Positions 1-64,000 of a stretch of 64,000 nt of DNA are shown here, piece by piece. The stretch comes from Streptomyces sp. NBC_01317 (GTDB taxonomy: Bacteria; Actinomycetota; Actinomycetes; Streptomycetales; Streptomycetaceae). The DNA lies in assembly GCF_035961655.1 (NCBI RefSeq), contig NZ_CP108393.1, positions 5,999,001 through 6,063,000 of the forward strand, written 5' to 3'. A program made the translations under genes and the position numbers. Under the pieces are notes generated by a model. It worked only from the letters and a program-made list of their open reading frames with translations. It made no database searches and was not told the DNA's origin. The stretch's first letter is position 1; each line of letters begins with the position of its first letter.

Positions 1-98
1 AGGTCGGTACCTCCACCACCTGCATCTGATGGCTCCGCCCGCCGATGGCGCCATCCGCCGACTCGGGGTCATTCATTTGGGCGGGGGCGGGTCGAGTG

Positions 99-929
99 TC
101 ACGTTTCCAGGGCGGTTGCTCTGGGGTGGAAGCCCAGGCGGGTGTAGATGCGGGCTACTTGGGCGTCCGTGGCGCCCAGGAAGACGGTGTGGGCCTCGCG
201 GGAGCGGGCCTCGCGGATCAGGGCCGCGGTGACCGCCAGGGCCAGGCCCCGGCGGCGGGCCGTGGGGAGGGTGGCGACGGCGCAGATCTCGGTGACTCCG
301 TCCACCACTCCCGGGAGCAGGCCCGAGCTGACGGCGACGCCGTCCTCCACCGCCGCGACCAGAGTGGTGCTGCCCTCGCGGATGCGACGGGCCATGAGGG
401 CTGTCTCGGGGGCGTGTCGTGTCTGTGCCTCCGGCAGGTCCGCCGGGCCCACGTCGCCCACGTGGGTGCCCAGGTTCGCGAAGGACAGGTACGCGGTGGC
501 CACCGCGCTGGGCAGCCACGGGGCGTCCGGCGTGAGGGTCACGACCTGGACCCCTGGTGGGGTGAGGTCGGCCAGGGGTGGGGTGGGGGCCTCCTCCGGG
601 AGTATCAGGAGGGGGCGGGGCGTGACCGGCAGGCCCGCTTCCTCCACCGCCGGGCGCAGGGCCGGCGCCGACTCGTGGACCCACTCGAAGCTCTCGGGGA
701 CGCCCAGTTCGCGCTGACGCGCCCGGACGTCCGCGACGTCCGCCGCGGTGACGGGCCGGCCCCGCCAGCCCCGGGTCGGGCGGGCCTGGAGCGGTCTGCC
801 CCCGTCCTCCCGTACGAACAGGGTCAGCGGTCCGAAGTCCTCGGCCCGGCCGATCCGGCGGGGCAGGGTGTCGCGGTACTGGTCGACCCGGTCGAGCGGG
901 TCGAGTGGGGCTGTTGGATGGTGTGTCAC
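99..929 (-). CDS. GNAT family N-acetyltransferase
   Basis: Predicted acetyl-CoA dependent N-acetyltransferase of 276 residues; substrate unknown. The C-terminal third carries the GNAT core: a beta strand (TEICAVATLP) leads into the acetyl-CoA pyrophosphate loop TARRRGLALAV, followed by a helix and the closing segment RIYTRLGF typical of motif B. The N-terminal 140 residues are more divergent, as in two-domain actinobacterial GNATs. It is the first complete gene of the window and is followed upstream, on the same strand, by the PNPOx-fold gene at 988-1503. The family call is secure, the substrate is not inferable. Confidence 0.85.
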   Translation of the reverse strand: MTHHPTAPLDPLDRVDQYRDTLPRRIGRAEDFGPLTLFVREDGGRPLQARPTRGWRGRPVTAADVADVRARQRELGVPESFEWVHESAPALRPAVEEAGLPVTPRPLLILPEEAPTPPLADLTPPGVQVVTLTPDAPWLPSAVATAYLSFANLGTHVGDVGPADLPEAQTRHAPETALMARRIREGSTTLVAAVEDGVAVSSGLLPGVVDGVTEICAVATLPTARRRGLALAVTAALIREARSREAHTVFLGATDAQVARIYTRLGFHPRATALET

Positions 930-987
930 CTCGGAAGCACATCATCGGGTCACCGTCCCGGACCAGTGATTTACGCGGTACGGCGCG

Positions 988-1503
988 TCAGAAACGCCAG
1001 CGCGTCTGGCTGTACGGTGCCTTCCCGAAGCCGAATGCCGTCCGGGGCGCCACCTCGTGGACCACGGCCACGTTCCCCCGGTCGCCCGCGAAGCCGCCGT
1101 CCCGTACCTCGAAGTGCCACTCGGCGCCGTACTTCGCCTCCCACGCCCGCGCCAGCGCCGACAGGCGCGCCTCGTCCGTCACGCGGACCGCCGTGCCCTC
1201 GACCACGAGGTCGCAGCCCCCGGCCAGGGCGTTCGTGCCGGTCGTCAGGATCACCTCCGGGTTCTGCGCGAGGTTGCGGCTCTTGCGCTCCTCGGCGCCG
1301 GTGCAGAAGTACAGCGCGCCGTCCGACCACACCGCCAGCAGCGGGGTGACGTGCGGGCGGCCCTCGGGCCGTACGGTCGTCAGCCAGAACAGTTCCGCCG
1401 ACGTCAGCAGGGCCACCGCCTCCTGCCACGCGGTCGCCGTCGCCTGCGGCTCGCCGTAACGGGTGTCCAGTTCTGTACGGGGTTCGGGTTCCTTCGGTGC
1501 CAT
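988..1503 (-). CDS. Pyridoxamine 5'-phosphate oxidase-fold protein
   Basis: A 171-residue PNPOx-like split-barrel protein, probably binding FMN or F420. The segment ELFWLTTVRPEGRPHVTPL is the typical first strand pair of the fold, followed by DGALYFCTGAEERKSRNL and by a strand with LVVEGTAVRVTD. The start at 1503 was chosen over the longer open frame because AGGAG lies about 8 bases upstream and homology-like sequence begins there. Small proteins of this family in actinomycetes are often F420-dependent reductases or haem-degrading-like proteins; the exact reaction cannot be told from sequence alone. Monocistronic or co-transcribed with the downstream GNAT gene. Confidence 0.85.
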   Translation of the reverse strand: MAPKEPEPRTELDTRYGEPQATATAWQEAVALLTSAELFWLTTVRPEGRPHVTPLLAVWSDGALYFCTGAEERKSRNLAQNPEVILTTGTNALAGGCDLVVEGTAVRVTDEARLSALARAWEAKYGAEWHFEVRDGGFAGDRGNVAVVHEVAPRTAFGFGKAPYSQTRWRF

Positions 1504-1583
1504 CGTCCGCTCCTGGTGTGTTTCGGTCCCGGGGCCGGGATCTCGTAGAGGTGGACCGGCCCCTCGGCCCGAAGTCATCGGTC

Positions 1584-1613
1584 CTCTTCCCGACTCTTCC
1601 CGACTCTTCCCGA
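1584..1613. repeat. Three tandem decamers (CTCTTCCCGA)
   Basis: Three perfect copies of the 10-base unit CTCTTCCCGA stand in the 213-base gap between the divergent PNPOx-fold gene and glnE. Period 10 is about one helical turn. A similar but different decamer array occurs at 21971-22050. Confidence 0.75.
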
Positions 1614-1716
1614 CCGCGCCGGACGCGGCCGGTCCCGCCTCCCCGCCCTGCGGTTACGCTCGATCCCCTCAGCTTGATCGGGAACGCTGGCGGGAACGCG
1701 GACGGGAGACGGCGAC

Positions 1717-4700
1717 ATGACGATGCCGGGGCGCAGGAGCAGTATTTTCACCCGTCTGCTCCGCCACGGCTTCACCGATCCGTCCGGCGCCGAGGGGCTT
1801 CTCGACGTCCCGGAGATGGCGACCGTACGGTCCGACCCGCTGTTCCTCGACGCCCTCGGCGCCACCGCCGATCCCGATCTGGCCCTGCGCGGTCTTGTAC
1901 GGCTCATCGAGGCGGCCAACCCGGGGGAGCGGCGGGTCCTGCTGGACACCCTGCTCACCGCCAAGCCCCTCCGGGACCGGCTGCTCGGCGTGCTCGGCGC
2001 GTCCGAGGCGCTCGGCGACCACCTGGCCAGGCACCCGCACGACTGGCACGTCCTGGTGACGTACGAGTCGTCCGACCTGCACCCCGGGGTCGCGGAGTTC
2101 GAACGCGGGCTCGCCGACGCCACCGACCCCGTCTCCCTGCGCATCGCCTACCGGCGCTGCCTGCTGGCCATCGCGGCCAGGGACGTCTGCGGCACGATCG
2201 ACATCGCCCAGACCGCCGCCGAACTGGCCGACCTGGCCACCGCGACCCTCCGCGCCGCCCTCGCGATCGCCCGCGCCGCCGCGCCCGAGGACGCCGCCGC
2301 CTGCCGGCTCGCGGTCATCGCGATGGGCAAGTGCGGCGGGCACGAGCTGAACTACATCTCCGACGTGGACGTGATCTTCGTGGGCGGCCTCCCCGAGGCC
2401 CCCGCCGGGACGATGGAGAACGGCGAGAACGGGAGCGGGAGCCTCAACACCGACGAAGGCAAGGCCGTCCAGGCCGCCACCCGCCTCGCCTCCCACCTCA
2501 TGCGCATCTGCTCCGAGACCACCGTCGAGGGCTCCATCTGGCCCGTCGACGCCAACCTCCGCCCCGAAGGCCGCAACGGCCCCCTCGTCCGCACCCTGAG
2601 CAGCCACCTCGCCTACTACCAGCGCTGGGCCAAGACCTGGGAGTTCCAGGCCCTCCTCAAGGCCCGCGCCGTCGCCGGGGACGTACCGCTCGGCGCCGAG
2701 TACATCGACGCCGTCTCGCCCCTCGTCTGGCAGGCCGCCGACCGCGAGCACTTCGTCCCCGACGTGCAGAAGATGCGCCGCCGCGTCGTGGACAACATCC
2801 CCGCCGCCCAGCTGGACCGTGAACTCAAGCTCGGCCCCGGCGGTCTGCGCGACGTCGAATTCGCCGTCCAGCTCCTCCAGTTGGTCCACGGCCGCGGTGA
2901 CATCTCCCTCCGCAGCGGCTCCACGCTCGACGCGCTCGGCGCGCTGGCCGCCGGCGGCTACGTGGGCAGGGCGGACGCGGCCCTACTGGACGACGCCTAC
3001 CGCTTCCTGCGGTCCATGGAGCACCGCATCCAGCTCCACCGGCTGCGCCGCACCCACCTGGTGCCCGAGGACGAGGCCGACCTGCGCCGCCTCGGCCGCT
3101 CCCTCGGCCTGCGCGGCGACCCCGTCGTCGAACTCAACAAGGCCTGGAAACGGCACGCTTCGGTCGTACGGCGGCTGCACGAGAAGATCTTCTACCGCCC
3201 CCTGCTCGACGCGGTCGCCCAACTCGCCCCCGGCGAGACCCGGTTGAGTACGAAGGCGGCCCGCCAGCGCCTCGAAGCGCTCGGGTACGCCGACCCGGCC
3301 GCCGCCCTGCGCCACCTGGAGGCACTGTCGTCCGGGGTGAGCCGCAAGGCGGCGATCCAGCGGACGCTGCTGCCCGTGCTGCTCGGCTGGTTCGCCGACT
3401 CCGCCGACCCCGACGCCGGCCTGCTCGGCTTCCGCAAGGTGTCCGACGCGCTCGGCAAGACCCCCTGGTACCTGCGGCTGCTGCGCGACGAGGGCGCGGC
3501 GGCCGAGAACCTGGCGCGGGTGCTGTCCGCCGGCCGCCTCGCCCCCGACCTGCTGCTCCGTGCCCCCGAGTCGGTCGCGATCCTCGGCGACCCCCACGGG
3601 CTCGTGCCGCACGGCCGCGCCCACCTCGAACAGGAGGTCATCGCGGCGATCGGCCGCGCGGAGACCGCCGAGGGCGCCGTCGCGACGGCACGCGGGATGC
3701 GCCGCCGTGAGCTGTTCCGTACGACGGCCGCCGACATCATCGGCTCGTACGGGACCGAGGAGAGCCCCGCCGAGGAGGACCCGGGCGCGCTGGTCGACCG
3801 GGTCGGCAACGCCCTCACCGACCTCAACGCCGCCACCCTCGCCGGAGCCCTGCGCGCCGCCGTCCGCGGCCGGTGGGGCGACACCCTCCCGACCAGGTTC
3901 GCGGTCATCGGCATGGGCCGGTTCGGCGGGCACGAGATGGGTTACGGCTCCGACGCGGACGTCGTCTTCGTCCACGAACCCCGCGAGGGCGTCGGCGAAC
4001 AGGAAGCGGCCCAGGCGGCGAACGCCGTGGTCGCCGAGATGCGCCGCCTCCTCGAAGTCCCCAGCCCGGAACCGCCGTTGCTGATCGACGCCGATCTGCG
4101 CCCCGAGGGCAAGAGCGGCCCCATGGTCCGTACGCTCGCCTCCTACGCCGCGTACTACCGGCGCTGGTCACTGGTCTGGGAGAGCCAGGCCCTGCTGCGC
4201 GCCGAACCGATGGCGGGCGACGCGGACCTCGGCCGCCGCTTCGTCGAGCTGATCGACCCGCTGCGCTACCCGGCCGAGGGCCTGGCCGAGGACTCCGCAC
4301 GCGAGATCCGCCGCCTCAAGGCGCGGATGGAGACGGAACGGATGCCGAGGGGCGCCGACCCGACCCTGCACACCAAACTGGGCCGCGGCGGGCTCTCGGA
4401 CGTCGAGTGGACGATCCAGCTGCTCCAGATGCGGTACGCCTGGGCGGAGCCGGGCCTGCGGACCACCCGGACGCGCCGGGCGCTGGCGGCGGCGCGGGAG
4501 GCGGGGCTGCTGTCGGAGGAGGACGCGCAGACGCTGGACGACGCGTGGGTGCTGGCGACCCGGGTCAGGAACGGGGTGATGCTCGTACGGGGCAGGCCCG
4601 GCGACACCTTCCCGTCGGACGGCCGCGAGCTGGGCGCGATGGGGCGTTACCTGGGGTACGGTGCCGGGCCCACGCGGGGCCAGACGCAGGAGGTGCACAG

Positions 4701-4782
4701 CGGGGACATGCTGGACGACTACCGCAGGACGACGCGCAGGGCGCGCGGGGTGATGGAGAGGCTGTTCTACGGGGCGGAGTGA
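1717..4782 (+). CDS. glnE: Bifunctional glutamine synthetase adenylyltransferase/deadenylyltransferase
   Basis: GlnE modifies GlnA on a tyrosine, lowering glutamine synthetase activity when nitrogen is plentiful, and reverses the modification. At 1021 residues it has the usual length and both nucleotidyltransferase halves. The N-terminal half has MGKCGGHELNYISDVDVIFV near residues 201-220, and the C-terminal half has MGRFGGHEMGYGSDADVVFV near 732-751; each contains the GG...DxD metal site of the polymerase-beta fold. Each half is followed by a conserved LGPGGLRDVEF or LGRGGLSDVEW segment. Its target GlnA (Y397) is also encoded here, at 44946-46355. The 3' end overlaps the convergent PAP2 gene by 16 bases. 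Family and function are clear; expression control is not visible. Confidence 0.97.
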   Translation: MTMPGRRSSIFTRLLRHGFTDPSGAEGLLDVPEMATVRSDPLFLDALGATADPDLALRGLVRLIEAANPGERRVLLDTLLTAKPLRDRLLGVLGASEALGDHLARHPHDWHVLVTYESSDLHPGVAEFERGLADATDPVSLRIAYRRCLLAIAARDVCGTIDIAQTAAELADLATATLRAALAIARAAAPEDAAACRLAVIAMGKCGGHELNYISDVDVIFVGGLPEAPAGTMENGENGSGSLNTDEGKAVQAATRLASHLMRICSETTVEGSIWPVDANLRPEGRNGPLVRTLSSHLAYYQRWAKTWEFQALLKARAVAGDVPLGAEYIDAVSPLVWQAADREHFVPDVQKMRRRVVDNIPAAQLDRELKLGPGGLRDVEFAVQLLQLVHGRGDISLRSGSTLDALGALAAGGYVGRADAALLDDAYRFLRSMEHRIQLHRLRRTHLVPEDEADLRRLGRSLGLRGDPVVELNKAWKRHASVVRRLHEKIFYRPLLDAVAQLAPGETRLSTKAARQRLEALGYADPAAALRHLEALSSGVSRKAAIQRTLLPVLLGWFADSADPDAGLLGFRKVSDALGKTPWYLRLLRDEGAAAENLARVLSAGRLAPDLLLRAPESVAILGDPHGLVPHGRAHLEQEVIAAIGRAETAEGAVATARGMRRRELFRTTAADIIGSYGTEESPAEEDPGALVDRVGNALTDLNAATLAGALRAAVRGRWGDTLPTRFAVIGMGRFGGHEMGYGSDADVVFVHEPREGVGEQEAAQAANAVVAEMRRLLEVPSPEPPLLIDADLRPEGKSGPMVRTLASYAAYYRRWSLVWESQALLRAEPMAGDADLGRRFVELIDPLRYPAEGLAEDSAREIRRLKARMETERMPRGADPTLHTKLGRGGLSDVEWTIQLLQMRYAWAEPGLRTTRTRRALAAAREAGLLSEEDAQTLDDAWVLATRVRNGVMLVRGRPGDTFPSDGRELGAMGRYLGYGAGPTRGQTQEVHSGDMLDDYRRTTRRARGVMERLFYGAE

Positions 4783-5699
4783 GCCCCACTACCGGGCGTA
4801 GTACTGGACCCCCGCTTCTTCTTCGGCCGCCGCCCGTCCACGTAACGCGGCAGGTTGTACGGCAGCGAGCCGTACCAGAGGTACGAGACGGTGAAGCCGA
4901 ACGCCAGGCACACCAGGCCCCCCGCCGCGTCCAGCCAGAAGTGGTTCGCGGTGGCGACGATCACCAGCAGCGTCACCACGGGGTAGAGCAGCCCGAGGAT
5001 CCGTACCCACGGGATCCGGCACAGCGCGAAGATCGTCAGGCCCGACCAGGTCGACCACCCGATGTGCATCGACGGCATGGCCGCGTACTGGTTCGACACG
5101 GTCTTGAGGTTGTCCGAGGACAGCGAGCCCCACGTGTGGTGCAGGGAGACGGTGTCGATGAAGTGGCCGTTGGTCATCAGCCGTGGCGGCGCGAGCGGGA
5201 ACAGGTAGTAGCCGAGCAGGGCCACGACGGTGGTCGCCAGCAGGACCAGGCGGGCCGCCGAATAGCGCCCCGGATGACTGCGGAACAGCCAGATCAGCAC
5301 TCCGAGGGTGATGATGAAGTGCAGTGTGGCGTAGTAGTAGTTCATCCCTACGATGAGCCACGTCACGGAATTGACGCCGTGGTTGACGGCCCGCTCGAAG
5401 CCGAGTCCCAGCAGGCGTTCCGCGTGCCAGATCCGGTCGGCGTTCTCCAGGGCCTTCGTCCGCTGTTCGGGTACGGCGTTGCGGATCAGCGAATAGATCC
5501 AGTAACTCACCGCGATCAGCAGGATTTCGAACCAGAGGCGGGGCTTGCGGGGTGTCCGGAGGCGCCGGATGAACGTGTGCTTCTCCACCGGTTCGGTTTC
5601 CGTGTCCCTCGCTGTGTCTGTCGTGTCAGCCACCTCGTCGGTGAAGGACGACGAGCCGGCCCTTCGGGCCGCCTGCGCCTTCACGGTCGATTCACCCAT
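4767..5699 (-). CDS. PAP2-family membrane phosphatase (Aur1/Ipt1-like)
   Basis: Polytopic membrane protein of 310 residues with about six membrane segments. It contains the PAP2 signatures: PSMH at residues 209-212 and the HFWLD motif with H253 and D257 (the HxxxD catalytic pair). The region around PPRLMTNGHF is characteristic of the PAP2_3 branch that includes inositolphosphotransferases. Likely acts on a lipid phosphate or phosphoinositol lipid at the outer membrane face; substrate unproven. The N-terminal 50 residues are acidic and soluble. The 3' end overlaps glnE by 16 bases in the convergent orientation. Confidence 0.9.
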   Translation of the reverse strand: MGESTVKAQAARRAGSSSFTDEVADTTDTARDTETEPVEKHTFIRRLRTPRKPRLWFEILLIAVSYWIYSLIRNAVPEQRTKALENADRIWHAERLLGLGFERAVNHGVNSVTWLIVGMNYYYATLHFIITLGVLIWLFRSHPGRYSAARLVLLATTVVALLGYYLFPLAPPRLMTNGHFIDTVSLHHTWGSLSSDNLKTVSNQYAAMPSMHIGWSTWSGLTIFALCRIPWVRILGLLYPVVTLLVIVATANHFWLDAAGGLVCLAFGFTVSYLWYGSLPYNLPRYVDGRRPKKKRGSSTTPGSGAHSAP

Positions 5700-5817
5700 A
5701 GCCAGGAGTCTGCCAGATCCGGACTCCCCGACCGATCATCCCCCGGTCGGGTCGGTCCCGCATTCGCTACGCCCTGCGGACGACTCGGGGACGCCCCGCG
5801 GACGACGCCGGGACGCC

Positions 5818-6843
5818 CTACGGACGACGTCCGGGCCCCGACGCGGTCGACCCCCGGACCACCAGTTCGGGCATGAAGACAAACTCGCTGTGGGGGGCGG
5901 GGGTGCCCCCGATCTCCTCCAGGAGCGTACGGACCGCGGCCTGGCCCATCGACGGCACCGGCTTGCGGACCGTGGTGAGCGGCGGGTCCGTGAAGGCTAT
6001 GAGGGGGGAGTCGTCGAAACCGACGACCGAGAGGTCGCGCGGCACGTCCAGGCCCATGCGCCGCCCGGCCCTGATCGCGCCGAGCGCCATCATGTCGCTC
6101 GCGCACACCACCGCCGTACAGCCCCGCTCGATGAGGGCGGTGGCCGCCGCCTGACCACCCTCCAGAGTGAACAGCGACTGCTGGATCAGCTCGTCCGTCT
6201 CGGCGGGCGACAGGCCGAGCAGGTCGTGGACCGTGGCCCGGAAGCCCTCGATCTTGCGCAGCACCGGCACGAACCGCTCCGGCCCCACGGCCAGGCCGAT
6301 CCGGTGGTGTCCCAGCGAGACGAGGTGCGTCACGGCGAGCCGTACGGCGGCCCGGTCGTCGGGCGAGATGAAGGGGGCCTGCACCTTCGGCGAGAAGCCG
6401 TCCACCAGGACGAACGGCACCCCCTGGGCGCGCAGCTTCTCGTACCGCCGCATGTCCGCCGACGTGTCGGCGTGCAGCCCGGAGACGAAGATGATGCCGG
6501 AGACGTCCCGCTCGACCAGCATCTCGGTCAGCTCGTCCTCGGTGGAGCCGCCGGGGGTCTGGGTCGCCAGCACCGGGGTGTACCCCTGACGGGTGAGCGC
6601 CTGGCCTATCACCTGGGCGAGCGCCGGGAAGATCGGGTTCTCCAGCTCCGGGGTGATCAGGCCGACCAGCCCCGCGCTGCGGCGGCGGAGGCGTACGGGG
6701 CGCTCGTACCCGAGGACGTCGAGTGCGGCGAGTACGGATTCGCGGGTGGCCGCGGCAACCCCGGGCTTGCCGTTCAGAACGCGGCTGACCGTCGCTTCGC
6801 TGACCCCCGCCTGGGCTGCGATGTCGGCAAGCCGTGCGGTCAT
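5818..6843 (-). CDS. malR: LacI-family transcriptional regulator of maltose genes
   Basis: A 341-residue LacI/GalR repressor. Residues 1-50 form the DNA-binding head (MTARLADIAAQAGVSEATVS, then RVLNGKPGV with the hinge), followed by a periplasmic-binding-protein-like effector domain ending in VGFDDSPLIAFTDPPLTTV. It is divergent from malE and sits next to malEFG and alpha-glucosidase genes, exactly the Streptomyces malR arrangement, so repression of the mal genes relieved by maltose or maltodextrin is the likely role. The start at 6843 fits the family N-terminus; a much longer frame running through to 8586 on this strand is spurious because it covers malE. Confidence 0.93.
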   Translation of the reverse strand: MTARLADIAAQAGVSEATVSRVLNGKPGVAAATRESVLAALDVLGYERPVRLRRRSAGLVGLITPELENPIFPALAQVIGQALTRQGYTPVLATQTPGGSTEDELTEMLVERDVSGIIFVSGLHADTSADMRRYEKLRAQGVPFVLVDGFSPKVQAPFISPDDRAAVRLAVTHLVSLGHHRIGLAVGPERFVPVLRKIEGFRATVHDLLGLSPAETDELIQQSLFTLEGGQAAATALIERGCTAVVCASDMMALGAIRAGRRMGLDVPRDLSVVGFDDSPLIAFTDPPLTTVRKPVPSMGQAAVRTLLEEIGGTPAPHSEFVFMPELVVRGSTASGPGRRP

Positions 6844-6914
6844 GGGAGTGGACTGTACCGGTGGTTCACCGGATTGCCCACCGGACGGCCGAGGAGCGGA
6901 CGCGGCCTCGTTCT

Positions 6915-6926
6915 GCAAGATCTTGC
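6915..6926. promoter_or_regulatory. Candidate MalR operator (12-bp perfect palindrome)
   Basis: GCAAGATCTTGC is a perfect 12-base palindrome in the 279-base malR-malE intergenic region, 72 bases from the malR start. Related GCAAG/CTTGC words recur at 7034-7038 and 7052-7056 nearer malE. LacI-family proteins bind such centred palindromes, so this is the best candidate operator; binding is inferred, not shown. Confidence 0.6.
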
Positions 6927-7122
6927 GAAACCTTTCTGCCCTGTCCGTGCCGGGTTTCCGTGCCCCGTCAGGTCGTACGGCCCCGCCACGCCTGGGCACT
7001 TGTAACAATCGCCGGGTCCGGCGGAAATCTTCCGCAAGGTCTTTCGGGCTTCTTGCAACGCTGTTACCTTCACGTCCGACCCGGAGCCGCAACGGAGCGG
7101 TACGGCAGTTGAAGGAGTTCGG

Positions 7123-8397
7123 ATGCGACGTGGCATAACGGCCACAGCCCTGGCCGTGACCCTGGCCCTCGCCGTGACCGCGTGCGGTGGTGACGACGCG
7201 TCGGACGGCGGCAAGAGCGCCGGGGGTGAACTGTCGGGGAAGGTCACCTGGTGGGACACGTCGACCGTCGGCAGCGAGGACAAGGTCTTCAAGCAGCTCG
7301 CCGAGGGCTTCGAGAAACTGCATCCCAAGGTCGACGTCGTGTACGTCAACGTGCCCTTCGGCGACGCCCAGAACAAGTTCAAGAACGCGGCGCAGGCGGA
7401 CTCCGGCGCCCCCGACGTCATCCGCTCCGAGGTCGCCTGGACACCCGAGTTCGCCGATCTGGGCTATCTCGCGCCGCTGGACGGCACCCCGGCGCTCAAG
7501 GACGAGAAGGACTTCCTGCCGCAGGCCGCCGCCTCCACCCGCTACGCCGGCAAGACCTACGCCGTGCCGCAGGTCATCGACTCCATGGGCATCTTCTACA
7601 ACAAGAAGATCTTCAAGGAGGCGGGGGTGGAAGTCCCCGCGACAGTCGACGAGTTGAAGGCCACCGCCAAGACGATCAAGAGCAGGACCGGGAAGACGGG
7701 GCTCTACCTGCGCGGCGACGACGCGTACTGGTTCCTGTCCTTCCTGTACGGCGAGGGCGGCAACCTCGTGGACGCCGACAGCAAGACCGTCACGGTCGAC
7801 GACGCCGCCGGCGTCAAGGCCATGACCGTCGTCAAGGACCTGGTCGACTCGGGCGCCGCCCAGACCGACGCCACGGACGGCTGGGAGAACATGCAGGCCG
7901 CGTTCAAGGACGGCAAGGTCGCCATGATGATCAATGGTCCGTGGGCCGTCACCGACACCTACGGCGGCGCGCAGTTCAAGGACAAGGCCAACCTCGGCAT
8001 CGCGCCCGTCCCCGCCGGCTCCGCCGCGCAGGGCGCTCCGCAGGGCGGCCACAACCTCGCCGTCTACGCGGGCTCCAAGAACCTGGACGCCTCGTACGCC
8101 TTCACCGAGTACATGACGTCCGTACAGAGCCAGACGCGGATCGCCGGACAACTGAGCCTGCTGCCCACCCGTACCTCCGTCTACGCACAGCCCGGAGTCG
8201 CGGACAACGAGATCGTCGGCTTCTTCAAGCCCGTCGTGGACAAGGCCGTCGAGCGCCCCTGGATCCCGGAGACCGGCAGCCTCTTCGCGCCGCTCGTCAC
8301 CGAATACACCAAGGTCCTCACCGGCCAGACCACCCCGGAGAAGGGCGCCTCGGCCACCGGGGACGCGTACCGCAAGCTCCTCAAGGGCTGGAAGTAA
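7123..8397 (+). CDS. malE: Maltose/maltodextrin-binding lipoprotein of an ABC transporter
   Basis: Extracellular solute-binding protein of 424 residues. The lipoprotein signal ends in LAVTAC with Cys21 as the lipidated residue. The mature part is a family 1 binding protein, with GKVTWWDTS at the start and the conserved MMINGPWAVTDTYGG segment. It captures maltose or maltodextrins for MalF/MalG. A GGAG-type ribosome site precedes the ATG. It opens the malE-malF-malG-glucosidase cluster, divergent from malR, and is expected to be under MalR control. Confidence 0.95.
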   Translation: MRRGITATALAVTLALAVTACGGDDASDGGKSAGGELSGKVTWWDTSTVGSEDKVFKQLAEGFEKLHPKVDVVYVNVPFGDAQNKFKNAAQADSGAPDVIRSEVAWTPEFADLGYLAPLDGTPALKDEKDFLPQAAASTRYAGKTYAVPQVIDSMGIFYNKKIFKEAGVEVPATVDELKATAKTIKSRTGKTGLYLRGDDAYWFLSFLYGEGGNLVDADSKTVTVDDAAGVKAMTVVKDLVDSGAAQTDATDGWENMQAAFKDGKVAMMINGPWAVTDTYGGAQFKDKANLGIAPVPAGSAAQGAPQGGHNLAVYAGSKNLDASYAFTEYMTSVQSQTRIAGQLSLLPTRTSVYAQPGVADNEIVGFFKPVVDKAVERPWIPETGSLFAPLVTEYTKVLTGQTTPEKGASATGDAYRKLLKGWK

Positions 8398-8416
8398 CAG
8401 GAAGGCGGGCCGGCTG

Positions 8417-9427
8417 ATGGCCGTCCAGACCGGCCGGTCGGTGGCGAGGACCCCGGGCGAGCACACCGCCCGCGGCCCCCGCCGCGGCACCGGCACCCCC
8501 TCCGGCGGGCTCCGCCGCGCCGTCTCGACGCACTGGTACGCGTGGGCCATGGTCGCCCCGGTCGTCGCCGTGATCGGCGTGATCATCGGGTATCCGCTGG
8601 TACGGGGCGTCTACCTGTCGCTCACCGACGCCAACGAGCGCAACGTCGCACGCCACATCGGCGTCAACAACCTGCCCGCCACCTACGAGTTCGTCGGACT
8701 CGACAACTACCGGGCAGCCCTGACGGGGAATCAGTTCCTCTCCACCCTCGGCTGGACCCTGGTGTGGACGGTCTCCTGCGTCGCCGTCACCTTCGCGCTG
8801 GGCCTGGGCCTCGCCACGCTCCTCAACCGCCGCATCGCCGGGCGCTCGCTCTACCGGATGCTGCTGATCCTGCCCTGGGCCGTGCCGGGCTTCGTCTCCG
8901 TCTTCGCCTGGCGCTTCCTCTACAACGAGGACCGCGGGCTCCTCAACAAGCTGCTCGCCGGCGGCGGCATCGACGCCGTGCCCTGGCTCAACGACCCGAC
9001 CTGGGCCAAGTTCTCGGTCATCGCCGTCAACATCTGGCTCGGGGTGCCGTTCATGATGGTCGCCCTGCTCGGCGGCCTCCAGTCCATCTCCGGCGAGATG
9101 TACGAGGCCGCCGAGATGGACGGCGCCAACGCCTGGCAGCGCTTCGCGCACATCACCCTGCCGGGGCTGCGGCCCGTCAGCACGACCGTGATCCTGCTCT
9201 CCACCATCTGGACGTTCAACATGTTCCCGGTGATCTTCCTGCTGACGCGCGGCGGACCCGGCGAAGCCACCCAGATCCTGGTCACGCAGGCGTACAAGTT
9301 CTCCTTCGAGATCAGCCCCCGCGACTACGCGCAGTCCTCCACCTGGGGCGTGCTGATCCTCGTCCTGCTGATGCTCTTCGCCGCGCTCTACCGGCGCGTG
9401 CTCCGCAACCAGGGAGACAGCTGGTGA
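8417..9427 (+). CDS. malF: Maltose ABC transporter permease MalF
   Basis: Inner-membrane permease of 336 residues with about six membrane segments. The ABC coupling loop appears as EAAEMDGANAWQRF near residue 230, in the usual place. The Streptomyces protein lacks the large periplasmic loop of enterobacterial MalF, hence the shorter length. It lies 19 bases after malE and its stop overlaps the GTG start of malG (GTGA), indicating translational coupling. No ATP-binding subunit gene is present in the cluster; Streptomyces maltose transporters use the shared ATPase MsiK encoded elsewhere. Confidence 0.95.
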   Translation: MAVQTGRSVARTPGEHTARGPRRGTGTPSGGLRRAVSTHWYAWAMVAPVVAVIGVIIGYPLVRGVYLSLTDANERNVARHIGVNNLPATYEFVGLDNYRAALTGNQFLSTLGWTLVWTVSCVAVTFALGLGLATLLNRRIAGRSLYRMLLILPWAVPGFVSVFAWRFLYNEDRGLLNKLLAGGGIDAVPWLNDPTWAKFSVIAVNIWLGVPFMMVALLGGLQSISGEMYEAAEMDGANAWQRFAHITLPGLRPVSTTVILLSTIWTFNMFPVIFLLTRGGPGEATQILVTQAYKFSFEISPRDYAQSSTWGVLILVLLMLFAALYRRVLRNQGDSW

Positions 9428-10329
9428 CCCTCGCCGCCCCCGACACCGCGACCGACACCCCGTCCGCCGCCGCGCGGGTCACCGCCCTGACCAACGCCGG
9501 TCACCGGAACCGCCGTTCACCCCTGGCCTCCGTCGCGCTGCACACCACCCTCGTCGTGGCCTCGGTGATCGCGGTCTTCCCCGTGCTGTGGGTCCTGCTG
9601 ACCTCGCTCAAGCCCGCCGCCCACGCGACCACCACGGACTTCTTCAAGGACCCGACCTTCGCGAACTACACCGGGCTGCTGCGCGACACCCCGTTCCTGA
9701 CCTGGTTCGGCAACTCGCTGGTCATCGCCGGACTCACCACCGTGCTCGGCGTCTTCGTCGCCGCCACCACCGGCTACGCCGTCAGCCGCTTCCGCTTCCC
9801 CGGCAAGCGCGGGCTGATGTGGACGCTGCTCGTCACCCAGATGTTCCCGGTCGCCGTCCTCATCGTGCCGATCTACAACATCATGGCCGGGCTCGGGCTG
9901 CTCAACGACCCGGTGGGGCTGGTGATCACGTACCTCACCATCGCCGTGCCGTTCTGCGCCTGGATGATGAAGGGCTTCTTCGACACCATCCCCCGCGAGA
10001 TAGACGAGTCCGGCATGGTCGACGGGCTCACGCCCTTCGGCACCTTCTGGCGGCTCGTCCTGCCGCTCGCCAAGCCGGGGCTCGCGGTGACCGCCTTCTA
10101 CTCCTTCATCACCGCGTGGGGCGAGGTCGCCTACGCCTCCGCGTTCATGGTCGGCGACGAGAACCTCACGCTCGCCGGCGGCCTCCAGAAGTTCGTCAAC
10201 CAGTACGGGGCCCAGTGGGGCCCGATGTCCGCCGCGTCCGTACTGATCGCCGTCCCCGCCGCGCTGGTCTTCCTCTTCGCCCAGCGCCATCTCGTCACCG
10301 GCATGTCCGCCGGTGCGGTGAAGGGCTGA
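9424..10329 (+). CDS. malG: Maltose ABC transporter permease MalG
   Basis: Second permease, 301 residues, about six membrane segments, with the coupling loop EIDESGMVDGLTPFGTF near residue 192. The GTG start at 9424 overlaps the malF stop by four bases (GTGA), the expected arrangement for coupled malFG translation; reading further upstream would run into malF coding sequence. Partner of MalF in the membrane channel. Downstream, 51 bases separate it from the alpha-glucosidase gene, which is probably in the same transcript. Confidence 0.94.
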   Translation: MTLAAPDTATDTPSAAARVTALTNAGHRNRRSPLASVALHTTLVVASVIAVFPVLWVLLTSLKPAAHATTTDFFKDPTFANYTGLLRDTPFLTWFGNSLVIAGLTTVLGVFVAATTGYAVSRFRFPGKRGLMWTLLVTQMFPVAVLIVPIYNIMAGLGLLNDPVGLVITYLTIAVPFCAWMMKGFFDTIPREIDESGMVDGLTPFGTFWRLVLPLAKPGLAVTAFYSFITAWGEVAYASAFMVGDENLTLAGGLQKFVNQYGAQWGPMSAASVLIAVPAALVFLFAQRHLVTGMSAGAVKG

Positions 10330-10380
10330 CCCCGCGCGGGCCCGCCCACCTCCGCACCCCTCAGACACTCCAGGAACCAC

Positions 10381-12078
10381 ATGACCCAGCACCTCACCGC
10401 CCCTTCCGCCCCCTCCTCCCGCCCGGCCGCCAGGACGTCCGACGACGCCCCGGGGCACCGCCCGGGCTGGTGGCGGGACGCGGTGATCTACCAGGTCTAC
10501 CCCCGCAGCTTCGCCGACGGGAACGGCGACGCGATGGGCGACCTCGACGGGGTACGCCGCCGGCTCCCGTACCTCAGGGACCTCGGCGTCGACGCCGTCT
10601 GGCTCAGCCCGTTCTACGCCTCCCCGCAGGCCGACGCGGGCTACGACGTCGCCGACTACCGCGCCATCGACCCGATGTTCGGCACCCTGCGCGACGCCGA
10701 CGCCCTCATCCGGGACGCGCACGGCCTGGGCCTGCGGATCATCGTCGACGTCGTGCCCAACCACTCGTCCGTCGCCCACGACTGGTTCAGGCGCGCCCTG
10801 CGCGAGGGCCCCGGCTCCGCGCTGCGGGCCCGCTACCACTTCCGTCCCGGCAAGGGCGCCAAGGGTGAACTCCCGCCCAACGACTGGCAGTCCGTCTTCG
10901 GCGGGCCCGCCTGGACCCGGACGACCGACCCCGACGGCACCCCCGGCGACTGGTACCTGCACCTCTTCGCCCCCGAACAGCCCGACTTCGACTGGACGCA
11001 CCCGGCCGTCGCCGACGAGTTCCGCTCGATCCTGCGCTTCTGGCTGGACATGGGCGTGGACGGCTTCCGTATCGACGTCGCCCACGGACTGGTCAAGGCC
11101 GACGGACTCCCCGACATCGGCGGGGACGCCCAACTCCGGCTGCTCGCCAACGAGATCACGCCGTTCTTCGACCAGGACGGCGTCCACGAGATCTACCGGC
11201 AGTGGCGCACCATCCTCGACGAGTACCCGGACGAGCGCATCGCCGTCGCCGAGGCCTGGACGCGGACCGTCGAGCGCACCGCACGCTACGTACGCCCCGA
11301 CGAACTGCACCAGGCCTTCAACTTCCAGTACCTGGCCACCTCCTGGGACGGTGACGCGCTGCGCGAGGTCATCGACGCCTCGCTCGCCGCGATGCGGCCC
11401 GTCGGGGCCCCCGCCACCTGGGTGCTCTCCAACCACGACGTCACCCGCCACGCGACCCGCTTCGCCGGGCCGCCCGGCGCGGGCACCCAGACGCGCGAGC
11501 CCGGCGACCGCGCCCTCGGCCTGCGGCGGGCCCGCGCCGCGACGATGCTCATGCTGGCGCTGCCCGGCTCCGCGTACGTCTACCAGGGCGAGGAACTCGG
11601 CCTGCCCGATGTCACCGACCTGCCCGACGAGGCCAGGCAGGACCCGTCGTACTTCCGCGCGGACGGCCAGGACGGCTTCCGTGACGGCTGCCGGGTCCCC
11701 ATCCCCTGGACCCGCGAGGGCAGTTCGTACGGGTTCGGCAGCGCGGGCAGCTGGCTGCCGCAGCCCGCGGGCTGGGGCGAGCTGAGCGTCGAGGCGCAGA
11801 CCGGTGACCCGTCCTCGACCCTGGAGCTGTACCGCGCCGCGCTGGCCGTGCGGCGCGAGCACCCCGGGCTCGGGGCCGGGGACTCGGTCGGGTGGCTGGA
11901 CGCGCCCCCGGGTGTCCTGGCCTTCACCCGGGACGGCTTCGCCTGCACGGTCAACACCACCTCGGAGCCGGTACGGATCCCCGTACGCGGCCGGCTCCTG
12001 CTGTCGAGCGGCCCGGTGACGCCCGACGGGACGCACGCCGACCTGCCGCCGGACACGACGGCGTGGTGGACGCTCTGA
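10381..12078 (+). CDS. aglA: GH13 alpha-glucosidase (intracellular maltose hydrolase)
   Basis: A 565-residue cytoplasmic glycoside hydrolase family 13 enzyme with no signal peptide. It shows the (beta/alpha)8 start [15 protein letters not shown], then VDVVPNHSS, the nucleophile D232 in GFRIDVAHG, the acid/base E291 in IAVAEAWT and the third carboxylate D353 in SNHDVTRH. It should cleave maltose and maltodextrins imported by MalEFG to glucose. The position right behind malG and the absence of a strong terminator between them argue for the mal operon. Trehalose synthase or oligo-1,6-glucosidase activity cannot be excluded from sequence, but length and context favour alpha-glucosidase. Confidence 0.92.
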
Positions 12079-12229
12079 GCGGAGCCCGAGCCGAAGCCCT
12101 ACCCCTGGCCCCATCCGTACCCGTCCCCCTGAACCGCACCACACCGTAAGGAGCCTTGAGGGCAGAGCGCGTCGCCACGCGAGGCCGCACCACCGTCACC
12201 CGCACACCCCCACCAGTGCTGGAGGAACC

Positions 12230-13609
12230 ATGGTCCGCAGATCTCTCGCCGCCGCGCTCGCCCTCGGGGCGGCCGCCACCGCCCTCGCGGTCCCCGCCGG
12301 GACCGCGCAGGCCGTCCCACCGGGCACCAAGGACGTCACCGCCGTCCTCTTCGAGTGGACGTTCGCTTCCGTCGCCAAGGCGTGCACGGACACCCTCGGC
12401 CCGGCCGGGTACGGATACGTCCAGGTCTCGCCGCCCCAGGAGCACATCCAGGGCGGCCAGTGGTGGACCTCGTACCAGCCCGTGAGCTACCGGATCGCCG
12501 GCCGCCTCGGCGACCGCGCCGCCTTCTCGGCGATGGTCGGCACCTGCCACGCGGCCGGGGTCAAGGTCGTCGCCGACAGCGTCATCAACCACATGGCCGC
12601 CGGTGACGGCACCGGCACCGGCGGCTCCCCGTACACCAAGTACACGTATCCCGGCATCTATTCGGGCGCCGACCTGGACGACTGCCGGGGGCAGATCAAC
12701 AACTACCAGGACCGGGCCAACGTACAGAACTGCGAACTGGTGGGCCTCGCGGACCTGGACACCGGCGAGCCGTATGTACGCGGCCGGATCGCCGCGTACC
12801 TCAACGACCTGCTCTCGCTGGGCGTCGACGGCTTCCGTATCGACGCCGCCAAGCACATGCCGGCCGCCGATCTCGCCGACATCAAGAGCCGGCTGACCAA
12901 CCCCGGCGCGTACTGGAAGCAGGAGGTCATCTACGGCGCGGGCGAGGCGATATCGCCCGACGAGTACCTCAACACCGGTGACGTCCAGGAGTTCCGGTAC
13001 GGCCGCAGCCTCAAGCAGGTCTTCCTCAACGAGAACCTCGCCTACCTCAAGAACTACGGCGAGGGCTGGGCCTTCATGCGGGGCGACAAGGCGGCCGTCT
13101 TCGTCGACAACCACGACACCGAGCGCGGCGGCGACACCCTCAGCTACAAGGACGGCGCCAACTACACCCTCGCCAACGTCTTCATGCTGGCCTGGCCCTA
13201 CGGATCGCCCGACATCAACTCCGGTTACGAGTTCACCGACCGGGACGCGGGCCCGCCCAACGGCGGTACAGTCAGGACCTGTTACAGCGACGGCTGGAAG
13301 TGCCAGCACGCCTGGCGGGAGATCGCCTCCATGGTCGCCTTCCGCAACACCACCCGGGGCCAGGCCGTCACCCGGTGGTGGGACAACGGCGGTGACCAGA
13401 TCGCCTTCGGCCGGGGGACGAAGGGGTACGTGGCCCTCAACCACGAAGGCTCCGCGCTGACCCGTACGTTCGAGACCTCCCTGCCCCCGGGGAACTACTG
13501 CGACGTCCAGAGCGGCCGGCGCGTGACCGTCGACAGCGCCGGGAAGTTCACGGCAACGCTCGGCTCCAACACGGCCGTTGCCCTCCACACGGGCGCCAGG
13601 AACTGCTGA
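12230..13609 (+). CDS. Secreted alpha-amylase (GH13)
   Basis: Extracellular starch-hydrolysing enzyme of 459 residues. A signal peptide with arginines at 3-4 and cleavage after AQA (residue 28) is clear. The catalytic residues are visible: D205 in [11 protein letters not shown]239 in IYGAGEA and D296 in [11 protein letters not shown]. The C-terminal beta domain ends near residue 459 with paired cysteines; the starch-binding CBM20 domain found at the C-terminus of many Streptomyces amylases is absent. A GGAGG ribosome site lies 8 bases upstream. Its product feeds the adjacent maltose uptake system; shared control by MalR is plausible but no clear palindrome was seen in the 151-base upstream gap. 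Confidence 0.95.
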
Positions 13610-13624
13610 CACCAGGCGCCGGAA

Positions 13625-13678
13625 CGGGCACGGCGGGGCCGTTTGATACGGATCTTGTAACGGACCCCGCCGCGCCCG
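13625..13678 (+). terminator. Hairpin terminator after the alpha-amylase gene
   Basis: Inverted repeat with arms 13625-13638 (CGGGCACGGCGGGG) and 13665-13678 (CCCCGCCGCGCCCG), one mismatch, loop of about 26 bases, no U-tract. This is the usual form of a Streptomyces terminator and separates the mal/amylase genes from the DUF4230 gene. Confidence 0.65.
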
Positions 13679-13711
13679 TGTGAACCGCGCACGGCGGGAA
13701 ATCAGAGGGGT

Positions 13712-14401
13712 ATGACGTCCACCGACGTGCAACCGGAACAGAGCCAGCACAAGCCCCGCCCGGCGGGGCTGTCCTGGTGGAGCAAGCTGCTCATCACCCT
13801 CGTCGCCGTCGCGGCGCTGCTCTTCGCCGGCAGCAAGCTGGACCTGATCCCCGGGTTCGGCGACATCTTCGGCAGCGAGACGAAGGACCGGACAGGCCCG
13901 ACCCTGCTCCAGTCCATGCAGGACCTCGACCGCTACGAAGCCGCCTCGGGCAACTTCCAGGTGGTCGTGGACCTGGAGAAGGACGCCAAGTACCTGCCGG
14001 ACGCGATCCGCGGCACCCGTACCCTCTACGTCGGCGCCGGTACGGTCAGCGCCTACGTGGACTTCGGAGGCATCGGCGAGAACAGCGTCACCACGGACAA
14101 GGAACGGACCATGGCGACGATCCGGCTGCCGCACGCGCAGCTGGGCAAGCCCGCGCTCGACCCCGACCGCTCCTACGCCGTCTCCAAGCAGCGGGGACTG
14201 CTGGACCGGCTCGGTGACCTGTTCTCGGACAACGCGGCGAGCGAGCGGGCCGTGAACCAGCTGGCCGCCAAGCACATCGGGGAAGCGGCCAAGGACAGCG
14301 AACTGGCCGGCCGCGCCGAGAAGAACACCACCAGCATGCTGGAGGGCCTGCTCCGGTCCCTCGGCTTCACCCAGGTCACCGTCGTCTACGGCACCAGCTG
14401 A
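13712..14401 (+). CDS. DUF4230 domain membrane-anchored protein
   Basis: A 229-residue protein with a short cytoplasmic N-terminus, one membrane segment at about residues 26-41 (LLITLVAVAALLFAGS) and an extracytoplasmic domain with the DUF4230 pattern: LLQSMQDLDRYEAASGNFQVVVDLEK, then repeated beta strands, and a C-terminal helix ending SLGFTQVTVVY. Function of DUF4230 is unknown. It stands alone between a terminator and the convergent TetR gene. Confidence 0.85.
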   Translation: MTSTDVQPEQSQHKPRPAGLSWWSKLLITLVAVAALLFAGSKLDLIPGFGDIFGSETKDRTGPTLLQSMQDLDRYEAASGNFQVVVDLEKDAKYLPDAIRGTRTLYVGAGTVSAYVDFGGIGENSVTTDKERTMATIRLPHAQLGKPALDPDRSYAVSKQRGLLDRLGDLFSDNAASERAVNQLAAKHIGEAAKDSELAGRAEKNTTSMLEGLLRSLGFTQVTVVYGTS

Positions 14402-14422
14402 TCGACGGCCCCGGCCGGCCTT

Positions 14423-15136
14423 CTACGGGAGGCGCTGGCCCGGCAGTTGTGCACCCAGCCCCATGAGCCGGCCGAGCAGGTCGCCGAACGGACCCTCGGC
14501 CGGTTCGTCCGCGACGATCCGCAGCAGGATCGCCGCCATCTCCGCGTCGTACGCGGCGCTCACCGCGGCGAGCGCCGCGAAGTCGTGCACGAGCTGCAAC
14601 TCCAGCTCGGCGCGCGGGATGTGGCGCCCGTCCAGCCAGATCAGCGCGGTCGACTCGGCGAGCGACACCCAGGACCGGACGACCAGGTGCAGCCGCGCCG
14701 GCGGGGTGGTCACGTCCAGATGGGACAGGATCTGTACGTACGCGGCCTGCCGCACCTCGTCGATCATCGCGTTCGCCGTCGAGGAACCCACCGCTGGGCC
14801 GCCGCGCATCAGTGCGGAGAAGCCGGGACCGTGCTCCTCCACGAAGTCGAAGAACCGCTCCATGACCCGCGACAGCCGGGCCCCGAGCGGCCCTTCCCTC
14901 GGCTCCACGAACCGCTCCGCCAACTCGTCGGCCGCCCGGCGCAGCGCCGCCTCGTACAGGCTCTGCTTGCCGGGGAAGTAGTGGTAGACGAGGGGCCGGG
15001 AGATGCCTGCCGCGGCGGCGATCTCGTCGATCGAGACGTCCTCGGGGGAGCGGTGGCTGAACAGCTCCAGCGCGACACCGATCAGCTGTTGCTTCCGCTC
15101 TTCGACGCCCATCCTGCGGCGCACCCCGGTCGTCAT
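14423..15136 (-). CDS. TetR/AcrR-family transcriptional regulator
   Basis: A 237-residue repressor-type protein. The N-terminal helix-turn-helix is VSIDEIAAAAGISRPLVYHY followed by FPGKQSLYEAAL, the standard TetR signature; the rest is an all-helical ligand domain. It is divergent from the small membrane protein at 15189-15509 with only 52 bases between starts, which suggests that it controls that gene or itself. Ligand unknown. Confidence 0.9.
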   Translation of the reverse strand: MTTGVRRRMGVEERKQQLIGVALELFSHRSPEDVSIDEIAAAAGISRPLVYHYFPGKQSLYEAALRRAADELAERFVEPREGPLGARLSRVMERFFDFVEEHGPGFSALMRGGPAVGSSTANAMIDEVRQAAYVQILSHLDVTTPPARLHLVVRSWVSLAESTALIWLDGRHIPRAELELQLVHDFAALAAVSAAYDAEMAAILLRIVADEPAEGPFGDLLGRLMGLGAQLPGQRLP

Positions 15137-15188
15137 ACGAACAGCCTAACGGGCACGCTCCCCGGGGTGTCGATTACGCTGCCGGTCC

Positions 15189-15509
15189 ATGACCTCATCT
15201 GACCCGGACCAGCCGATGGAGACACCCGCCGAAGGTCTGGCGCCCGGTCCGGCGTCCGGTCTGACGCCCCGTCAGGCGCGGGCCCTGCGGGTCACGCTCG
15301 CGTCGGTGCTGCTGGTGGCGATGGCCGTGCTGCTGGCGGTACGGCTGGCGGAACGCACGTCGGTCCTGGTGGTCGGGGTGTACGGGCTGGCGATGATCCT
15401 GTGCGGTGTGGTGATCGAGCTGAGCCGCAACGGCCGTACGCGCCTGGGGACTTGGCTGCTGGCGGTGTGCCTGCTGTCGGCGCTGGGGGCGGACTGGCTG
15501 CTGCCGTAG
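15189..15509 (+). CDS. Small membrane protein, conserved hypothetical
   Basis: A 106-residue protein with a 30-residue Pro/Gly-rich head and about three membrane segments (VTLASVLLVAMAVLLAV, LVVGVYGLAMILCGVVIEL, LGTWLLAVCLLSALGADWLL). No catalytic motif is visible. The start shares a 52-base divergent promoter region with the TetR gene, its likely regulator. Possibly a small efflux or envelope component, but that is speculation from TetR pairing only. Confidence 0.75.
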   Translation: MTSSDPDQPMETPAEGLAPGPASGLTPRQARALRVTLASVLLVAMAVLLAVRLAERTSVLVVGVYGLAMILCGVVIELSRNGRTRLGTWLLAVCLLSALGADWLLP

Positions 15510-15568
15510 GGCGTGGGGGCCGCGCCCGCTGACGGCGTACGGCCCCGGTCACCGCCGTGCGCCCCGCG

Positions 15569-17560
15569 TCACCGCAGCGCCCCCACCGACCCGCCGCCCT
15601 CCACGGCCCCCTTCAACTCCGCCCGCGCGCCCGCCGAGGCCCGTACCGCCAGCAGCCGCCCCTTCGCGGTGCCCTTCACCCCGCCCGACACCTCCAGCGA
15701 CCTGATCTCCTCGCTGCCCGCCGCCAGGACGTACCACTGGCCGCCCCGCGACTTCCAGAGCACCCCGGCCAGCACCTCACGCGGCCCCCGCGCCCCGCAC
15801 GCGAGGGAGTCCTCCGCGCGGGCCGCGATCGCCCCCGCCGACGCGGGTTTCGTGGCCGACGGGGGCTGGAACTGGGCCAGCACCCGGCTCCCCGTACCCC
15901 GCCAGGTCTCCGCGCGGGTGCACAGCCACTCCGCCGTGCCGTTCGCCTCCGGCAGCGTCTGGCGCGCGAACGCCCAGGAGTTCACCGACCGCACCCCGTG
16001 CGAGCGGACGGTCGGCAGCAGACACGCGGTCCTGGCCCACGCCACCCGGTCCCGCGCGCTCGACACGTCCGAGGGGGACGACGGCGGCCCGGACGTCAGC
16101 CGCGCCGGCGTCAGCTCACCGAGGTCCGTGAGCAGCCGGTCGTGGGAGCCGTCCCGGAGGTCGAGGGTGTCCCAGGACCCGCAGTCGCGGGCCGTCGCCG
16201 GGCTGTCCATCGGGTCCGTCACGCCGTCCGCGTCCCGCCCCAGCGGCCGGGCTTCCGCAGCCGGGTCGCGCAGGTCCCGTACGGACGTACGGGTCACCCA
16301 AGGCGCCGTCAGATAGCGGACGTTGCTGTCCGAGCGCGCCACCACCAGCGCCCCGGACGCGGACCCGTCCGCGCCGTCGACCCGGGCGAAGTCCAGCCCC
16401 GCCGCGTCGCCGCCGTCCGTCGCCTCGGCGTACCGCACGACCCGCAGGCCGTCGTACAGCAGCACGACGCGCGCGGCGTCGACCCGGCCCGCGTACAGCA
16501 ACTGCGGTGATCCCATGGGCGGTCCCGACGGGGTCCCGGGGGTGGTGGAGACCTGGACGGTGCGGCCCGGCCGCGCCCAGACCGCCAGCGCCCGCCGCAG
16601 CAGTCCCGTGTCGGCGGCCAGCGCGCCACGGGTGGGCCAGGCGGAGAAGTCGGTACGGGCGGAGCTCTCCCAGAAGGTGGGCGCGACCCGGCGCACCTTC
16701 GCGGGGTCGAGGGCCGACTGGGCCATGGGGTTGCGGGCGTACGAGGGGGCCGCCGCGCTCTCGGGGCCCCAGCCGTCCCCCGGCAGCCCGAGGAGTGTCC
16801 CGCAGACGAGCAGGGCGGCGGTCGCGGCGAGCGCCGCCTTCGCGTGCTGGCGCCGGCGCATCAGGTCGGTGGGCCTGGCCTGGAGCGAGCAGGGGTCGAA
16901 CTCGGCCGACCGCAGCAGCGCGCCGCTCTCCGGCGTCTCGGCGGCGACCGCCTGGGCGAGCGCCCCCGCCGGGTCCTCGGCCCCGGCCGCGCCCAGCGTG
17001 CGCCGTACGTCGGCGTCCGCCAGCCCCTCCAGGCCGCGCAGGACGAACGCGGCCCTGGCCGCCCCGGAGAGGGCGGAGAGCCGCTGGTCGAGGGCGAGTT
17101 CGTCGGCCCCGCCGGAGCGCGGGAAGAGCCGCAGGCCCCATACGTGCGGCAGCACCGGCGGCAGTTGGGCGCGGCGGGGCCGGGCGAGGAGCGTCAGCGG
17201 GCGGCCGGCGTCGAGGGCCTGGCGCAGCACGCGGCCGCGTACGTACGTGTAACCGGGGTTCCGCGCCCCGTCGGAGCCGCCTCCGCCGCCCGCCCGGCGC
17301 GGTCCCGGGAGCACGCCGTCGACGGTGGCGGTTCGGCCGCGGGGCAGCGAGCGCTGGACGAGCGCGTGCGCGGTCAGGACGCGCCGGTTCCGGCCGAGGG
17401 ACGGGGGGAGGACGAGGTAGGCGATCCGTACGAGACGGGGGTAGTGCTCGACGAGCGCCGCCTCGGCCTGGTCGACGTCGACGGGACCGGCGGTGGGGGC
17501 GGCAGCGGTGGCGGCGGCGGGGGCGGGGGCGGGGGCGGTGACGGAGTCGTGTGGGCGCAC
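15569..17560 (-). CDS. Membrane-tethered protein with sigma-factor-like N-terminus
   Basis: Conserved-hypothetical protein of 663 residues. Residues about 31-60 (ALVEHYPRLVRIAYLVLPPS) resemble sigma-70 region 2 and residues about 158-195 (LDQRLSALSGAARAAFVLRG followed by LEGLADADVRRTL) resemble region 4 of ECF sigma factors. Three arginines (235-237) precede one membrane segment at about 241-260, so the remaining roughly 400 residues should lie outside the cell; they hold several cysteines (for example in ARDCGSWD, WLCTRAE, SLACGARG) and beta-rich sequence. Region 2 promoter-contact residues are not obviously intact, so sigma activity is uncertain. Alternative view: a degenerate sigma domain kept as a protein-interaction module. 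Confidence 0.75.
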   Translation of the reverse strand: MRPHDSVTAPAPAPAAATAAAPTAGPVDVDQAEAALVEHYPRLVRIAYLVLPPSLGRNRRVLTAHALVQRSLPRGRTATVDGVLPGPRRAGGGGGSDGARNPGYTYVRGRVLRQALDAGRPLTLLARPRRAQLPPVLPHVWGLRLFPRSGGADELALDQRLSALSGAARAAFVLRGLEGLADADVRRTLGAAGAEDPAGALAQAVAAETPESGALLRSAEFDPCSLQARPTDLMRRRQHAKAALAATAALLVCGTLLGLPGDGWGPESAAAPSYARNPMAQSALDPAKVRRVAPTFWESSARTDFSAWPTRGALAADTGLLRRALAVWARPGRTVQVSTTPGTPSGPPMGSPQLLYAGRVDAARVVLLYDGLRVVRYAEATDGGDAAGLDFARVDGADGSASGALVVARSDSNVRYLTAPWVTRTSVRDLRDPAAEARPLGRDADGVTDPMDSPATARDCGSWDTLDLRDGSHDRLLTDLGELTPARLTSGPPSSPSDVSSARDRVAWARTACLLPTVRSHGVRSVNSWAFARQTLPEANGTAEWLCTRAETWRGTGSRVLAQFQPPSATKPASAGAIAARAEDSLACGARGPREVLAGVLWKSRGGQWYVLAAGSEEIRSLEVSGGVKGTAKGRLLAVRASAGARAELKGAVEGGGSVGALR

Positions 17561-17686
17561 GTGCAGCAGAACGAGCGATTGGTCCGATGGTCACCCCGGA
17601 ATCCCGTGGTCACCCCGGAATGAGTCATTCCGCTCATTCCGTTTATTACGACTTAGGCCACACGAAGACGCGTTCGACAAGGCACG

Positions 17687-18181
17687 ATGGGCCGTATGCG
17701 TACGGAACGAGCAGGTGTGGCAGTCGCGGTTCTGGCCCTGGTCCTGACGGCGGGCTGCGGCGCGAACGACAACAAGGCCCCCCAGGTGCCGAAGACGGCG
17801 ACGGGGAGCCTCGAACAGCTCGCCTCGAAGGCGAAGTGCGAGCCCAACATCTCGACGGACGCCGCCGAGCTGCGGCAGGCCAACTGCGCGACCGGGGACG
17901 GGAAGTACGTCCTGGCGACCTTCGCCACCGACCGCGGCCAGCGCGAGTGGATCAACGAGGCCAAGGACTACGGCGGTTCGTACCTCGTCGGCCGCAAGTG
18001 GGTCGTGGTCGGCGAGGCGGCCGTGGTCGCCACGGTGCGTGGCCGGCTGGGCGGGGAGGTGGAAACGGGCTCGTCCCACCACGCGCAGAACGGTGGTGGG
18101 ACGAGTGCCGATCCGACCGGTCACGACATGAGTGACATGCCCGGCATGGACGGTATGGAGGATATGCCGTCCATGCGCTGA
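17687..18181 (+). CDS. Lipoprotein with methionine-rich C-terminus
   Basis: A 164-residue secreted lipoprotein. The signal ends in LVLTAGC with Cys24 as the lipid site. The central part has two further cysteines (AKCEPN and ANCATGDG) that could pair. The last 19 residues are HDMSDMPGMDGMEDMPSMR, an array of Met and Asp with a His, of the kind that binds Cu(I)/Cu(II) in extracytoplasmic proteins. A closely similar Met-rich stretch occurs in the PepSY protein at 24567-26114. An AAGG ribosome site is 5 bases before the ATG. Metal handling is an inference. Confidence 0.8.
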   Translation: MGRMRTERAGVAVAVLALVLTAGCGANDNKAPQVPKTATGSLEQLASKAKCEPNISTDAAELRQANCATGDGKYVLATFATDRGQREWINEAKDYGGSYLVGRKWVVVGEAAVVATVRGRLGGEVETGSSHHAQNGGGTSADPTGHDMSDMPGMDGMEDMPSMR

Positions 18182-18218
18182 CCGGCGTGGTGGTGCCGAC
18201 TGCGTCGGGCCGGTTGCC

Positions 18219-19718
18219 TCAGCGGCAACTGGTTCCGGCGTTGAGGCAGCTCACCATCTTGTTCATGATCCGCGTGTCGAACACGTTGATGAAGTCACCG
18301 TGGTCGGTCACGGGCTTGTGCAGCTGCTCCGGGAAGGAGTCGACCGCGAAGCCGGGGCCCGGCGGGACGCGGTAGACGATCCGCTGCTGGAGCTGCGGAA
18401 TCGCCTTGAACCCGTTCTGGCAGCGACCGTTGGCATCGGCGAAGGCCACGTGGGTGCGGTGGTTCGCGCTGTCGGTGTTCTGGCCGTCCCAGCAGCTCTG
18501 GAAATTGAATGTACGGACCACCTTGCTGCCGCGCGGGCAGATCGGGTATTTGTCCTTGAGCTGGCGGTTCTCGAATCCGGTGCAACTCCACGACGCGTTG
18601 GCGTTCGCGTTTCCGTTGACGAAGGCCTTGGCGTCACCCGTGATGATCCGCAGGAAGCGGGGCATCGCGACGACCTTGGAGGTCGGGTTGCCGACAAATT
18701 TCAGAGTCACCTCGTTGGGCGTCTGAATCTTTCCGGCATTTCCTTCCTTGCCGCCGCCGTCCGCGTTGACGTCGAACTCGGCCTGGCCGTTCTGGAGACG
18801 GAGCACCGGCCAGTAGTAGGTCGACTTGTCGCCCTGATTGCGGCAGCTGGTGGCGGCCGCGGCGAGCGCGTCGTCACTGGCGAAGGCGTTGTTGCCCTGA
18901 TTGCCCACGTAATCGTGCATGTGGTGGGCGCCGTTGCTCACACCGGGCGCGACAATGACGTTGTCGGAATTATACTTCTTGTTCGCGTTCACCCCGCATG
19001 AGGTGGTGAACGAACCCCGGGACGCCTGGCGCAGCTTGCGCGGCTTCACCACGTTCGGCCGGACGGACTTGATGCTGACGAAGTCCGAGGCGTCCGGGCC
19101 GTTGCCGCCCTGGCCGGCCGCCGGAGGCGCGCTGGCGCTGGGGCTGGCCTGCCCGTTGTTCTGCGCACCGGCGTCCTGGCCCTCGGCCGGGGCGCTCTCG
19201 GCCGCGGACGGGTCCGGGGAGGCGGCGGGGTCCTGCGCCTGCGCCCGCAGGGTGCACGGCGCGAGGGCTTCAAGACCCTGCGGCTGCTGCCCGCCGGCGC
19301 CGGTGATCGCCGCGGAGATCTTGCCGAAGCTCTCCAGGCGCTTGTCCTTCAACGGATTGAGAATCGCATTGTCGGCAACGGTGGGATCCTGCTCGATCTG
19401 TGCCTTCTGATCGGCGAACTTCTGGTAAGCCTCGGTGATCTGGCTGTCGATCCCGGCCAGCTCCCCGTCGACCGCCGCACGGGCCGCTTCCGGCACGTCC
19501 GTGATGGCGTTGGCCACTTCGGGGCAGTCGATGGTCGACATCTGCTGCGCGGCATTCTCGGCCTGGGCAGGCGGCTGCTTGTCCTTCGACCAGCCCTCAC
19601 CCGCGGATGCGTAGAAATTGGCTGCTATCAGCCCACCCCCGCCCAGGAGCAAGGCAGCCGTGGCGGCAATCGCCCGGTTTGCCACGGTGGAACGTTTTCT
19701 TCTCGCTGTGCGTGCCAT
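18219..19718 (-). CDS. Secreted DUF1996 domain protein
   Basis: A 499-residue protein with an arginine/lysine-rich N-terminus and a signal-anchor or signal peptide (AIAATAALLLGGGGLIAANF). Residues about 50-150 are helical and charged (likely coiled coil), then an Ala/Pro/Ser/Gln linker, then the DUF1996 domain from about residue 235, recognisable by the motif GVSNGAHHMHDYVGNQG and conserved cysteines (TTSCG, SWSCTGFEN, NFQSCWDGQ). DUF1996 is best known in fungal secreted proteins and in streptomycetes; its activity is unknown, though the HHxHD motif looks like a metal or active site. The start at 19718 is chosen for its GAGGAG ribosome site; a 23-codon longer frame is less likely. Confidence 0.88.
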   Translation of the reverse strand: MARTARRKRSTVANRAIAATAALLLGGGGLIAANFYASAGEGWSKDKQPPAQAENAAQQMSTIDCPEVANAITDVPEAARAAVDGELAGIDSQITEAYQKFADQKAQIEQDPTVADNAILNPLKDKRLESFGKISAAITGAGGQQPQGLEALAPCTLRAQAQDPAASPDPSAAESAPAEGQDAGAQNNGQASPSASAPPAAGQGGNGPDASDFVSIKSVRPNVVKPRKLRQASRGSFTTSCGVNANKKYNSDNVIVAPGVSNGAHHMHDYVGNQGNNAFASDDALAAAATSCRNQGDKSTYYWPVLRLQNGQAEFDVNADGGGKEGNAGKIQTPNEVTLKFVGNPTSKVVAMPRFLRIITGDAKAFVNGNANANASWSCTGFENRQLKDKYPICPRGSKVVRTFNFQSCWDGQNTDSANHRTHVAFADANGRCQNGFKAIPQLQQRIVYRVPPGPGFAVDSFPEQLHKPVTDHGDFINVFDTRIMNKMVSCLNAGTSCR

Positions 19719-19923
19719 GGAACTCCTCAAGCTTCGTTGCCGGTTACAGGGAAATCGCGGCAGGGGAAGCGAAGCGCTCCGTTCCATACGGACGGCATTC
19801 GGGGAGTGTTCAGAGGTTCTGAGAATTCATTGAAATCTCCGGCGGCAAAACGGGCGGATACCCCCCATTGCGGCACGACTCGTCCCCGGCCCCGCAGGTT
19901 TCGCGCGGCGCGTCCCCGGCCGC

Positions 19924-20577
19924 TCACGTCCGGCCGCGGTCCAGATACGCGAGGACGGCCAGCACCCGCCGGTTGTCGTCGTCCGACACCGGAAGGCCCA
20001 GCTTCGCGAAGATGTTGGAGGTGTGCTTGGCCACCGCACGCTCCGTGACCACCAGCTGACCGGCGATCGCCACGTTGGACCTGCCCTGCGCCATCAGCTC
20101 CATGACCTCCCGCTCGCGCGGTGTCAGCGCGGCGATCGGCTTGTCCTGGCCCCGGCGGGACAGCAGCTGCTGGATCACCTGCGGATCCATCGCCGTACCC
20201 CCGCCCGCGACCCGGCGCACGGCGTCGATGAACTGCTCCGCGTCGAAGACCCGGTCCTTGAGCAGGTAGCCGACCGCGCCGGTGCCGTCCGCCAGCAGCT
20301 CACGCGCGTACAACTGCTCGACATGCTGGGACAGGACGAGGACCGGCAGGCCGGGGCGGGCCCGGCGGGCGGCGAGCGCGCACTGGAGGCCCTCGTCCGT
20401 GTGGGACGGCGGTAGCCGTACGTCGACGATCGCGACGTCCGGCTCCAACTCCGCCAGGGCCTTGGTCAGTTCGGGCCCCGTCTCCACCGCCGCGAGGATC
20501 TCGAAGTCGAACGCCTCCAGCATCCGTACGAGACCGTCGCGCAACAGGAAGAGGTCTTCGGCTAGGACAACGCGCAA
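19924..20577 (-). CDS. NarL/LuxR-type response regulator
   Basis: A 217-residue response regulator. The receiver domain has the acidic pair E7-D8 and phospho-acceptor D52 in VDVRLPPS; the C-terminal LuxR helix-turn-helix is LTPREREVMELMAQGRSNVA followed by IAGQLVVTERAVAKHTSNIF. It overlaps the end of the sensor kinase gene by 16 bases and is thus co-translated with it. Target genes unknown. Confidence 0.95.
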   Translation of the reverse strand: MRVVLAEDLFLLRDGLVRMLEAFDFEILAAVETGPELTKALAELEPDVAIVDVRLPPSHTDEGLQCALAARRARPGLPVLVLSQHVEQLYARELLADGTGAVGYLLKDRVFDAEQFIDAVRRVAGGGTAMDPQVIQQLLSRRGQDKPIAALTPREREVMELMAQGRSNVAIAGQLVVTERAVAKHTSNIFAKLGLPVSDDDNRRVLAVLAYLDRGRT

Positions 20578-21824
20578 GGAATCTCCATGGTCACCATGGT
20601 GGGACCGCCCACAGGGCTGTTGACGGCCAGGACTCCGTCGAATGTACCGAGTCGCCGCTCCAGGCCGCTCAGCCCCGACCCCTTCCCGATCGCCGCTCCG
20701 CCCCCGCCGTTGTCGGTGACCGCGATCCGCAACATCCCGTCACTGTGCGAGATGTCCACCCAGATCCGCTCGGCGCCCGCGTGCTTCACCACGTTCGCCA
20801 GCGCCTCGCTCACCGCGAAGTACGCGGCGGACTCGACGGGCGCTTCCGCCCGGCCGGACAGCTCCACGTTGACCTCGCTCTCCAGCGGCAGCCGCAGCGC
20901 CAGGGCCCGTACGGCGTCCCCGAGACCGCGCTCCGCGAGCACCGGCGGGTGGATCCCGCGTACGAGATCACGCAGTTCGGTCAGGGCCTCGGCGGACGAC
21001 AGCCGCGCCTGGCCGAGCAACTCCTTGGCCTTGGCCGGGTTCTTCTCGATCAGCGCCTCGACCGTGCCCAGGTCCATGCCCACCGCGACCAGCCTGGCCT
21101 GCGCCCCGTCGTGCAGATCCCGCTCGATGCGGCGCAGTTCGGCGGCGGAGGTGTCCACGGCGTCGTGCCGGGACTCGGTGAGCCGCTCGATCCGCCGCGC
21201 CAGCTCCTCCTCCTGGGTGGGGGCGATCAGGGCCCTGGTCAGGGTGAAGTGGGCCCGTACGAGCGTCGGGGCGTACCGCACACCGGCGGCGAGGATCACC
21301 AGGCCGAGCGCGAACGCGAGCAGGCCGGTCAGCTGGCTGTCGACGGGGACGAACGCGTACCAGTACCGGTCGTCCGCGAACACCCGCCACAGGCCCGCCG
21401 CCAGCACGAGTCCCTCCACGGGGAAGAGCATCAGCCAGGCGGCCGCGATCGCGACGGCGAAGCCCGCCGTCATGTCCACCAGCAGCCACCGGAGATCACG
21501 CCAGGTGGCGGGCTCCTTGAGGAGGAGTACGGTGCGCTCGACCCGGCCGGTGAGTCCGCCGCGTACGTCGTCCGGGAGGGGCTGGTAGGGCGGCGGGATC
21601 CGTACCCCGGACCACTTCGCGGCCAGCAGGCGGCGGTGGTTGGCGTGCGCCCTGACCGCCGCCAGCGCCGACGGGGTGGTGAGGAAGCCGATGCCCAGCG
21701 GGGTGAGCGCGAGCGACACCACGGTCAGGACGAAGAGGGTGACCGATCCCACGATCGCGGTGAGCCCGAGCACCAGCCCCCGGCCGGCGGCCTGTACCGC
21801 GCCTCGTATGTCTGTTGCGTTCAT
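20562..21824 (-). CDS. Two-component sensor histidine kinase
   Basis: A 420-residue kinase with about four membrane segments in the first 200 residues (the actinobacterial Sensor domain), then a HisKA_3 dimerisation helix with the phospho-accepting H238 in RRIERDLHDGAQARL, and a HATPase domain with the N and G boxes (VTDNGGGGAAIGKGSGLSGL). It signals to the response regulator downstream. The start at 21824 is preceded by AGGAGAGGG; the longer frame upstream is low-complexity. The membrane-embedded sensor lacks a large extracellular loop, so the stimulus is probably in or at the membrane. Confidence 0.94.
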   Translation of the reverse strand: MNATDIRGAVQAAGRGLVLGLTAIVGSVTLFVLTVVSLALTPLGIGFLTTPSALAAVRAHANHRRLLAAKWSGVRIPPPYQPLPDDVRGGLTGRVERTVLLLKEPATWRDLRWLLVDMTAGFAVAIAAAWLMLFPVEGLVLAAGLWRVFADDRYWYAFVPVDSQLTGLLAFALGLVILAAGVRYAPTLVRAHFTLTRALIAPTQEEELARRIERLTESRHDAVDTSAAELRRIERDLHDGAQARLVAVGMDLGTVEALIEKNPAKAKELLGQARLSSAEALTELRDLVRGIHPPVLAERGLGDAVRALALRLPLESEVNVELSGRAEAPVESAAYFAVSEALANVVKHAGAERIWVDISHSDGMLRIAVTDNGGGGAAIGKGSGLSGLERRLGTFDGVLAVNSPVGGPTMVTMEIPCALS

Positions 21825-21970
21825 GATGGTCCCTCTCCTTCGCGGCCGGACGGCCCCGGCCCGGCCCCCGGGCAGGCCCTCAGTCTGGCGGCGGGGTGGC
21901 GCGGCAGGGCAGCCGGTTCGCACCCCGGCGGGGGGTGTTGCCAGCACCACCCCTGATCACTCCTGGGCGT

Positions 21971-22050
21971 TCCTCCCCGGTCCTCCCCGGTCCTCCCCGG
22001 TCCTCCCCGGTCCTCCCCGGTCCTCCCCGGTCCTCCCCGGTCCTCCCAGG
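21971..22050. repeat. Eight tandem decamers (TCCTCCCCGG)
   Basis: Seven perfect copies of TCCTCCCCGG and an eighth variant ending CCCAGG run directly up to the promoter motif of the DUF4259 gene. The exact period of 10 is close to one helical turn. Copy number is likely variable between strains. Confidence 0.85.
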
Positions 22051-22060
22051 TCAGAGCCGA

Positions 22061-22083
22061 TTGTCAGTGGGGGGTGGCACGAT
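22061..22083 (+). promoter_or_regulatory. PafBC-like (RecA-independent DNA damage) promoter motif, near match
   Basis: TTGTCAGTG at 22061-22069, an 8-base spacer, then CACGAT at 22078-22083. The mycobacterial RecA-NDp/PafBC consensus is TTGTCRGTG-N8-TAnnnT; here the -10 has C in place of the first T. The motif ends 37 bases before the DUF4259 start. A perfect version is at 33190-33212. Confidence 0.6.
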
Positions 22084-22120
22084 CGGACACATCGACGGAT
22101 CGGGCGAACAGGGGCGGACG

Positions 22121-22615
22121 ATGGGCACGTGGGACACCGGACACTTCGACAGCGACACCGCGGCGGACTTCGCCGCCGATCTCGACGACGCCACCGTGGA
22201 AGGCCGGACGGAGCTGGTCCGGGAGGCGCTGGTCCGGGTGACCGGTACGACCGGCGTTCTCGGCGGCCCGGACGAGAGCGAGGCGGTGGTGGCCGTCGCG
22301 GCGGCGGCACTGGTGGCCGCGCAGTGCCCCGGGGGCCCGCCGGTGGAGACGGTGTACGGCCCCGACGAGCCGCTGCCGCGCTTCCCGGGGGAGTTGAGGA
22401 ACGTGGCGGTCCTGGCCCTGGACCGCGTCCTCGCGGACGACTCCGAGCTGCGCGAACTGTGGGCGGACGCGGAGGGCGAGGCGGGCCCGTGGTGGCGGGG
22501 GGTGACGGCACTGAGGGCGGCGCTGGCGGCGTCGGTGGCCGGGATGCCGGGTCCGATGGGTCCGATACCTGCCGCGATACCGGTGCTGTCGGGGGCGGTC
22601 CGGCCTCTGGCCTGA
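22121..22615 (+). CDS. DUF4259 domain protein
   Basis: A 164-residue soluble protein that begins MGTWDTGHFDSDTAADFAAD, the family signature of DUF4259, with the recurring pattern REALVRVTG and helices rich in Ala/Glu. Function unknown; members are common in streptomycetes. The start is fixed by the conserved MGTW beginning. A PafBC-like promoter motif is immediately upstream, so induction by DNA damage is a reasonable expectation. Convergent with the epimerase gene. Confidence 0.88.
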   Translation: MGTWDTGHFDSDTAADFAADLDDATVEGRTELVREALVRVTGTTGVLGGPDESEAVVAVAAAALVAAQCPGGPPVETVYGPDEPLPRFPGELRNVAVLALDRVLADDSELRELWADAEGEAGPWWRGVTALRAALAASVAGMPGPMGPIPAAIPVLSGAVRPLA

Positions 22616-22649
22616 GGGGCCCGGCGCGCGGTCCACGGGTCTCGGCTCC

Positions 22650-23642
22650 TCACGCCTCCGCGTTCAGGAGCCTCGCCTCCACCTCCGGGGACAGGCCCAC
22701 CGGGGGACGGTCCGGACGTTGGGGGGCCCGGCCGTCGAGGGAGCGGAGCCAGGTCCAGGTGTCCGTGACCGTCTCCTCCACCGGGCGGCAGCGGAGGCCC
22801 GTGGCCAGGGCCTTGGTGACGTCGCCCCGGTGCAGGGTGTCGTGCAGCTCGCCCGGCGGGAGCCAGACGGGCAGGTCCGTCCACGGCTCGACACCCGCGG
22901 CGAGGATCGGCCCGGGGCCGGTCCAGCGCAGCTCGGCGTCGGAGCCCGTGGCCCGGACGCAGGCGCCGAGCAGCTCGCCCATGGTGGTGTGCCCGGGAGG
23001 GCTGACCAGGTTGTACGGGCCGCCGAGGCCCTGTTCGACGGCGCTCAGGATCCACGCGGCGAGGTCACGCACGTCGATGTACTGGAGGGGGTTGTCGCGC
23101 GGTCCCGGAGCGAGCACGGGTCCACCCCGGGCGATCCGCCCCAGCCACCACGGCAGTCGGCCGATGTTCTCCCACGGACCGAGGATCAGCCCGGCACGGA
23201 CCAGCAGCGCACGGTCGCCGAAGGCGGCCACCGCGGCCAGTTCGCCGCCCAGCTTGTCCTGGGGGTAGGTGGTCCGCCCGGCGTCCGCCGACGCGCCCTC
23301 GACCAGCGGACCGTCCTCCGTGAGCCCCGCCGGGGTCGGATAGGCGTACACCGACCGGCTGGACACGTACGCGTACCGCTCCACGCGCCCCTTGAGCGCC
23401 GTGGCCGCCTCGCCCACCACGGAGGGCGCCGCCGACCAGGTGTCGACCACCGCGTCCCAGGCTCCGCCGGCGAGCGCCGCGAGCCCGTCGGGGTCCGTCC
23501 GGTCGCCCAGCACGGACGTCACGCCGTCCGGCGCCGCACGCCGGCCGCGGTGGAAGGCGGTCACCTCCCACCCCCGCTCCACCGCCGCCTCCGCGACGGC
23601 GCGCCCGACAAATTCCGTACCACCGAGGAGGAGAAGTCTCAT
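22650..23642 (-). CDS. NAD-dependent epimerase/dehydratase family protein
   Basis: A 330-residue extended-SDR protein with the N-terminal nucleotide-binding motif LLLGGTEFVGRAVAEAA, the substrate-region sequence YVSSRSVYAYP, and PLQYIDVRDLAAWI typical of epimerase/reductase enzymes. The tyrosine of the YxxxK pair is not in canonical form (TTYPQDKLGGE gives Y and K spaced by three), which fits an active enzyme. Substrate unknown. The start at 23642 follows from the MRLLLLGGTEFVG beginning; the frame continues upstream without homology-like sequence. Confidence 0.88.
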   Translation of the reverse strand: MRLLLLGGTEFVGRAVAEAAVERGWEVTAFHRGRRAAPDGVTSVLGDRTDPDGLAALAGGAWDAVVDTWSAAPSVVGEAATALKGRVERYAYVSSRSVYAYPTPAGLTEDGPLVEGASADAGRTTYPQDKLGGELAAVAAFGDRALLVRAGLILGPWENIGRLPWWLGRIARGGPVLAPGPRDNPLQYIDVRDLAAWILSAVEQGLGGPYNLVSPPGHTTMGELLGACVRATGSDAELRWTGPGPILAAGVEPWTDLPVWLPPGELHDTLHRGDVTKALATGLRCRPVEETVTDTWTWLRSLDGRAPQRPDRPPVGLSPEVEARLLNAEA

Positions 23643-23756
23643 GGAACCGACTCTGCCCGCCGCCGCGCGCACCGGAAAGAGAAGTTCGCCGCCAGGCGAA
23701 TCGGCGGCTTTTGGGACCTGCCGCGCGCCCGGTCGGGATGGCAGCATGTGCGGACC

Positions 23757-24494
23757 ATGACAGATGCCCGGTCGCCGATGCGCGCCTTGCGGGCCGCGGC
23801 CTTCGCGGCGGTGTGTGTGACGCTGGCGGCGCTGGGGCATTTGTACACGTCCGGGCACGAGATCCCGTTCGGGGCGCTGTTGACCGCCTTCGGGACGACC
23901 GGAGGTGTCGCCTGGTTCGCCGGCGGGCGCCGCCGGGGGTTCTTGTCCCTCGGGGCCGGACTGCTCACCGTCCAGGGCACGCTGCATCTGCTCTTCGCGG
24001 GGGTGCTGCCGTACGGACCGTCCCCGGCCTCGCACGACCGGCACGCCATGACCGGGACAGGCGCCGGGGCGCGCGCGGGTCTCGACTCCGGCCTCGGCAT
24101 GGTGTCCGGCATGGGGGGGCGCCCCGGCATGGACATGGGTACGGGCGGTACGGGCGAGCCCGCGCTCGCCGCCGTCACCGACACCCCGGTCGCGATGATC
24201 GCCGCGCACGTGCTCGCCGCCGCCGTCTGCGCCCTCTGGCTCGCCCGGGGCGAGGCCGCGCTCTTCCAGCTCGCACGGACACTCGGCGCCCTCGCGCTCA
24301 TCCCGCTGCGGCTGCCGCTCGCCCCGGCCCGCCTGCCCGTCGTACCCCGGCCGGCCCCCCTCGCCCCGGGCGCCCCCGCCCCGCGCCGCTTCCGTGGCGT
24401 GGTCCTCGCCCACAGCCTGTCCCGGCGTGGTCCGCCCGTCGTGCGCACCGCTCGCACCACGGACCCGGGAGCCGCGCTCGTCCTCATTGTCTGA
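23757..24494 (+). CDS. Membrane protein with Met/Gly-rich segment, hypothetical
   Basis: A 245-residue protein with about four to five membrane segments (AAAFAAVCVTLAALGHLYT; ALLTAFGTTGGVAWFAG; FLSLGAGLLTVQGTLHLLF; AMIAAHVLAAAVCALWLA). Between the third and fourth is a Met/Gly-rich, His-containing loop (HAMTGTG, then GMVSGMGGRPGMDMG at residues 114-128). It lies 72 bases upstream of the PepSY gene, which also has a Met-rich region, and the two probably form an operon. A role in copper or envelope redox is inferred from these features only. Confidence 0.75.
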   Translation: MTDARSPMRALRAAAFAAVCVTLAALGHLYTSGHEIPFGALLTAFGTTGGVAWFAGGRRRGFLSLGAGLLTVQGTLHLLFAGVLPYGPSPASHDRHAMTGTGAGARAGLDSGLGMVSGMGGRPGMDMGTGGTGEPALAAVTDTPVAMIAAHVLAAAVCALWLARGEAALFQLARTLGALALIPLRLPLAPARLPVVPRPAPLAPGAPAPRRFRGVVLAHSLSRRGPPVVRTARTTDPGAALVLIV

Positions 24495-24566
24495 CGTCCT
24501 CATTGTCTGACGTCGGCCGGCACCGGGGCCGCTTCCCCCTTGCCCACGCCCACACCTAGGACAGTC

Positions 24567-26114
24567 ATGGCCATCGACGATCCCCTCAAGGACGCGGACC
24601 CCGTCAAGGGCACCGCCTCCACCGTCTCCGACACTCTGACCGACCCGGCGGCCACCCCCACCGATACCGCCACGACCACCGGTACCCCCACCGCCACGAC
24701 CACCGGCACCCCCACCGGCACCCCGTCCGCGTGGAGTTCGCTGCGTCCGCTGGTCCTGCGCCTGCACTTCTACGCGGGCGTGCTCATCGCCCCGTTCCTG
24801 CTCGTCGCCGCCGTCAGCGGGCTCCTCTACTCGCTCTCGTTCCAGGCGGAGAAGGTGGTCTACCGCCACGAGCTGCGCGTCCCGGTCGGCGACCGCGTCC
24901 TCCCGCTCTCCACCCAGGTCAACGCGGCCCGTACCGCGCACCCGGACGGCAAGGTGACGTCCGTACGCCCCTCGTCCGAGGACGGCGCCACCACCCGCGT
25001 CCTGATGTCCACCCCCGAGGTCGGCGAGGGCAAGTCCCTCGCGGTCTTCGTCGATCCGTACACCGCGGAGGTACGGGGCCAGCTGGCCAGCTACGGCGGT
25101 TCGGGCGCCCTCCCGCTGCGCACCTGGCTCTCCGAGCTGCACCGCCATCTCCACCTGGGCGAACCGGGCCGTCTCTACAGCGAACTGGCCGCCAGCTGGC
25201 TCTGGGTCGTGGCCCTCGGCGGCGTGGTCCTGTGGCTCGCCCGCAGGCGTACCTCGAAACGCGCCCTGTTCCTCCCCGAGAGCGGGGCCACCGGCCGGCG
25301 CAGGACGCTCACCCTGCACGGCTCGCTCGGCCTGTGGGCCGTGACCGGACTGGTCCTGCTCTCCGCGACGGGCCTGACCTGGTCGACGTACGCGGGCGCC
25401 AACATAGGCAAGATCCAGGACCAGCTCGGCGGTTCCACTCCTTCCGTCTCGGCCACGCTCGACGGCGGTACGGGCTCCACGGGCGGGGGACACGAGGGCC
25501 ACGAGGACATGCCGGGGATGACGGACGACATGCCCGGCATGGAGGGCATGGACGTCGGGGTGGACCTCGCGGTCGTCGCCGCGCGCCAGGCCGGCCTCGA
25601 CGGACCGCTGCAGGTGACGCTCCCGACGGAGGGGAACGGGTATGTCGTCGCGCAGACGGACACCCAGTTCCCGGTCCGGCTCGACTCGGTCGCGGTCGAC
25701 CCGGCCGACGGCATGGTCATCGACGAGCTGCGCTTCGCGGACTACCCCGTGCTCGCCCAGCTCACCCGTTTCGGCATCGACGCCCACATGGGGGTCTTCC
25801 TCGGGCTCGTGAACCAGCTGGCCCTCGCCGCGCTCGCCCTGTCGCTGATCCTGATCATCCTCTGGGGCTACCGCATGTGGTGGCAGCGCAGGCCCACCCA
25901 GGAGCGGAGGACGGGCGTCGGCCGGCCGATGGCGCGCGGTGCCTGGCGGAAGGTGCCCCTGAAGGTGCTGCTGCCGCTGGCCGCGGTGACGGCGGTGGTC
26001 GGCTGGTTCGTCCCGCTGCTGGGGATCAGCCTGCTCGCGTTCCTGCTGCTGGACGGCGCGCTGGGCCTGTCGGCCCGCGCGCGGGCGAGGCAGGATCCGA
26101 AGAAGACGGCCTGA
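24567..26114 (+). CDS. PepSY-associated membrane protein with Met-rich loop
   Basis: A 515-residue membrane protein of the PepSY_TM family: a membrane segment near residue 65-85 (LHFYAGVLIAPFLLVAAVSG), a long extracytoplasmic PepSY-like part, two more segments near 210 and 255, and a C-terminal pair. The second extracellular part contains HEGHEDMPGMTDDMPGMEGM (about residues 308-327), rich in Met, His and Asp, resembling the tail of the lipoprotein at 17687-18181. PepSY_TM proteins are often found with iron or copper reduction and uptake. The start at 24567 has AGGACA upstream; a start 27 bases earlier is possible. The Thr-rich N-terminus (TPTDTATTTGTP) is low complexity. Confidence 0.88.
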   Translation: MAIDDPLKDADPVKGTASTVSDTLTDPAATPTDTATTTGTPTATTTGTPTGTPSAWSSLRPLVLRLHFYAGVLIAPFLLVAAVSGLLYSLSFQAEKVVYRHELRVPVGDRVLPLSTQVNAARTAHPDGKVTSVRPSSEDGATTRVLMSTPEVGEGKSLAVFVDPYTAEVRGQLASYGGSGALPLRTWLSELHRHLHLGEPGRLYSELAASWLWVVALGGVVLWLARRRTSKRALFLPESGATGRRRTLTLHGSLGLWAVTGLVLLSATGLTWSTYAGANIGKIQDQLGGSTPSVSATLDGGTGSTGGGHEGHEDMPGMTDDMPGMEGMDVGVDLAVVAARQAGLDGPLQVTLPTEGNGYVVAQTDTQFPVRLDSVAVDPADGMVIDELRFADYPVLAQLTRFGIDAHMGVFLGLVNQLALAALALSLILIILWGYRMWWQRRPTQERRTGVGRPMARGAWRKVPLKVLLPLAAVTAVVGWFVPLLGISLLAFLLLDGALGLSARARARQDPKKTA

Positions 26115-26124
26115 GGCGTGAACC

Positions 26125-26162
26125 GAGGACGCACCGGCCCGTCAGGGTCCCGGTGCGTCCTC
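26125..26162. terminator. Hairpin terminator between convergent genes
   Basis: Perfect 13-bp inverted repeat, arms 26125-26137 (GAGGACGCACCGG) and 26150-26162, loop 12 bases, just after the PepSY stop and before the end of the convergent winged-helix gene. Likely works in both directions. Confidence 0.7.
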
Positions 26163-26214
26163 GTGCCGGTGTGCCGTGGCCGGCGGTTCAGATGGTTCAG
26201 GCGGTGCAGGGGGC

Positions 26215-26856
26215 TCAGGGGGCGTACTTGTACCCGACCCGCCGTACCGTCTGGATGGTGTGGCGGTGCTCGACGCCCAGCTTCCGGCGCAGCCGCGCCA
26301 CATGCACGTCGACGGTCCTGCCGTCGCCCACGTGTCCGTAGCCCCAGACCGTCGTGACCAGCTGGTCCCGGGTGTGCACCCGGTGGGGGTGCGCCACCAG
26401 GTGCGCGAGCAGCTCGAACTCCAGGTAGGTCAGGTCCAGCTGCTGTCCGTCCACCAGGGCCGTCCGCTGGACGCTGTCGATCCGTACCGGGCCGCCGGCG
26501 CTCTCGGTCCTGGGCGCGGCGCCCCGGCCCGCCGCCCGGTCGGCCGGGTCGGCGGCGAGGTACGGCACGGAGGCGGCGAGGGCGGCCGCGTGCTGGTCGG
26601 CCGGGACGAGCACGAGGTAGCCGACCATCGGCGGCTGGCCCGGCAGGGAGGGCAGGGTGTGCTGCGGCGCGGGCAGCCAGGTCGCGCCCGGCGGCAGGAA
26701 GTCCACGGCCTGCCCGGCGGTGACGGCGGCGGGGAAGGCGGCCGGGACGGTCTCGTCACGGTCGACGGCCCGCAGCCGGTGACGGCCGGGGGCGGGCGGC
26801 TTCTGGGTGAGCGGGGCGGCGGCGGTCGCCGCGGAGAAGGAACGGGGGTTCGCCAT
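26215..26856 (-). CDS. Orphan OmpR-type winged-helix regulator
   Basis: A 213-residue DNA-binding protein. The C-terminal 90 residues are a Trans_reg_C winged helix (LDLTYLEFELLAHLVAHPHR, then VHTRDQLVTTVWGYGHVGDG and TVDVHVARLRRKLG). The N-terminal 120 residues are Pro/Ala-rich and do not form a phosphoacceptor receiver domain: no aspartate triad is visible. The gene is therefore an orphan, possibly constitutive, regulator. No kinase gene is adjacent. A palindromic TTCGCGCGAA lies 15 bases upstream of its start. Convergent with the PepSY gene. Confidence 0.88.
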   Translation of the reverse strand: MANPRSFSAATAAAPLTQKPPAPGRHRLRAVDRDETVPAAFPAAVTAGQAVDFLPPGATWLPAPQHTLPSLPGQPPMVGYLVLVPADQHAAALAASVPYLAADPADRAAGRGAAPRTESAGGPVRIDSVQRTALVDGQQLDLTYLEFELLAHLVAHPHRVHTRDQLVTTVWGYGHVGDGRTVDVHVARLRRKLGVEHRHTIQTVRRVGYKYAP

Positions 26857-27311
26857 GAGAGGTCAGCTCTTTCGCGCGAAGGAGTCGTCGTGTCGACAGG
26901 ACGTACGTCATGCGCGGCGGCCGAAGGCCAGAAGGAAAGCTTTAGAGGGCCGGCGCGTTCTTCGCGCGACAACACACCCGGTCGAAATCGTGATGCTGCC
27001 GGGACGGCCAGAACGGCTCCAGGTCGATGCGACCCGTCGCGGTGTGCTGGAAGCTGGCCATGCCCCCATTGAAGCAGATGGCTGCCCGGGGCAGCAGACC
27101 CTTTTCACGCGACTACGCGCACGCCGGGCGCGGGACGGGTCGCACGCCACCTTCCGGCGGCGCCGAAGACGCCTCCCGTCGGCCCGGAAGTCCCCTCCCG
27201 GATGCCTCCCGGACGCCTCCTGGATGCTCCTCCGCACTCATGCGAAAGGGGCGACCGCCTGCCCGGCGGTCGCCCCTCAGCTGCGTGTGGTTCCGGTCCG
27301 GTACGGCCCGG
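26857..27311. other. Intergenic region between winged-helix gene and glnII
   Basis: No gene is supported in these 455 bases. The left part is the upstream region of the winged-helix gene and holds TTCGCGCGAA (26871-26880, perfect palindrome) and TTCGCGCGAC (26961-26970), a possible operator pair 90 bases apart. Around 27170-27230 there are short GC-rich direct repeats built on CCTCCCGGATG/CCTCCCGGACG. The right end contains the glnII terminator. Confidence 0.6.
27247..27277 (-). terminator. Terminator of glnII
   Basis: Perfect stem-loop GGGGCGACCGCC (27248-27259), loop TGCCC, and GGCGGTCGCCCC (27265-27276), extended by one A-T pair to 13 bp. It lies 35 bases beyond the glnII stop on the minus strand. 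Confidence 0.8.
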
Positions 27312-28331
27312 TCAGACCTGTCCGGCCTTCTCCAGCGCCGTGCAGCAGGTGTCCACGATCAGGCGCGTGACCACGTACGGGTCGACGTTCGCGTTCGGAC
27401 GGCGGTCCTCGATGTACCCCTTGCCGTCCTTCTCGACCTGCCACGGGATGCGGACGGAGGCGCCGCGGTCCGAGACGCCGTAGCTGTACTCGTTCCACGG
27501 GGCGGTCTCGTGCAGACCGGTCAGCCGCTCGTCGATGCCCGCGCCGTAGTTCTTGACGTGGTCGAGCGGCTTCGAGCCCTCGCCCAGCGACTCGGCGGCC
27601 GTGATGATCGCCTCGTACGTCTCGCGCATGGCCTTCGTCGAGAAGTTGGTGTGCGCGCCCGCGCCGTTCCAGTCGCCCTTCACCGGCTTCGGGTCGAGCG
27701 TCGCCGAGACGTTGAAGTCCTCGGCGGTGCGGTAGAGCAGCCAGCGCGCGAGCCACAGCTGGTCCGAGACCTCCAGCGGCGCCAGCGGGCCCACCTGGAA
27801 CTCCCACTGGCCCGGCATGACCTCGGCGTTGATGCCGGAGATGCCCAGACCCGCCTTGAGGCAGTTGTCCAGGTGCGCCTCGACGATCTCACGGCCGAAG
27901 ATCTCGTCCGCGCCGACGCCGCAGTAGTAGCCGCCCTGCGCGGCCGGGAAGCCGCCCTCGGGGAAGCCCAGCGGGCGCGCGCCCTTGAAGAAGGTGTACT
28001 CCTGCTCGATGCCGAAGATCGGCTCCTGGCCCGCGAACTTCTCCGCGACCTCGGTCAGCTGCGCCCGGGTGTTGGACTCGTGCGGCGTCATGTCGATGTT
28101 CAGGACCTCGCACATGACGAGGACGTCGCCCCCGCCGCGGATCGGGTCCGGGCAGGAGAAGACCGGCTTGAGCACACGGTCCGAGGCATGGCCCTCGGCC
28201 TGGTTGGTGCTCGATCCGTCGAAGCCCCAGATGGGCAGCTCGGCACCGTCGTCCAGGATCTTCGTCTTCGAGCGGAGCTTCGCGGTCGGCTCGGTTCCGT
28301 CGATCCAGATGTACTCAGCCTTGAAGGTCAC
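27312..28331 (-). CDS. glnII: Type II glutamine synthetase
   Basis: Eukaryotic-type (GSII) glutamine synthetase, 339 residues, forming glutamine from glutamate, ammonia and ATP. Family signatures: WIDGTEPTAKLRSKTKIL at the start, WGFDGSSTNQAEGHASDR, GIEQEYTFF (metal-binding Glu), QWEFQVGP, and the ATP-site segment GDWNGAGAHTNFSTKAMR, ending with EDRRPNANVDPYVVTRL. It has no counterpart of the GlnA adenylylation tyrosine, so GlnE should not control it. It starts with GTG, with ATGAGG upstream. A degenerate GlnR-type site is at 28387-28424. Strong terminator after the gene. GSII in bacteria is typical of Streptomyces, Frankia and rhizobia. Confidence 0.96.
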   Translation of the reverse strand: MTFKAEYIWIDGTEPTAKLRSKTKILDDGAELPIWGFDGSSTNQAEGHASDRVLKPVFSCPDPIRGGGDVLVMCEVLNIDMTPHESNTRAQLTEVAEKFAGQEPIFGIEQEYTFFKGARPLGFPEGGFPAAQGGYYCGVGADEIFGREIVEAHLDNCLKAGLGISGINAEVMPGQWEFQVGPLAPLEVSDQLWLARWLLYRTAEDFNVSATLDPKPVKGDWNGAGAHTNFSTKAMRETYEAIITAAESLGEGSKPLDHVKNYGAGIDERLTGLHETAPWNEYSYGVSDRGASVRIPWQVEKDGKGYIEDRRPNANVDPYVVTRLIVDTCCTALEKAGQV

Positions 28332-28386
28332 GGGGCCTCATCCTTTGCGGGTGCAGCAGTTGTGGCCAGAAGCGTCGCAATCTGTC

Positions 28387-28424
28387 ATGTCCCGGTTGTT
28401 GCCCGTTCATGAACTGCGTGTTAC
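28387..28424 (-). promoter_or_regulatory. Degenerate GlnR-type site upstream of glnII
   Basis: Reading towards glnII: GTAAC-n6-TTCAT-n6-GCAAC-n6-GACAT. The spacing matches the GlnR consensus gTnAc-n6-GaAAc-n6-gTnAc-n6-GaAAc, the first a-box is perfect and the others diverge. The site ends 56 bases before the start codon. GlnR control of glnII is known in S. coelicolor, but this exact placement is my reading. Confidence 0.4.
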
Positions 28425-28430
28425 TCAGGT

Positions 28431-29621
28431 TTATTTTGTTTCCGCGATCCTCCGAGCGACCACGTGCTCGTTCAGCAGCGGCGCGAACCCGGCGGCGCCC
28501 ATCCGGCGCACCAGCTCTTCGTACGTGGTGCTCAGCGCCGCCGCCGTCCCGTCCAACCGCCAGTCGTGCGCGGCCAGCACGCTCAGCAGATGACCGCGCC
28601 TGATCTGCGCGTCGGACAGCCGGAACGTCTTGAGGTACGCCGTGCGCCCCTTGTGGTCCGTGATCAGCTCACCGATGTGCTGCTCCGCGCCGCCGCGCCG
28701 GAACGGCGGCAGGAAGCGGCGCAGTTCGTACGAGCCCATCCGGAAGACCCGCTCGGAGGCGTACGACTCCGTGAGCAACTCCCGCGCCAGGACGTCCCCG
28801 TGGGTCTCGCTCCACAGCCGCTCCTGCGCCACCGCGCGGGCCCGGAGACCGGCGAGGGTCGCCACGTACCGGCCGGAGATCCGTGCCTCGAACTCGGCGA
28901 CGGGCGCGCCGAAGTGGGCGTACTGGTGGACCAGTTCGCCGTACAGGTCCTGGAGCAGGCTCGGGTGCAGCGCGCGGTAGTCGTCCGGATGCGGTACGAC
29001 GAAGGCCGCGGCGAGGGAGTCGGCCGTGTGGACCAGGACCCCGCACTGGCCGGGGTGGATCTCGAAGACCCGCAGCGCGTCGGCGAGTCCCCGGACGTCG
29101 AGCCCCAGGTACGCCTCCTCCTCGCGGGGCGAGAACCCCTGCCGTACCGCCTGCCGTGACCACTCCTCCCAGGCGACGGAGGGACCGCCGAAGTGCAGCG
29201 CCAGATAGCCCTCCAGAGCCAGGTGGAGCGGCAGGAAACGGCAGCGGGCCGTGGCGGCGCCGCCGGACAGCCCCTTGCCGGGCCTGCGGCGCTTCACCAT
29301 GCGGTGGTGGCGGTGGACGGTCACGGTGTCGGGCCGCCCGGCGCCCAACTGGGTCCCGTAGGAGGCGCGTTGCCCTGCCTTCTGTCCGTTGCCCTGTCCC
29401 GGTTCCGTCTCCTCCCCGGACCAGTCCGCGACAAAACCGTGCGGGACGTACGACAGGTACTCCGTGCCGTCGTCGAGCGCGACCGCGCCCAGCCCCGCGT
29501 AGATCTCCGCGTGCAGCCGCAGTCCGGGCACCGGTTCCGCGCGCACCAGCGGCACGAGCCGGATGCCGCCCCACACCTGCGCGGGGCGCGTGGTCAGCCC
29601 CGTCAGGTCGAGCCGGGTCAT
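28431..29621 (-). CDS. ARPP-2-like protein with C-terminal helix-turn-helix
   Basis: A 396-residue protein of unknown biochemical function. The first 60 residues (GLTTRPAQVWGGIRLVPLVR, then GAVALDDGTEYLSYVPHGFV) resemble what I recall as the ARPP-2 domain. The middle resembles a second beta-rich domain with HHRMVKRRRPGKGL and LPLHLALEGYLALHF. The C-terminal 50 residues (LLSVLAAHDWRLDGTAAALS and following TYEELVRRM) look like a Fis-type helix-turn-helix. Its ATG overlaps the stop of the upstream vWA gene (ATGA), so the two are translationally coupled and probably act together. The ARPP-2 assignment is from memory and needs a profile search. Confidence 0.65.
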   Translation of the reverse strand: MTRLDLTGLTTRPAQVWGGIRLVPLVRAEPVPGLRLHAEIYAGLGAVALDDGTEYLSYVPHGFVADWSGEETEPGQGNGQKAGQRASYGTQLGAGRPDTVTVHRHHRMVKRRRPGKGLSGGAATARCRFLPLHLALEGYLALHFGGPSVAWEEWSRQAVRQGFSPREEEAYLGLDVRGLADALRVFEIHPGQCGVLVHTADSLAAAFVVPHPDDYRALHPSLLQDLYGELVHQYAHFGAPVAEFEARISGRYVATLAGLRARAVAQERLWSETHGDVLARELLTESYASERVFRMGSYELRRFLPPFRRGGAEQHIGELITDHKGRTAYLKTFRLSDAQIRRGHLLSVLAAHDWRLDGTAAALSTTYEELVRRMGAAGFAPLLNEHVVARRIAETK

Positions 29622-31135
29622 CGCCGTCCGTCCCGCGCGGACCCGTCCGGTACGCCCACGGGCTCACCCGGGAAGTAACAGAACGAGTCGTCCTCCACGA
29701 AGAGCGCCACCCGCCGGTCCAGGTACTCCCGCAACTCCGCGATGCCCGTACGCCCCTCCGCGAACTGCGCGATCTCCACCAGGGCCGGCAGATCCTCCGC
29801 GTCCCTGATCCCCGCCGTCGGCACGCTCGGTGCGAGCCGGCGTACGTCAAAACCATCCGTGTCGTATACGGGGTTGAGATGAACCACGCTCGTCCGCCCC
29901 TCCCGGTCGAGCCGCGTCCGCCACACCCGCAGCACCTCGCCCGCGAGCCCGGGAGGCGCGTTGTCCCATCCGTCCGAGACGATCACCAGCCGCTCGGGGG
30001 CGTGCTCCAGGGCGTCGAGAATCCGCGTCCCGAGCGGGGTCGGCCCCCAGGGCCGTACCAGCAGCGGATCCGCCGTGCCCGACGTCCACCACGCCGTGTA
30101 CGCGCCCGGCGCCGCCAGGGACCCCAGCAGGAAGTGGCAGGCCAGGGCGGTACCCAGCGGGCGGCGGCGCTTCTCGCCCGAACCGGACGACGAATAGCTG
30201 TCGTCCAGTACGGCGGCGACCCGCCCCCACGTCCCCCGGTACGGCCCCGCCGTGCGGCGCGCCGCCGCCCGCAGCGCCTTCGTCAGCTCCGCCCGCCGCC
30301 GTACCCGCTCGTCCAGGGGCAGCGACAGGACGTACAGCGCCAGGCGGGTCACCGGCATGACGGTCAGATCCGTCCGCTGCTCCGTCCGCTCCGTCCGCAC
30401 CCCCGTGGACTCCTGGGTCCGCAGCCGCTCCAGCCGCGTCATCCGGGGCGCGATCCGCTCCACGAGCGCCTCACGGCCCACGCCGTGCCGACCCGCGAAC
30501 CCCTCGGCGACCGTGAACGGCAGCTCGTACAGCGCTCCCTGTTCGTAGTGGGCACGGCGGTGCGCGTCGAGCAGCGGATGCCGGTACTTCGTGCGCCGGC
30601 CGGGAGCGAAGAGGAAATCACCGATTTCGGCGGGTACCCCCTCCTTGCTCGCCCCGAGCGGAAGATGGGCGTGCCGCGCGGCCGTCTTCAGACCCCGCCG
30701 GTACTTCACCGCGTCGTGCCCCAGATCCGGCCGCGCGGCCAGCCAGTCGCGCAGGATCGCGCGCGTACGGCGGTTGTTCACCCGGGCCGCCCGCAGCGCG
30801 CGGAACAGCCGGTAGACCCGCTGCGGCGGCAGCACCGCCAGCCGCCGGGCGATCAGCCGCCCCTCCACCCGCTTCTCCTCCGCGCTCGCCTCACCGGCGC
30901 CGCGCAGCAGCGTCTCGATGATCCGCGCCGCGTTGTGGTCGTTGATGTCGAGCGCGAGTGTGGCGGCATACAGGGGCCGGTAGTTGACGCACACGTACGC
31001 GTGCAGGAAGTCCAGCGACAGCCGCTGCGCGTGCGCGTCGGAGCGGAACTCCCGCTGTCCCGTCGCTGTCACGGCCGCGTTCACGAACAGCAGCACGTCC
31101 TCGGCCGCGATCAGATCCGCGAAGGTCTCGGCCAC
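29618..31135 (-). CDS. vWA-domain protein with helical N-terminus (Ro60/TROVE-like layout)
   Basis: A 505-residue soluble protein. Residues 1-250 are helical, rich in Arg and His; residues 265-480 form a von Willebrand A fold. The metal-dependent adhesion site is visible as DxSxS at D311-S313-S315 (LDDSYSSSGS), Thr366/370 in GPTPLGT, and Asp388 in IVSDGWDN. A helical repeat domain followed by vWA is the architecture of Ro60/TROVE proteins, which bind Y RNAs and misfolded RNA, but sequence similarity to TROVE is only suggestive here. The GTG start at 31135 has a G-rich ribosome site (GGGGGGGGACACC). Coupled to the ARPP-2-like gene by a 4-base overlap. Confidence 0.75.
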   Translation of the reverse strand: MAETFADLIAAEDVLLFVNAAVTATGQREFRSDAHAQRLSLDFLHAYVCVNYRPLYAATLALDINDHNAARIIETLLRGAGEASAEEKRVEGRLIARRLAVLPPQRVYRLFRALRAARVNNRRTRAILRDWLAARPDLGHDAVKYRRGLKTAARHAHLPLGASKEGVPAEIGDFLFAPGRRTKYRHPLLDAHRRAHYEQGALYELPFTVAEGFAGRHGVGREALVERIAPRMTRLERLRTQESTGVRTERTEQRTDLTVMPVTRLALYVLSLPLDERVRRRAELTKALRAAARRTAGPYRGTWGRVAAVLDDSYSSSGSGEKRRRPLGTALACHFLLGSLAAPGAYTAWWTSGTADPLLVRPWGPTPLGTRILDALEHAPERLVIVSDGWDNAPPGLAGEVLRVWRTRLDREGRTSVVHLNPVYDTDGFDVRRLAPSVPTAGIRDAEDLPALVEIAQFAEGRTGIAELREYLDRRVALFVEDDSFCYFPGEPVGVPDGSARDGRR

Positions 31136-31342
31136 GGTGTCCCCCCCCGGTACGTGCCGTCGGATGCCGGCCGGGGCATGGGGGCGCGAACAGCGAAATG
31201 TTTGCTCAAGAGGCAAGTCCCGGAAGTCGCACCGGAGGCCCGCGGCCGGCCCGTGCAACGTAACACCGACCCCCACCACCCCGGCCACGGAATTTCCGCC
31301 CTGGCCGCGCCCCCGTCGCACGCCCGGTGCACACTGAGCGCC

Positions 31343-32257
31343 ATGAGCAAGCCACCACGTATCGGACTCCTCGGCGCGGGCCCCTGGGCGGAGCGCACGC
31401 ACGCCCCGGCCCTGGCCGCCCACTCCGGCCTCGAATTCAGCGGTGTCTGGGGGCGGCGCCCCGAGGCGGCCGTGGCCCTCGCCGCCGCCCACGACACCAC
31501 CGCGCACTCCGGCGAGGCCGGGATCGACGCGCTCTTCGCGGAGAGCGACGCCATCGCCTTCGCCCTGCCGCCGGACGTCCAGGCACCGCTCGCGGTACGG
31601 GCCGCGGCCGCCGGCTGTCACCTGATCATGGACAAGCCGGTCGCGACAACCGTCGAAGGGGCCCGCGCGGTGGCGGACGCCGCCGCGGCCGCGAACGTCG
31701 CGTCGGTGGTCTTCTGCACGCTGCGCTTCTCGCCCGTGACGTCGGCCTGGATCGACGAACAGGTCGCGACCGGCGGCTGGTTCACGGCCCACGCGCACTG
31801 GCTCGGCTCGCTGTACGGGCCGAGCGCGGTGAGCAGCCCGTTCGCGGACTCGCCGTGGCGCCGGGAGAAGGGCGGGCTGTGGGACGTCGGCCCCCACGCG
31901 CTGTCCGTACTGATCCCGCTGCTCGGTGACGTCACCGAGGTGACGGCGGTACGGGGCGAGCCCGACCTCACCCACCTCGTCCTGCGGCACACGTCCGGCG
32001 CGACGAGCACCGCCGCGCTGAGCCTGAGCGCGCCGTCGAAGGGGTCGGGCACGGGGTTCGTCGTGAACGGGGAGCACGGCATCGCGTCGCTGCCGGAGGA
32101 GTGGGGCGACCCGATCGGTTCCTTCGAGGCGGCGGTCGACGCGCTGCTGGCGTCGGTCCGCACGGGGCTGCCGCACGCGTGTGACGTGCGGTTCGGACTG
32201 CGGCTGACCGAGATCCTGGCGGAGGCCGAGAAGCAGGTGGCGGCGGCGGGGAAGTAG
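31343..32257 (+). CDS. Gfo/Idh/MocA-type oxidoreductase
   Basis: A 304-residue NAD(P)-dependent oxidoreductase. Rossmann start GLLGAGPWAERTHAPAL, the characteristic HLIMDKPVATTVEGA (with the EKP-like motif replaced by DKP) and the C-terminal beta-sheet domain with GGLWDVGPHALSVLIPLLG. Substrate unknown (sugar-like or inositol-like). Divergent from the vWA gene with 207 bases between them. A second member of the family is at 37869-38987. Confidence 0.9.
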   Translation: MSKPPRIGLLGAGPWAERTHAPALAAHSGLEFSGVWGRRPEAAVALAAAHDTTAHSGEAGIDALFAESDAIAFALPPDVQAPLAVRAAAAGCHLIMDKPVATTVEGARAVADAAAAANVASVVFCTLRFSPVTSAWIDEQVATGGWFTAHAHWLGSLYGPSAVSSPFADSPWRREKGGLWDVGPHALSVLIPLLGDVTEVTAVRGEPDLTHLVLRHTSGATSTAALSLSAPSKGSGTGFVVNGEHGIASLPEEWGDPIGSFEAAVDALLASVRTGLPHACDVRFGLRLTEILAEAEKQVAAAGK

Positions 32258-32265
32258 CCGCGAGG

Positions 32266-32301
32266 GGTACGGGTACGGGGGCTGGCGCCCGTACCCGTAC
32301 C
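32266..32301. terminator. Bidirectional hairpin terminator
   Basis: Perfect 14-bp stem: GGTACGGGTACGGG (32266-32279) and its complement 32288-32301, loop of 8 bases, between two convergent genes (oxidoreductase and secreted protein). Confidence 0.75.
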
Positions 32302-32323
32302 GCCGCAGGTCTTGCGTCCCCCC

Positions 32324-32998
32324 TCAGCCGACGCGCTCGATCCGGGCCTTGCGGATCAGGAACTTGCCCGGCTCGCGGACCTGCTCGAACGCGGCGTTGT
32401 TCAGCAGGACACAGCTCGCCGACGTCGAAGTGACCTTCACCGTGGTCGACTTGGAGTTGTCGAGGTTGGTCACGCGCAGCGTCGTACCGACCGGGAACTG
32501 ACCGCTGGAGGCGCCCGGGGCGCCTTCCTCGTTGAAGAGGGTGACGGTCGAGCCGGGGCAGACGACCTGCCCCGCGCCGTTGTCGGCCCCGCCCGTGGCG
32601 GGCTGCTGCTGCGCGGGCGGGGTCGTGACCGGGGCCGTCGTGGCGGGCGGAGTCTTCACGACCGGGGGCTTCACGACCGGAGGCTTCTGGGCCGCACCAC
32701 CGGCGACCACGCCCTTGCTGCCCTCACCGACCCGGCAACCGGACGCCTTCTGCTGCACCTTGATCTGCTCGATGACCGCCACCCGGTTGGCGATCCGCGC
32801 CTCGGACTGGGCGTCGGGAGCCGACCGCTGCCCGGCGATGAACGCCTCGTTGTTGCCGAGGGCCGTCGCGAACCCGTCACAGGCGACGGACGCCTGGCTC
32901 GTACCGGTCATCACCACCGCCGTACCGCCGACCAGGGCTGCCGCCCCGACGAGCAGGGAGATCTTCTTCTTACGGCTGAGCGTCTTCTTGCGGGACAC
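32324..32998 (-). CDS. Secreted protein, Pro/Thr-linker, unknown function
   Basis: A 224-residue protein. The N-terminus is strongly basic (RKKTLSRKKK) and leads into a signal sequence ending near TSQASVACDG (cleavage after QAS). The mature part has a helical segment with one cysteine pair candidate, a Pro/Thr/Val linker (residues about 105-135) and a C-terminal beta-rich domain of about 80 residues with two cysteines (VVCPGS, ASCVLLNN). No catalytic motif is recognised. The GTG start at 32998 is supported by AGGAG 9 bases upstream. Confidence 0.78.
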   Translation of the reverse strand: MSRKKTLSRKKKISLLVGAAALVGGTAVVMTGTSQASVACDGFATALGNNEAFIAGQRSAPDAQSEARIANRVAVIEQIKVQQKASGCRVGEGSKGVVAGGAAQKPPVVKPPVVKTPPATTAPVTTPPAQQQPATGGADNGAGQVVCPGSTVTLFNEEGAPGASSGQFPVGTTLRVTNLDNSKSTTVKVTSTSASCVLLNNAAFEQVREPGKFLIRKARIERVG

Positions 32999-33189
32999 GT
33001 GTGGGGGCTCCTGTTCCCGGCCGCGCGCGGCGGGCCGGCTGGGGTTCCGTGTGCCCTGGGATACGGGTGGGGCGTTCGTTCCGCTCAATCGCGGGGGCGT
33101 CAACTTCCGGCACCGCCGTTCCAGCCTCTTCCGCCCCTCTTGCCGCCGGGCTGCTTTCTTGCCGTCAAACAGCCTCTGGCCAGGCCCGA

Positions 33190-33212
33190 TTGTCAGTGGG
33201 GGGCGGTAGAAT
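33190..33212 (+). promoter_or_regulatory. PafBC-type DNA damage promoter, perfect match
   Basis: TTGTCAGTG (33190-33198), 8-base spacer, TAGAAT (33207-33212). This matches the RecA-NDp/PafBC consensus TTGTCRGTG-N8-TAnnnT exactly. It ends 45 bases before the start of the small gene at 33258. Confidence 0.85.
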
Positions 33213-33257
33213 TGAGGGAGTTCGTGAGGGTTCCACCACCGTGCCGGGAGGTCGCCG

Positions 33258-33533
33258 ATGGCCGTTGCCACAGTCACGACAATTACCACAAAAACGATCC
33301 GGATCCAGCCGACGCCAGAGCGCAAGCCACTGCCCGCGGGACAGCCGCGTGAGTGGTACGAGACCCACAACCGCCGACTGAAGGCCATGCGCCTCGCCAT
33401 CGCCCTGCTGGACTCGGGCGTGTACCACCCGGAGAACGCCGGCAACCGCAGGATAAGGAGCACGGCGGCCAGGATCGGCATCCACCCGCCGTCCGACACG
33501 ACGTGCCGCATGGTGCGCGCGCTGATCGGGTAG
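33258..33533 (+). CDS. Small conserved protein behind PafBC-type promoter
   Basis: A 91-residue basic protein. I recall near-identical small proteins in many Streptomyces (features: Thr-rich start, then IQPTPERKPLPAGQPREWYE, then RLKAMRLAIALLDSGVYHPE, then ARIGIHPPSDTTCRMVRAL). No enzyme or DNA-binding motif is certain; the C-terminal NRRIRSTAARIGIHPPSD might be a short helix-turn-helix. The perfect DNA-damage promoter upstream and the high conservation make a role in the damage response likely. Not to be confused with the upstream secreted protein, which is divergent. Confidence 0.85.
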   Translation: MAVATVTTITTKTIRIQPTPERKPLPAGQPREWYETHNRRLKAMRLAIALLDSGVYHPENAGNRRIRSTAARIGIHPPSDTTCRMVRALIG

Positions 33534-33593
33534 GGGCGCGGGCCGGGGCGCCGGGCGTACGGGATTGTTTCCGGCGTCCGGCGTCCGGCACCG

Positions 33594-34220
33594 TCAGGTG
33601 CCCGCTTTGCCGCTTACCCCCTCTCCATTACCCGCCGCTCCACCGAGCCGCCGTTCCCAGCGCACCTCCCCGTCGTGCCACACGTCGGTCGGCGTCAGAC
33701 CGCACGCGCGGGCCACCGCGGCCGAGGCGCCGTGCTCCGGGTGGATGTGCGCGACGACCGTGCCGACGCCGCGCGCCTCCAGCCACCGTACGAGCCCTCG
33801 CGCGGCCTCGGAGGCGAGTCCGTGGCCCTGCCAGGGGGTTCCTACCACCCAGGCGATCTCGGCGACGGCGCCCTGGCCAGGGGCGCTGCCGGGGTCGGCC
33901 GACGTGACCGTGGCCTGTACGGTCCCGGCCAGCGCGCCCCCGCCGTCCCGGGACCCCTCGGCGCCCCTGGCGCCTTCCGCCCCCTCGGCGCGGAGACTCA
34001 GCACCCAGTTGCACCACGACACCTCCGGATCCGGGGATCCCCCGACCATCCGCGTGTAGCGCACGCGCAGTTCCGCCTCCGTCTCCGGAGCCCCGCCGAT
34101 GAAGCCGTGCAGAGCGGGATCGGAGAGCACCACGGCCATCTCCCGCGCGTGCCCGACCCTCAGGGGGACGAGCGTGAGCCGTTCCGTTTCGATCGGCTCG
34201 GGCCCCGGTGTGGTGGTCAT
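33594..34220 (-). CDS. GNAT family N-acetyltransferase (RimJ/RimL-like)
   Basis: A 208-residue acetyltransferase of the RimJ/RimL type: TERLTLVPLRVGHAREMA at the start, then EIAWVVGTPWQGHGLASEAA as the acetyl-CoA binding loop, then VVAHIHPEHGASAAVARACG. An Ala/Gly/Glu-rich insert (residues about 82-100) is probably a loop. Its ATG at 34220 overlaps the stop of the SMI1/KNR4 gene (ATGA), so the two are translationally coupled. Substrate unknown. Confidence 0.88.
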   Translation of the reverse strand: MTTTPGPEPIETERLTLVPLRVGHAREMAVVLSDPALHGFIGGAPETEAELRVRYTRMVGGSPDPEVSWCNWVLSLRAEGAEGARGAEGSRDGGGALAGTVQATVTSADPGSAPGQGAVAEIAWVVGTPWQGHGLASEAARGLVRWLEARGVGTVVAHIHPEHGASAAVARACGLTPTDVWHDGEVRWERRLGGAAGNGEGVSGKAGT

Positions 34221-35941
34221 CGGGCAGCGATCCACGGCCCGGTCGCAACGGTGTGCAACCGTCCCCGCCGCAGCGCGAGTTGGGGCAGCGCGACACCAAA
34301 AATCCCCGTGACCGCGTCGAGCGCCTCGTACTCGTCGTCCACGTCGAGAGCAACCGGCGCCGGCCCCTCGTCCTCGTAGGACTCCTCCGACTCCTCCGAC
34401 TCCACGGAGTCCTCCGGCACCTCCGCGCCCGGGAACAGCTCCTCCGGATCGAGGGCCTCGGGAACGTCCCCCCACTCCTCGATCTCGTCCCCGCGCACGG
34501 TGAATCCGTACCCGCGCTCTCCGTCCTCCGCGCAGGAGAAGTAGAAGACGCCGGGCCGTCCCGCCGAGGTGTCGCCCCGCTCGACCCATATGGTGACCGC
34601 CTCGGTGCCGCGTGAGGCCCGCTCGCCCGGATCGTTCAACTGCCCCGACCCGAACGGCTCCAGGACCGTCCCATAGGCGAAACTCCACCCCTCCCCGGCC
34701 GACCCCACCCGGACCACCGGCCGGCCGTCGGGGCCGAACGACCGCCGCCGGATGTCCCCTTCGTCGCTCGGCGGGAGAAGCGGCCCCTCTCCGACCCGCG
34801 CGGCCACCTCCTCCGGCGACACGTCCCGGACGAGGACAAAGCGGTAGTCGCCGGGCTGCTCCACGTGATCGGCGAGCCAGGTGAGCCCGATCTCCCGGGA
34901 CACAAGCCCGGCCGCGTCCCACGCCCCACCCTCGTGTCTTCCGCCCCGCCCACCCCCGCGTGGCGTCTCCAGCAGGTACCGCCCCCGCTCCGGAGTGATC
35001 ACCGGACCGAGTATCGGATCGGCGAGGAGCCCGACCGGGGCGACGTGTTCGTTGCCGTACGCCTCCCACGTGCCCACAGCCGTCGCGAGCGTGCGCCAGG
35101 CCGCGTCGGTGTCGCCCCAACGGGCCTGTTCCCGCGCGGTGTCGACCGCCGTGCGGAAGGGCCCGACCGGCTCGTACGGCAGCAGTCGGCCCCCCGTGTC
35201 ACCGGGCCGGCCGTTCAGCAGGGCCGTCAGCTCGTCGCGGAACCCACCTGCCCGCGGCCGGCCGTGCTCCGCCGCGTCCTCGAACACATCGAGCTGTTCG
35301 TCGATGTCCTCACCCGCCAGACACGCCACCCGCGCCTCCTCCACGGACGCGTCGAGTTCGCGCGTGGTCGCGTTGACGAACTCCGGGCCCGCGTTGCTCC
35401 GGTGGAAGTCCCGGAAGAGCGCCTGCATGAGGTCGAGGAATGACTCGTAACGGACCGGCAGTTCCCCCGACCACGCACGGTGGAGGTACGCGGCCCACTC
35501 ACCGTCCGCGTTCACGTCACCCGGGTCGAGCAGGAGGTCGGTGGCGTCCGACGCGACGGACAGCTGGAGCGCGCGCCCCCGCATCCCGGCCCGTACCACC
35601 TCGTCGTCGGACGACTCCTCGTCCAGCGCGCTCTCGTACAGCTCCTGGAGCTCGGCGCCCTTGTGCCAGTGGACTCCGTCCACCGTCCCGAGCAACTCGA
35701 CGGCCGTCCCGGCCGGCCGCCACCCGTCCGTGACCGCGAGGAAGGACCGGTAGGACGGCGGCAACTCCGCATCCAGCCGCTCCTCCAGGGCCGCGATCCG
35801 CTCCGCACCGGCCGGCGCGAACCCGAGCCACCGGTCCCGCACGATCTCCTCGGCCGCGTCCTCGCGCCCCTCCGCGCCGGGCGAGTCGATCCAGTCCGCA
35901 CTCCACCGGTCCAGGAACGGCCGCCAGTTGTAGATCTTCAT
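34217..35941 (-). CDS. SMI1/KNR4 family protein
   Basis: A 574-residue soluble protein. The N-terminal 150 residues carry the SMI1/KNR4 (SUKH) fold signature: IAALEERLDAELPPSYRSFL followed by AVTDGWRPAG, and later ALQLSVASDATDLLLDP. The middle is helical (two TPR-like stretches) and the C-terminus is acidic. SUKH domains occur as immunity proteins in polymorphic toxin systems and as regulators in fungi; no toxin gene is adjacent, so a general regulatory role is also possible. The start at 35941 is the MKIYNW beginning. Coupled to the GNAT gene downstream by a 4-base overlap. Confidence 0.85.
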   Translation of the reverse strand: MKIYNWRPFLDRWSADWIDSPGAEGREDAAEEIVRDRWLGFAPAGAERIAALEERLDAELPPSYRSFLAVTDGWRPAGTAVELLGTVDGVHWHKGAELQELYESALDEESSDDEVVRAGMRGRALQLSVASDATDLLLDPGDVNADGEWAAYLHRAWSGELPVRYESFLDLMQALFRDFHRSNAGPEFVNATTRELDASVEEARVACLAGEDIDEQLDVFEDAAEHGRPRAGGFRDELTALLNGRPGDTGGRLLPYEPVGPFRTAVDTAREQARWGDTDAAWRTLATAVGTWEAYGNEHVAPVGLLADPILGPVITPERGRYLLETPRGGGRGGRHEGGAWDAAGLVSREIGLTWLADHVEQPGDYRFVLVRDVSPEEVAARVGEGPLLPPSDEGDIRRRSFGPDGRPVVRVGSAGEGWSFAYGTVLEPFGSGQLNDPGERASRGTEAVTIWVERGDTSAGRPGVFYFSCAEDGERGYGFTVRGDEIEEWGDVPEALDPEELFPGAEVPEDSVESEESEESYEDEGPAPVALDVDDEYEALDAVTGIFGVALPQLALRRGRLHTVATGPWIAAR

Positions 35942-36031
35942 GCGGTCATGGTGCCAGCGCCCACGGACAAGGGACACATCCCGGCGGCCGATGCCAGACT
36001 TTCCCCCCAGCACAGAGAGAGGTACGCGAGG

Positions 36032-36775
36032 ATGACAGACGTGAGACACACCACAGGCACCACAGGCGCGAACGACAATGATCTCCAGAGCCGGTTCGCG
36101 GCGGTGACCACCGCCCATCTGGCGGACGCGTGCATCCGCGCCCGTATCCCCGTGCGCTGCGCCCCCACCGCCCTGCGCGCCCTGGAACCCGGCAGCCGCC
36201 TGGCCGGCCGGGTCGTCCCCGCCCGTCACACCGGCAGCGTGGACGTCTTCCTGGAGGCCTTCGAAGGGGCCGACCCCGGCGACGTACTGGTCGTGGACAA
36301 CGCCGGACGGCAAGACGAGGCCTGCGTGGGCGACCTGATGGCCCTGGAGGCCCGTATCGCGGGACTGGCCGGGATCGTGATCTGGGGCCTGCACCGCGAC
36401 ACGGCCGACCTGCGCGCGATCGGACTCCCGGTCTTCAGCCTGGGGACGCTCCCCACCGGCCCCCAACGCCTCGACCCCCGCCCCCAGGACGCCCTGACCT
36501 CCGCCGCGGTGGGGGAGTGGACCGTGGGCCGCGACGACCTGGTCGTCGCCGACGACGACGGCGCCCTCTTCCTCCCCGCCGCCGGGATCGAGGACCTCCT
36601 CAACCTGGCCGAGACGATCCGCGACACAGAACACCGGCAGGCGGAACGGATCCGCGCGGGGGCCTCCCTCCGCTCCCAGGTCCGATTCGACACGTACCTG
36701 GCCGAGCGGCGCCGTAACCCCGACCTGACCTTCCGCGACCACCTTCGCGCGGTGGGCGGGGCGATCGAGGAGTAG
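36032..36775 (+). CDS. RraA-family protein (4-hydroxy-4-methyl-2-oxoglutarate aldolase-like)
   Basis: A 247-residue protein with the RraA/MenG-like fold: TAHLADACIRARI near the start, DVLVVDNAGRQDEACVGDLM (the typical substrate-site segment with D and G), GLAGIVIWGLHRDTADLRAI, and VGRDDLVVADDDGALFLPAA. Members are aldolases or regulators of RNase E; in actinomycetes the enzyme role is more likely. Divergent from the SMI1/KNR4 gene. Confidence 0.87.
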   Translation: MTDVRHTTGTTGANDNDLQSRFAAVTTAHLADACIRARIPVRCAPTALRALEPGSRLAGRVVPARHTGSVDVFLEAFEGADPGDVLVVDNAGRQDEACVGDLMALEARIAGLAGIVIWGLHRDTADLRAIGLPVFSLGTLPTGPQRLDPRPQDALTSAAVGEWTVGRDDLVVADDDGALFLPAAGIEDLLNLAETIRDTEHRQAERIRAGASLRSQVRFDTYLAERRRNPDLTFRDHLRAVGGAIEE

Positions 36776-36878
36776 GCGTACGCCGGGGGCGTGACGCGGT
36801 GGTGGGGGAGGCACCGACAGGGGAGGATGGAACGACGCGTCACCCATCGACAAACGCCGTCGAGCAAGGAGCGGACCC

Positions 36879-37736
36879 ATGACCACCGTCGCTGTCACCG
36901 GAGCCACCGGAAAGACCGGCAAGGTCGTCGTAGCGGATCTCCTGGATCACGGCTTCGACGTCCTGGCCGTGGACATCGCGACCGACGGCGGCGAGCGGGG
37001 CAGGACGGCCGGTACGGACGTACCGCTCCTGCTCGCCGACCTGACCGACTACGGGCAGGCCGTCGACGCCCTCAGCGAGGTCGACGCGGTGGTCCATCTG
37101 GCCAACATCCCGGCGCCCGGCCTGTTCCCCGCCGCCCACACGCTCCACACCAACCTGGCGATGAACAACAACGTCTTCCTCGCCGCCGCGCACAACAAGC
37201 TCTCCCGCGTCGTATGGGCGTCCAGCGAGACCACCCTCGGCCTGCCCTTCGACGTCCCGCCCCGGTACGCGCCGGTGGACGAGGACCACTACCCGTACCC
37301 CACCTCGACCTACGCCCTCTCCAAGGTGGCGAGCGAGACGACCGCCCAGCACGTCGCCGACTGGTCGGGCATCCCCTTCGTGGCGCTGCGGCTGTCCAAC
37401 GTCCATGTCGAGGACGACTACCGGCTGGTGCCCGGCTACTGGTCGGACCCGCACCTGCGGAAGTGGAACCTCTGGGGCTACATCGACGCCCGCGACGCCG
37501 CCGCGGCCTGCCGCCTCGGGCTCACCGCGCCCGTGACCGGCGCGCCCAGCTTTGTCATCGCGGCGGCGGACACCGTCATGGACCGGCCGTCGGCCGAGCT
37601 GCTGGCCGAGGTGTTCCCGGGGGTGAAGCTGACGCGTGAGATCGGTACGTACGAGACGCTGTTGGCCATCGACCGCGCCCGCGAGGCGCTCGGCTTCGAA
37701 CCGCGGCACTCCTGGCGGAACACGATCACCTCCTGA
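36879..37736 (+). CDS. NAD-dependent epimerase/dehydratase family protein
   Basis: A 285-residue short-chain-type epimerase: TVAVTGATGKTGKVVVADLL is the dinucleotide-binding motif, VVHLANIPAPG follows, VVWASSETTLG is the serine strand, and YALSKVASE holds the catalytic YxxxK pair. YIDARDAAAACRLGL is typical of sugar epimerase-like enzymes. Substrate unknown. AAGGAGCGG precedes the ATG. Possibly co-transcribed with the RraA-like gene 103 bases upstream. Confidence 0.9.
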   Translation: MTTVAVTGATGKTGKVVVADLLDHGFDVLAVDIATDGGERGRTAGTDVPLLLADLTDYGQAVDALSEVDAVVHLANIPAPGLFPAAHTLHTNLAMNNNVFLAAAHNKLSRVVWASSETTLGLPFDVPPRYAPVDEDHYPYPTSTYALSKVASETTAQHVADWSGIPFVALRLSNVHVEDDYRLVPGYWSDPHLRKWNLWGYIDARDAAAACRLGLTAPVTGAPSFVIAAADTVMDRPSAELLAEVFPGVKLTREIGTYETLLAIDRAREALGFEPRHSWRNTITS

Positions 37737-37780
37737 CACCCCTCCCCCCCCGGGCCGTCACCCCCCGGGCCGTCACCCCG

Positions 37781-37886
37781 CCCACGCCTCACCCCGCCCA
37801 CGCCTCACCCCGCCCACGCCTCACCCCGCCCACGCCTCACCCCGCCCACGCCTCACCCCGCCCACGCCTCAGCCCGCCCACGCCTC
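37781..37886. repeat. Six tandem 16-bp repeats overlapping a gene 3' end
   Basis: Unit CCCACGCCTCACCCCG: five perfect copies from 37781 to 37860, a sixth with one change (37861-37876), and a partial seventh to 37886. Two shorter copies of CCGGGCCGTCACCC stand just before. Read on the minus strand the array contains a TGA in every unit, and the stop codon of the oxidoreductase at 37869 lies inside it. Confidence 0.9.
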
Positions 37887-38987
37887 CCGTTCCGTGGTGA
37901 CGGCCCGCCCGGTTCGTACGGACTCCTGGATCGCGAGGCTGAGCAGATGGTCCTGGCACCCCTCGGCGAGGGGGTACGGCTCCGGCCCCTCGCCGCGCAC
38001 CCACGCGCCCGTACGGCACAGCAGGTCGACGACGGCGAGGTCGTCCTCGGAGAGCTGCGCCCCGACGTACTCGTTGCGGTAGACCACCCGGCCGTCGAAG
38101 GAGATGTGGTGCAGCTCCCGCCCCTCCAGATTGAGATCGGTGCCGGTCAGGCGGCGGACCAGGGGCGATTCCACGGGTGTACGGGGGTCGGCCATCCGGA
38201 CCACCTGGTCGTCGACGATCTCGCCCAGCGAGCCGCGTACGACCATGCGCCGGCCGCGCAGCGGGTTCCACCACTGGTTGTCGGTGAAGTCGTACAGCCC
38301 CATCCGCCCGCCGCCGAAGTCGAGGAAGGCCAGGCACGTCTCGGCGTCCCGGGGCGTCAGATCGTCCGTCCAGCCGTCGCGGGACAGCGGATCGGCGAGC
38401 GGGGCGGTGAACGCCCGGGCCGTCACGGTGGCGGGCTCGAAACCGGCCCCGAGCAGGTGCCGGATCAAGGACACCGCGTGGTAGAGGTGCGTGGACGACA
38501 GCTGTACGGAGGTCACGTCACCGATGACTCCGTCCCGTACCAGCCGCAGCCGCGCCGCGTGCCCCGGCATCAGCGGATACTGCTCCGCGACCTGCACCAG
38601 CACACTGCCGCCGGTCGCCCGCCACAGGTCCCGCAGGCCTTCGGCGTCCGGGGCGGGGGGTGTCTCGGCGAGGACGGGGACGCCGAGGGCGACCAGTTCC
38701 TTGGTCACGCGCGGGGTGGCGTCCCACGGCACGGACGGGATGACAAACTCCGGCTGTACGTCCCCCGCTCCCGCTGCTCCCCCCACCCCGGCCGTCAACG
38801 AGTCAACGCTCCGATGGACGGGCACGCCCCACGCGGCCTCCACCTCCGCGGCCCGCTCGGCGGACCGGCTGACCACCCCGACAACAGTGAGCCGATCGGG
38901 CAGCGCGCGGGCGAGCCGTACGAAGAACTCCGACCGCCACCCGGTCCCGACCAGCCCGAACCGCACCGGCGCCCCACTCGCACTCAC
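37869..38987 (-). CDS. Gfo/Idh/MocA-type oxidoreductase
   Basis: A 372-residue NAD(P)-dependent oxidoreductase: Rossmann motif FGLVGTGWRSEFFVRLAR, substrate-domain sequence PVLAETPPAPDAEGLR (in place of the canonical EKP), and SSTHLYHAVSLIRHLLGAG in the second domain. It starts with GTG at 38987 preceded by GAGGAG at 8 bases; an ATG that overlaps this region is out of frame. The last residues (EREAWAG) are encoded by the 16-bp repeat array, so the stop codon lies in the repeat. Substrate unknown, sugar-type likely. Confidence 0.9.
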   Translation of the reverse strand: MSASGAPVRFGLVGTGWRSEFFVRLARALPDRLTVVGVVSRSAERAAEVEAAWGVPVHRSVDSLTAGVGGAAGAGDVQPEFVIPSVPWDATPRVTKELVALGVPVLAETPPAPDAEGLRDLWRATGGSVLVQVAEQYPLMPGHAARLRLVRDGVIGDVTSVQLSSTHLYHAVSLIRHLLGAGFEPATVTARAFTAPLADPLSRDGWTDDLTPRDAETCLAFLDFGGGRMGLYDFTDNQWWNPLRGRRMVVRGSLGEIVDDQVVRMADPRTPVESPLVRRLTGTDLNLEGRELHHISFDGRVVYRNEYVGAQLSEDDLAVVDLLCRTGAWVRGEGPEPYPLAEGCQDHLLSLAIQESVRTGRAVTTEREAWAG

Positions 38988-39286
38988 GTCATTCGCTCCT
39001 CGTACCTGGACCGGTTTTGTTTCGCTGCTGAACGATAAGCGCACCCGCCGCCCGCCCGTGGAGGTACCCGATCGACCCCGACTCGGGCCACGCCGCTGCC
39101 GGGCCCGTACACGAGGAAGCGTACGGTCGGTCCGCGCCGGCAAAACGGTGACAACACACTGGCACCACACCGAACAATTCCGATGAGTTTCCCAGCGATC
39201 ACCGGTCAATCAATCACTGAGAGTCGGCGAACCGTCCCGACCAACCAACCAACCAGCCAAGCAACCAGTCACAACAGGAGAGCAAG

Positions 39287-39859
39287 ATGCGCACCCTGAT
39301 CAGCACCGCCTTCGTCTCACTCGACGGCGTCGTGGAGGCCCCGGGCGGCGAGCCCGGCTACCGGAACTCGGGTTGGACCTTCAAGGACGTGGAGTTCCTC
39401 CCCGAGGCGTTCGAGATCAAGGGCCGCGAACAGGAGGAAGCCGCCGCGATGCTCCTGGGCCGGACCAGCTACGAGTCGTTCAGCGCGGTCTGGCCGGACA
39501 TGGAGGAGTTCGCCACGTACAAGGTCATGCCGAAGTACGTCGTCTCCACCACTCTCACCGACAACGACCTGGTCACGAACTGGGGCGACACCACGATCCT
39601 GCGCTCACTCGACGACGTCGCCGCACTGAAGGAGACCGAAGGCGGCCCGATCATCATCCACGGCAGCGCCACCCTCAACCAGAACCTCTCCGACGCCGGC
39701 CTGATCGACCGCTACCACCTCCTGGTCTTCCCCCTCCTCCTCGGCGCGGGCAAGCGCCTGTTCAGCACCACGGACAAAGACACCCAAAAGCTCCACCTCA
39801 CCGAACACGAGACCTACCCCAACGGCCTCCAGAAGAACGTCTTCGACGTCATCCACTGA
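39287..39859 (+). CDS. Dihydrofolate-reductase-fold (RibD C-terminal type) protein
   Basis: A 190-residue protein of the RibD C-terminal/DHFR-like reductase family: LISTAFVSLDGVVEAPGG at the start, MLLGRTSYESFSAVWPDM, KYVVSTTLTDNDL, IIIHGSATLNQNL, and YHLLVFPLLLGAGKRLF. Common in Streptomyces; substrate unknown, NADPH-dependent. AGGAGAGC precedes the ATG. The 299-base gap upstream (shared with the divergent oxidoreductase) holds CAAC-type simple repeats at 39240-39265 and no gene. Confidence 0.92.
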   Translation: MRTLISTAFVSLDGVVEAPGGEPGYRNSGWTFKDVEFLPEAFEIKGREQEEAAAMLLGRTSYESFSAVWPDMEEFATYKVMPKYVVSTTLTDNDLVTNWGDTTILRSLDDVAALKETEGGPIIIHGSATLNQNLSDAGLIDRYHLLVFPLLLGAGKRLFSTTDKDTQKLHLTEHETYPNGLQKNVFDVIH

Positions 39860-39909
39860 CAACACCCACAGACAAGGCCCTCCACAGACAACGCCGTCCA
39901 CTCACAACG

Positions 39910-40854
39910 ATGGATCAGCCCTCGTCCCGTACGCCGCTCAATGACCAGGTGACCGTGACGGTCAGCCGGGCGATTCCGGCCGACACGTCGGCGTTCCGCG
40001 CCTGGGTGGAGTCGTGGCTGCTCGACGCCCTCGGCGTCCTGACGGGGCCGCGCCTGGACCCGTTCGCCAACGGGCTCGACCTCAAGGGCCGGGCGTCGGT
40101 GCTGCGGCGTCCGGGGGTGCCGTACGGCGAACCGGGTGAGCTCTGGGGCACGCTGTGGGTGTCTCCCGCCTACAAGCCGGGAAAGTCCACGAAGCTCTCC
40201 CGCCAGGTGTGGACGCCGCAGAACTGGGACGCGTTCCTCGGACGGCTGGACGAAGTACCGGCGAAGGCATGGGTGTCGCTGGGGCGGCTCGCCTCCAACG
40301 GGTTTCCCGGCTCCGAGCACTGGGCGGCGTCCGTCGTCCGGGACGTCGATGCACCGGACTTCGGGACCCTCACGGTCCGGGCCTCCAGCAGGGAGTTCAC
40401 CGATCCCGCGACGAGCCGGGACGTCCAGCGGCGCTGGCTCGACTTCCTCGACCGGCGGCTCCGCGCGGATCCGGAGATCCTGTTCGGTTCGCTGGCCGAC
40501 GACGGGGAGGACGCCGACCGCACCGAACTGGAGGTCGCCCTGGGGCTGTTCCCCGACGACACCCTCCCGGGCCTCGACTCCGTCCTGCGCGGCTACTCCT
40601 GGGTCACGGTCTGCTCCGCCGGCGTGACGCGCCGACTGGGCGGCGCCGAGTCCCTCGCCGAATCACCCGCGTTCGCCCGTGTTGTCCCCCTGAGCGGCGG
40701 CGGGGTGCTGCTCCAGGCGACCGACGACATCAGGGAGTACGGCCCGGACCGCGTCGCGGCCGTCTTCGACCGGCTGCGCCCCGCACTCCCACCCGGCACG
40801 CCGAGCCCCGCCTACATGGACCGCGTTCCCAGGATCGTCTTCGAGGCGCCCTGA
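39910..40854 (+). CDS. Hypothetical protein
   Basis: A 314-residue soluble protein with an intact, well-coded frame and ordinary high-GC codon use. I do not recognise the family. Visible features: RAWVESWLLDALGVLTGPRL near the start, a Trp/Lys-rich stretch (LWVSPAYKPGKSTKLSRQVW), and an acidic segment SLADDGEDADRTELEVALG. No signal peptide, membrane segment or catalytic motif is visible. It lies 50 bases after the DHFR-like gene and is the last normal gene before the lower-GC island. Confidence 0.7.
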   Translation: MDQPSSRTPLNDQVTVTVSRAIPADTSAFRAWVESWLLDALGVLTGPRLDPFANGLDLKGRASVLRRPGVPYGEPGELWGTLWVSPAYKPGKSTKLSRQVWTPQNWDAFLGRLDEVPAKAWVSLGRLASNGFPGSEHWAASVVRDVDAPDFGTLTVRASSREFTDPATSRDVQRRWLDFLDRRLRADPEILFGSLADDGEDADRTELEVALGLFPDDTLPGLDSVLRGYSWVTVCSAGVTRRLGGAESLAESPAFARVVPLSGGGVLLQATDDIREYGPDRVAAVFDRLRPALPPGTPSPAYMDRVPRIVFEAP

Positions 40855-41229
40855 CCCGCGTTCCGGCGCCCGTACGACAGGACTCCGCCGCTCTCCGTGA
40901 AGAGCGACGAGAGCCTGACCAACCCTGACGGGCCATCGGGCTTCGCGAGATCCGTGCCTGCGGTGCGCCGCGACGGCCGGGCCTAAATATTGACGAGCAG
41001 GTGGAGAACGGTTCTGAACTGCATGTTTCCAAGGATCGATCGATTGCCGGTACACAACGGGTGCACGCGGGGTTGCTCCCTAGCTCGTCGGTGGCAGCCT
41101 TGCTGCTCGTCCTGCGGCTCCGTTTTTCCGACCGTGTGCAACAAGGCAGCAAGGATCCGACAGACTTCAGCTCGTTGCCATTGGTCACAGCCGTCAGGAA
41201 GCCGTTCCAGGCAGCGAAGCACCGATTCC
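40855..41229. other. Left edge of low-GC island, no gene supported
   Basis: No convincing gene. Base composition begins to drop around 40980 (AAATATTGACGAGCAGG) and the sequence lacks Streptomyces codon bias in all frames. It may hold the eroded 5' part of the regulator pseudogene that follows. No integrase, tRNA or direct att repeat was seen. Confidence 0.5.
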
Positions 41230-42056
41230 CGGATGCTCCGTGCCCGTACGGGCCCTTCCGCCGTCGGTGGCGACGACATCGACGGCGTACGGCAGATCAC
41301 GGCGGCATTCGGCGCCGCAGATGAACGTCGTGGCGGTTGCCACGGCTTGACCACTATCACGGCCTACCTCGCCAATACGGCGGCTCCGGTGCTCTGCGGC
41401 CGTTTCGGCACCGAAGCCTTACGCCGGTCCGCCTCCGGCGCCGTCGCCGAACTCGCCTATCTCGCGGGGTAGAAACATCACGACCTCGGACAGGAAGGCG
41501 CCGCTCAGCGTTACTACCAGGTCGGCTACCTGCCCGCCCGCGAAGCTGACCTCAGGGCTCATGCCGCCTGGATGATGCGCGCCCTCGCGCACTAGTCACT
41601 CAGCTCCAAACAGCCACACCGCTGCGTCGCCCTTGTCGAAGGCGCCCTCACTCGCGGCCTGGGCCATGTGGACGGCCGGATCGAAGCGCTTCTCCGCATC
41701 ACTCACGCTGTCGCCGACACTGTGGCCAGCCACACCCCGTACACGGACCGACCTTGCCGATCACGTCGGCACCGAGCAGCAGCACCATGACGCTCTGCCC
41801 CGGGACTCGGAGAAGTACAAGCGCGTTCACGCCCTCAACCAAGCCGACCTCGGCGACAGCCTCGCGGCCGAGGCGCGTGCGGACGAGGCGGTCGCCGCCT
41901 GGACCCATGCACTGGTCCTCTTGGAGGGCATGACCTCGGACCGAACCCGCGAAGCGATTACCTCCATCTGCTCCGCGCTGCTTGGGTCGAAGCTGATGTC
42001 ATCCCGAAAGAGTCCGTGGACACCACAGCGCTGCCCTTCGGCAGTACTTGACTAAC
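41230..42056 (+). pseudogene. Decayed XRE/TPR-type transcriptional regulator
   Basis: Remnant of the Streptomyces regulator family with helix-turn-helix and TPR-like repeats (same family as the intact gene at 50767-52335). From about 41275 the frame reads VRQITAAFGAADERRGG, later ALRRSASGAVAELAYLAG, then a stop (TAG at 41470-41472) exactly where family members have a Trp (LAGW). Reading continues with KHHDLGQEGAAQRYYQVGYL until a second TAG at 41593-41595, then ALVEGALTRGLGHVDGRIEA, and then shifts frame near 41750 to DSEKYKRVHALNQADLGDSL. The two nonsense mutations and a frameshift mean that it is not functional. The DNA-binding N-terminus is not recognisable. Confidence 0.85.
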
Positions 42057-42172
42057 GGTGCATGTGTTCCCTTGGAAGGCTGGGGGTGAGCAGAGTCCGA
42101 TCCATGTTCAGCTTTTCGGCGCGCCGGAGTTTCATACTGGGAGCGCGCTCACGCTTTCAAGAGATTCGGGGA

Positions 42173-44497
42173 TTACTCCAGCTCTGCAATATGGTGAGCC
42201 TGGGGGCTGAGATGAGGGTGTCTGGCCAGAAGGTCTTTCGCTAGGGTAAGATCTTCCTGCGCTTGGCGATTCAAACCTACGCGTCGATAATTTATGATCC
42301 GCGTCTTGAGTGCCATGAGCAGGGTTTCGCTCGGAACATCTCGCGCGGCTTCCGTAGTGATGATCTCCGTGAATTTATCGATGGCTTCAGTGGTTTCCCC
42401 GGCACGGCTAAGTGCAACACCAAGCTGGTGAAGTAATACGAGATCTGTCGGGGAATATTCCACGGCTCGCCGCAAAGCGTTGACACGACCAAATTTGTCT
42501 CGCTGGGCGTCACATACTCTTCCCTTTGTGCTGTACGCGAGTCCGCCGGTGAACCGGCTGGCGCGCGCGCAGGCGACATCTGCAAACTTTATGGCTTCCC
42601 CAATCCTGTTGCGCGCGAGTTCGTAGCTTGCGCTCATCGCAAATACGTAAGCACTGGTCGGTGCGACATCGCGCGCCTGTTTAAAGAGTGCGCCAGCGGC
42701 GTCCATGTTTCCAGAGAACGTTTCAGACTCGCCGCGCCTGCAGAGGATCACTCCCCGCTTCTCGCTATCTGCTTCAATTCCGTACCTCTCGAACACTCCG
42801 ACGAACCTTTCCACCTCCCATGATTTCAGCTCCATTTGCTGCGTGTACTGCTGAACTCGGCGACGGGCGCCGGTCTCTAAATCGCTAAAACGAGCTAACT
42901 GGTTCGCTGCGAAAGAGAGGGTGATGGGTAGGCTGCTGTAGGTTGCCTGTCCGTCAGCCGGATGCACCTGCCGGCTCACTAGAGTCGCCTCTTCCAGTTC
43001 GTGTAGAGCTGAATCAAGACGTTCGCGCGGAATTTCTGTAGCGAGTGCGAGGAGGTTATCCCCGGGCGGCGCTTCGAAGATGGACATGACGCTCAATGTG
43101 CGTTTTGCGTCCACGGATAGAACGTCCCAGATATTGCGGAAGCTGAATTCGAGTACCGGTGAATCTTCATTTTGCACTGCGTCGAGTGCTTGATTGAGGT
43201 CGCCATGCAATTTGTATCGACCCAGAGTCCACTGGATTGCCAATGGGAGACCTCCGCAGGCTTTATTTATTTCGTTAATTCGCCGTTCTGTTAGTGGTAG
43301 GTCGATCCGGAGTTCTCCAGACTTGACCGCAACGAAGTCGCGAGTCTCCTCGTGGTTCAGTTCGGGGACGGTGACAGGGTGCTCCCATCCGCCAGTCTTG
43401 CGGCGGCTCGTTATGATGACCTTGGCTTGTGAGGATGGAGGTAGGTTCTGAATGAAGGAGATGATTCTCCCGTCGTCGACGGTCTCTAGATTGTCTAGGA
43501 CGATAAGTGTGGGCCAAACTGAAAGCCATTCCAGAACGAGTTTCTTTTTGTCGTCAAGAATAGCAGGAGGTTCCTCGCCGAACAGCAATAGGACCTGATC
43601 GAGAAGGCCTTCGAGGGAGTATAATGTTCGGATCTGCGAGCGTGAAATACCCCCAAATGTGAGTGCGGTCTCCTTTGCTGTGAGCTGCAGGATCGCTTCA
43701 AACTCTCTCTGGGCGTAGAAGTGGTAGGCGGCCCAAGTGACGAGAGCTGATTTTCCGACACCTCCAGGTCCGTGGACGTTGATGATCCAAATTCGGGGAT
43801 CTTTGGTAACTGCTGAGATCAACTGGTCTCGCAATTGGTCCCGTCCAACGAAGTACTGGAAATCCTTCTCTAGGAGGCGATAGGTTCCTGTATCCACGGC
43901 GAATGGAGTCTTCGATTGTTCCCGTTCAAGGCTATCTTGATCCGCTCTTTCTTCTAGGTCGTCAAGAAGTTCCTCGAGCTCCTCTCTGTTGTCCAGTCGA
44001 ACGGTTGAATCACCGCGGCGAAAATATATTTCGCCGCGACGGAGACCATATGATTCTTTTGGTTGGAAGTCATTTTTTACGAGGGAAGGAGTGCGCCGCT
44101 TCCTTCTTTTGGCAGCTGCTCTCACTAAAATTACAGCAAACCATCGCGGTTCTCCTGCGTAGCGTAGTTTATGCTGGATTATGTCTACTGATATTTCCAG
44201 CCCTGTCGCTCGACGAACTTTATCGCGGAGGAGTTTCGCATCATATGGCAGTTCGGAACTGAGGCCCACCGGTACCCAGGTTTTATCCTGGACGCCGATA
44301 ACAAGGTAGCCACCCCCCGTATTTCTCATGGCGACCGCATCTTTAGCAAAAGCGGCTGCGTCGTAGTCGCTCTCAAGTCGGAGGAGCTGTTTGAAATCCA
44401 GCCACTCGCATTCGCCGCGACAATCAATGAGATATTTGATCGCGTCGAGGCTCAGGTCCCCGTCTCGCACCATTCGTTCGATTGTCGCGAGGTTCAC
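42173..44497 (-). CDS. AlbA_2-STAND NTPase-TPR protein (candidate NLR-like defence protein)
   Basis: A 774-residue protein in visibly lower-GC sequence than its surroundings. Residues about 18-125 form a Schlafen AlbA_2 domain (ECEWLDFKQ, GGGYLVIGVQD). Residues about 215-420 form an NB-ARC-like STAND ATPase: Walker A GPGGVGKS at 243-250, Walker B TLIVLDNLE with D335, VIITSRR at 360-366, and GLPL at 416-419. A winged-helix-like part follows and the C-terminal 200 residues form TPR repeats (ESETFSGNMDAAGALFKQA; HQLGVALSRAGETTEAIDKF). Such N-effector/STAND/repeat layouts are used by bacterial antiphage NLR-like proteins: repeats sense a phage protein, the ATPase oligomerises, the AlbA_2 part acts. 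The function is inferred. GTG start with AGGAG almost abutting it; no partner gene nearby. Confidence 0.88.
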   Translation of the reverse strand: MNLATIERMVRDGDLSLDAIKYLIDCRGECEWLDFKQLLRLESDYDAAAFAKDAVAMRNTGGGYLVIGVQDKTWVPVGLSSELPYDAKLLRDKVRRATGLEISVDIIQHKLRYAGEPRWFAVILVRAAAKRRKRRTPSLVKNDFQPKESYGLRRGEIYFRRGDSTVRLDNREELEELLDDLEERADQDSLEREQSKTPFAVDTGTYRLLEKDFQYFVGRDQLRDQLISAVTKDPRIWIINVHGPGGVGKSALVTWAAYHFYAQREFEAILQLTAKETALTFGGISRSQIRTLYSLEGLLDQVLLLFGEEPPAILDDKKKLVLEWLSVWPTLIVLDNLETVDDGRIISFIQNLPPSSQAKVIITSRRKTGGWEHPVTVPELNHEETRDFVAVKSGELRIDLPLTERRINEINKACGGLPLAIQWTLGRYKLHGDLNQALDAVQNEDSPVLEFSFRNIWDVLSVDAKRTLSVMSIFEAPPGDNLLALATEIPRERLDSALHELEEATLVSRQVHPADGQATYSSLPITLSFAANQLARFSDLETGARRRVQQYTQQMELKSWEVERFVGVFERYGIEADSEKRGVILCRRGESETFSGNMDAAGALFKQARDVAPTSAYVFAMSASYELARNRIGEAIKFADVACARASRFTGGLAYSTKGRVCDAQRDKFGRVNALRRAVEYSPTDLVLLHQLGVALSRAGETTEAIDKFTEIITTEAARDVPSETLLMALKTRIINYRRVGLNRQAQEDLTLAKDLLARHPHLSPQAHHIAELE

Positions 44498-44945
44498 TCC
44501 TGGGCACTCACTTTCTGGTCGGACGTCAGTAGGTTCAGCATCGTATCGGCTCTCCTTGCACGAGGGGGCCTTTTTGGGAACCCTTCTGAAAACGGCGTTT
44601 TCCTTCGAGCGGCGCAGTTCGTCAGGTGTAGCTGGATGGTTCGGGGGTGTGACGTGGAGGGGCTCATCGCCGCACGTCTGCCTTAGGCCGTCTGTTGCGA
44701 TGGCCGTTCAGCAGGAAAGTGGGTGACGGCTCGGAATGTATGGCCCGGTGTCGCGACTGAGGGCCGCCACCCGAAGTGGGTGGCGGCCCTCAGTATTTGA
44801 CACTAGTCAGAGAGTCGACCGAGCGGTGCTTACGCGGTGCGCAGGAGCCGGAAAACCGATAGAAGCAACGAGAACTGCCGAACAGTGTTTTCGCAGCTCG
44901 CAGCCGGTTTCCAAGACTCCCTTCCAGGTCGTCTAGCTGGCTTTC
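44498..44945. other. Right edge of island between NTPase and glnA
   Basis: No gene is supported in these 448 bases. They contain the upstream region of the NTPase gene with a small palindrome GAAAACGGCGTTTTC (44588-44602, 7-base arms), a strong 17-bp terminator hairpin (44756-44794), and about 150 bases of mixed composition directly after the glnA stop. Short open frames here show no codon bias. Confidence 0.55.
44756..44794 (-). terminator. 17-bp hairpin terminator downstream of glnA
   Basis: Perfect stem ACTGAGGGCCGCCACCC (44756-44772) with its complement at 44778-44794 and a 5-base loop GAAGT. It is 151 bases beyond the glnA stop and is the most likely end of the glnA transcript. It also shields the NTPase gene from glnA read-through. 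Confidence 0.8.
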
Positions 44946-46355
44946 CTAGATGTCGAAGTACAGCTCGAACTCGTGCGGGTGCGGGCGCAGCTGGATCGGG
45001 GCGATTTCCTTCGTGCGCTTGTAGTCGATCCAGGTTTCGATCAGGTCCGCCGTGAAGACTCCGCCCGCCTGGAGATACTCGTTGTCCGCCTCTAGGGCTT
45101 CCAGGACCGCCGGGAGCGAGGTGGGGACCTGGGCTACGCCCGCGTGCTCCTCCGGGGCCAGTTCGTAGAGGTCCTTGTCGATCGGCTCCGCCGGCTCGAT
45201 CTTGTTCTTGACGCCGTCGAGGCCCGCGAGGAGCAGGGCCGAGAACGCCAGGTACGGGTTCGAGGACGGGTCCGGGGCGCGGAACTCGACGCGCTTGGCC
45301 TTCGGGTTCGAGCCCGTGATCGGGATGCGCATCGCGGCGGAGCGGTTGCGCTGCGAGTAGACCAGGTTGACCGGGGCCTCGAAGCCGGGGACCAGGCGGT
45401 GGTACGAGTTCACCGTCGGGTTCGTGAAGGCCAGCAGCGACGGGGCGTGCTTGAGGATGCCGCCGATGTAGTAGCGGGCGGTGTCCGACAGGCCCGCGTA
45501 GCCCTGCTCGTCGTAGAACAGCGGCGTGCCGCCCTGCCACAGGGACTGGTGGACGTGCATGCCGGAGCCGTTGTCACCGAAGATCGGCTTGGGCATGAAG
45601 GTCGCGGTCTTGCCGTTGCGCCACGCGACGTTCTTCACGATGTACTTGAAGAGCATCAGGTCGTCGGCCGCCGCGAGCAGCGTGTTGAACTTGTAGTTGA
45701 TCTCCGCCTGGCCGGCGGTGCCCACCTCGTGGTGCTGGCGCTCGACCTGGAGGCCGGAAGCCTCCAGCTCCAGGGAGATCTCGGCGCGCAGGTCGGCGAA
45801 GTGGTCGACCGGCGGGGCCGGGAAGTAACCACCCTTGTAGCGGACCTTGTAGCCGCGGTTGTCCTCCAGGGCGCCGGTGTTCCACGCGGCTGCCTCGGAG
45901 TCGATGTGGTAGAAGCTCTCGTTCGACGTGGTGTTGAAGCGCACGCTGTCGAAGACGTAGAACTCGGCCTCGGGGCCGAAGTACGCGGTGTCCGCGATGC
46001 CGGTCGACGCGAGGTAGGCCTCGGCCTTCTTGGCGATGTTGCGCGGGTCGCGGCTGTACTGCTCGCCCGTGATCGGGTCGTGGATGAAGAAGTTGATGTT
46101 CACCGTCTTGTCACGGCGGAACGGGTCGACCCGGGCCGTGGACAGGTCCGCGCGCAGCGCCATGTCCGACTCGTGGATGGCCTGGAAGCCGCGGATCGAC
46201 GAACCGTCGAAGGCGAGCTCCTCGGCGGGGTCGAACGCCTTTGCCGGGATCGTGAAGTGCTGCATCACGCCAGGCAGGTCGCAGAAGCGGACGTCGACAA
46301 ACTTGACGTCGTTGTCCGCGATGTACTTCTTTGCCTCGTCGGCGTTCTGGAACAT
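44946..46355 (-). CDS. glnA: Type I glutamine synthetase
   Basis: Glutamine synthetase GSI-beta, 469 residues: makes glutamine from glutamate, ammonia and ATP, dodecameric, cytoplasmic. Signatures: FDGSSIRGF at 49-57, [10 protein letters not shown] at 126-135, the ATP-binding [18 protein letters not shown] from 256, NRSAAMRIP, and the adenylylation site [11 protein letters not shown] with Y397. GlnE at 1717-4782 is the expected modifying enzyme. The ATG at 46355 has GGAGGAGG upstream. Canonical GlnR boxes are at 46457-46494, so transcription should rise under nitrogen limitation. Followed by a strong terminator. Confidence 0.98.
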
Positions 46356-46456
46356 CCAGCTCCTCCTCCTCCCGACCCGAGGAGGGGCGGGGGTTTGTCG
46401 CTCGGTGGTGCGGCCAGTGCGGTGGCACACGCTGGACCCGACCTTAGGTTTCCGGG

Positions 46457-46494
46457 ATTTCTCAAGCGTGACCCATTTGTTTCGTAGAAGTTAA
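46457..46494 (-). promoter_or_regulatory. GlnR box of glnA
   Basis: Reading towards glnA: TTAAC-n6-GAAAC-n6-GTCAC-n6-GAAAT. This matches the a1-b1-a2-b2 GlnR consensus gTnAc-n6-GaAAc-n6-gTnAc-n6-GaAAc with one change each in a1 and b2. It lies about 100 bases upstream of the glnA start, as in S. coelicolor. Confidence 0.88.
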
Positions 46495-46578
46495 CCAGCC
46501 CCGGTGCGCACGACGCCGCCGGGATGCTCCCCGACCCCCGTCAAGAGGGGGTAAATCCCCGCCCAGTACCGTGGACGG

Positions 46579-47046
46579 GTGGACAACAGGCAAGTAATCG
46601 GATCCTGGCTCTCCGGACCCCGCGCCGCCGCCGAGAACATGGGCGTCGACTTCGGCTACCGGGGCGAGCGGCTCGGTCTCCCGGAGCACGGCCCGGGGTC
46701 CGTCGCCCCGCTCGGCCGCCGCTTCGGCGCCCTCTTCCTCGACTGGGCGCTGTGCATGCTGATCGCATACGGGCTGCTCGCGGCGGGTGACTGGCAGAAG
46801 ACCGGCAACTGGGCGCTCGGCGTCCTCTTCGTCCTCAGTCTTCTCACCGTCGGTACGGTCGGCTTCACCCCCGGAAAGCGCCTCTTCGGGCTCCGCGTCG
46901 TCGCCGAGCACGGCGGCCGGCTCTCGCTCGTCCGCGTCCTCGTGCGCACCGTACTGCTCTGCCTCGCCGTCCCCGCCCTCATCTGGGACCGGGACGGCCG
47001 CGGCTTCCACGACCGCCTCTCCGGCGCCGTACAGGTCAGGACCTGA
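46579..47046 (+). CDS. RDD-family membrane protein
   Basis: A 155-residue membrane protein with the RDD signature: LGRRFGALFLDWALCMLIAY (the R-D pair), FTPGKRLFGLRVV, and WDRDGRGFHDRLSGAVQV at the end. Three membrane segments. RDD proteins are of unclear function; some transport small molecules or ions. GTG start. Divergent from glnA, with the GlnR box between them, so it may be affected by GlnR binding. In Streptomyces this gene adjoins glnA. Confidence 0.9.
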   Translation: MDNRQVIGSWLSGPRAAAENMGVDFGYRGERLGLPEHGPGSVAPLGRRFGALFLDWALCMLIAYGLLAAGDWQKTGNWALGVLFVLSLLTVGTVGFTPGKRLFGLRVVAEHGGRLSLVRVLVRTVLLCLAVPALIWDRDGRGFHDRLSGAVQVRT

Positions 47047-47061
47047 GCGGACGAAACAACA

Positions 47062-47101
47062 GAGGAGGGCGGCGCGGGAGCCTTCCCGCGCCGCCCTCCT
47101 C
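47062..47101. terminator. 18-bp bidirectional terminator
   Basis: Perfect stem GAGGAGGGCGGCGCGGGA (47062-47079), loop of 4 bases, complement at 47084-47101, between the convergent RDD and DUF4191 genes. Confidence 0.85.
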
Positions 47102-47132
47102 CGTCAGCGATACGTCAGCGGTACGCGACCGC

Positions 47133-47831
47133 TCAGCGCATCTTCCCGCCGCGCGGCATCCGCATGCCCTTCGGCATCGGACCCTTCGGCAGCGGCATGT
47201 TGCTCATCAGATCTCCCAGCGCCCGCAGCCGGTCGTTGGTCGACGTCACCTGCGGTCCCGCCAGCACGCGCGGCAGCTTGAGCAGGGTCGTCCGTACCTT
47301 CTTCAGCGGCACCTGGCCCTCGCCGTCACCGACGATGATGTCGTGCACCGGCACGTCCACCACGATCCGCGCCATCCGCTTCTTCTCGGCGGCCAGCAGG
47401 CTCTTGAGCCGGTTCGGGTTGCCCTCGGCCACCAGGACGATGCCGGCCTTGCCGACCGCCCGGTGCACCACGTCCTGGCTGCGGTTCATCGCGACCGCCG
47501 GGGTCGTCGTCCAGCCGCGCCCGACGTTCTCCAGCACCGCGGCCGCCGCCCCGGGCTGGCCCTCCATCTGACCGAAGGCCGCCCGCTCGGCACGGCGGCC
47601 GAAAACGATCGCCATCGCGAGGAACGCCAGGATGAAGCCCAGGATCCCCAGGTAGATGGGGTGGTTGATCAAGAACCCGACCGCGAGGAAGACACCGAAG
47701 GTGACGATTCCCACACCCGCGACGACAAGACCGACCTTCGAGTCGGCCTTCCGGGTCATCTTGTAGGTAAGAGCGATCTGTTTCAGTCGCCCGGTGTTCG
47801 CAGCAGAGTCTGCGTTTTCCTTCGCCGCCAT
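47133..47831 (-). CDS. DUF4191 membrane protein
   Basis: A 232-residue protein with two membrane segments (VGLVVAGVGIVTFGVFLAVG and IYLGILGFILAFLAMAIVFG) in the first third, then a conserved soluble domain with AVMRRS-type charged sequence: NRSQDVVHRAVGKAGIVLVA, LLAAEKKRMARIV. The C-terminus is Met/Gly/Lys-rich. DUF4191 is an actinobacterial family of unknown function located next to the lipoate genes. The start at 47831 is the MAAKEN beginning after an upstream frame without homology. Confidence 0.9.
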   Translation of the reverse strand: MAAKENADSAANTGRLKQIALTYKMTRKADSKVGLVVAGVGIVTFGVFLAVGFLINHPIYLGILGFILAFLAMAIVFGRRAERAAFGQMEGQPGAAAAVLENVGRGWTTTPAVAMNRSQDVVHRAVGKAGIVLVAEGNPNRLKSLLAAEKKRMARIVVDVPVHDIIVGDGEGQVPLKKVRTTLLKLPRVLAGPQVTSTNDRLRALGDLMSNMPLPKGPMPKGMRMPRGGKMR

Positions 47832-47841
47832 GTACGGGAGT

Positions 47842-48156
47842 TTACGTGGCCCGGGAAGCGCGGTCCGACGCGGCCTCGGAAGTACGGCCCGACACCGCCT
47901 CCAGCACATGCTGTGCCTCGACCCGGTCCCTGGCCCTGCGGCGGTCCTCCTGGACGGCTGTCCAGGCGTTACGGCGGGCCGTGCGCTGCCCGCCGCTGAG
48001 GAGGAGGGACTCCACCACGCGCAGCGCGGTCCCCACCGACGGGAGCGCGACGGCGGGCAGGGAGGTGGTGGGGCGGATCACTGTCGTCCTGGCGTCCGCA
48101 CCGGACTCGGCGACGGGCCGGACGGAGCGGACGGGCCGTATGTGCGCGACCTGCAT
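47842..48156 (-). CDS. Small conserved hypothetical protein
   Basis: A 104-residue soluble protein, Val/Arg/Ala-rich: starts MQVAHIRPVRSVRPVAESGA, ends with a charged helix (RRNAWTAVQEDRRRARDRVE). I recall near-identical proteins next to lipA in other Streptomyces. No known domain. The upstream GTCCGTGACGC hairpin (48209-48239) is in its probable leader. Ten bases separate it from the DUF4191 gene start, so the two are likely an operon. Confidence 0.8.
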   Translation of the reverse strand: MQVAHIRPVRSVRPVAESGADARTTVIRPTTSLPAVALPSVGTALRVVESLLLSGGQRTARRNAWTAVQEDRRRARDRVEAQHVLEAVSGRTSEAASDRASRAT

Positions 48157-48517
48157 GGTGGCATTCCCCCTGGAGCGGCCTGGAGTGGCCTGGAACGGCA
48201 TGGAGCGTGTCCGTGACGCGTGGCTTCAGCGTCACGGACTGGTGTTACCAGGGCGTGACCGACCGGTCAAACGCCCATGAAGCCTGGGTACGAGGCCGGT
48301 GTACGCCCCCGCCGGCGCCCGGGAACGCGGACGCGGCCCGTAGGCCGCCCCCGACCTGCGGGGAGGGTACGGACCGCGTTCCGCCGGGGTTCCACCGGCG
48401 CGCTACTCAGAGGTAATCGCTTGTGCTGGGATTCACACCGAGCGCGCGGGCGCACTCACACGGCGCCGGTACGACTCACACGGCGCCCGTAGGACTCAAG
48501 CGACGCCCCGTACGACC
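48157..48517. other. Intergenic region between small gene and lipA
   Basis: No gene is supported in these 361 bases. They hold an 11-bp perfect stem-loop (48209-48219 with 48229-48239, loop 9 bases), possibly a leader hairpin of the small gene or a distal lipA terminator, and a degenerate tandem repeat of about 21 bases built on ACTCACACGGCGCC (48454-48532) that runs into the lipA stop codon. Confidence 0.6.
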
Positions 48518-49486
48518 TCACACGGCGGCCTGGCTGCCCACCACCGCGCCCCGCCGGTCCATCGCCTGCTGGTACAGCCGCCCCGCGCGGTACGACGAAC
48601 GCACCAGCGGCCCCGACATGACACCGGAGAAACCGATCGCCTCGGCCTCGTCCTTCAGCTCCACGAACTCGTGCGGCTTCACCCAGCGCTCGACCGGGTG
48701 GTGCCGTACCGAAGGACGCAGGTACTGCGTGATCGTGATCAGCTCACACCCCGCCCCGTGCAGGTCCCGCAGCGCCTCGCTGACCTCCGCGCGCTCCTCG
48801 CCCATGCCCAGGATCAGGTTGGACTTGGTCACCAGACCGGCCTCGCGGGCCCGCGTGATCACGTCGAGGGAGCGCTCGTACCGGAAACCGGGGCGGATCC
48901 GCTTGAAGATCCGCGGCACCGTCTCGACGTTGTGCGCGAGCACCTCGGGGCGGGACGAGAAGACCTCGGCCAGCTGCGCGGGCTCCGCGTTGAAGTCGGG
49001 GATGAGCAGCTCGACCTTCGTACCGCCGGCCTCGCGCCCCGCCGTCATCCCGTGGATCTGGCGGACGGTCTCCGCGTACAGCCACGCGCCACCGTCCTCC
49101 AGGTCGTCGCGGGCGACGCCGGTGATCGTGGCGTAGTTCAGGTCCATCGTGACGACGGACTCACCCACGCGGCGCGGCTCGTCACGGTCCAGCGCCTGCG
49201 GCTTGCCCGTGTCGATCTGGCAGAAGTCACAACGCCGCGTGCACTGGTCACCGCCGATGAGGAAGGTCGCCTCGCGGTCCTCCCAGCACTCGTAGATGTT
49301 GGGACAGCCCGCTTCCTGGCAGACGGTGTGCAGGCCCTCGGACTTCACGAGGCTCTGCATTTTGGTGTACTCGGGACCCATTTTCGCCCGGGTCTTGATC
49401 CACTCGGGCTTGCGCTCGATGGGAGTCTGGCTGTTCCGGACCTCCAGACGCAGCATCTTGCGTCCGTCGGGTGCGACAGCGGACAC
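48518..49486 (-). CDS. lipA: Lipoyl synthase
   Basis: Radical SAM enzyme of 322 residues that inserts two sulfurs into octanoyl groups on lipoyl domains. Both iron-sulfur clusters are visible: C56, C61 and C67 (auxiliary cluster) and CTRRCDFC with C82, C86 and C89 (SAM cluster). The GTG start at 49486 has AGAGAGG upstream. Works on the octanoylated proteins made by LipB, encoded just upstream on the same strand; substrates include SucB. The stop codon lies in a repeat of about 21 bases. Confidence 0.97.
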
Positions 49487-49611
49487 GTCCGGCACCTCTC
49501 TCTGCTGGCGCGGCATTCGATTCTTCGGCGAACACCAGGTTACGCCCGTTGTTTGCGCGGCATTACGTCTGGCCAACCCGGCGCCGCGAGGGCGCATTCC
49601 CCCGGTCGGCC

Positions 49612-49653
49612 CCACCACGGGCGCACGCGGCTCCACCACGGGCGCACGCGGCC
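49612..49653. repeat. Two tandem 21-bp repeats at the lipB 3' end
   Basis: CCACCACGGGCGCACGCGG occurs at 49612-49630 and 49633-49651 with spacer bases CT and CC. The array abuts the lipB stop codon. Confidence 0.75.
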
Positions 49654-50462
49654 TACGCGGTCGCGTGCTCCGGCTCGCGCGCGATCTCGCGCGGCTTCGG
49701 CTCCGTGCTCTCCAGTACGTCCCGCAGGTGCCGCTCCACGGAGGGCAGCACCTCCGCGATCGTGACGTCGCGGCCCAGTTCGTACGCGAGCGAGGTGACC
49801 CCGGCGTCCCGGATCCCGCACGGCACGATCTTGTCGAACCAGGTGTTGTCCGGGTTCACGTTCAGCGAGAAGCCATGCATCGTCACCCCCTTGGCGATAC
49901 GGATCCCGATCGCCGCGAGCTTGCGGTCCTCCCGGCGCTGGCCGGCGTTGGACGGCGCGTACTCGGGTCCGTTCATCCGGGGGTCGAACTCGTCGTCCTG
50001 GAGGCGCGGGTCGAAGTCCAGCGTGAGCCCGCCCGTCGCCGGCCGGTCCGCCACCGGGTCCCCGAGCACCCACACCCCGCTGCGGCCCTCCACCCGGGAC
50101 GTCTCCACCCCGAACTCGGCGGCCACCCGGATCAGCGCGTCCTCCAGCCTGCGGACGTGCGCGATGACGTCGACCGGGCGCGGCAGCTTGAGGATCGGAT
50201 ACCCCACGAGCTGGCCGGGACCGTGCCAGGTGATCTTGCCGCCGCGGTCCACGTCGACGACCGGAGTGCCGTCGAGGGGGCGCTCGCTGTCCGCCGTACG
50301 CCGGCCCGCGGTGTAGACCGACTGGTGCTCCAGCAGCAGACAGGTGTCGGGAAGCTCGTCCGCGAAGCGGGCCGCGTGGACCCGGCGCTGCTCCTGCCAG
50401 GCCTCCCGGTACTCGACGGCTTCCTCGCCGAATCCCAGATGGACGTACCGCAACTCACTCAC
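49653..50462 (-). CDS. lipB: Lipoyl(octanoyl) transferase
   Basis: A 269-residue cytoplasmic enzyme that moves octanoyl from acyl carrier protein to lipoyl domains. Signatures: [31 protein letters not shown], and the active-site region [17 protein letters not shown] with the catalytic Cys. The GTG start at 50462 has GAGGAGG upstream. It precedes lipA in the transcription direction with a 166-base gap. Slightly longer than E. coli LipB because of a loop around [18 protein letters not shown]. Confidence 0.97.
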
Positions 50463-50766
50463 GGGCCGTGCCTCCTCAAGAAGCTTCGTGGCGCGTTCGT
50501 CACGCCCTCGCCACTGTACGGCGGCGCGGGAGGGAGCCGCCGGGCAGGTGTACGGGGCCTCAGCCCGGAGTCGGCCGGTCCGGCAGTTGCCGCCGGCACA
50601 CGCCCCCCGCCCCTGCCGCACGCGCTTGCGTCAGCGGCGCCGTAAATCCTCACACGATCGGATGAATGTAGGACGAAGGTGGCGGTACGGACCCCTCGTG
50701 CCGCTAAATTCACGCCGTTCCATGAGGGCTGCTCCGGGGCCCGGAAGGCAGGAGACCCTACAGCTG
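50463..50766. other. Divergent promoter region lipB / XRE regulator
   Basis: No gene is supported in these 304 bases; both flanking genes start here. Some A/T-richer words (GTAAATCC, CTAAATTC) near 50641 and 50702 may be -10 elements for the regulator. No clear palindrome. Confidence 0.5.
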
Positions 50767-52335
50767 ATGTCGGAACGACCACCCCAGCGCATCCCCAACC
50801 GCCAGCTCGCCGCGCTCATCGCGGAGGCCGGGTTCTCCCACGCCGGGCTCGCCCGCCGCGTGGACCAGCTCGGCATCGAACACGGCCTCGACCTGCGGTA
50901 CGACAAGACCTCGGTGACCCGCTGGTTACGCGGGCAGCAGCCGCGCGGCACCACCCCCGCGCTGATCGCCGAGGTCTTCACACGCCGGCTCGGACGCCGG
51001 CTCTCGGCCCAGGATCTCGGGCTCGACGCGTGTGCGCCGGTGTACGCGGGGCTCGAATTCGCCGCCAGTCCCGAAGAGGCCGTCGACATCGTCGGCGGGC
51101 TCTGGCGCAAGGACTCCGGCAGCCACGCCGAACTGCGCAAGATCGCGTTCACCCCGGCCGGACTGGTCGTCCCGAGCCGCGACTGGCTGATCGGCCGCGC
51201 CGACGAACGCGTCGGCCACCCCGACCTCGCCACCGGGAACGGACCAGGAGCCAACGGACCAGGAGCCAACGGGCCAGGAGCCAACGGGCCGGGAGCCAAC
51301 GGGCCGACGGCCCCGTACGACAAAGGCCCGCGCGGGTCACGGGACCCCGCCGCCCGCGAGCGCCGGACCCGCGTCCCCGCCCAGGGCCGCCCCGCCACCG
51401 TCCCCCGCCCGCGCACGGAACGCACCACCGGCCAGCGCGTCACCGCCGGGGACATCGCCGCGCTGCGGTCGGTCGGCGAGCTGTTCCGCGCGCTCGACCA
51501 GGCGTACGGCGGCGGCCACGCGCGCCAGGCCCTCGTCCGGTACCTGGAACACGAGGTCGAGCCGATACTGCGCGGACTGTACGGAGAGGCCACCGGGCGC
51601 CGCCTCTTCGCCGCCGCGGCCGACCTGACCCGGCTGGCGGGCTGGACCTCGTACGACATCGCCGCCCACGGCCTCGCCCAGCGGTACTTCGTCCAGGCCC
51701 TGCGCCTCTCCCAGGCCGCCGGGGACCGCGCCTACGGCTCGTACGTCCTGATCACCATGAGCCGCCAGGCCGTCTACCTCGGCCACGGCCGCGAGGCCGT
51801 CCAGCTGGCCCGCGTCGCCCAGCAGGGCGTCGGCTCCTCCGCGCCCCCGGTCGTCCAGGCCCTGCTGCACGCCGTCGAGGCGCGCGGGCACGGGGTCCTC
51901 GGCGAGGTACGGGCCTGCACCTCGTCCCTCGTACGGGCGGAACGCGCCCTGGAGACCTCACGGCCCGGGGACGACGTACCGCACTGGGGCCGGTACTTCG
52001 ACGAGGCGCAGCTCGCCGACGAGTTCGCGCACTCCTACCGCGACCTCCAGCAGTACCGCGCCGCCGTCCAGCACGCCGAACGCTCCCTCCAGCTGCGCGC
52101 GCCCGCCCTGGCGCGCAGCCGGCTCTTCTGCCGGGTGGTGCTCGCCACGGGCCGCCTCGGGCTCGGCGAACTGGACCAGGCGTGCCTGCTGGGCGCGGAG
52201 GCGGCCCAGCAGGCCGCCGAGATGCGGTCGGTACGGGCGGTGGAGTACGTACGCGACTTTGAACGCCGCCTGGAGCCGTTCCGGGACGCGGCGGCGGTAC
52301 GGAACTATCGCGACCGGGTCGCGACGATCGGCTGA
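50767..52335 (+). CDS. XRE-type transcriptional regulator with TPR-like repeats
   Basis: A 522-residue Streptomyces regulator. The N-terminal 100 residues form a helix-turn-helix of the type found in BldD/NsdA-like regulators (RQLAALIAEAGFSHAGLARR, TSVTRWLRGQQPRG). Then a Gly/Pro/Asn/Ala linker with four copies of GPGAN, then the helical TPR-like part (LTRLAGWTSYDIAAHGLAQR; YVLITMSRQAVYLGHGREAV; HAERSLQLRAPALARSRLF). It is the intact relative of the pseudogene at 41230-42056. Probably a developmental or metabolic regulator; targets unknown. Confidence 0.85.
   Translation: MSERPPQRIPNRQLAALIAEAGFSHAGLARRVDQLGIEHGLDLRYDKTSVTRWLRGQQPRGTTPALIAEVFTRRLGRRLSAQDLGLDACAPVYAGLEFAASPEEAVDIVGGLWRKDSGSHAELRKIAFTPAGLVVPSRDWLIGRADERVGHPDLATGNGPGANGPGANGPGANGPGANGPTAPYDKGPRGSRDPAARERRTRVPAQGRPATVPRPRTERTTGQRVTAGDIAALRSVGELFRALDQAYGGGHARQALVRYLEHEVEPILRGLYGEATGRRLFAAAADLTRLAGWTSYDIAAHGLAQRYFVQALRLSQAAGDRAYGSYVLITMSRQAVYLGHGREAVQLARVAQQGVGSSAPPVVQALLHAVEARGHGVLGEVRACTSSLVRAERALETSRPGDDVPHWGRYFDEAQLADEFAHSYRDLQQYRAAVQHAERSLQLRAPALARSRLFCRVVLATGRLGLGELDQACLLGAEAAQQAAEMRSVRAVEYVRDFERRLEPFRDAAAVRNYRDRVATIG
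51241..51300. repeat. In-frame 15-bp repeat, four copies
   Basis: Four copies of GGACCAGGAGCCAAC with A/G changes, coding GPGAN four times in the linker of the regulator. Period 15 keeps the frame, so copy-number change would lengthen the linker without a frameshift. Confidence 0.9.
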
Positions 52336-52378
52336 CGCGGCGCGTCCCGGCGTCCCGGCGTCCCGGCGTCCCGGGTTC

Positions 52379-53755
52379 CTACGCCTCCGTGTCCGCGGGC
52401 TTCACCCCCAGGTCCCGCAGGACGGCGTGGGCGGCCCTGCGGCCCGAGAACAGCGCGCCCTGCACGGTGTTGGTGTCCCGGTGGTCCCCGCACACGTACA
52501 GGCCGGACAGCAGCCGCACCGGCCGGTGCGGGTCGTGCGGCGCGGGCATCGCTGGTACGGCCTCCGGGGTGTGGTGCACGGCCAGCAACTCCCAGTCGTC
52601 CGTGGGGGTTCCGTACACCCCGGCCAGCTGCGCCCGCACGACGCGGTCCAACTCCCGGGCCGGGGGCGGGGTGCCGAGCACGGTGGAGGACACCAGGACC
52701 CGGCCGTCCGGCGTACGGGACGGGTCGACCGCGCTCATCACGGCCGTGTGCGCGACCGGGCCGCCCGTCTCGGCGTCCAGGACGAGGGCCGGATCGGCCG
52801 ACGGGGCGGTGGGGGCGGTGTGGTGAAGGACCGTCACCGGGTGGAAGTCCGGCACCCGCAGCCCCGGCAGTAACTCCGCGGCGGCGCGCGCGCCGGTCGC
52901 CACGAGCAGGGAACGGCACGCGATCTCGCCGTGTTCCTTGGTGGCGACGCGGTTGATCGATGCCTCCGTCACCCACACGTCCGTCACGACGGTGCCGGGC
53001 GGCAGCGTCCGCGCGAGCAGCTCCGGCAGGGCGGACGCGCCGCCCGCGGGGACGCAGAGCCGGCCCCGGGCGTACGCGCGCAGCGCGAGGTCGGCGCGGT
53101 GGCTGGACGTCGACAGGCCCGGGTCGCCCAGCAGCGCGGTCAGGAGCGGGCGTACGAAGCCGTCGACCGCGGAGGCGGGGAGGCCGCTGGCGGCGAGGGC
53201 GGCGTGGGTGGGGCGGTCGGGCCGCGCGCGGCGGGTGGCCGCGGGTCCGAGGGCGGTCCGGTCCTGGCGGGCCCGCGCGGGGGCGCTCGCGAGGGCGCGT
53301 GCGGTGGTGAGTGCGCGGTGTGCGCGCCTGGGTGGGCGGGGGGTCAGCTCGACGCCGCGCCTCCTTTCGGTGGCGCCGCTCCTTTCGACGGTGCCGGCGC
53401 TTGCGGCGCTGCCGGCGAGGCCGGTCCTTTCGATCGTGCCGGCGCGGTGGAGCCGCCCGTTCCGCCGGACGAGCACGCCGGGCGAGAACATCCGCAGCGC
53501 GATGCCCTCCAGGGCGGGGGTGTGGAGCAGCTCCGGATACGCGGTACTGAGCAACGGCCCCACCCGGTCCAGGCGGAAGCCGTCCACATGCTCCGTGCTC
53601 ATACGACCGCCGGGGTGAGGGGCGGCCTCCAGAACGCGGACGCTCACGCCCGCGGCGGTCAGATGATGCGCGGCGGCGAGGCCGGCGATGCCGGCGCCGA
53701 TGATGACAACGTCTTGCGCTGTGTGCGCGGTCCTTGTGTGGGTGCTGCTGAGCAC
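52379..53755 (-). CDS. FAD-dependent oxidoreductase (amine-oxidase type)
   Basis: A 458-residue flavoprotein. The FAD-binding motif is DVVIIGAGIAGLAAAHHLTA near residue 15-34, followed by VLEAAPHPGGRMSTEHVDGF typical of the protoporphyrinogen/phytoene oxidoreductase superfamily; the C-terminus has the second FAD contact GLYVCGDHRDTNTVQGALFS. Residues about 110-170 are Arg/Ala/Pro-rich. Substrate unknown. GTG start. The gene lies downstream of a 900-base region full of repeats. Confidence 0.88.
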   Translation of the reverse strand: MLSSTHTRTAHTAQDVVIIGAGIAGLAAAHHLTAAGVSVRVLEAAPHPGGRMSTEHVDGFRLDRVGPLLSTAYPELLHTPALEGIALRMFSPGVLVRRNGRLHRAGTIERTGLAGSAASAGTVERSGATERRRGVELTPRPPRRAHRALTTARALASAPARARQDRTALGPAATRRARPDRPTHAALAASGLPASAVDGFVRPLLTALLGDPGLSTSSHRADLALRAYARGRLCVPAGGASALPELLARTLPPGTVVTDVWVTEASINRVATKEHGEIACRSLLVATGARAAAELLPGLRVPDFHPVTVLHHTAPTAPSADPALVLDAETGGPVAHTAVMSAVDPSRTPDGRVLVSSTVLGTPPPARELDRVVRAQLAGVYGTPTDDWELLAVHHTPEAVPAMPAPHDPHRPVRLLSGLYVCGDHRDTNTVQGALFSGRRAAHAVLRDLGVKPADTEA

Positions 53756-53907
53756 GTGGCCCTCCCCGAGGTCGTCTTCCCGAGTTCACGACGAGCGTAG
53801 GAAGGGGGCGGGGTGGGGGTGGCCGCGCGTGGGGTGGGGCATGGGGGCATGGGCGGCGCGTGTGCCCGGTGTTCGTCGCGCTTCCTTGTGCCGGTGCGTT
53901 TGGTTGC

Positions 53908-53940
53908 GCTTACTGATTGTCCTCAATCGCCGGACGGGCT
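53908..53940 (+). repeat. Left 33-bp inverted terminal repeat
   Basis: Identical, in reverse complement, to 54565-54597. It contains the dispersed repeat CCTCAATCGCCGGACGGGCT preceded by GCTTACTGATTGT. Confidence 0.9.
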
Positions 53941-53973
53941 GGGTTTGTCGTGGTGGCGGGGGGTGGGGCCTGC

Positions 53974-54083
53974 GGAGGTACGTATGTCCGGACTGCATGT
54001 TTTACGGCGCCTCAGGGACTTGTATGGCTCACCGGTAGTCATGCGCCACAAAACACGCTTTACGTCCGGACACACGCACCTCC
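53974..54083 (+). repeat. Palindromic element A (about 110 bp)
   Basis: Outer arms 53974-53993 and 54064-54083 pair at 17 of 20 positions, with GC-rich flanks pairing further out. The inner part has ACTGCATGTTTTACG near the left arm and CACAAAACACGCTTTACG near the right. It is homologous to element B (54398-54511) in the opposite direction. Confidence 0.8.
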
Positions 54084-54180
54084 TCCGACCCCACCCCCCT
54101 CACGCCGAGGGTGAGCTCAACGACCCCGCCGGCCCGGGGCGCCTCACCTCTGCCCGGTGGACGGTGCCGCTTACCAACGT

Positions 54181-54326
54181 CCTCAAACGCCGGACGGGCT
54201 GGAGTGTGGCCCTGCCCGGTGCTCGGGCGCGGCTTACCAATGTCCTCAAACGCCGGACGGGCTGGATGGTTCCCCTGTGCGGTGCGGGGGTGCGGGTTAC
54301 CGATGTCGTCAATCGCCGGACGGGCT
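54181..54326 (+). repeat. Three dispersed 20-bp repeats (GCCGGACGGGCT family)
   Basis: Copies at 54181-54200 (CCTCAAACGCCGGACGGGCT), 54244-54263 (same) and 54307-54326 (CGTCAATCGCCGGACGGGCT), each about 63 bases apart, each followed by GGA. A partial copy is near 54352-54363. This word is familiar from intergenic regions of many Streptomyces. Because of the CCGG centre it may act as a short hairpin. Confidence 0.9.
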
Positions 54327-54397
54327 GGAAGTGGCCCCGGTGGTCTCCAAGGCCGGACGGGCCGGGGTTGTCTTGAACGCGGGCGTGGAAGGGGGAC

Positions 54398-54511
54398 GGG
54401 CAGGGGTCGTGTCCGGAACGTAGAGCGTGTTTTGTGTCGCGTGGCCCCGGTGAACTGAACGACCCGCCGAACGCGACGTAAAACATGCAGTGCAGGACAC
54501 GACCCCTGCCC
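54398..54511 (-). repeat. Palindromic element B (about 114 bp)
   Basis: Outer arms GGGCAGGGGTCGTGTCC (54398-54414) and its exact complement (54495-54511). The inner part (ACGTAGAGCGTGTTTTGTG left, ACGTAAAACATGCAGTGC right) is the reverse complement of the inner part of element A with changes, so A and B are members of one family in opposite orientation. Confidence 0.8.
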
Positions 54512-54564
54512 GGCCCCCGGCAACAACCCGCGGACAAAGCCCCGGCCCGCAGCGGGCACAACCA

Positions 54565-54597
54565 AGCCCGTCCGGCGATTGAGGACAATCAGTAAGC
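54565..54597 (-). repeat. Right 33-bp inverted terminal repeat
   Basis: Reverse complement of 53908-53940, identical over 33 bases. Closes the nested inverted structure. Confidence 0.9.
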
Positions 54598-54664
54598 CGC
54601 GCCCACCACCGTGCGCACCGCACAAACAGGCCGCCGGCACCGGGCGCCGCGACGCCCAAGGGCG

Positions 54665-55555
54665 TCAAGACAAGGCCGCCCCCACCGCCTCCCCCACCGT
54701 CGGGAACGCGAACGTGAAGCCCGACTCCCGCAGCCGCGCCGGCAGCACCCGCTGACTCGTCAGGATGTCCGACGACAGCTCCCCCAACGCCGCCCGCAAC
54801 ACCACCCCCGGCACCGGAAACAGCGTGGGCCGCCCCAACGCCGCCCCCATCGCCGCCGTCACCTCGCGGTTCGTCGCCGGTGACGGGGCCGTCAGGTTCA
54901 CCGGGCCCTCCAGCGACTCCGTGTCGATCACGTGCCGCAGCGCCGCCACATGGTCGTGCAGCGCGATGAAGCTCCAGTACTGGTTCCCCGAGCCCAGCCG
55001 CCCGCCCAGACCCGCGCGGAACAGCGGGAACAGCCGTCCCCACGCACCGCCCTTGGGCGACACCACGAGCCCCGAGCGGGTGAACACCGTGCGGATGCCC
55101 GCCTCTTCCGCCGCCGAGGCCGCCTCCTCCCACTCCACGCACAGCGACGGCAGGAAGCCCTCACCCGGCGGCGCCGACTCGTCGACCGCCCGGTCGCCCG
55201 TGTCGCCGTAGAACCCCACGGCGGAGCCGGAGACCAGCACGCGGGGCCGTACCTCCAGCGACGCCACGGCCTCCGCGATCGCCGCCGTGCCGAGGACACG
55301 GCTGTCGCGGAGTTCCTTCTTGTACGCGTCGGTCCACCGGTGGTCGCCGATGCCCGCCCCCGCCAGGTGGACGACCGCCTCGCACCCGTGCAGCCCCGCC
55401 GTGTCGACGTACTGCCGTACCGGGTCCCACTCCACCTCGTCGCCGGTCCGCGAGGGGCGTCTCACCAGGCGCACCACCTCGTGCCCGTCCGCGCGCAGGG
55501 AGCTGACAAGAGCCGTGCCGATGAGCCCGGTGGAGCCGGTGACCGCGATCTTCAT
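54665..55555 (-). CDS. TIGR01777-family NAD-dependent epimerase-like protein
   Basis: A 296-residue short-chain-type protein of the TIGR01777/YfcH group: KIAVTGSTGLIGTALVSSLR (dinucleotide binding), VEWDPVRQYVDTAGLHGC, VHLAGAGIGDHRWTDAYK, and RTVFTRSGLVVSPKGGAWG. The C-terminal DUF1731 part is present (GRPTLFPVPGVVLRAALGE). Reaction unknown; often described as a cell-division inhibitor or epimerase by similarity only. The start at 55555 is MKIAVTG. Confidence 0.92.
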   Translation of the reverse strand: MKIAVTGSTGLIGTALVSSLRADGHEVVRLVRRPSRTGDEVEWDPVRQYVDTAGLHGCEAVVHLAGAGIGDHRWTDAYKKELRDSRVLGTAAIAEAVASLEVRPRVLVSGSAVGFYGDTGDRAVDESAPPGEGFLPSLCVEWEEAASAAEEAGIRTVFTRSGLVVSPKGGAWGRLFPLFRAGLGGRLGSGNQYWSFIALHDHVAALRHVIDTESLEGPVNLTAPSPATNREVTAAMGAALGRPTLFPVPGVVLRAALGELSSDILTSQRVLPARLRESGFTFAFPTVGEAVGAALS

Positions 55556-55598
55556 GCGCCCATCCTGCCCCCGGGACGCCCCATGGCACAGTTGCGCC

Positions 55599-56093
55599 AT
55601 GTCGGAATCGCAGATACGTCCCGCCGTTCAGGACGACGACGAGGCGCTGGGGCGGCTCGACCGGGAGACCTGGTCGCCGCTCCACGCCGTGCACCCACGA
55701 CCGCGCCCGCCCTACGAGCCGTTCTACGACGACCGGCACCGCCCCGAGGAACACCTCGTCGCGGAGATCGGCGACCGCCTGGTCGGGTACGTCAGGATCG
55801 GCCGCCCCACCCCGCTCGCGTGCAACGCGCACGTACGGCAGATCCAGGGTCTCGCGGTACGGGAGTCGGCGCGCGGCCACGGCGTGGGCCGGGCGCTGCT
55901 GCGCGCGGCGGCGCTGCACGCGCGCAACCAGGGCGCGCGCCGGCTGACCCTGCGGGTGCTGGGGCACAACCTGCCGGCGCGGCGGCTGTACGAGGCCGAG
56001 GGCTTCGCCGTGGAGGGCGTGCTGCCCGGGGAGTTCCTGCTGGACGGGGAGTACGTGGACGACGTGCTGATGGGCCGTTCGCTCCTGGGGTGA
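55599..56093 (+). CDS. GNAT family N-acetyltransferase
   Basis: A 164-residue GNAT enzyme with IQGLAVRESARGHGVGRALL as the acetyl-CoA loop and LRVLGHNLPARRLYEAEGFA as the closing helix-strand. C-terminal EFLLDGEYVDDVLMGR is typical of the RimI-like group. Divergent from the TIGR01777 gene with 43 bases between starts. Substrate unknown. Confidence 0.9.
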   Translation: MSESQIRPAVQDDDEALGRLDRETWSPLHAVHPRPRPPYEPFYDDRHRPEEHLVAEIGDRLVGYVRIGRPTPLACNAHVRQIQGLAVRESARGHGVGRALLRAAALHARNQGARRLTLRVLGHNLPARRLYEAEGFAVEGVLPGEFLLDGEYVDDVLMGRSLLG

Positions 56094-56143
56094 GAGGCCC
56101 CTGGGGTGAGGGACCCCTGGCCCTGGGGTGAGAGACCTGAACC

Positions 56144-56665
56144 TCAGGGCGTACCGAAGCGCTCCGACAGCCGGGGGAACCGGTCCGCGAGCGCCGTCGT
56201 GTCCTCGAAGTCGACCGGCGTGCCCTCCGGCTCCGCCGGCTGCGCCGCCACGCCGAGGTCCGGCGCCACCACACCCGTCAGCTGTTCGTACGCCTCGTCC
56301 GCCGCGTACCCCAGCTCCTCGCCGTCCCCGTCGAGATCCTCGTCGAACTCGTCCAGCAGCTCCGCGAGGCTGTCCGGGTCGTGGAGTCCGCCCTCGAAGA
56401 TCTCGCGTCCCTGGCCGATGAGCCAGCAGCGGAAGTAGTCGAACGCGTCGTCGCTCGCCCCGCCGAGGAGGACGGCCGCCGCGCCCCACAGGTCCCAGTG
56501 GTACGCGCGGTTGTACCGGGCCTCGAAGTGCCGCGCGAAGTCCAGGACGGAGTCGGGGTCGAGCTGGAGCAGCCGCTCCACCAGCAGCTCGGCGTGGTCC
56601 TCGGGGTCGCCGTCGGCGGCCTCGCGGGTGCTGTCGATGATCTCCCAGAACTCCGTCTCGTCCAT
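56144..56665 (-). CDS. DUF4240 domain protein
   Basis: A 173-residue acidic soluble protein. Begins MDETEFWEIIDSTREAADGD (the DUF4240 signature), followed by DFARHFEARYNRAYHWDLWG and FRCWLIGQGREIFEGGLHDP. Function unknown. Convergent with the GNAT gene; a short repeat GGGGTGAGRG at 56090-56132 separates them. Confidence 0.9.
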   Translation of the reverse strand: MDETEFWEIIDSTREAADGDPEDHAELLVERLLQLDPDSVLDFARHFEARYNRAYHWDLWGAAAVLLGGASDDAFDYFRCWLIGQGREIFEGGLHDPDSLAELLDEFDEDLDGDGEELGYAADEAYEQLTGVVAPDLGVAAQPAEPEGTPVDFEDTTALADRFPRLSERFGTP

Positions 56666-56837
56666 CACGGGTCCAGCATCGTGGTTGGCGGGGGCCCGCG
56701 CACGCGGAGGCGCCGAAATGAGGGGGTGAAATGGGGAGTGAATCGTGAGTCGGAAGAAGTCGGACAGAAGATGTCGCCTTTTTGTGTGACGGTCGGTGGA
56801 ACGGTCGGGAAGCGGCCGGAACCGATGGAGGTGGCGG

Positions 56838-57755
56838 ATGACGGAACAGCCGTTGACGGGGAGGACCGCGCTCGTGGCGGGGGCGACCCGGGGCGCGGGT
56901 CGGGCGATCGCGGTGGGGCTCGGCGCGGCCGGCGCGACCGTGTACGTGACGGGGCGTACGACCCGGGAGAAGGCCAGCGAGGTCGGGCGGACCACGGAGA
57001 CCATCGAGGGGACGGCCGAGCTGGTGACCGCCGCGGGCGGCGAGGGGATCGCCGTACCGACCGACCATCTGGAGCCCGAGCAGGTCCGCGCGCTGGTGGC
57101 CAGGATCGACCGGGAGCAGGGCCGGCTGGACGTGCTGGTGAACGACGTCTGGGGCGGTGAGCACCTGGTCGAGTTCGGCAAGAAGATGTGGGAGACGGAG
57201 CTGGAACGGGGGCTGCGGATGCTGGAGCTGAGCGTGAAGACCCACGCCATCACCAGCAGCTGCGCGCTCCCGCTGCTGGTCCGCAGGCCCGGCGGGCTGG
57301 TGGTCGAGGTCACGGACGGCACCGCCGAGACGAACAAGGCGTTCCGCGAGAACTTCTACTACGACCTCGCCAAGAACGGCCCCATCAGGATGGCGTTCAA
57401 CCTCGCCGAGGATCTCAGGAGCGTCGGCGGTACGGCCGTCTCCGTCACCCCGGGCTTCCTCCGCTCGGAGCAGATGCTCGACTTCTTCGGCGTACGGGAG
57501 GAGAACTGGCGCGACGGGGTACGCAAGGACGCGGCGTTCGCGATCTCCGAGTCCCCGGCCTTCGTCGGCCGGGCGGTCGCCGCGCTGGCCTCGGACCCGG
57601 ACCGGCACCGGTGGACCGGGCAGTCGCTGTCCAGCTTCTCGCTGGCCCAGGCGTACGGGTTCACCGACGCGGACGGCAGCACCCCGAACGCGTGGGGGTA
57701 CATCACGGACGTCGTGAACGGCGGGAAGGACGCCCCGGCGAGCGACTACCGCTGA
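56838..57755 (+). CDS. SDR-family oxidoreductase
   Basis: A 305-residue short-chain dehydrogenase/reductase. Dinucleotide-binding motif LVAGATRGAGRAIAVGLG, then LDVLVNDVWGGE (NNAG-like, diverged), and catalytic YDLAK (YxxxK) in FYYDLAKNGPIRMAFNLAED. The C-terminus is long compared with classic SDRs. Substrate unknown. GGTGGCGG before the ATG. Convergent with the YafY-type regulator. Confidence 0.9.
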   Translation: MTEQPLTGRTALVAGATRGAGRAIAVGLGAAGATVYVTGRTTREKASEVGRTTETIEGTAELVTAAGGEGIAVPTDHLEPEQVRALVARIDREQGRLDVLVNDVWGGEHLVEFGKKMWETELERGLRMLELSVKTHAITSSCALPLLVRRPGGLVVEVTDGTAETNKAFRENFYYDLAKNGPIRMAFNLAEDLRSVGGTAVSVTPGFLRSEQMLDFFGVREENWRDGVRKDAAFAISESPAFVGRAVAALASDPDRHRWTGQSLSSFSLAQAYGFTDADGSTPNAWGYITDVVNGGKDAPASDYR

Positions 57756-57810
57756 GCGGGGAGGAGCCGGCCGCCCCTCACCCGCCGAGCCGGCGACAGC
57801 CGCACGCCCC

Positions 57811-58776
57811 TCACCCGTACAGCGCCCGTACCCGCTCCGCCGACTCGGCGAAGCGCTTGCGCAGGGTGAGGGGCGCCAGCACCTCCACCTCCGCCCCCAG
57901 GACCAGCAGTTGGCTGTGCGCCACCTCCTCGGACTCCACCGGCAGCGTCAGCGTGACGCGGCCCTGGTCGTCCGGGGCGGGCGCCGCCTCGATCGCCTCG
58001 CGCGCCGACGCGCGGTCCACGGCGTACGGCAGGGCGCGGACGCCCTCCGGGGAGAGGCGGATCTCGATCTCCGTACGGAGCAGGGAGCGCGCGAACTGCG
58101 CCGCGCGCTCCTCCCAGAAGGCAGGGAGGTCGAAGGACTCGTCCCGTACGAAACGTTCCGCCAGCGGCTCCACCGCCGTGAAGCGGTCGAGCCGGTACAC
58201 CCGGAAGCTGCCCCCGGCGCACGCGCACAGGTACCAGACGCCCGCTTTCAGCACGAGCCCGTACGGCGCCAGCTCCCGCTCCACCTCCCCGTCCGCGCGC
58301 CGGTAGCGGGCCGACAGCAGCCGGTCGCCCCACACGGCCTCCGCGATCGCGGGCAGCGACTCGGGGGTCTCCGGCTCCTGGTACCAGGCGGGCGCGTCCA
58401 GATGGAAGCGCCGCGCCGCCGACTCCGAGGCGTCCCGCAGCGACGGCAGCAGCGCCGCCGACACCTTGAGCCGCGCCGCGGAGGACACGTCGTCCAGCCC
58501 CATCTCCCGCAGCGCCCCGGGCACCCCGGACAGGAACAGCGCCTCCGCCTCCCCGCGCGCCAGCCCCGTCAGCCGGGTGCGGTACCCGCCGACCAGCCGG
58601 TACCCGCCAGTCCTGCCCCGGTCCGCGTACACCGGCACCCCGGCCTCGGAGAGCGCCTGGGCGTCCCGCGTGATGGTGCGCTCCGAGACCTCCAGCGCAC
58701 CGGCCAGTTCGGCGGCCGTCATGGACGGTCTGGACTGGAGGAGGAGCACCATCTTGATCAGCCTGGCTGCGCGCAT
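57811..58776 (-). CDS. YafY-type HTH/WYL transcriptional regulator
   Basis: A 321-residue regulator: N-terminal DeoR-like helix-turn-helix (AARLIKMVLLLQSRPSMTAA, then ELAGALEVSERTITRD) and a C-terminal WYL domain (REL-APYGLVLKAGVWYLCA, FRVYRLDRFTAVEPL). WYL regulators bind nucleic-acid or nucleotide ligands in some cases (PafB and PafC belong to the same superfamily). An alternative start three codons upstream (58785) is possible. Ligand and targets unknown. Confidence 0.9.
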   Translation of the reverse strand: MRAARLIKMVLLLQSRPSMTAAELAGALEVSERTITRDAQALSEAGVPVYADRGRTGGYRLVGGYRTRLTGLARGEAEALFLSGVPGALREMGLDDVSSAARLKVSAALLPSLRDASESAARRFHLDAPAWYQEPETPESLPAIAEAVWGDRLLSARYRRADGEVERELAPYGLVLKAGVWYLCACAGGSFRVYRLDRFTAVEPLAERFVRDESFDLPAFWEERAAQFARSLLRTEIEIRLSPEGVRALPYAVDRASAREAIEAAPAPDDQGRVTLTLPVESEEVAHSQLLVLGAEVEVLAPLTLRKRFAESAERVRALYG

Positions 58777-58904
58777 GGCCCCCATGATGCCCGGGAAAAC
58801 GCCGGGAAACCCCTGCCGCGCGGCGACAGGGGTTTCGGGGCGGAATCCGTGCGGGGAGGCAGGATCCGTACAGGGGAGAGGGCGGAGGGTGCGGCGCGGG
58901 GGGC

Positions 58905-61589
<2,685 letters not shown>

Positions 61590-61686
61590 GGTCGCCGCCT
61601 TCCGGACAGGAGGGGGGTGGAGAAGGGCCTTGTCTGGCAGGACAGGGCGAAGGACTGGGTGCAGTCCGCGTTCGACTGTAAGTCGC

Positions 61687-61703
61687 TGATCGATGATCGA
61701 TCA
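61687..61703. promoter_or_regulatory. Candidate GntR operator upstream of aceE
   Basis: TGATCGATGATCGATCA is a perfect palindrome with a central G, 98 bases upstream of the aceE start and 104 bases from the end of the GntR gene. FadR-type GntR proteins bind short palindromes of this kind. Confidence 0.6.
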
Positions 61704-61806
61704 AAGGGGTGCTGGGTAAAACTTCACGTTCTGAAGAAAGTGGCATTCCGTGCCGTGGACCAGGGCACCCAGTGACGCTCGATAAGTCATGTCAAAAGGG
61801 CATGAA

Positions 61807-62430
61807 TCAGGCGCGCGGCGCACATCCGAGCACATGCACCTTCACCAGAGCGCCGATGGTCGGATCCCGCCGCCGGAACGCCTCGACGAGATCCTGGTGC
61901 TCCTCCGCGTACGACTTCTGTACGGTGCCGAGCCAGCGGATCGACAGCGCGGTGAACACCTCGATGCCCAGCCCCTCCCAGGTGTGCAGCAGCACCGCGT
62001 TCCCGGCGGCCCGCACCAGCTCCCGGTGGAAGCCCACCGTGTGCCGCACCTGCGCCGTCCCGTCGGCCGTGCGGTCCGCGTCGTAGAGCGCCGCCACGTG
62101 CGGTTCCAGCGCCGAGCAGTCCCGTGCCAGCTTCTCCGCCGCCAGCTCCGCCGCGATCTGCTCCAGGCCGGCCCGTACCGGATAGCTCTCTTCCAGGTCG
62201 GCCGCCGTCAGGTTCCGTACCCGTACGCCCTTGTTCGGCGCCGACTCGATCAGCCGCAGGCTCTCCAGCTCCCGCAGCGCCTCCCGCACCGGCGTCTGGC
62301 TGACCTGGAGCTCGGTGGCGATCCGCCGCTCGACGATCCGCTCGCCCGGCTTCCAGCGGCCACTGACGATCCCCTCCACGATGTGCTCGCGGATCTGCTC
62401 GCGCAGCGAGTGGACGACGGGCGGAGTCAT
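61807..62430 (-). CDS. GntR-family (FCD-type) transcriptional regulator
   Basis: A 207-residue FadR-type regulator. The winged-helix part has VHSLREQIREHIVEGIVSGR, then RIATELQVSQTPVREALREL; the C-terminal FCD domain is helical, with the metal-binding type His/Asp pattern (HVAALYDADRT, HTVGFHRELVRAAGN). It lies immediately upstream of aceE on the same strand and downstream of sucB, so regulation of pyruvate or 2-oxoglutarate dehydrogenase genes by a carboxylate is probable. Ligand not determined. Confidence 0.92.
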   Translation of the reverse strand: MTPPVVHSLREQIREHIVEGIVSGRWKPGERIVERRIATELQVSQTPVREALRELESLRLIESAPNKGVRVRNLTAADLEESYPVRAGLEQIAAELAAEKLARDCSALEPHVAALYDADRTADGTAQVRHTVGFHRELVRAAGNAVLLHTWEGLGIEVFTALSIRWLGTVQKSYAEEHQDLVEAFRRRDPTIGALVKVHVLGCAPRA

Positions 62431-62469
62431 GGGAGGCGCTCCTCGGGGACAGGGTCGATGGGTAGACGA

Positions 62470-62520
62470 TACGGCGGCGCCCCCGCCCGGAGTGATCCGG
62501 ACAGGGGCGCCGTCGCCGTA
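62470..62520 (-). terminator. Terminator of sucB
   Basis: Stem formed by 62470-62483 (TACGGCGGCGCCCC) and 62504-62520, with a two-base bulge and a loop of about 20 bases, 20 bases after the sucB stop. Confidence 0.65.
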
Positions 62521-62539
62521 CTGGGTGTCTCCGAGAGCC

Positions 62540-64000
62540 CTACAGGCCGAGTTCGACCTCGAACTCGCCGGCTTCCAGGATCGCCTTGACCGCCGTCAGG
62601 TAACGGGCCGCGTCGGCGCCGTCCACCAGCCGGTGGTCGTAGGAGAGCGCGACGTACGTCATGTCGCGCACCGCGATGGTCTCGCCGAGGTCCGGGTGGT
62701 TGATGACCACCGGGCGCCGGACGGTGGCACCGATGCCGAGGATCGCGGCCTGGTTCGGGGGAACGATGATCGTGTCGAACAGCGCACCGCGCGAACCGGT
62801 GTTGCTGATGGTGAAGGTGCCGCCGGCCAGGTCGTCCGGCGTGATCTTGCTGGCGCGGACCGCCGCCGCCAGCTCCGCGGTCTTCTTGGAGATACCGGCG
62901 ATGTTCAGGTCGCCGGCGCCCTTGATGACCGGGGTCATCAGACCGCGCTCGGAGTCCACCGCGATACCGATGTTCTCGGTGTCGAAGTAGGTGATCGTGC
63001 CTTCGCCCTCGTTGATCCGGGCGTTGATGACCGGGTGGGCCTTCAGCGCCTGGGCCGCGGCCTTGACGAAGAACGGCATCGGCGAGAGCTTGACGCCCTC
63101 CCGGGCCGCGAACGACTCCTTCGCCTGGTTGCGCAGACGCATCAGCTTGGTGATGTCCACCTCGACCACGGAGGTCAGCTGCGCCTGCTCGTGCAGGGCC
63201 TTCATCATGTTGTCGCCGATGACCTTGCGCATCCGGGTCATCTTGACGGTCTGCCCGCGCAGCGGGGACGTCTCCAGCTTCGGCGCCTTCGACGCGGCGG
63301 CCGGGGCCGGCGCGGCGGGGGCGGAAGCGGCTGCCTGCGCGGCTGCCTTGGCGGCCTCCGCGGCGGCGAGGACGTCCTGCTTGCGGATGCGGCCGCCGAC
63401 GCCGGTGCCCTTGACCGAGCCCAGCTCGACACCGTTCTCGGAGGCGAGCTTGCGGACCAGCGGGGTCACGTACGCGCCGTCGTCACCGGCGGTCGCGGCG
63501 GGAGCCGGGGCCGGGGTGGCGGGCTTGGCCGGGGCGGGGGCCGGAGCGGCCTTCTGCGGGGCGGGGGCGGGGGCCGGAGCCGCCGGTGCCTGAGCCGCCG
63601 GGGCGGGCGCGGGCGCGGCGGGCTGCGGAGCCGGAGCCGGAGCCGGCGCGGGAGCCGCCGGAGCCGGTGCCGGTGCCTGGGCGGCCGGGGCGGGAGCCGG
63701 AGCCGCCGCCGGGGCGGGAGCGGCCGGAGCCGCTGCCGGGGCCGGTGCGGCACCCGGAGCGCCGATGACGGCGAGCCGGCCGCCGACCTCGGCGGTCTCG
63801 TCCTCGGCGACCACGATCTCCAGCAGGACGCCGGCGACCGGGGCGGGGATCTCGGTGTCCACCTTGTCGGTGGACACCTCCAGGAGCGGCTCGTCGGCCT
63901 CGACCGACTCACCGACCTCCTTGAGCCAGCGGGTGACGGTGCCCTCGGTGACGCTCTCGCCGAGCGCGGGAAGGACGACATCGGTGCCCTCGGCGCCGCC
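62540..64000 (-). CDS. sucB: Dihydrolipoyllysine succinyltransferase (2-oxoglutarate dehydrogenase E2), 5' partial
   Basis: The frame is open to the window edge, so the N-terminus is missing. The visible part contains one lipoyl domain with the lipoylated lysine in [11 protein letters not shown], a Pro/Ala linker of about 80 residues, a peripheral-subunit binding domain ([20 protein letters not shown], then GRIRKQDVL) and the catalytic domain ending in [16 protein letters not shown] with the active-site His. It transfers succinyl groups in the TCA cycle; the lipoyl group comes from LipB/LipA. In Streptomyces the E2 usually has two lipoyl domains, so the first is probably outside the window. 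AceE-linked E2 (acetyl transfer) is an alternative, but the linker and lipoyl sequence favour SucB. Confidence 0.92.

Follow-up and report, generated by a model that had tools for sequence, protein, structure and literature searches.

An intact open reading frame in a Streptomyces genome of 8.07 Mb encodes a protein that carries an N-terminal Schlafen-type AlbA_2 domain, an NB-ARC-type ATPase, and a C-terminal TPR array in a single chain, as the original prediction had proposed. With a probability of about two-thirds, we read this protein as an NLR-like abortive-infection receptor encoded by a single, horizontally moving gene, with a predicted Schlafen-type RNase output. The data behind this reading are the domain order, the conserved Schlafen site, a CED-4/Apaf-1-like fold in the structural model, and an intact P-loop, together with a patchy distribution, a GC content below that of the flanks, and an open reading frame held under purifying selection while its companions decayed. 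The gene (Table 1) is located in the 64-kb stretch of DNA analyzed here (the window), 448 bases downstream of glnA (44946-46430, same strand). Its GC content is 53.5% (GC3 55.6%) versus 71.5% in the rest of the window, wherein no other 2325-base stretch is as low, and the proposed low-GC island beside glnA is therefore real.

Table 1. Coordinates of the AlbA_2-NB-ARC-TPR gene, its parts, and adjacent remnants in the window.
Feature	Position	Strand	Remarks
Decayed regulator-gene remnant	41228..41974	+	78-85% DNA identity, split over two frames
NUDIX gene-end remnant	41983..42086	+	~500 bp of relatives' NUDIX gene missing
AlbA_2-NB-ARC-TPR gene	42173..44497	-	774 aa, GTG start, intact single ORF
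C-terminal TPR array, residues ~576-760	42218..42772	-	
NB-ARC/WHD (STAND) switch, residues ~199-564	42806..43903	-	
Walker B LIVLDN, residues 331-336	43490..43507	-	D335/N336 in 165/165 sequences
Walker A GPGGVGKS, residues 243-250	43748..43771	-	G243/G246/G248/K249 in 165/165 sequences
SLFN_AlbA_2 domain, residues 29-168	43994..44413	-	Pfam
Conserved basic loop, residues 126-138 (RAAAKRRKRRTPS)	44084..44122	-	Candidate RNA-contact loop
D71, aligned with SLFN11 D252	44285..44287	-	164/165 sequences
Active-site residues E29, D34, K36	44390..44413	-	Aligned with SLFN11 E209, E214, K216
Upstream stretch, presumably promoter and leader	44498..44582	-	Alignable with L004/L006 (blastn block 41983-44582)

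The AlbA_2 domain is similar to the catalytic lobe found in Schlafen nucleases, and both the Schlafen-core fold and the essential carboxylates plus lysine are present, with Asp (D34) in place of one Glu. All three active-site residues are retained in each of the 163 full-length sequences that have letters at those columns, and the conserved basic loop holds a median of seven K/R over 165 sequences. In the full-length model (pLDDT 85.9), residues 130-134 of this loop fall below a pLDDT of 50. From these features, the domain is probably an RNA-cutting RNase of the Schlafen/SAMD9 type, and its putative substrate is probably tRNA. A receptor whose AlbA_2 domain is noncatalytic, binding nucleic acid as a sensor or scaffold while the output comes from oligomerization itself, would accord with the first description of the SAMD9 Alba domain as nucleic-acid-binding (PMC13245274) and with the observation that nuclease-deficient SLFN5 agrees with the AlbA_2 model to about the same degree as active Schlafens do; the model of AlbA_2 alone was built from seven sequences (pLDDT 68.7) and is weaker than the full one. 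However, binding alone would not require retention of E29, D34, and K36, and the SLFN11 mutants E209A, E214A, and K216A are inactive nucleases (PMC9482658). Therefore, we regard a noncatalytic domain as very improbable. Among solved structures, PDB 9ylu (CbCash, 297 aa) matches the AlbA_2 active-site stretch at E 0.01; nothing on CbCash was found in the open-access literature searched.

The central part of the protein carries an NB-ARC P-loop with Walker A, Walker B, and GLPL motifs, which places it among the STAND ATPases, and in the predicted structure it superposes on CED-4, Apaf-1, and plant resistosomes. For the whole model, the top Foldseek match is PDB 6mfv (PH0952; E 1.5e-13, 619 columns), with a TM-score of only 0.24-0.28, and the VIA structure lists contain no bacterial full-length AlbA_2-STAND structure. 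An L-P-I-T sequence in the winged-helix region (residues 523-526; window 42920-42931, minus strand) is invariant in 165/165 sequences. We take its position to be near the site of the plant NB-ARC MHD motif, whose nucleotide-contact histidine may be replaced in the present protein. Profiles, structure prediction, and evolution thus back the effector-switch-sensor, NLR-like layout that had been claimed from the sequence.

NB-ARC-TPR cores are also known from SARP-type regulators, and the STAND part is 27% identical to a BTAD regulator of Streptomyces. The protein could thus be a transcriptional regulator of the AfsR/SARP kind, in which AlbA_2 binds DNA while NB-ARC/TPR senses a metabolite or peptide; some relatives are indeed named 'RNA-binding' or 'putative DNA binding domain-containing' by NCBI, and the fold of a RecG-related AlbA_2-like structure is close. 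However, Pfam finds no SARP/BTAD or winged-helix DNA-binding domain, with no such match even at E 1, and the N-terminal part is AlbA_2. The Schlafen-catalytic residues are invariant, and the distribution and neighborhoods described below are patchy, cross-phylum, and, at the loci compared and beyond one shared block, free of any constant neighbor. We accordingly discarded a SARP/AfsR regulator as the main reading and consider it quite unlikely. Membership in such a family was one of two outcomes that the original prediction had named as fatal to itself; the other, neighbors that are always metabolic genes, did not occur either, since the neighbors are neither constant nor always metabolic.

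Among 7997 scored candidates, a homology search recovered 351 proteins at E <= 1e-3, so that the gene belongs to a large family. The best 120 of these 351 relatives are 718-819 aa long, share 52-100% identity over 93-100% of the query, span several phyla, and derive by source name from Streptomyces, Kitasatospora, Actinomadura, Lentzea, Micromonospora, Nitrospirae, and Dehalococcoidia. The 774-aa protein and its aligned relatives have the start N-L/F in common. When residues 1-195 served as the query, 116 proteins were recovered, of which 111 reach full length (690-830 aa) and the other five measure 443-653 aa, and Haliscomenobacteraceae, Fimbriimonadales, Fermentibacter, and Dictyobacter were added to the sources. 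Within the length limits of the search, this AlbA_2 subfamily is, by its sequence matches, tied to the AlbA_2-NB-ARC-TPR architecture. Over 25 rows, pairwise identity averages 60% for AlbA_2, 64% for NB, 50% for ARC/WHD, and 57% for TPR.

A phage or plasmid origin for the gene was considered and rejected. There were no matches in 50,697 phage records, viral contigs yielded a single distant STAND match (24% over residues 216-637), and the 18 plasmid records matched are all distant NB-ARC/TPR proteins, each covering less than 80% of the query. Three of these 18 plasmid proteins, from Rhizobium, Anabaena, and Planococcus, were examined and are NB-ARC-TPR proteins without AlbA_2, with no Pfam match before NB-ARC at E 0.01; exchange of N-terminal effectors among NB-ARC-TPR proteins may occur, as these comparisons suggest. 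The Planococcus protein (L047:4518-7145), whose N-terminus is unrecognized by Pfam, ends in a cold-shock/OB-type domain (E 1.1e-4), a layout that recalls part of SAMD9.

Whole-genome matches occur in 3/295 and 3/353 Streptomyces genomes (the same three, one truncated) and, in wider samples, in 2/394 genomes of the family, 1/394 of the class, and 1/396 of the phylum; these samples overlap, and each count includes the window's own genome. Of six loci from a contig search, five contain the full length, and L009 has nothing more than a distant AlbA_2; L002, L048, and L006 are one and the same place. In all seven copies measured, the GC content of the gene is below that of its flanks (besides the window, 57.2/69.1% in L004, 55.9/70.6% in L005, 57.2/70.7% in L006, 33.5/53.2% in L007 from Saprospiraceae, 57.6/68.3% in L008, and 57.5/68.3% in L013). 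To judge from distribution and composition, the gene is mobile, has spread between hosts, and is patchy in Streptomyces. When DNA downstream of glnA (up to 1.5 kb) at 29 other loci was compared with the window in search of an empty site, nothing aligned except one piece of 44 columns from L019 (window 44754-44794), and no clean insertion point emerged; some relatives share other stretches below glnA.

Relaxase and MobC/NikA-like genes are found near the gene in L004 (L004:18874-21268; the relaxase, downstream of the gene, at E 1e-8) and have relatives of ~87% in L006, and it is possible, on these matches, that a mobilizable element carries the L004 locus. The copy in genome G094 (L014:7725-9861) breaks near residues 169-177 at an insertion sequence of the ISL3 family whose terminal repeats match, and the remainder of the gene was not found within the 20 kb examined.

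The window, L004, L005, and L006 share a block (window 41228-44582 versus L004 13885-9905). Downstream of the gene, L004-L006 carry convergent NUDIX and regulator genes, of which the window retains only remnants; the first 140 residues of the regulator have no match there. Between the window and L004, the open reading frame has 92% protein identity, with dN 0.044, dS 0.98, and a ratio of 0.045, and the comparison with L006 gives a dN/dS of 0.043; L005 was left out because its dS is saturated. The open reading frame is therefore under purifying selection in the window, and since it is intact at a dN/dS of ~0.045 while its companions decayed, selection kept the gene after their loss.

We examined neighboring genes at eight loci (the window, L004-L008, L013, and L014), with genes called by length and GC3, a crude procedure by which small genes may be missed. 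PADLOC was applied to six of the 12 other called genes in L014, three of 19 in L004, one L006 gene, and, for the window and the remaining loci, 58 proteins, 30 of which were rescanned singly. Mokosh-type neighbors were found at two of the eight loci. In L014, MkoA-like (E 1.8e-169) and MkoB-like (E 1.2e-132) genes lie 4-9 kb away, and in L004, a helicase-PLD protein ~3 kb away matches MkoC/MkoA (E 1.5e-41, 9.5e-39). A weaker candidate, an ATPase matching the candidate family PDC-S27 (E 2.7e-21), is present in L006. Although MkoB-like genes were located at 13 places in 12 of 121 Streptomyces, or ~0.00024 expected per 20 kb, their proximity is suggestive only because any of many defense families would have drawn notice. 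No defense gene was identified among the called neighbors at the window, L005, L007, L008, or L013; two unassigned PADLOC matches, to mad2 (E 4e-17) and PDC-S07 (E 1e-13), fall among the 28 of 58 proteins not rescanned singly. Apart from the block shared by L004-L006 and the window, no constant neighboring gene was found across the compared loci. The proposal of an NLR-like antiphage gene is supported in part: its architecture holds, and antiphage function is a candidate role.

Four further PADLOC matches were judged look-alikes: L008:43-1371 (mad3, E 3.9e-53), which we take to be an ABC-type ATPase, L013:13668-14213 (dCTPase, E 2.9e-8), an amine oxidase in the window (C3a186, E 1.5e-13), and L005:701-2134 (JetC, E 2.6e-6). 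In L014, the MkoA-like helicase and MkoB-like genes are adjacent (L014:143-5121), with a HATPase_c protein after them, at a distance of a few kb from the broken copy, on whose other side are lanthipeptide genes (L014:10728-15937; lantibiotic dehydratase, LanC-like cyclase).

The lack of a consistent defense-island context would suit an NLR-like protein that acts in conflict or stress but is not directed at phages, a regulated toxin whose RNA cleavage controls dormancy, development, or competition, and strong purifying selection on the sensor would likewise suit a conserved endogenous or stress signal. Nevertheless, patchy presence, transfer between hosts, and the Mokosh-type genes nearby in two Streptomyces argue against this explanation, which we consider unlikely.

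For the abortive-infection receptor that we favor, the following mechanism can be proposed. At rest, the ADP-bound NB-ARC/WHD and the TPR array would hold the protein off, as in the STAND class. Binding of a putative phage-derived or phage-induced ligand by the TPR sensor would then trigger nucleotide exchange and oligomerization into an apoptosome- or resistosome-like assembly, as the fold and invariant motifs imply. Oligomerization might pair the AlbA_2 domains into a two-lobed nucleic-acid cradle, analogous to that of Schlafens, in which two protomers with two lobes per chain form the cradle. RNA, most likely tRNA, would then be cut by the E29/D34/K36 site, such that translation stops and infection is aborted. 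More tentatively, and at slightly less than even odds, the proteins may form a large bacterial family of single-chain 'tRNase resistosomes', in which Apaf-1/CED-4-like NB-ARC assemblies pair single-lobe Schlafen domains into a tRNA-cutting cradle, a functional counterpart of SAMD9/9L that keeps the canonical Schlafen site and a canonical Walker A. Two eukaryotic antiviral and cell-death modules, a Schlafen/SAMD9-type RNase and an Apaf-1/CED-4 switch, meet here in a single small bacterial protein, intact, widespread, and amenable to testing. If the proposal is true, the idea of prokaryotic equivalents of SAMD9-type receptors becomes directly testable, and the protein offers a minimal system for how STAND assembly switches on a tRNase.

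Bacterial NLR-like defense proteins such as Avs and bNACHT have an N-terminal effector, a central STAND ATPase, and a C-terminal sensor encoded by a single gene. The Streptomyces protein shares this layout, with an NB-ARC-type STAND and a Schlafen-type effector. Neither Avs nor bNACHT is among the five PADLOC families that match any of 25 members at E 0.01; PDC-S50 matches 20 of the 25, through the AlbA_2 part in the window protein, and the other four match one member each, weakly. The archaeal PH0952 likewise joins a STAND switch to a TPR sensor, although the overall TM-score is low and the N-terminal parts lie outside the comparison. No paper on a bacterial AlbA_2-NB-ARC-TPR protein was found in the open-access literature searched, and a term search of PMC7159879 gave neither 'AlbA' nor 'NB-ARC'.

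SLFN11 and SLFN13 have the same AlbA_2 fold, with an E/E/K active site where the Streptomyces protein has E/D/K (PMC9482658). Schlafen cores contain two lobes per chain, and SLFN11 needs dimerization, whereas the Streptomyces protein has one AlbA_2 lobe, and an NB-ARC switch with TPRs in place of the helicase-like C-terminal part of SLFN11. Bacterial Schlafen genes are described in BREX loci (PMC12839542); these are likewise prokaryotic Schlafen-type RNases proposed as abortive-infection effectors, but their fusion partners are a minimal histidine kinase and wHTH. Animal SAMD9/SAMD9L are among the closest known systems (PMC5445408, PMC13245274, and PMC12331169). The SAMD9 core comprises AlbA, SIR2-like, P-loop, TPR, and OB-fold parts (PMC5445408), of which AlbA_2, P-loop, and TPR are common to both proteins. 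However, Pfam finds no SIR2-like or OB domain in the Streptomyces protein, whose C-terminal end consists of TPR helices, and the Walker A lysine that is glycine in the SAMD9 family (GGT/S) is canonical here (K249), so membership in that family was rejected. The review PMC13245274 sets out the same receptor logic for SAMD9/9L and draws parallels to Avs proteins. Both halves of the Streptomyces protein are thus already known separately, from bacterial Schlafens on one side and Avs/bNACHT on the other, and from animal SAMD9.
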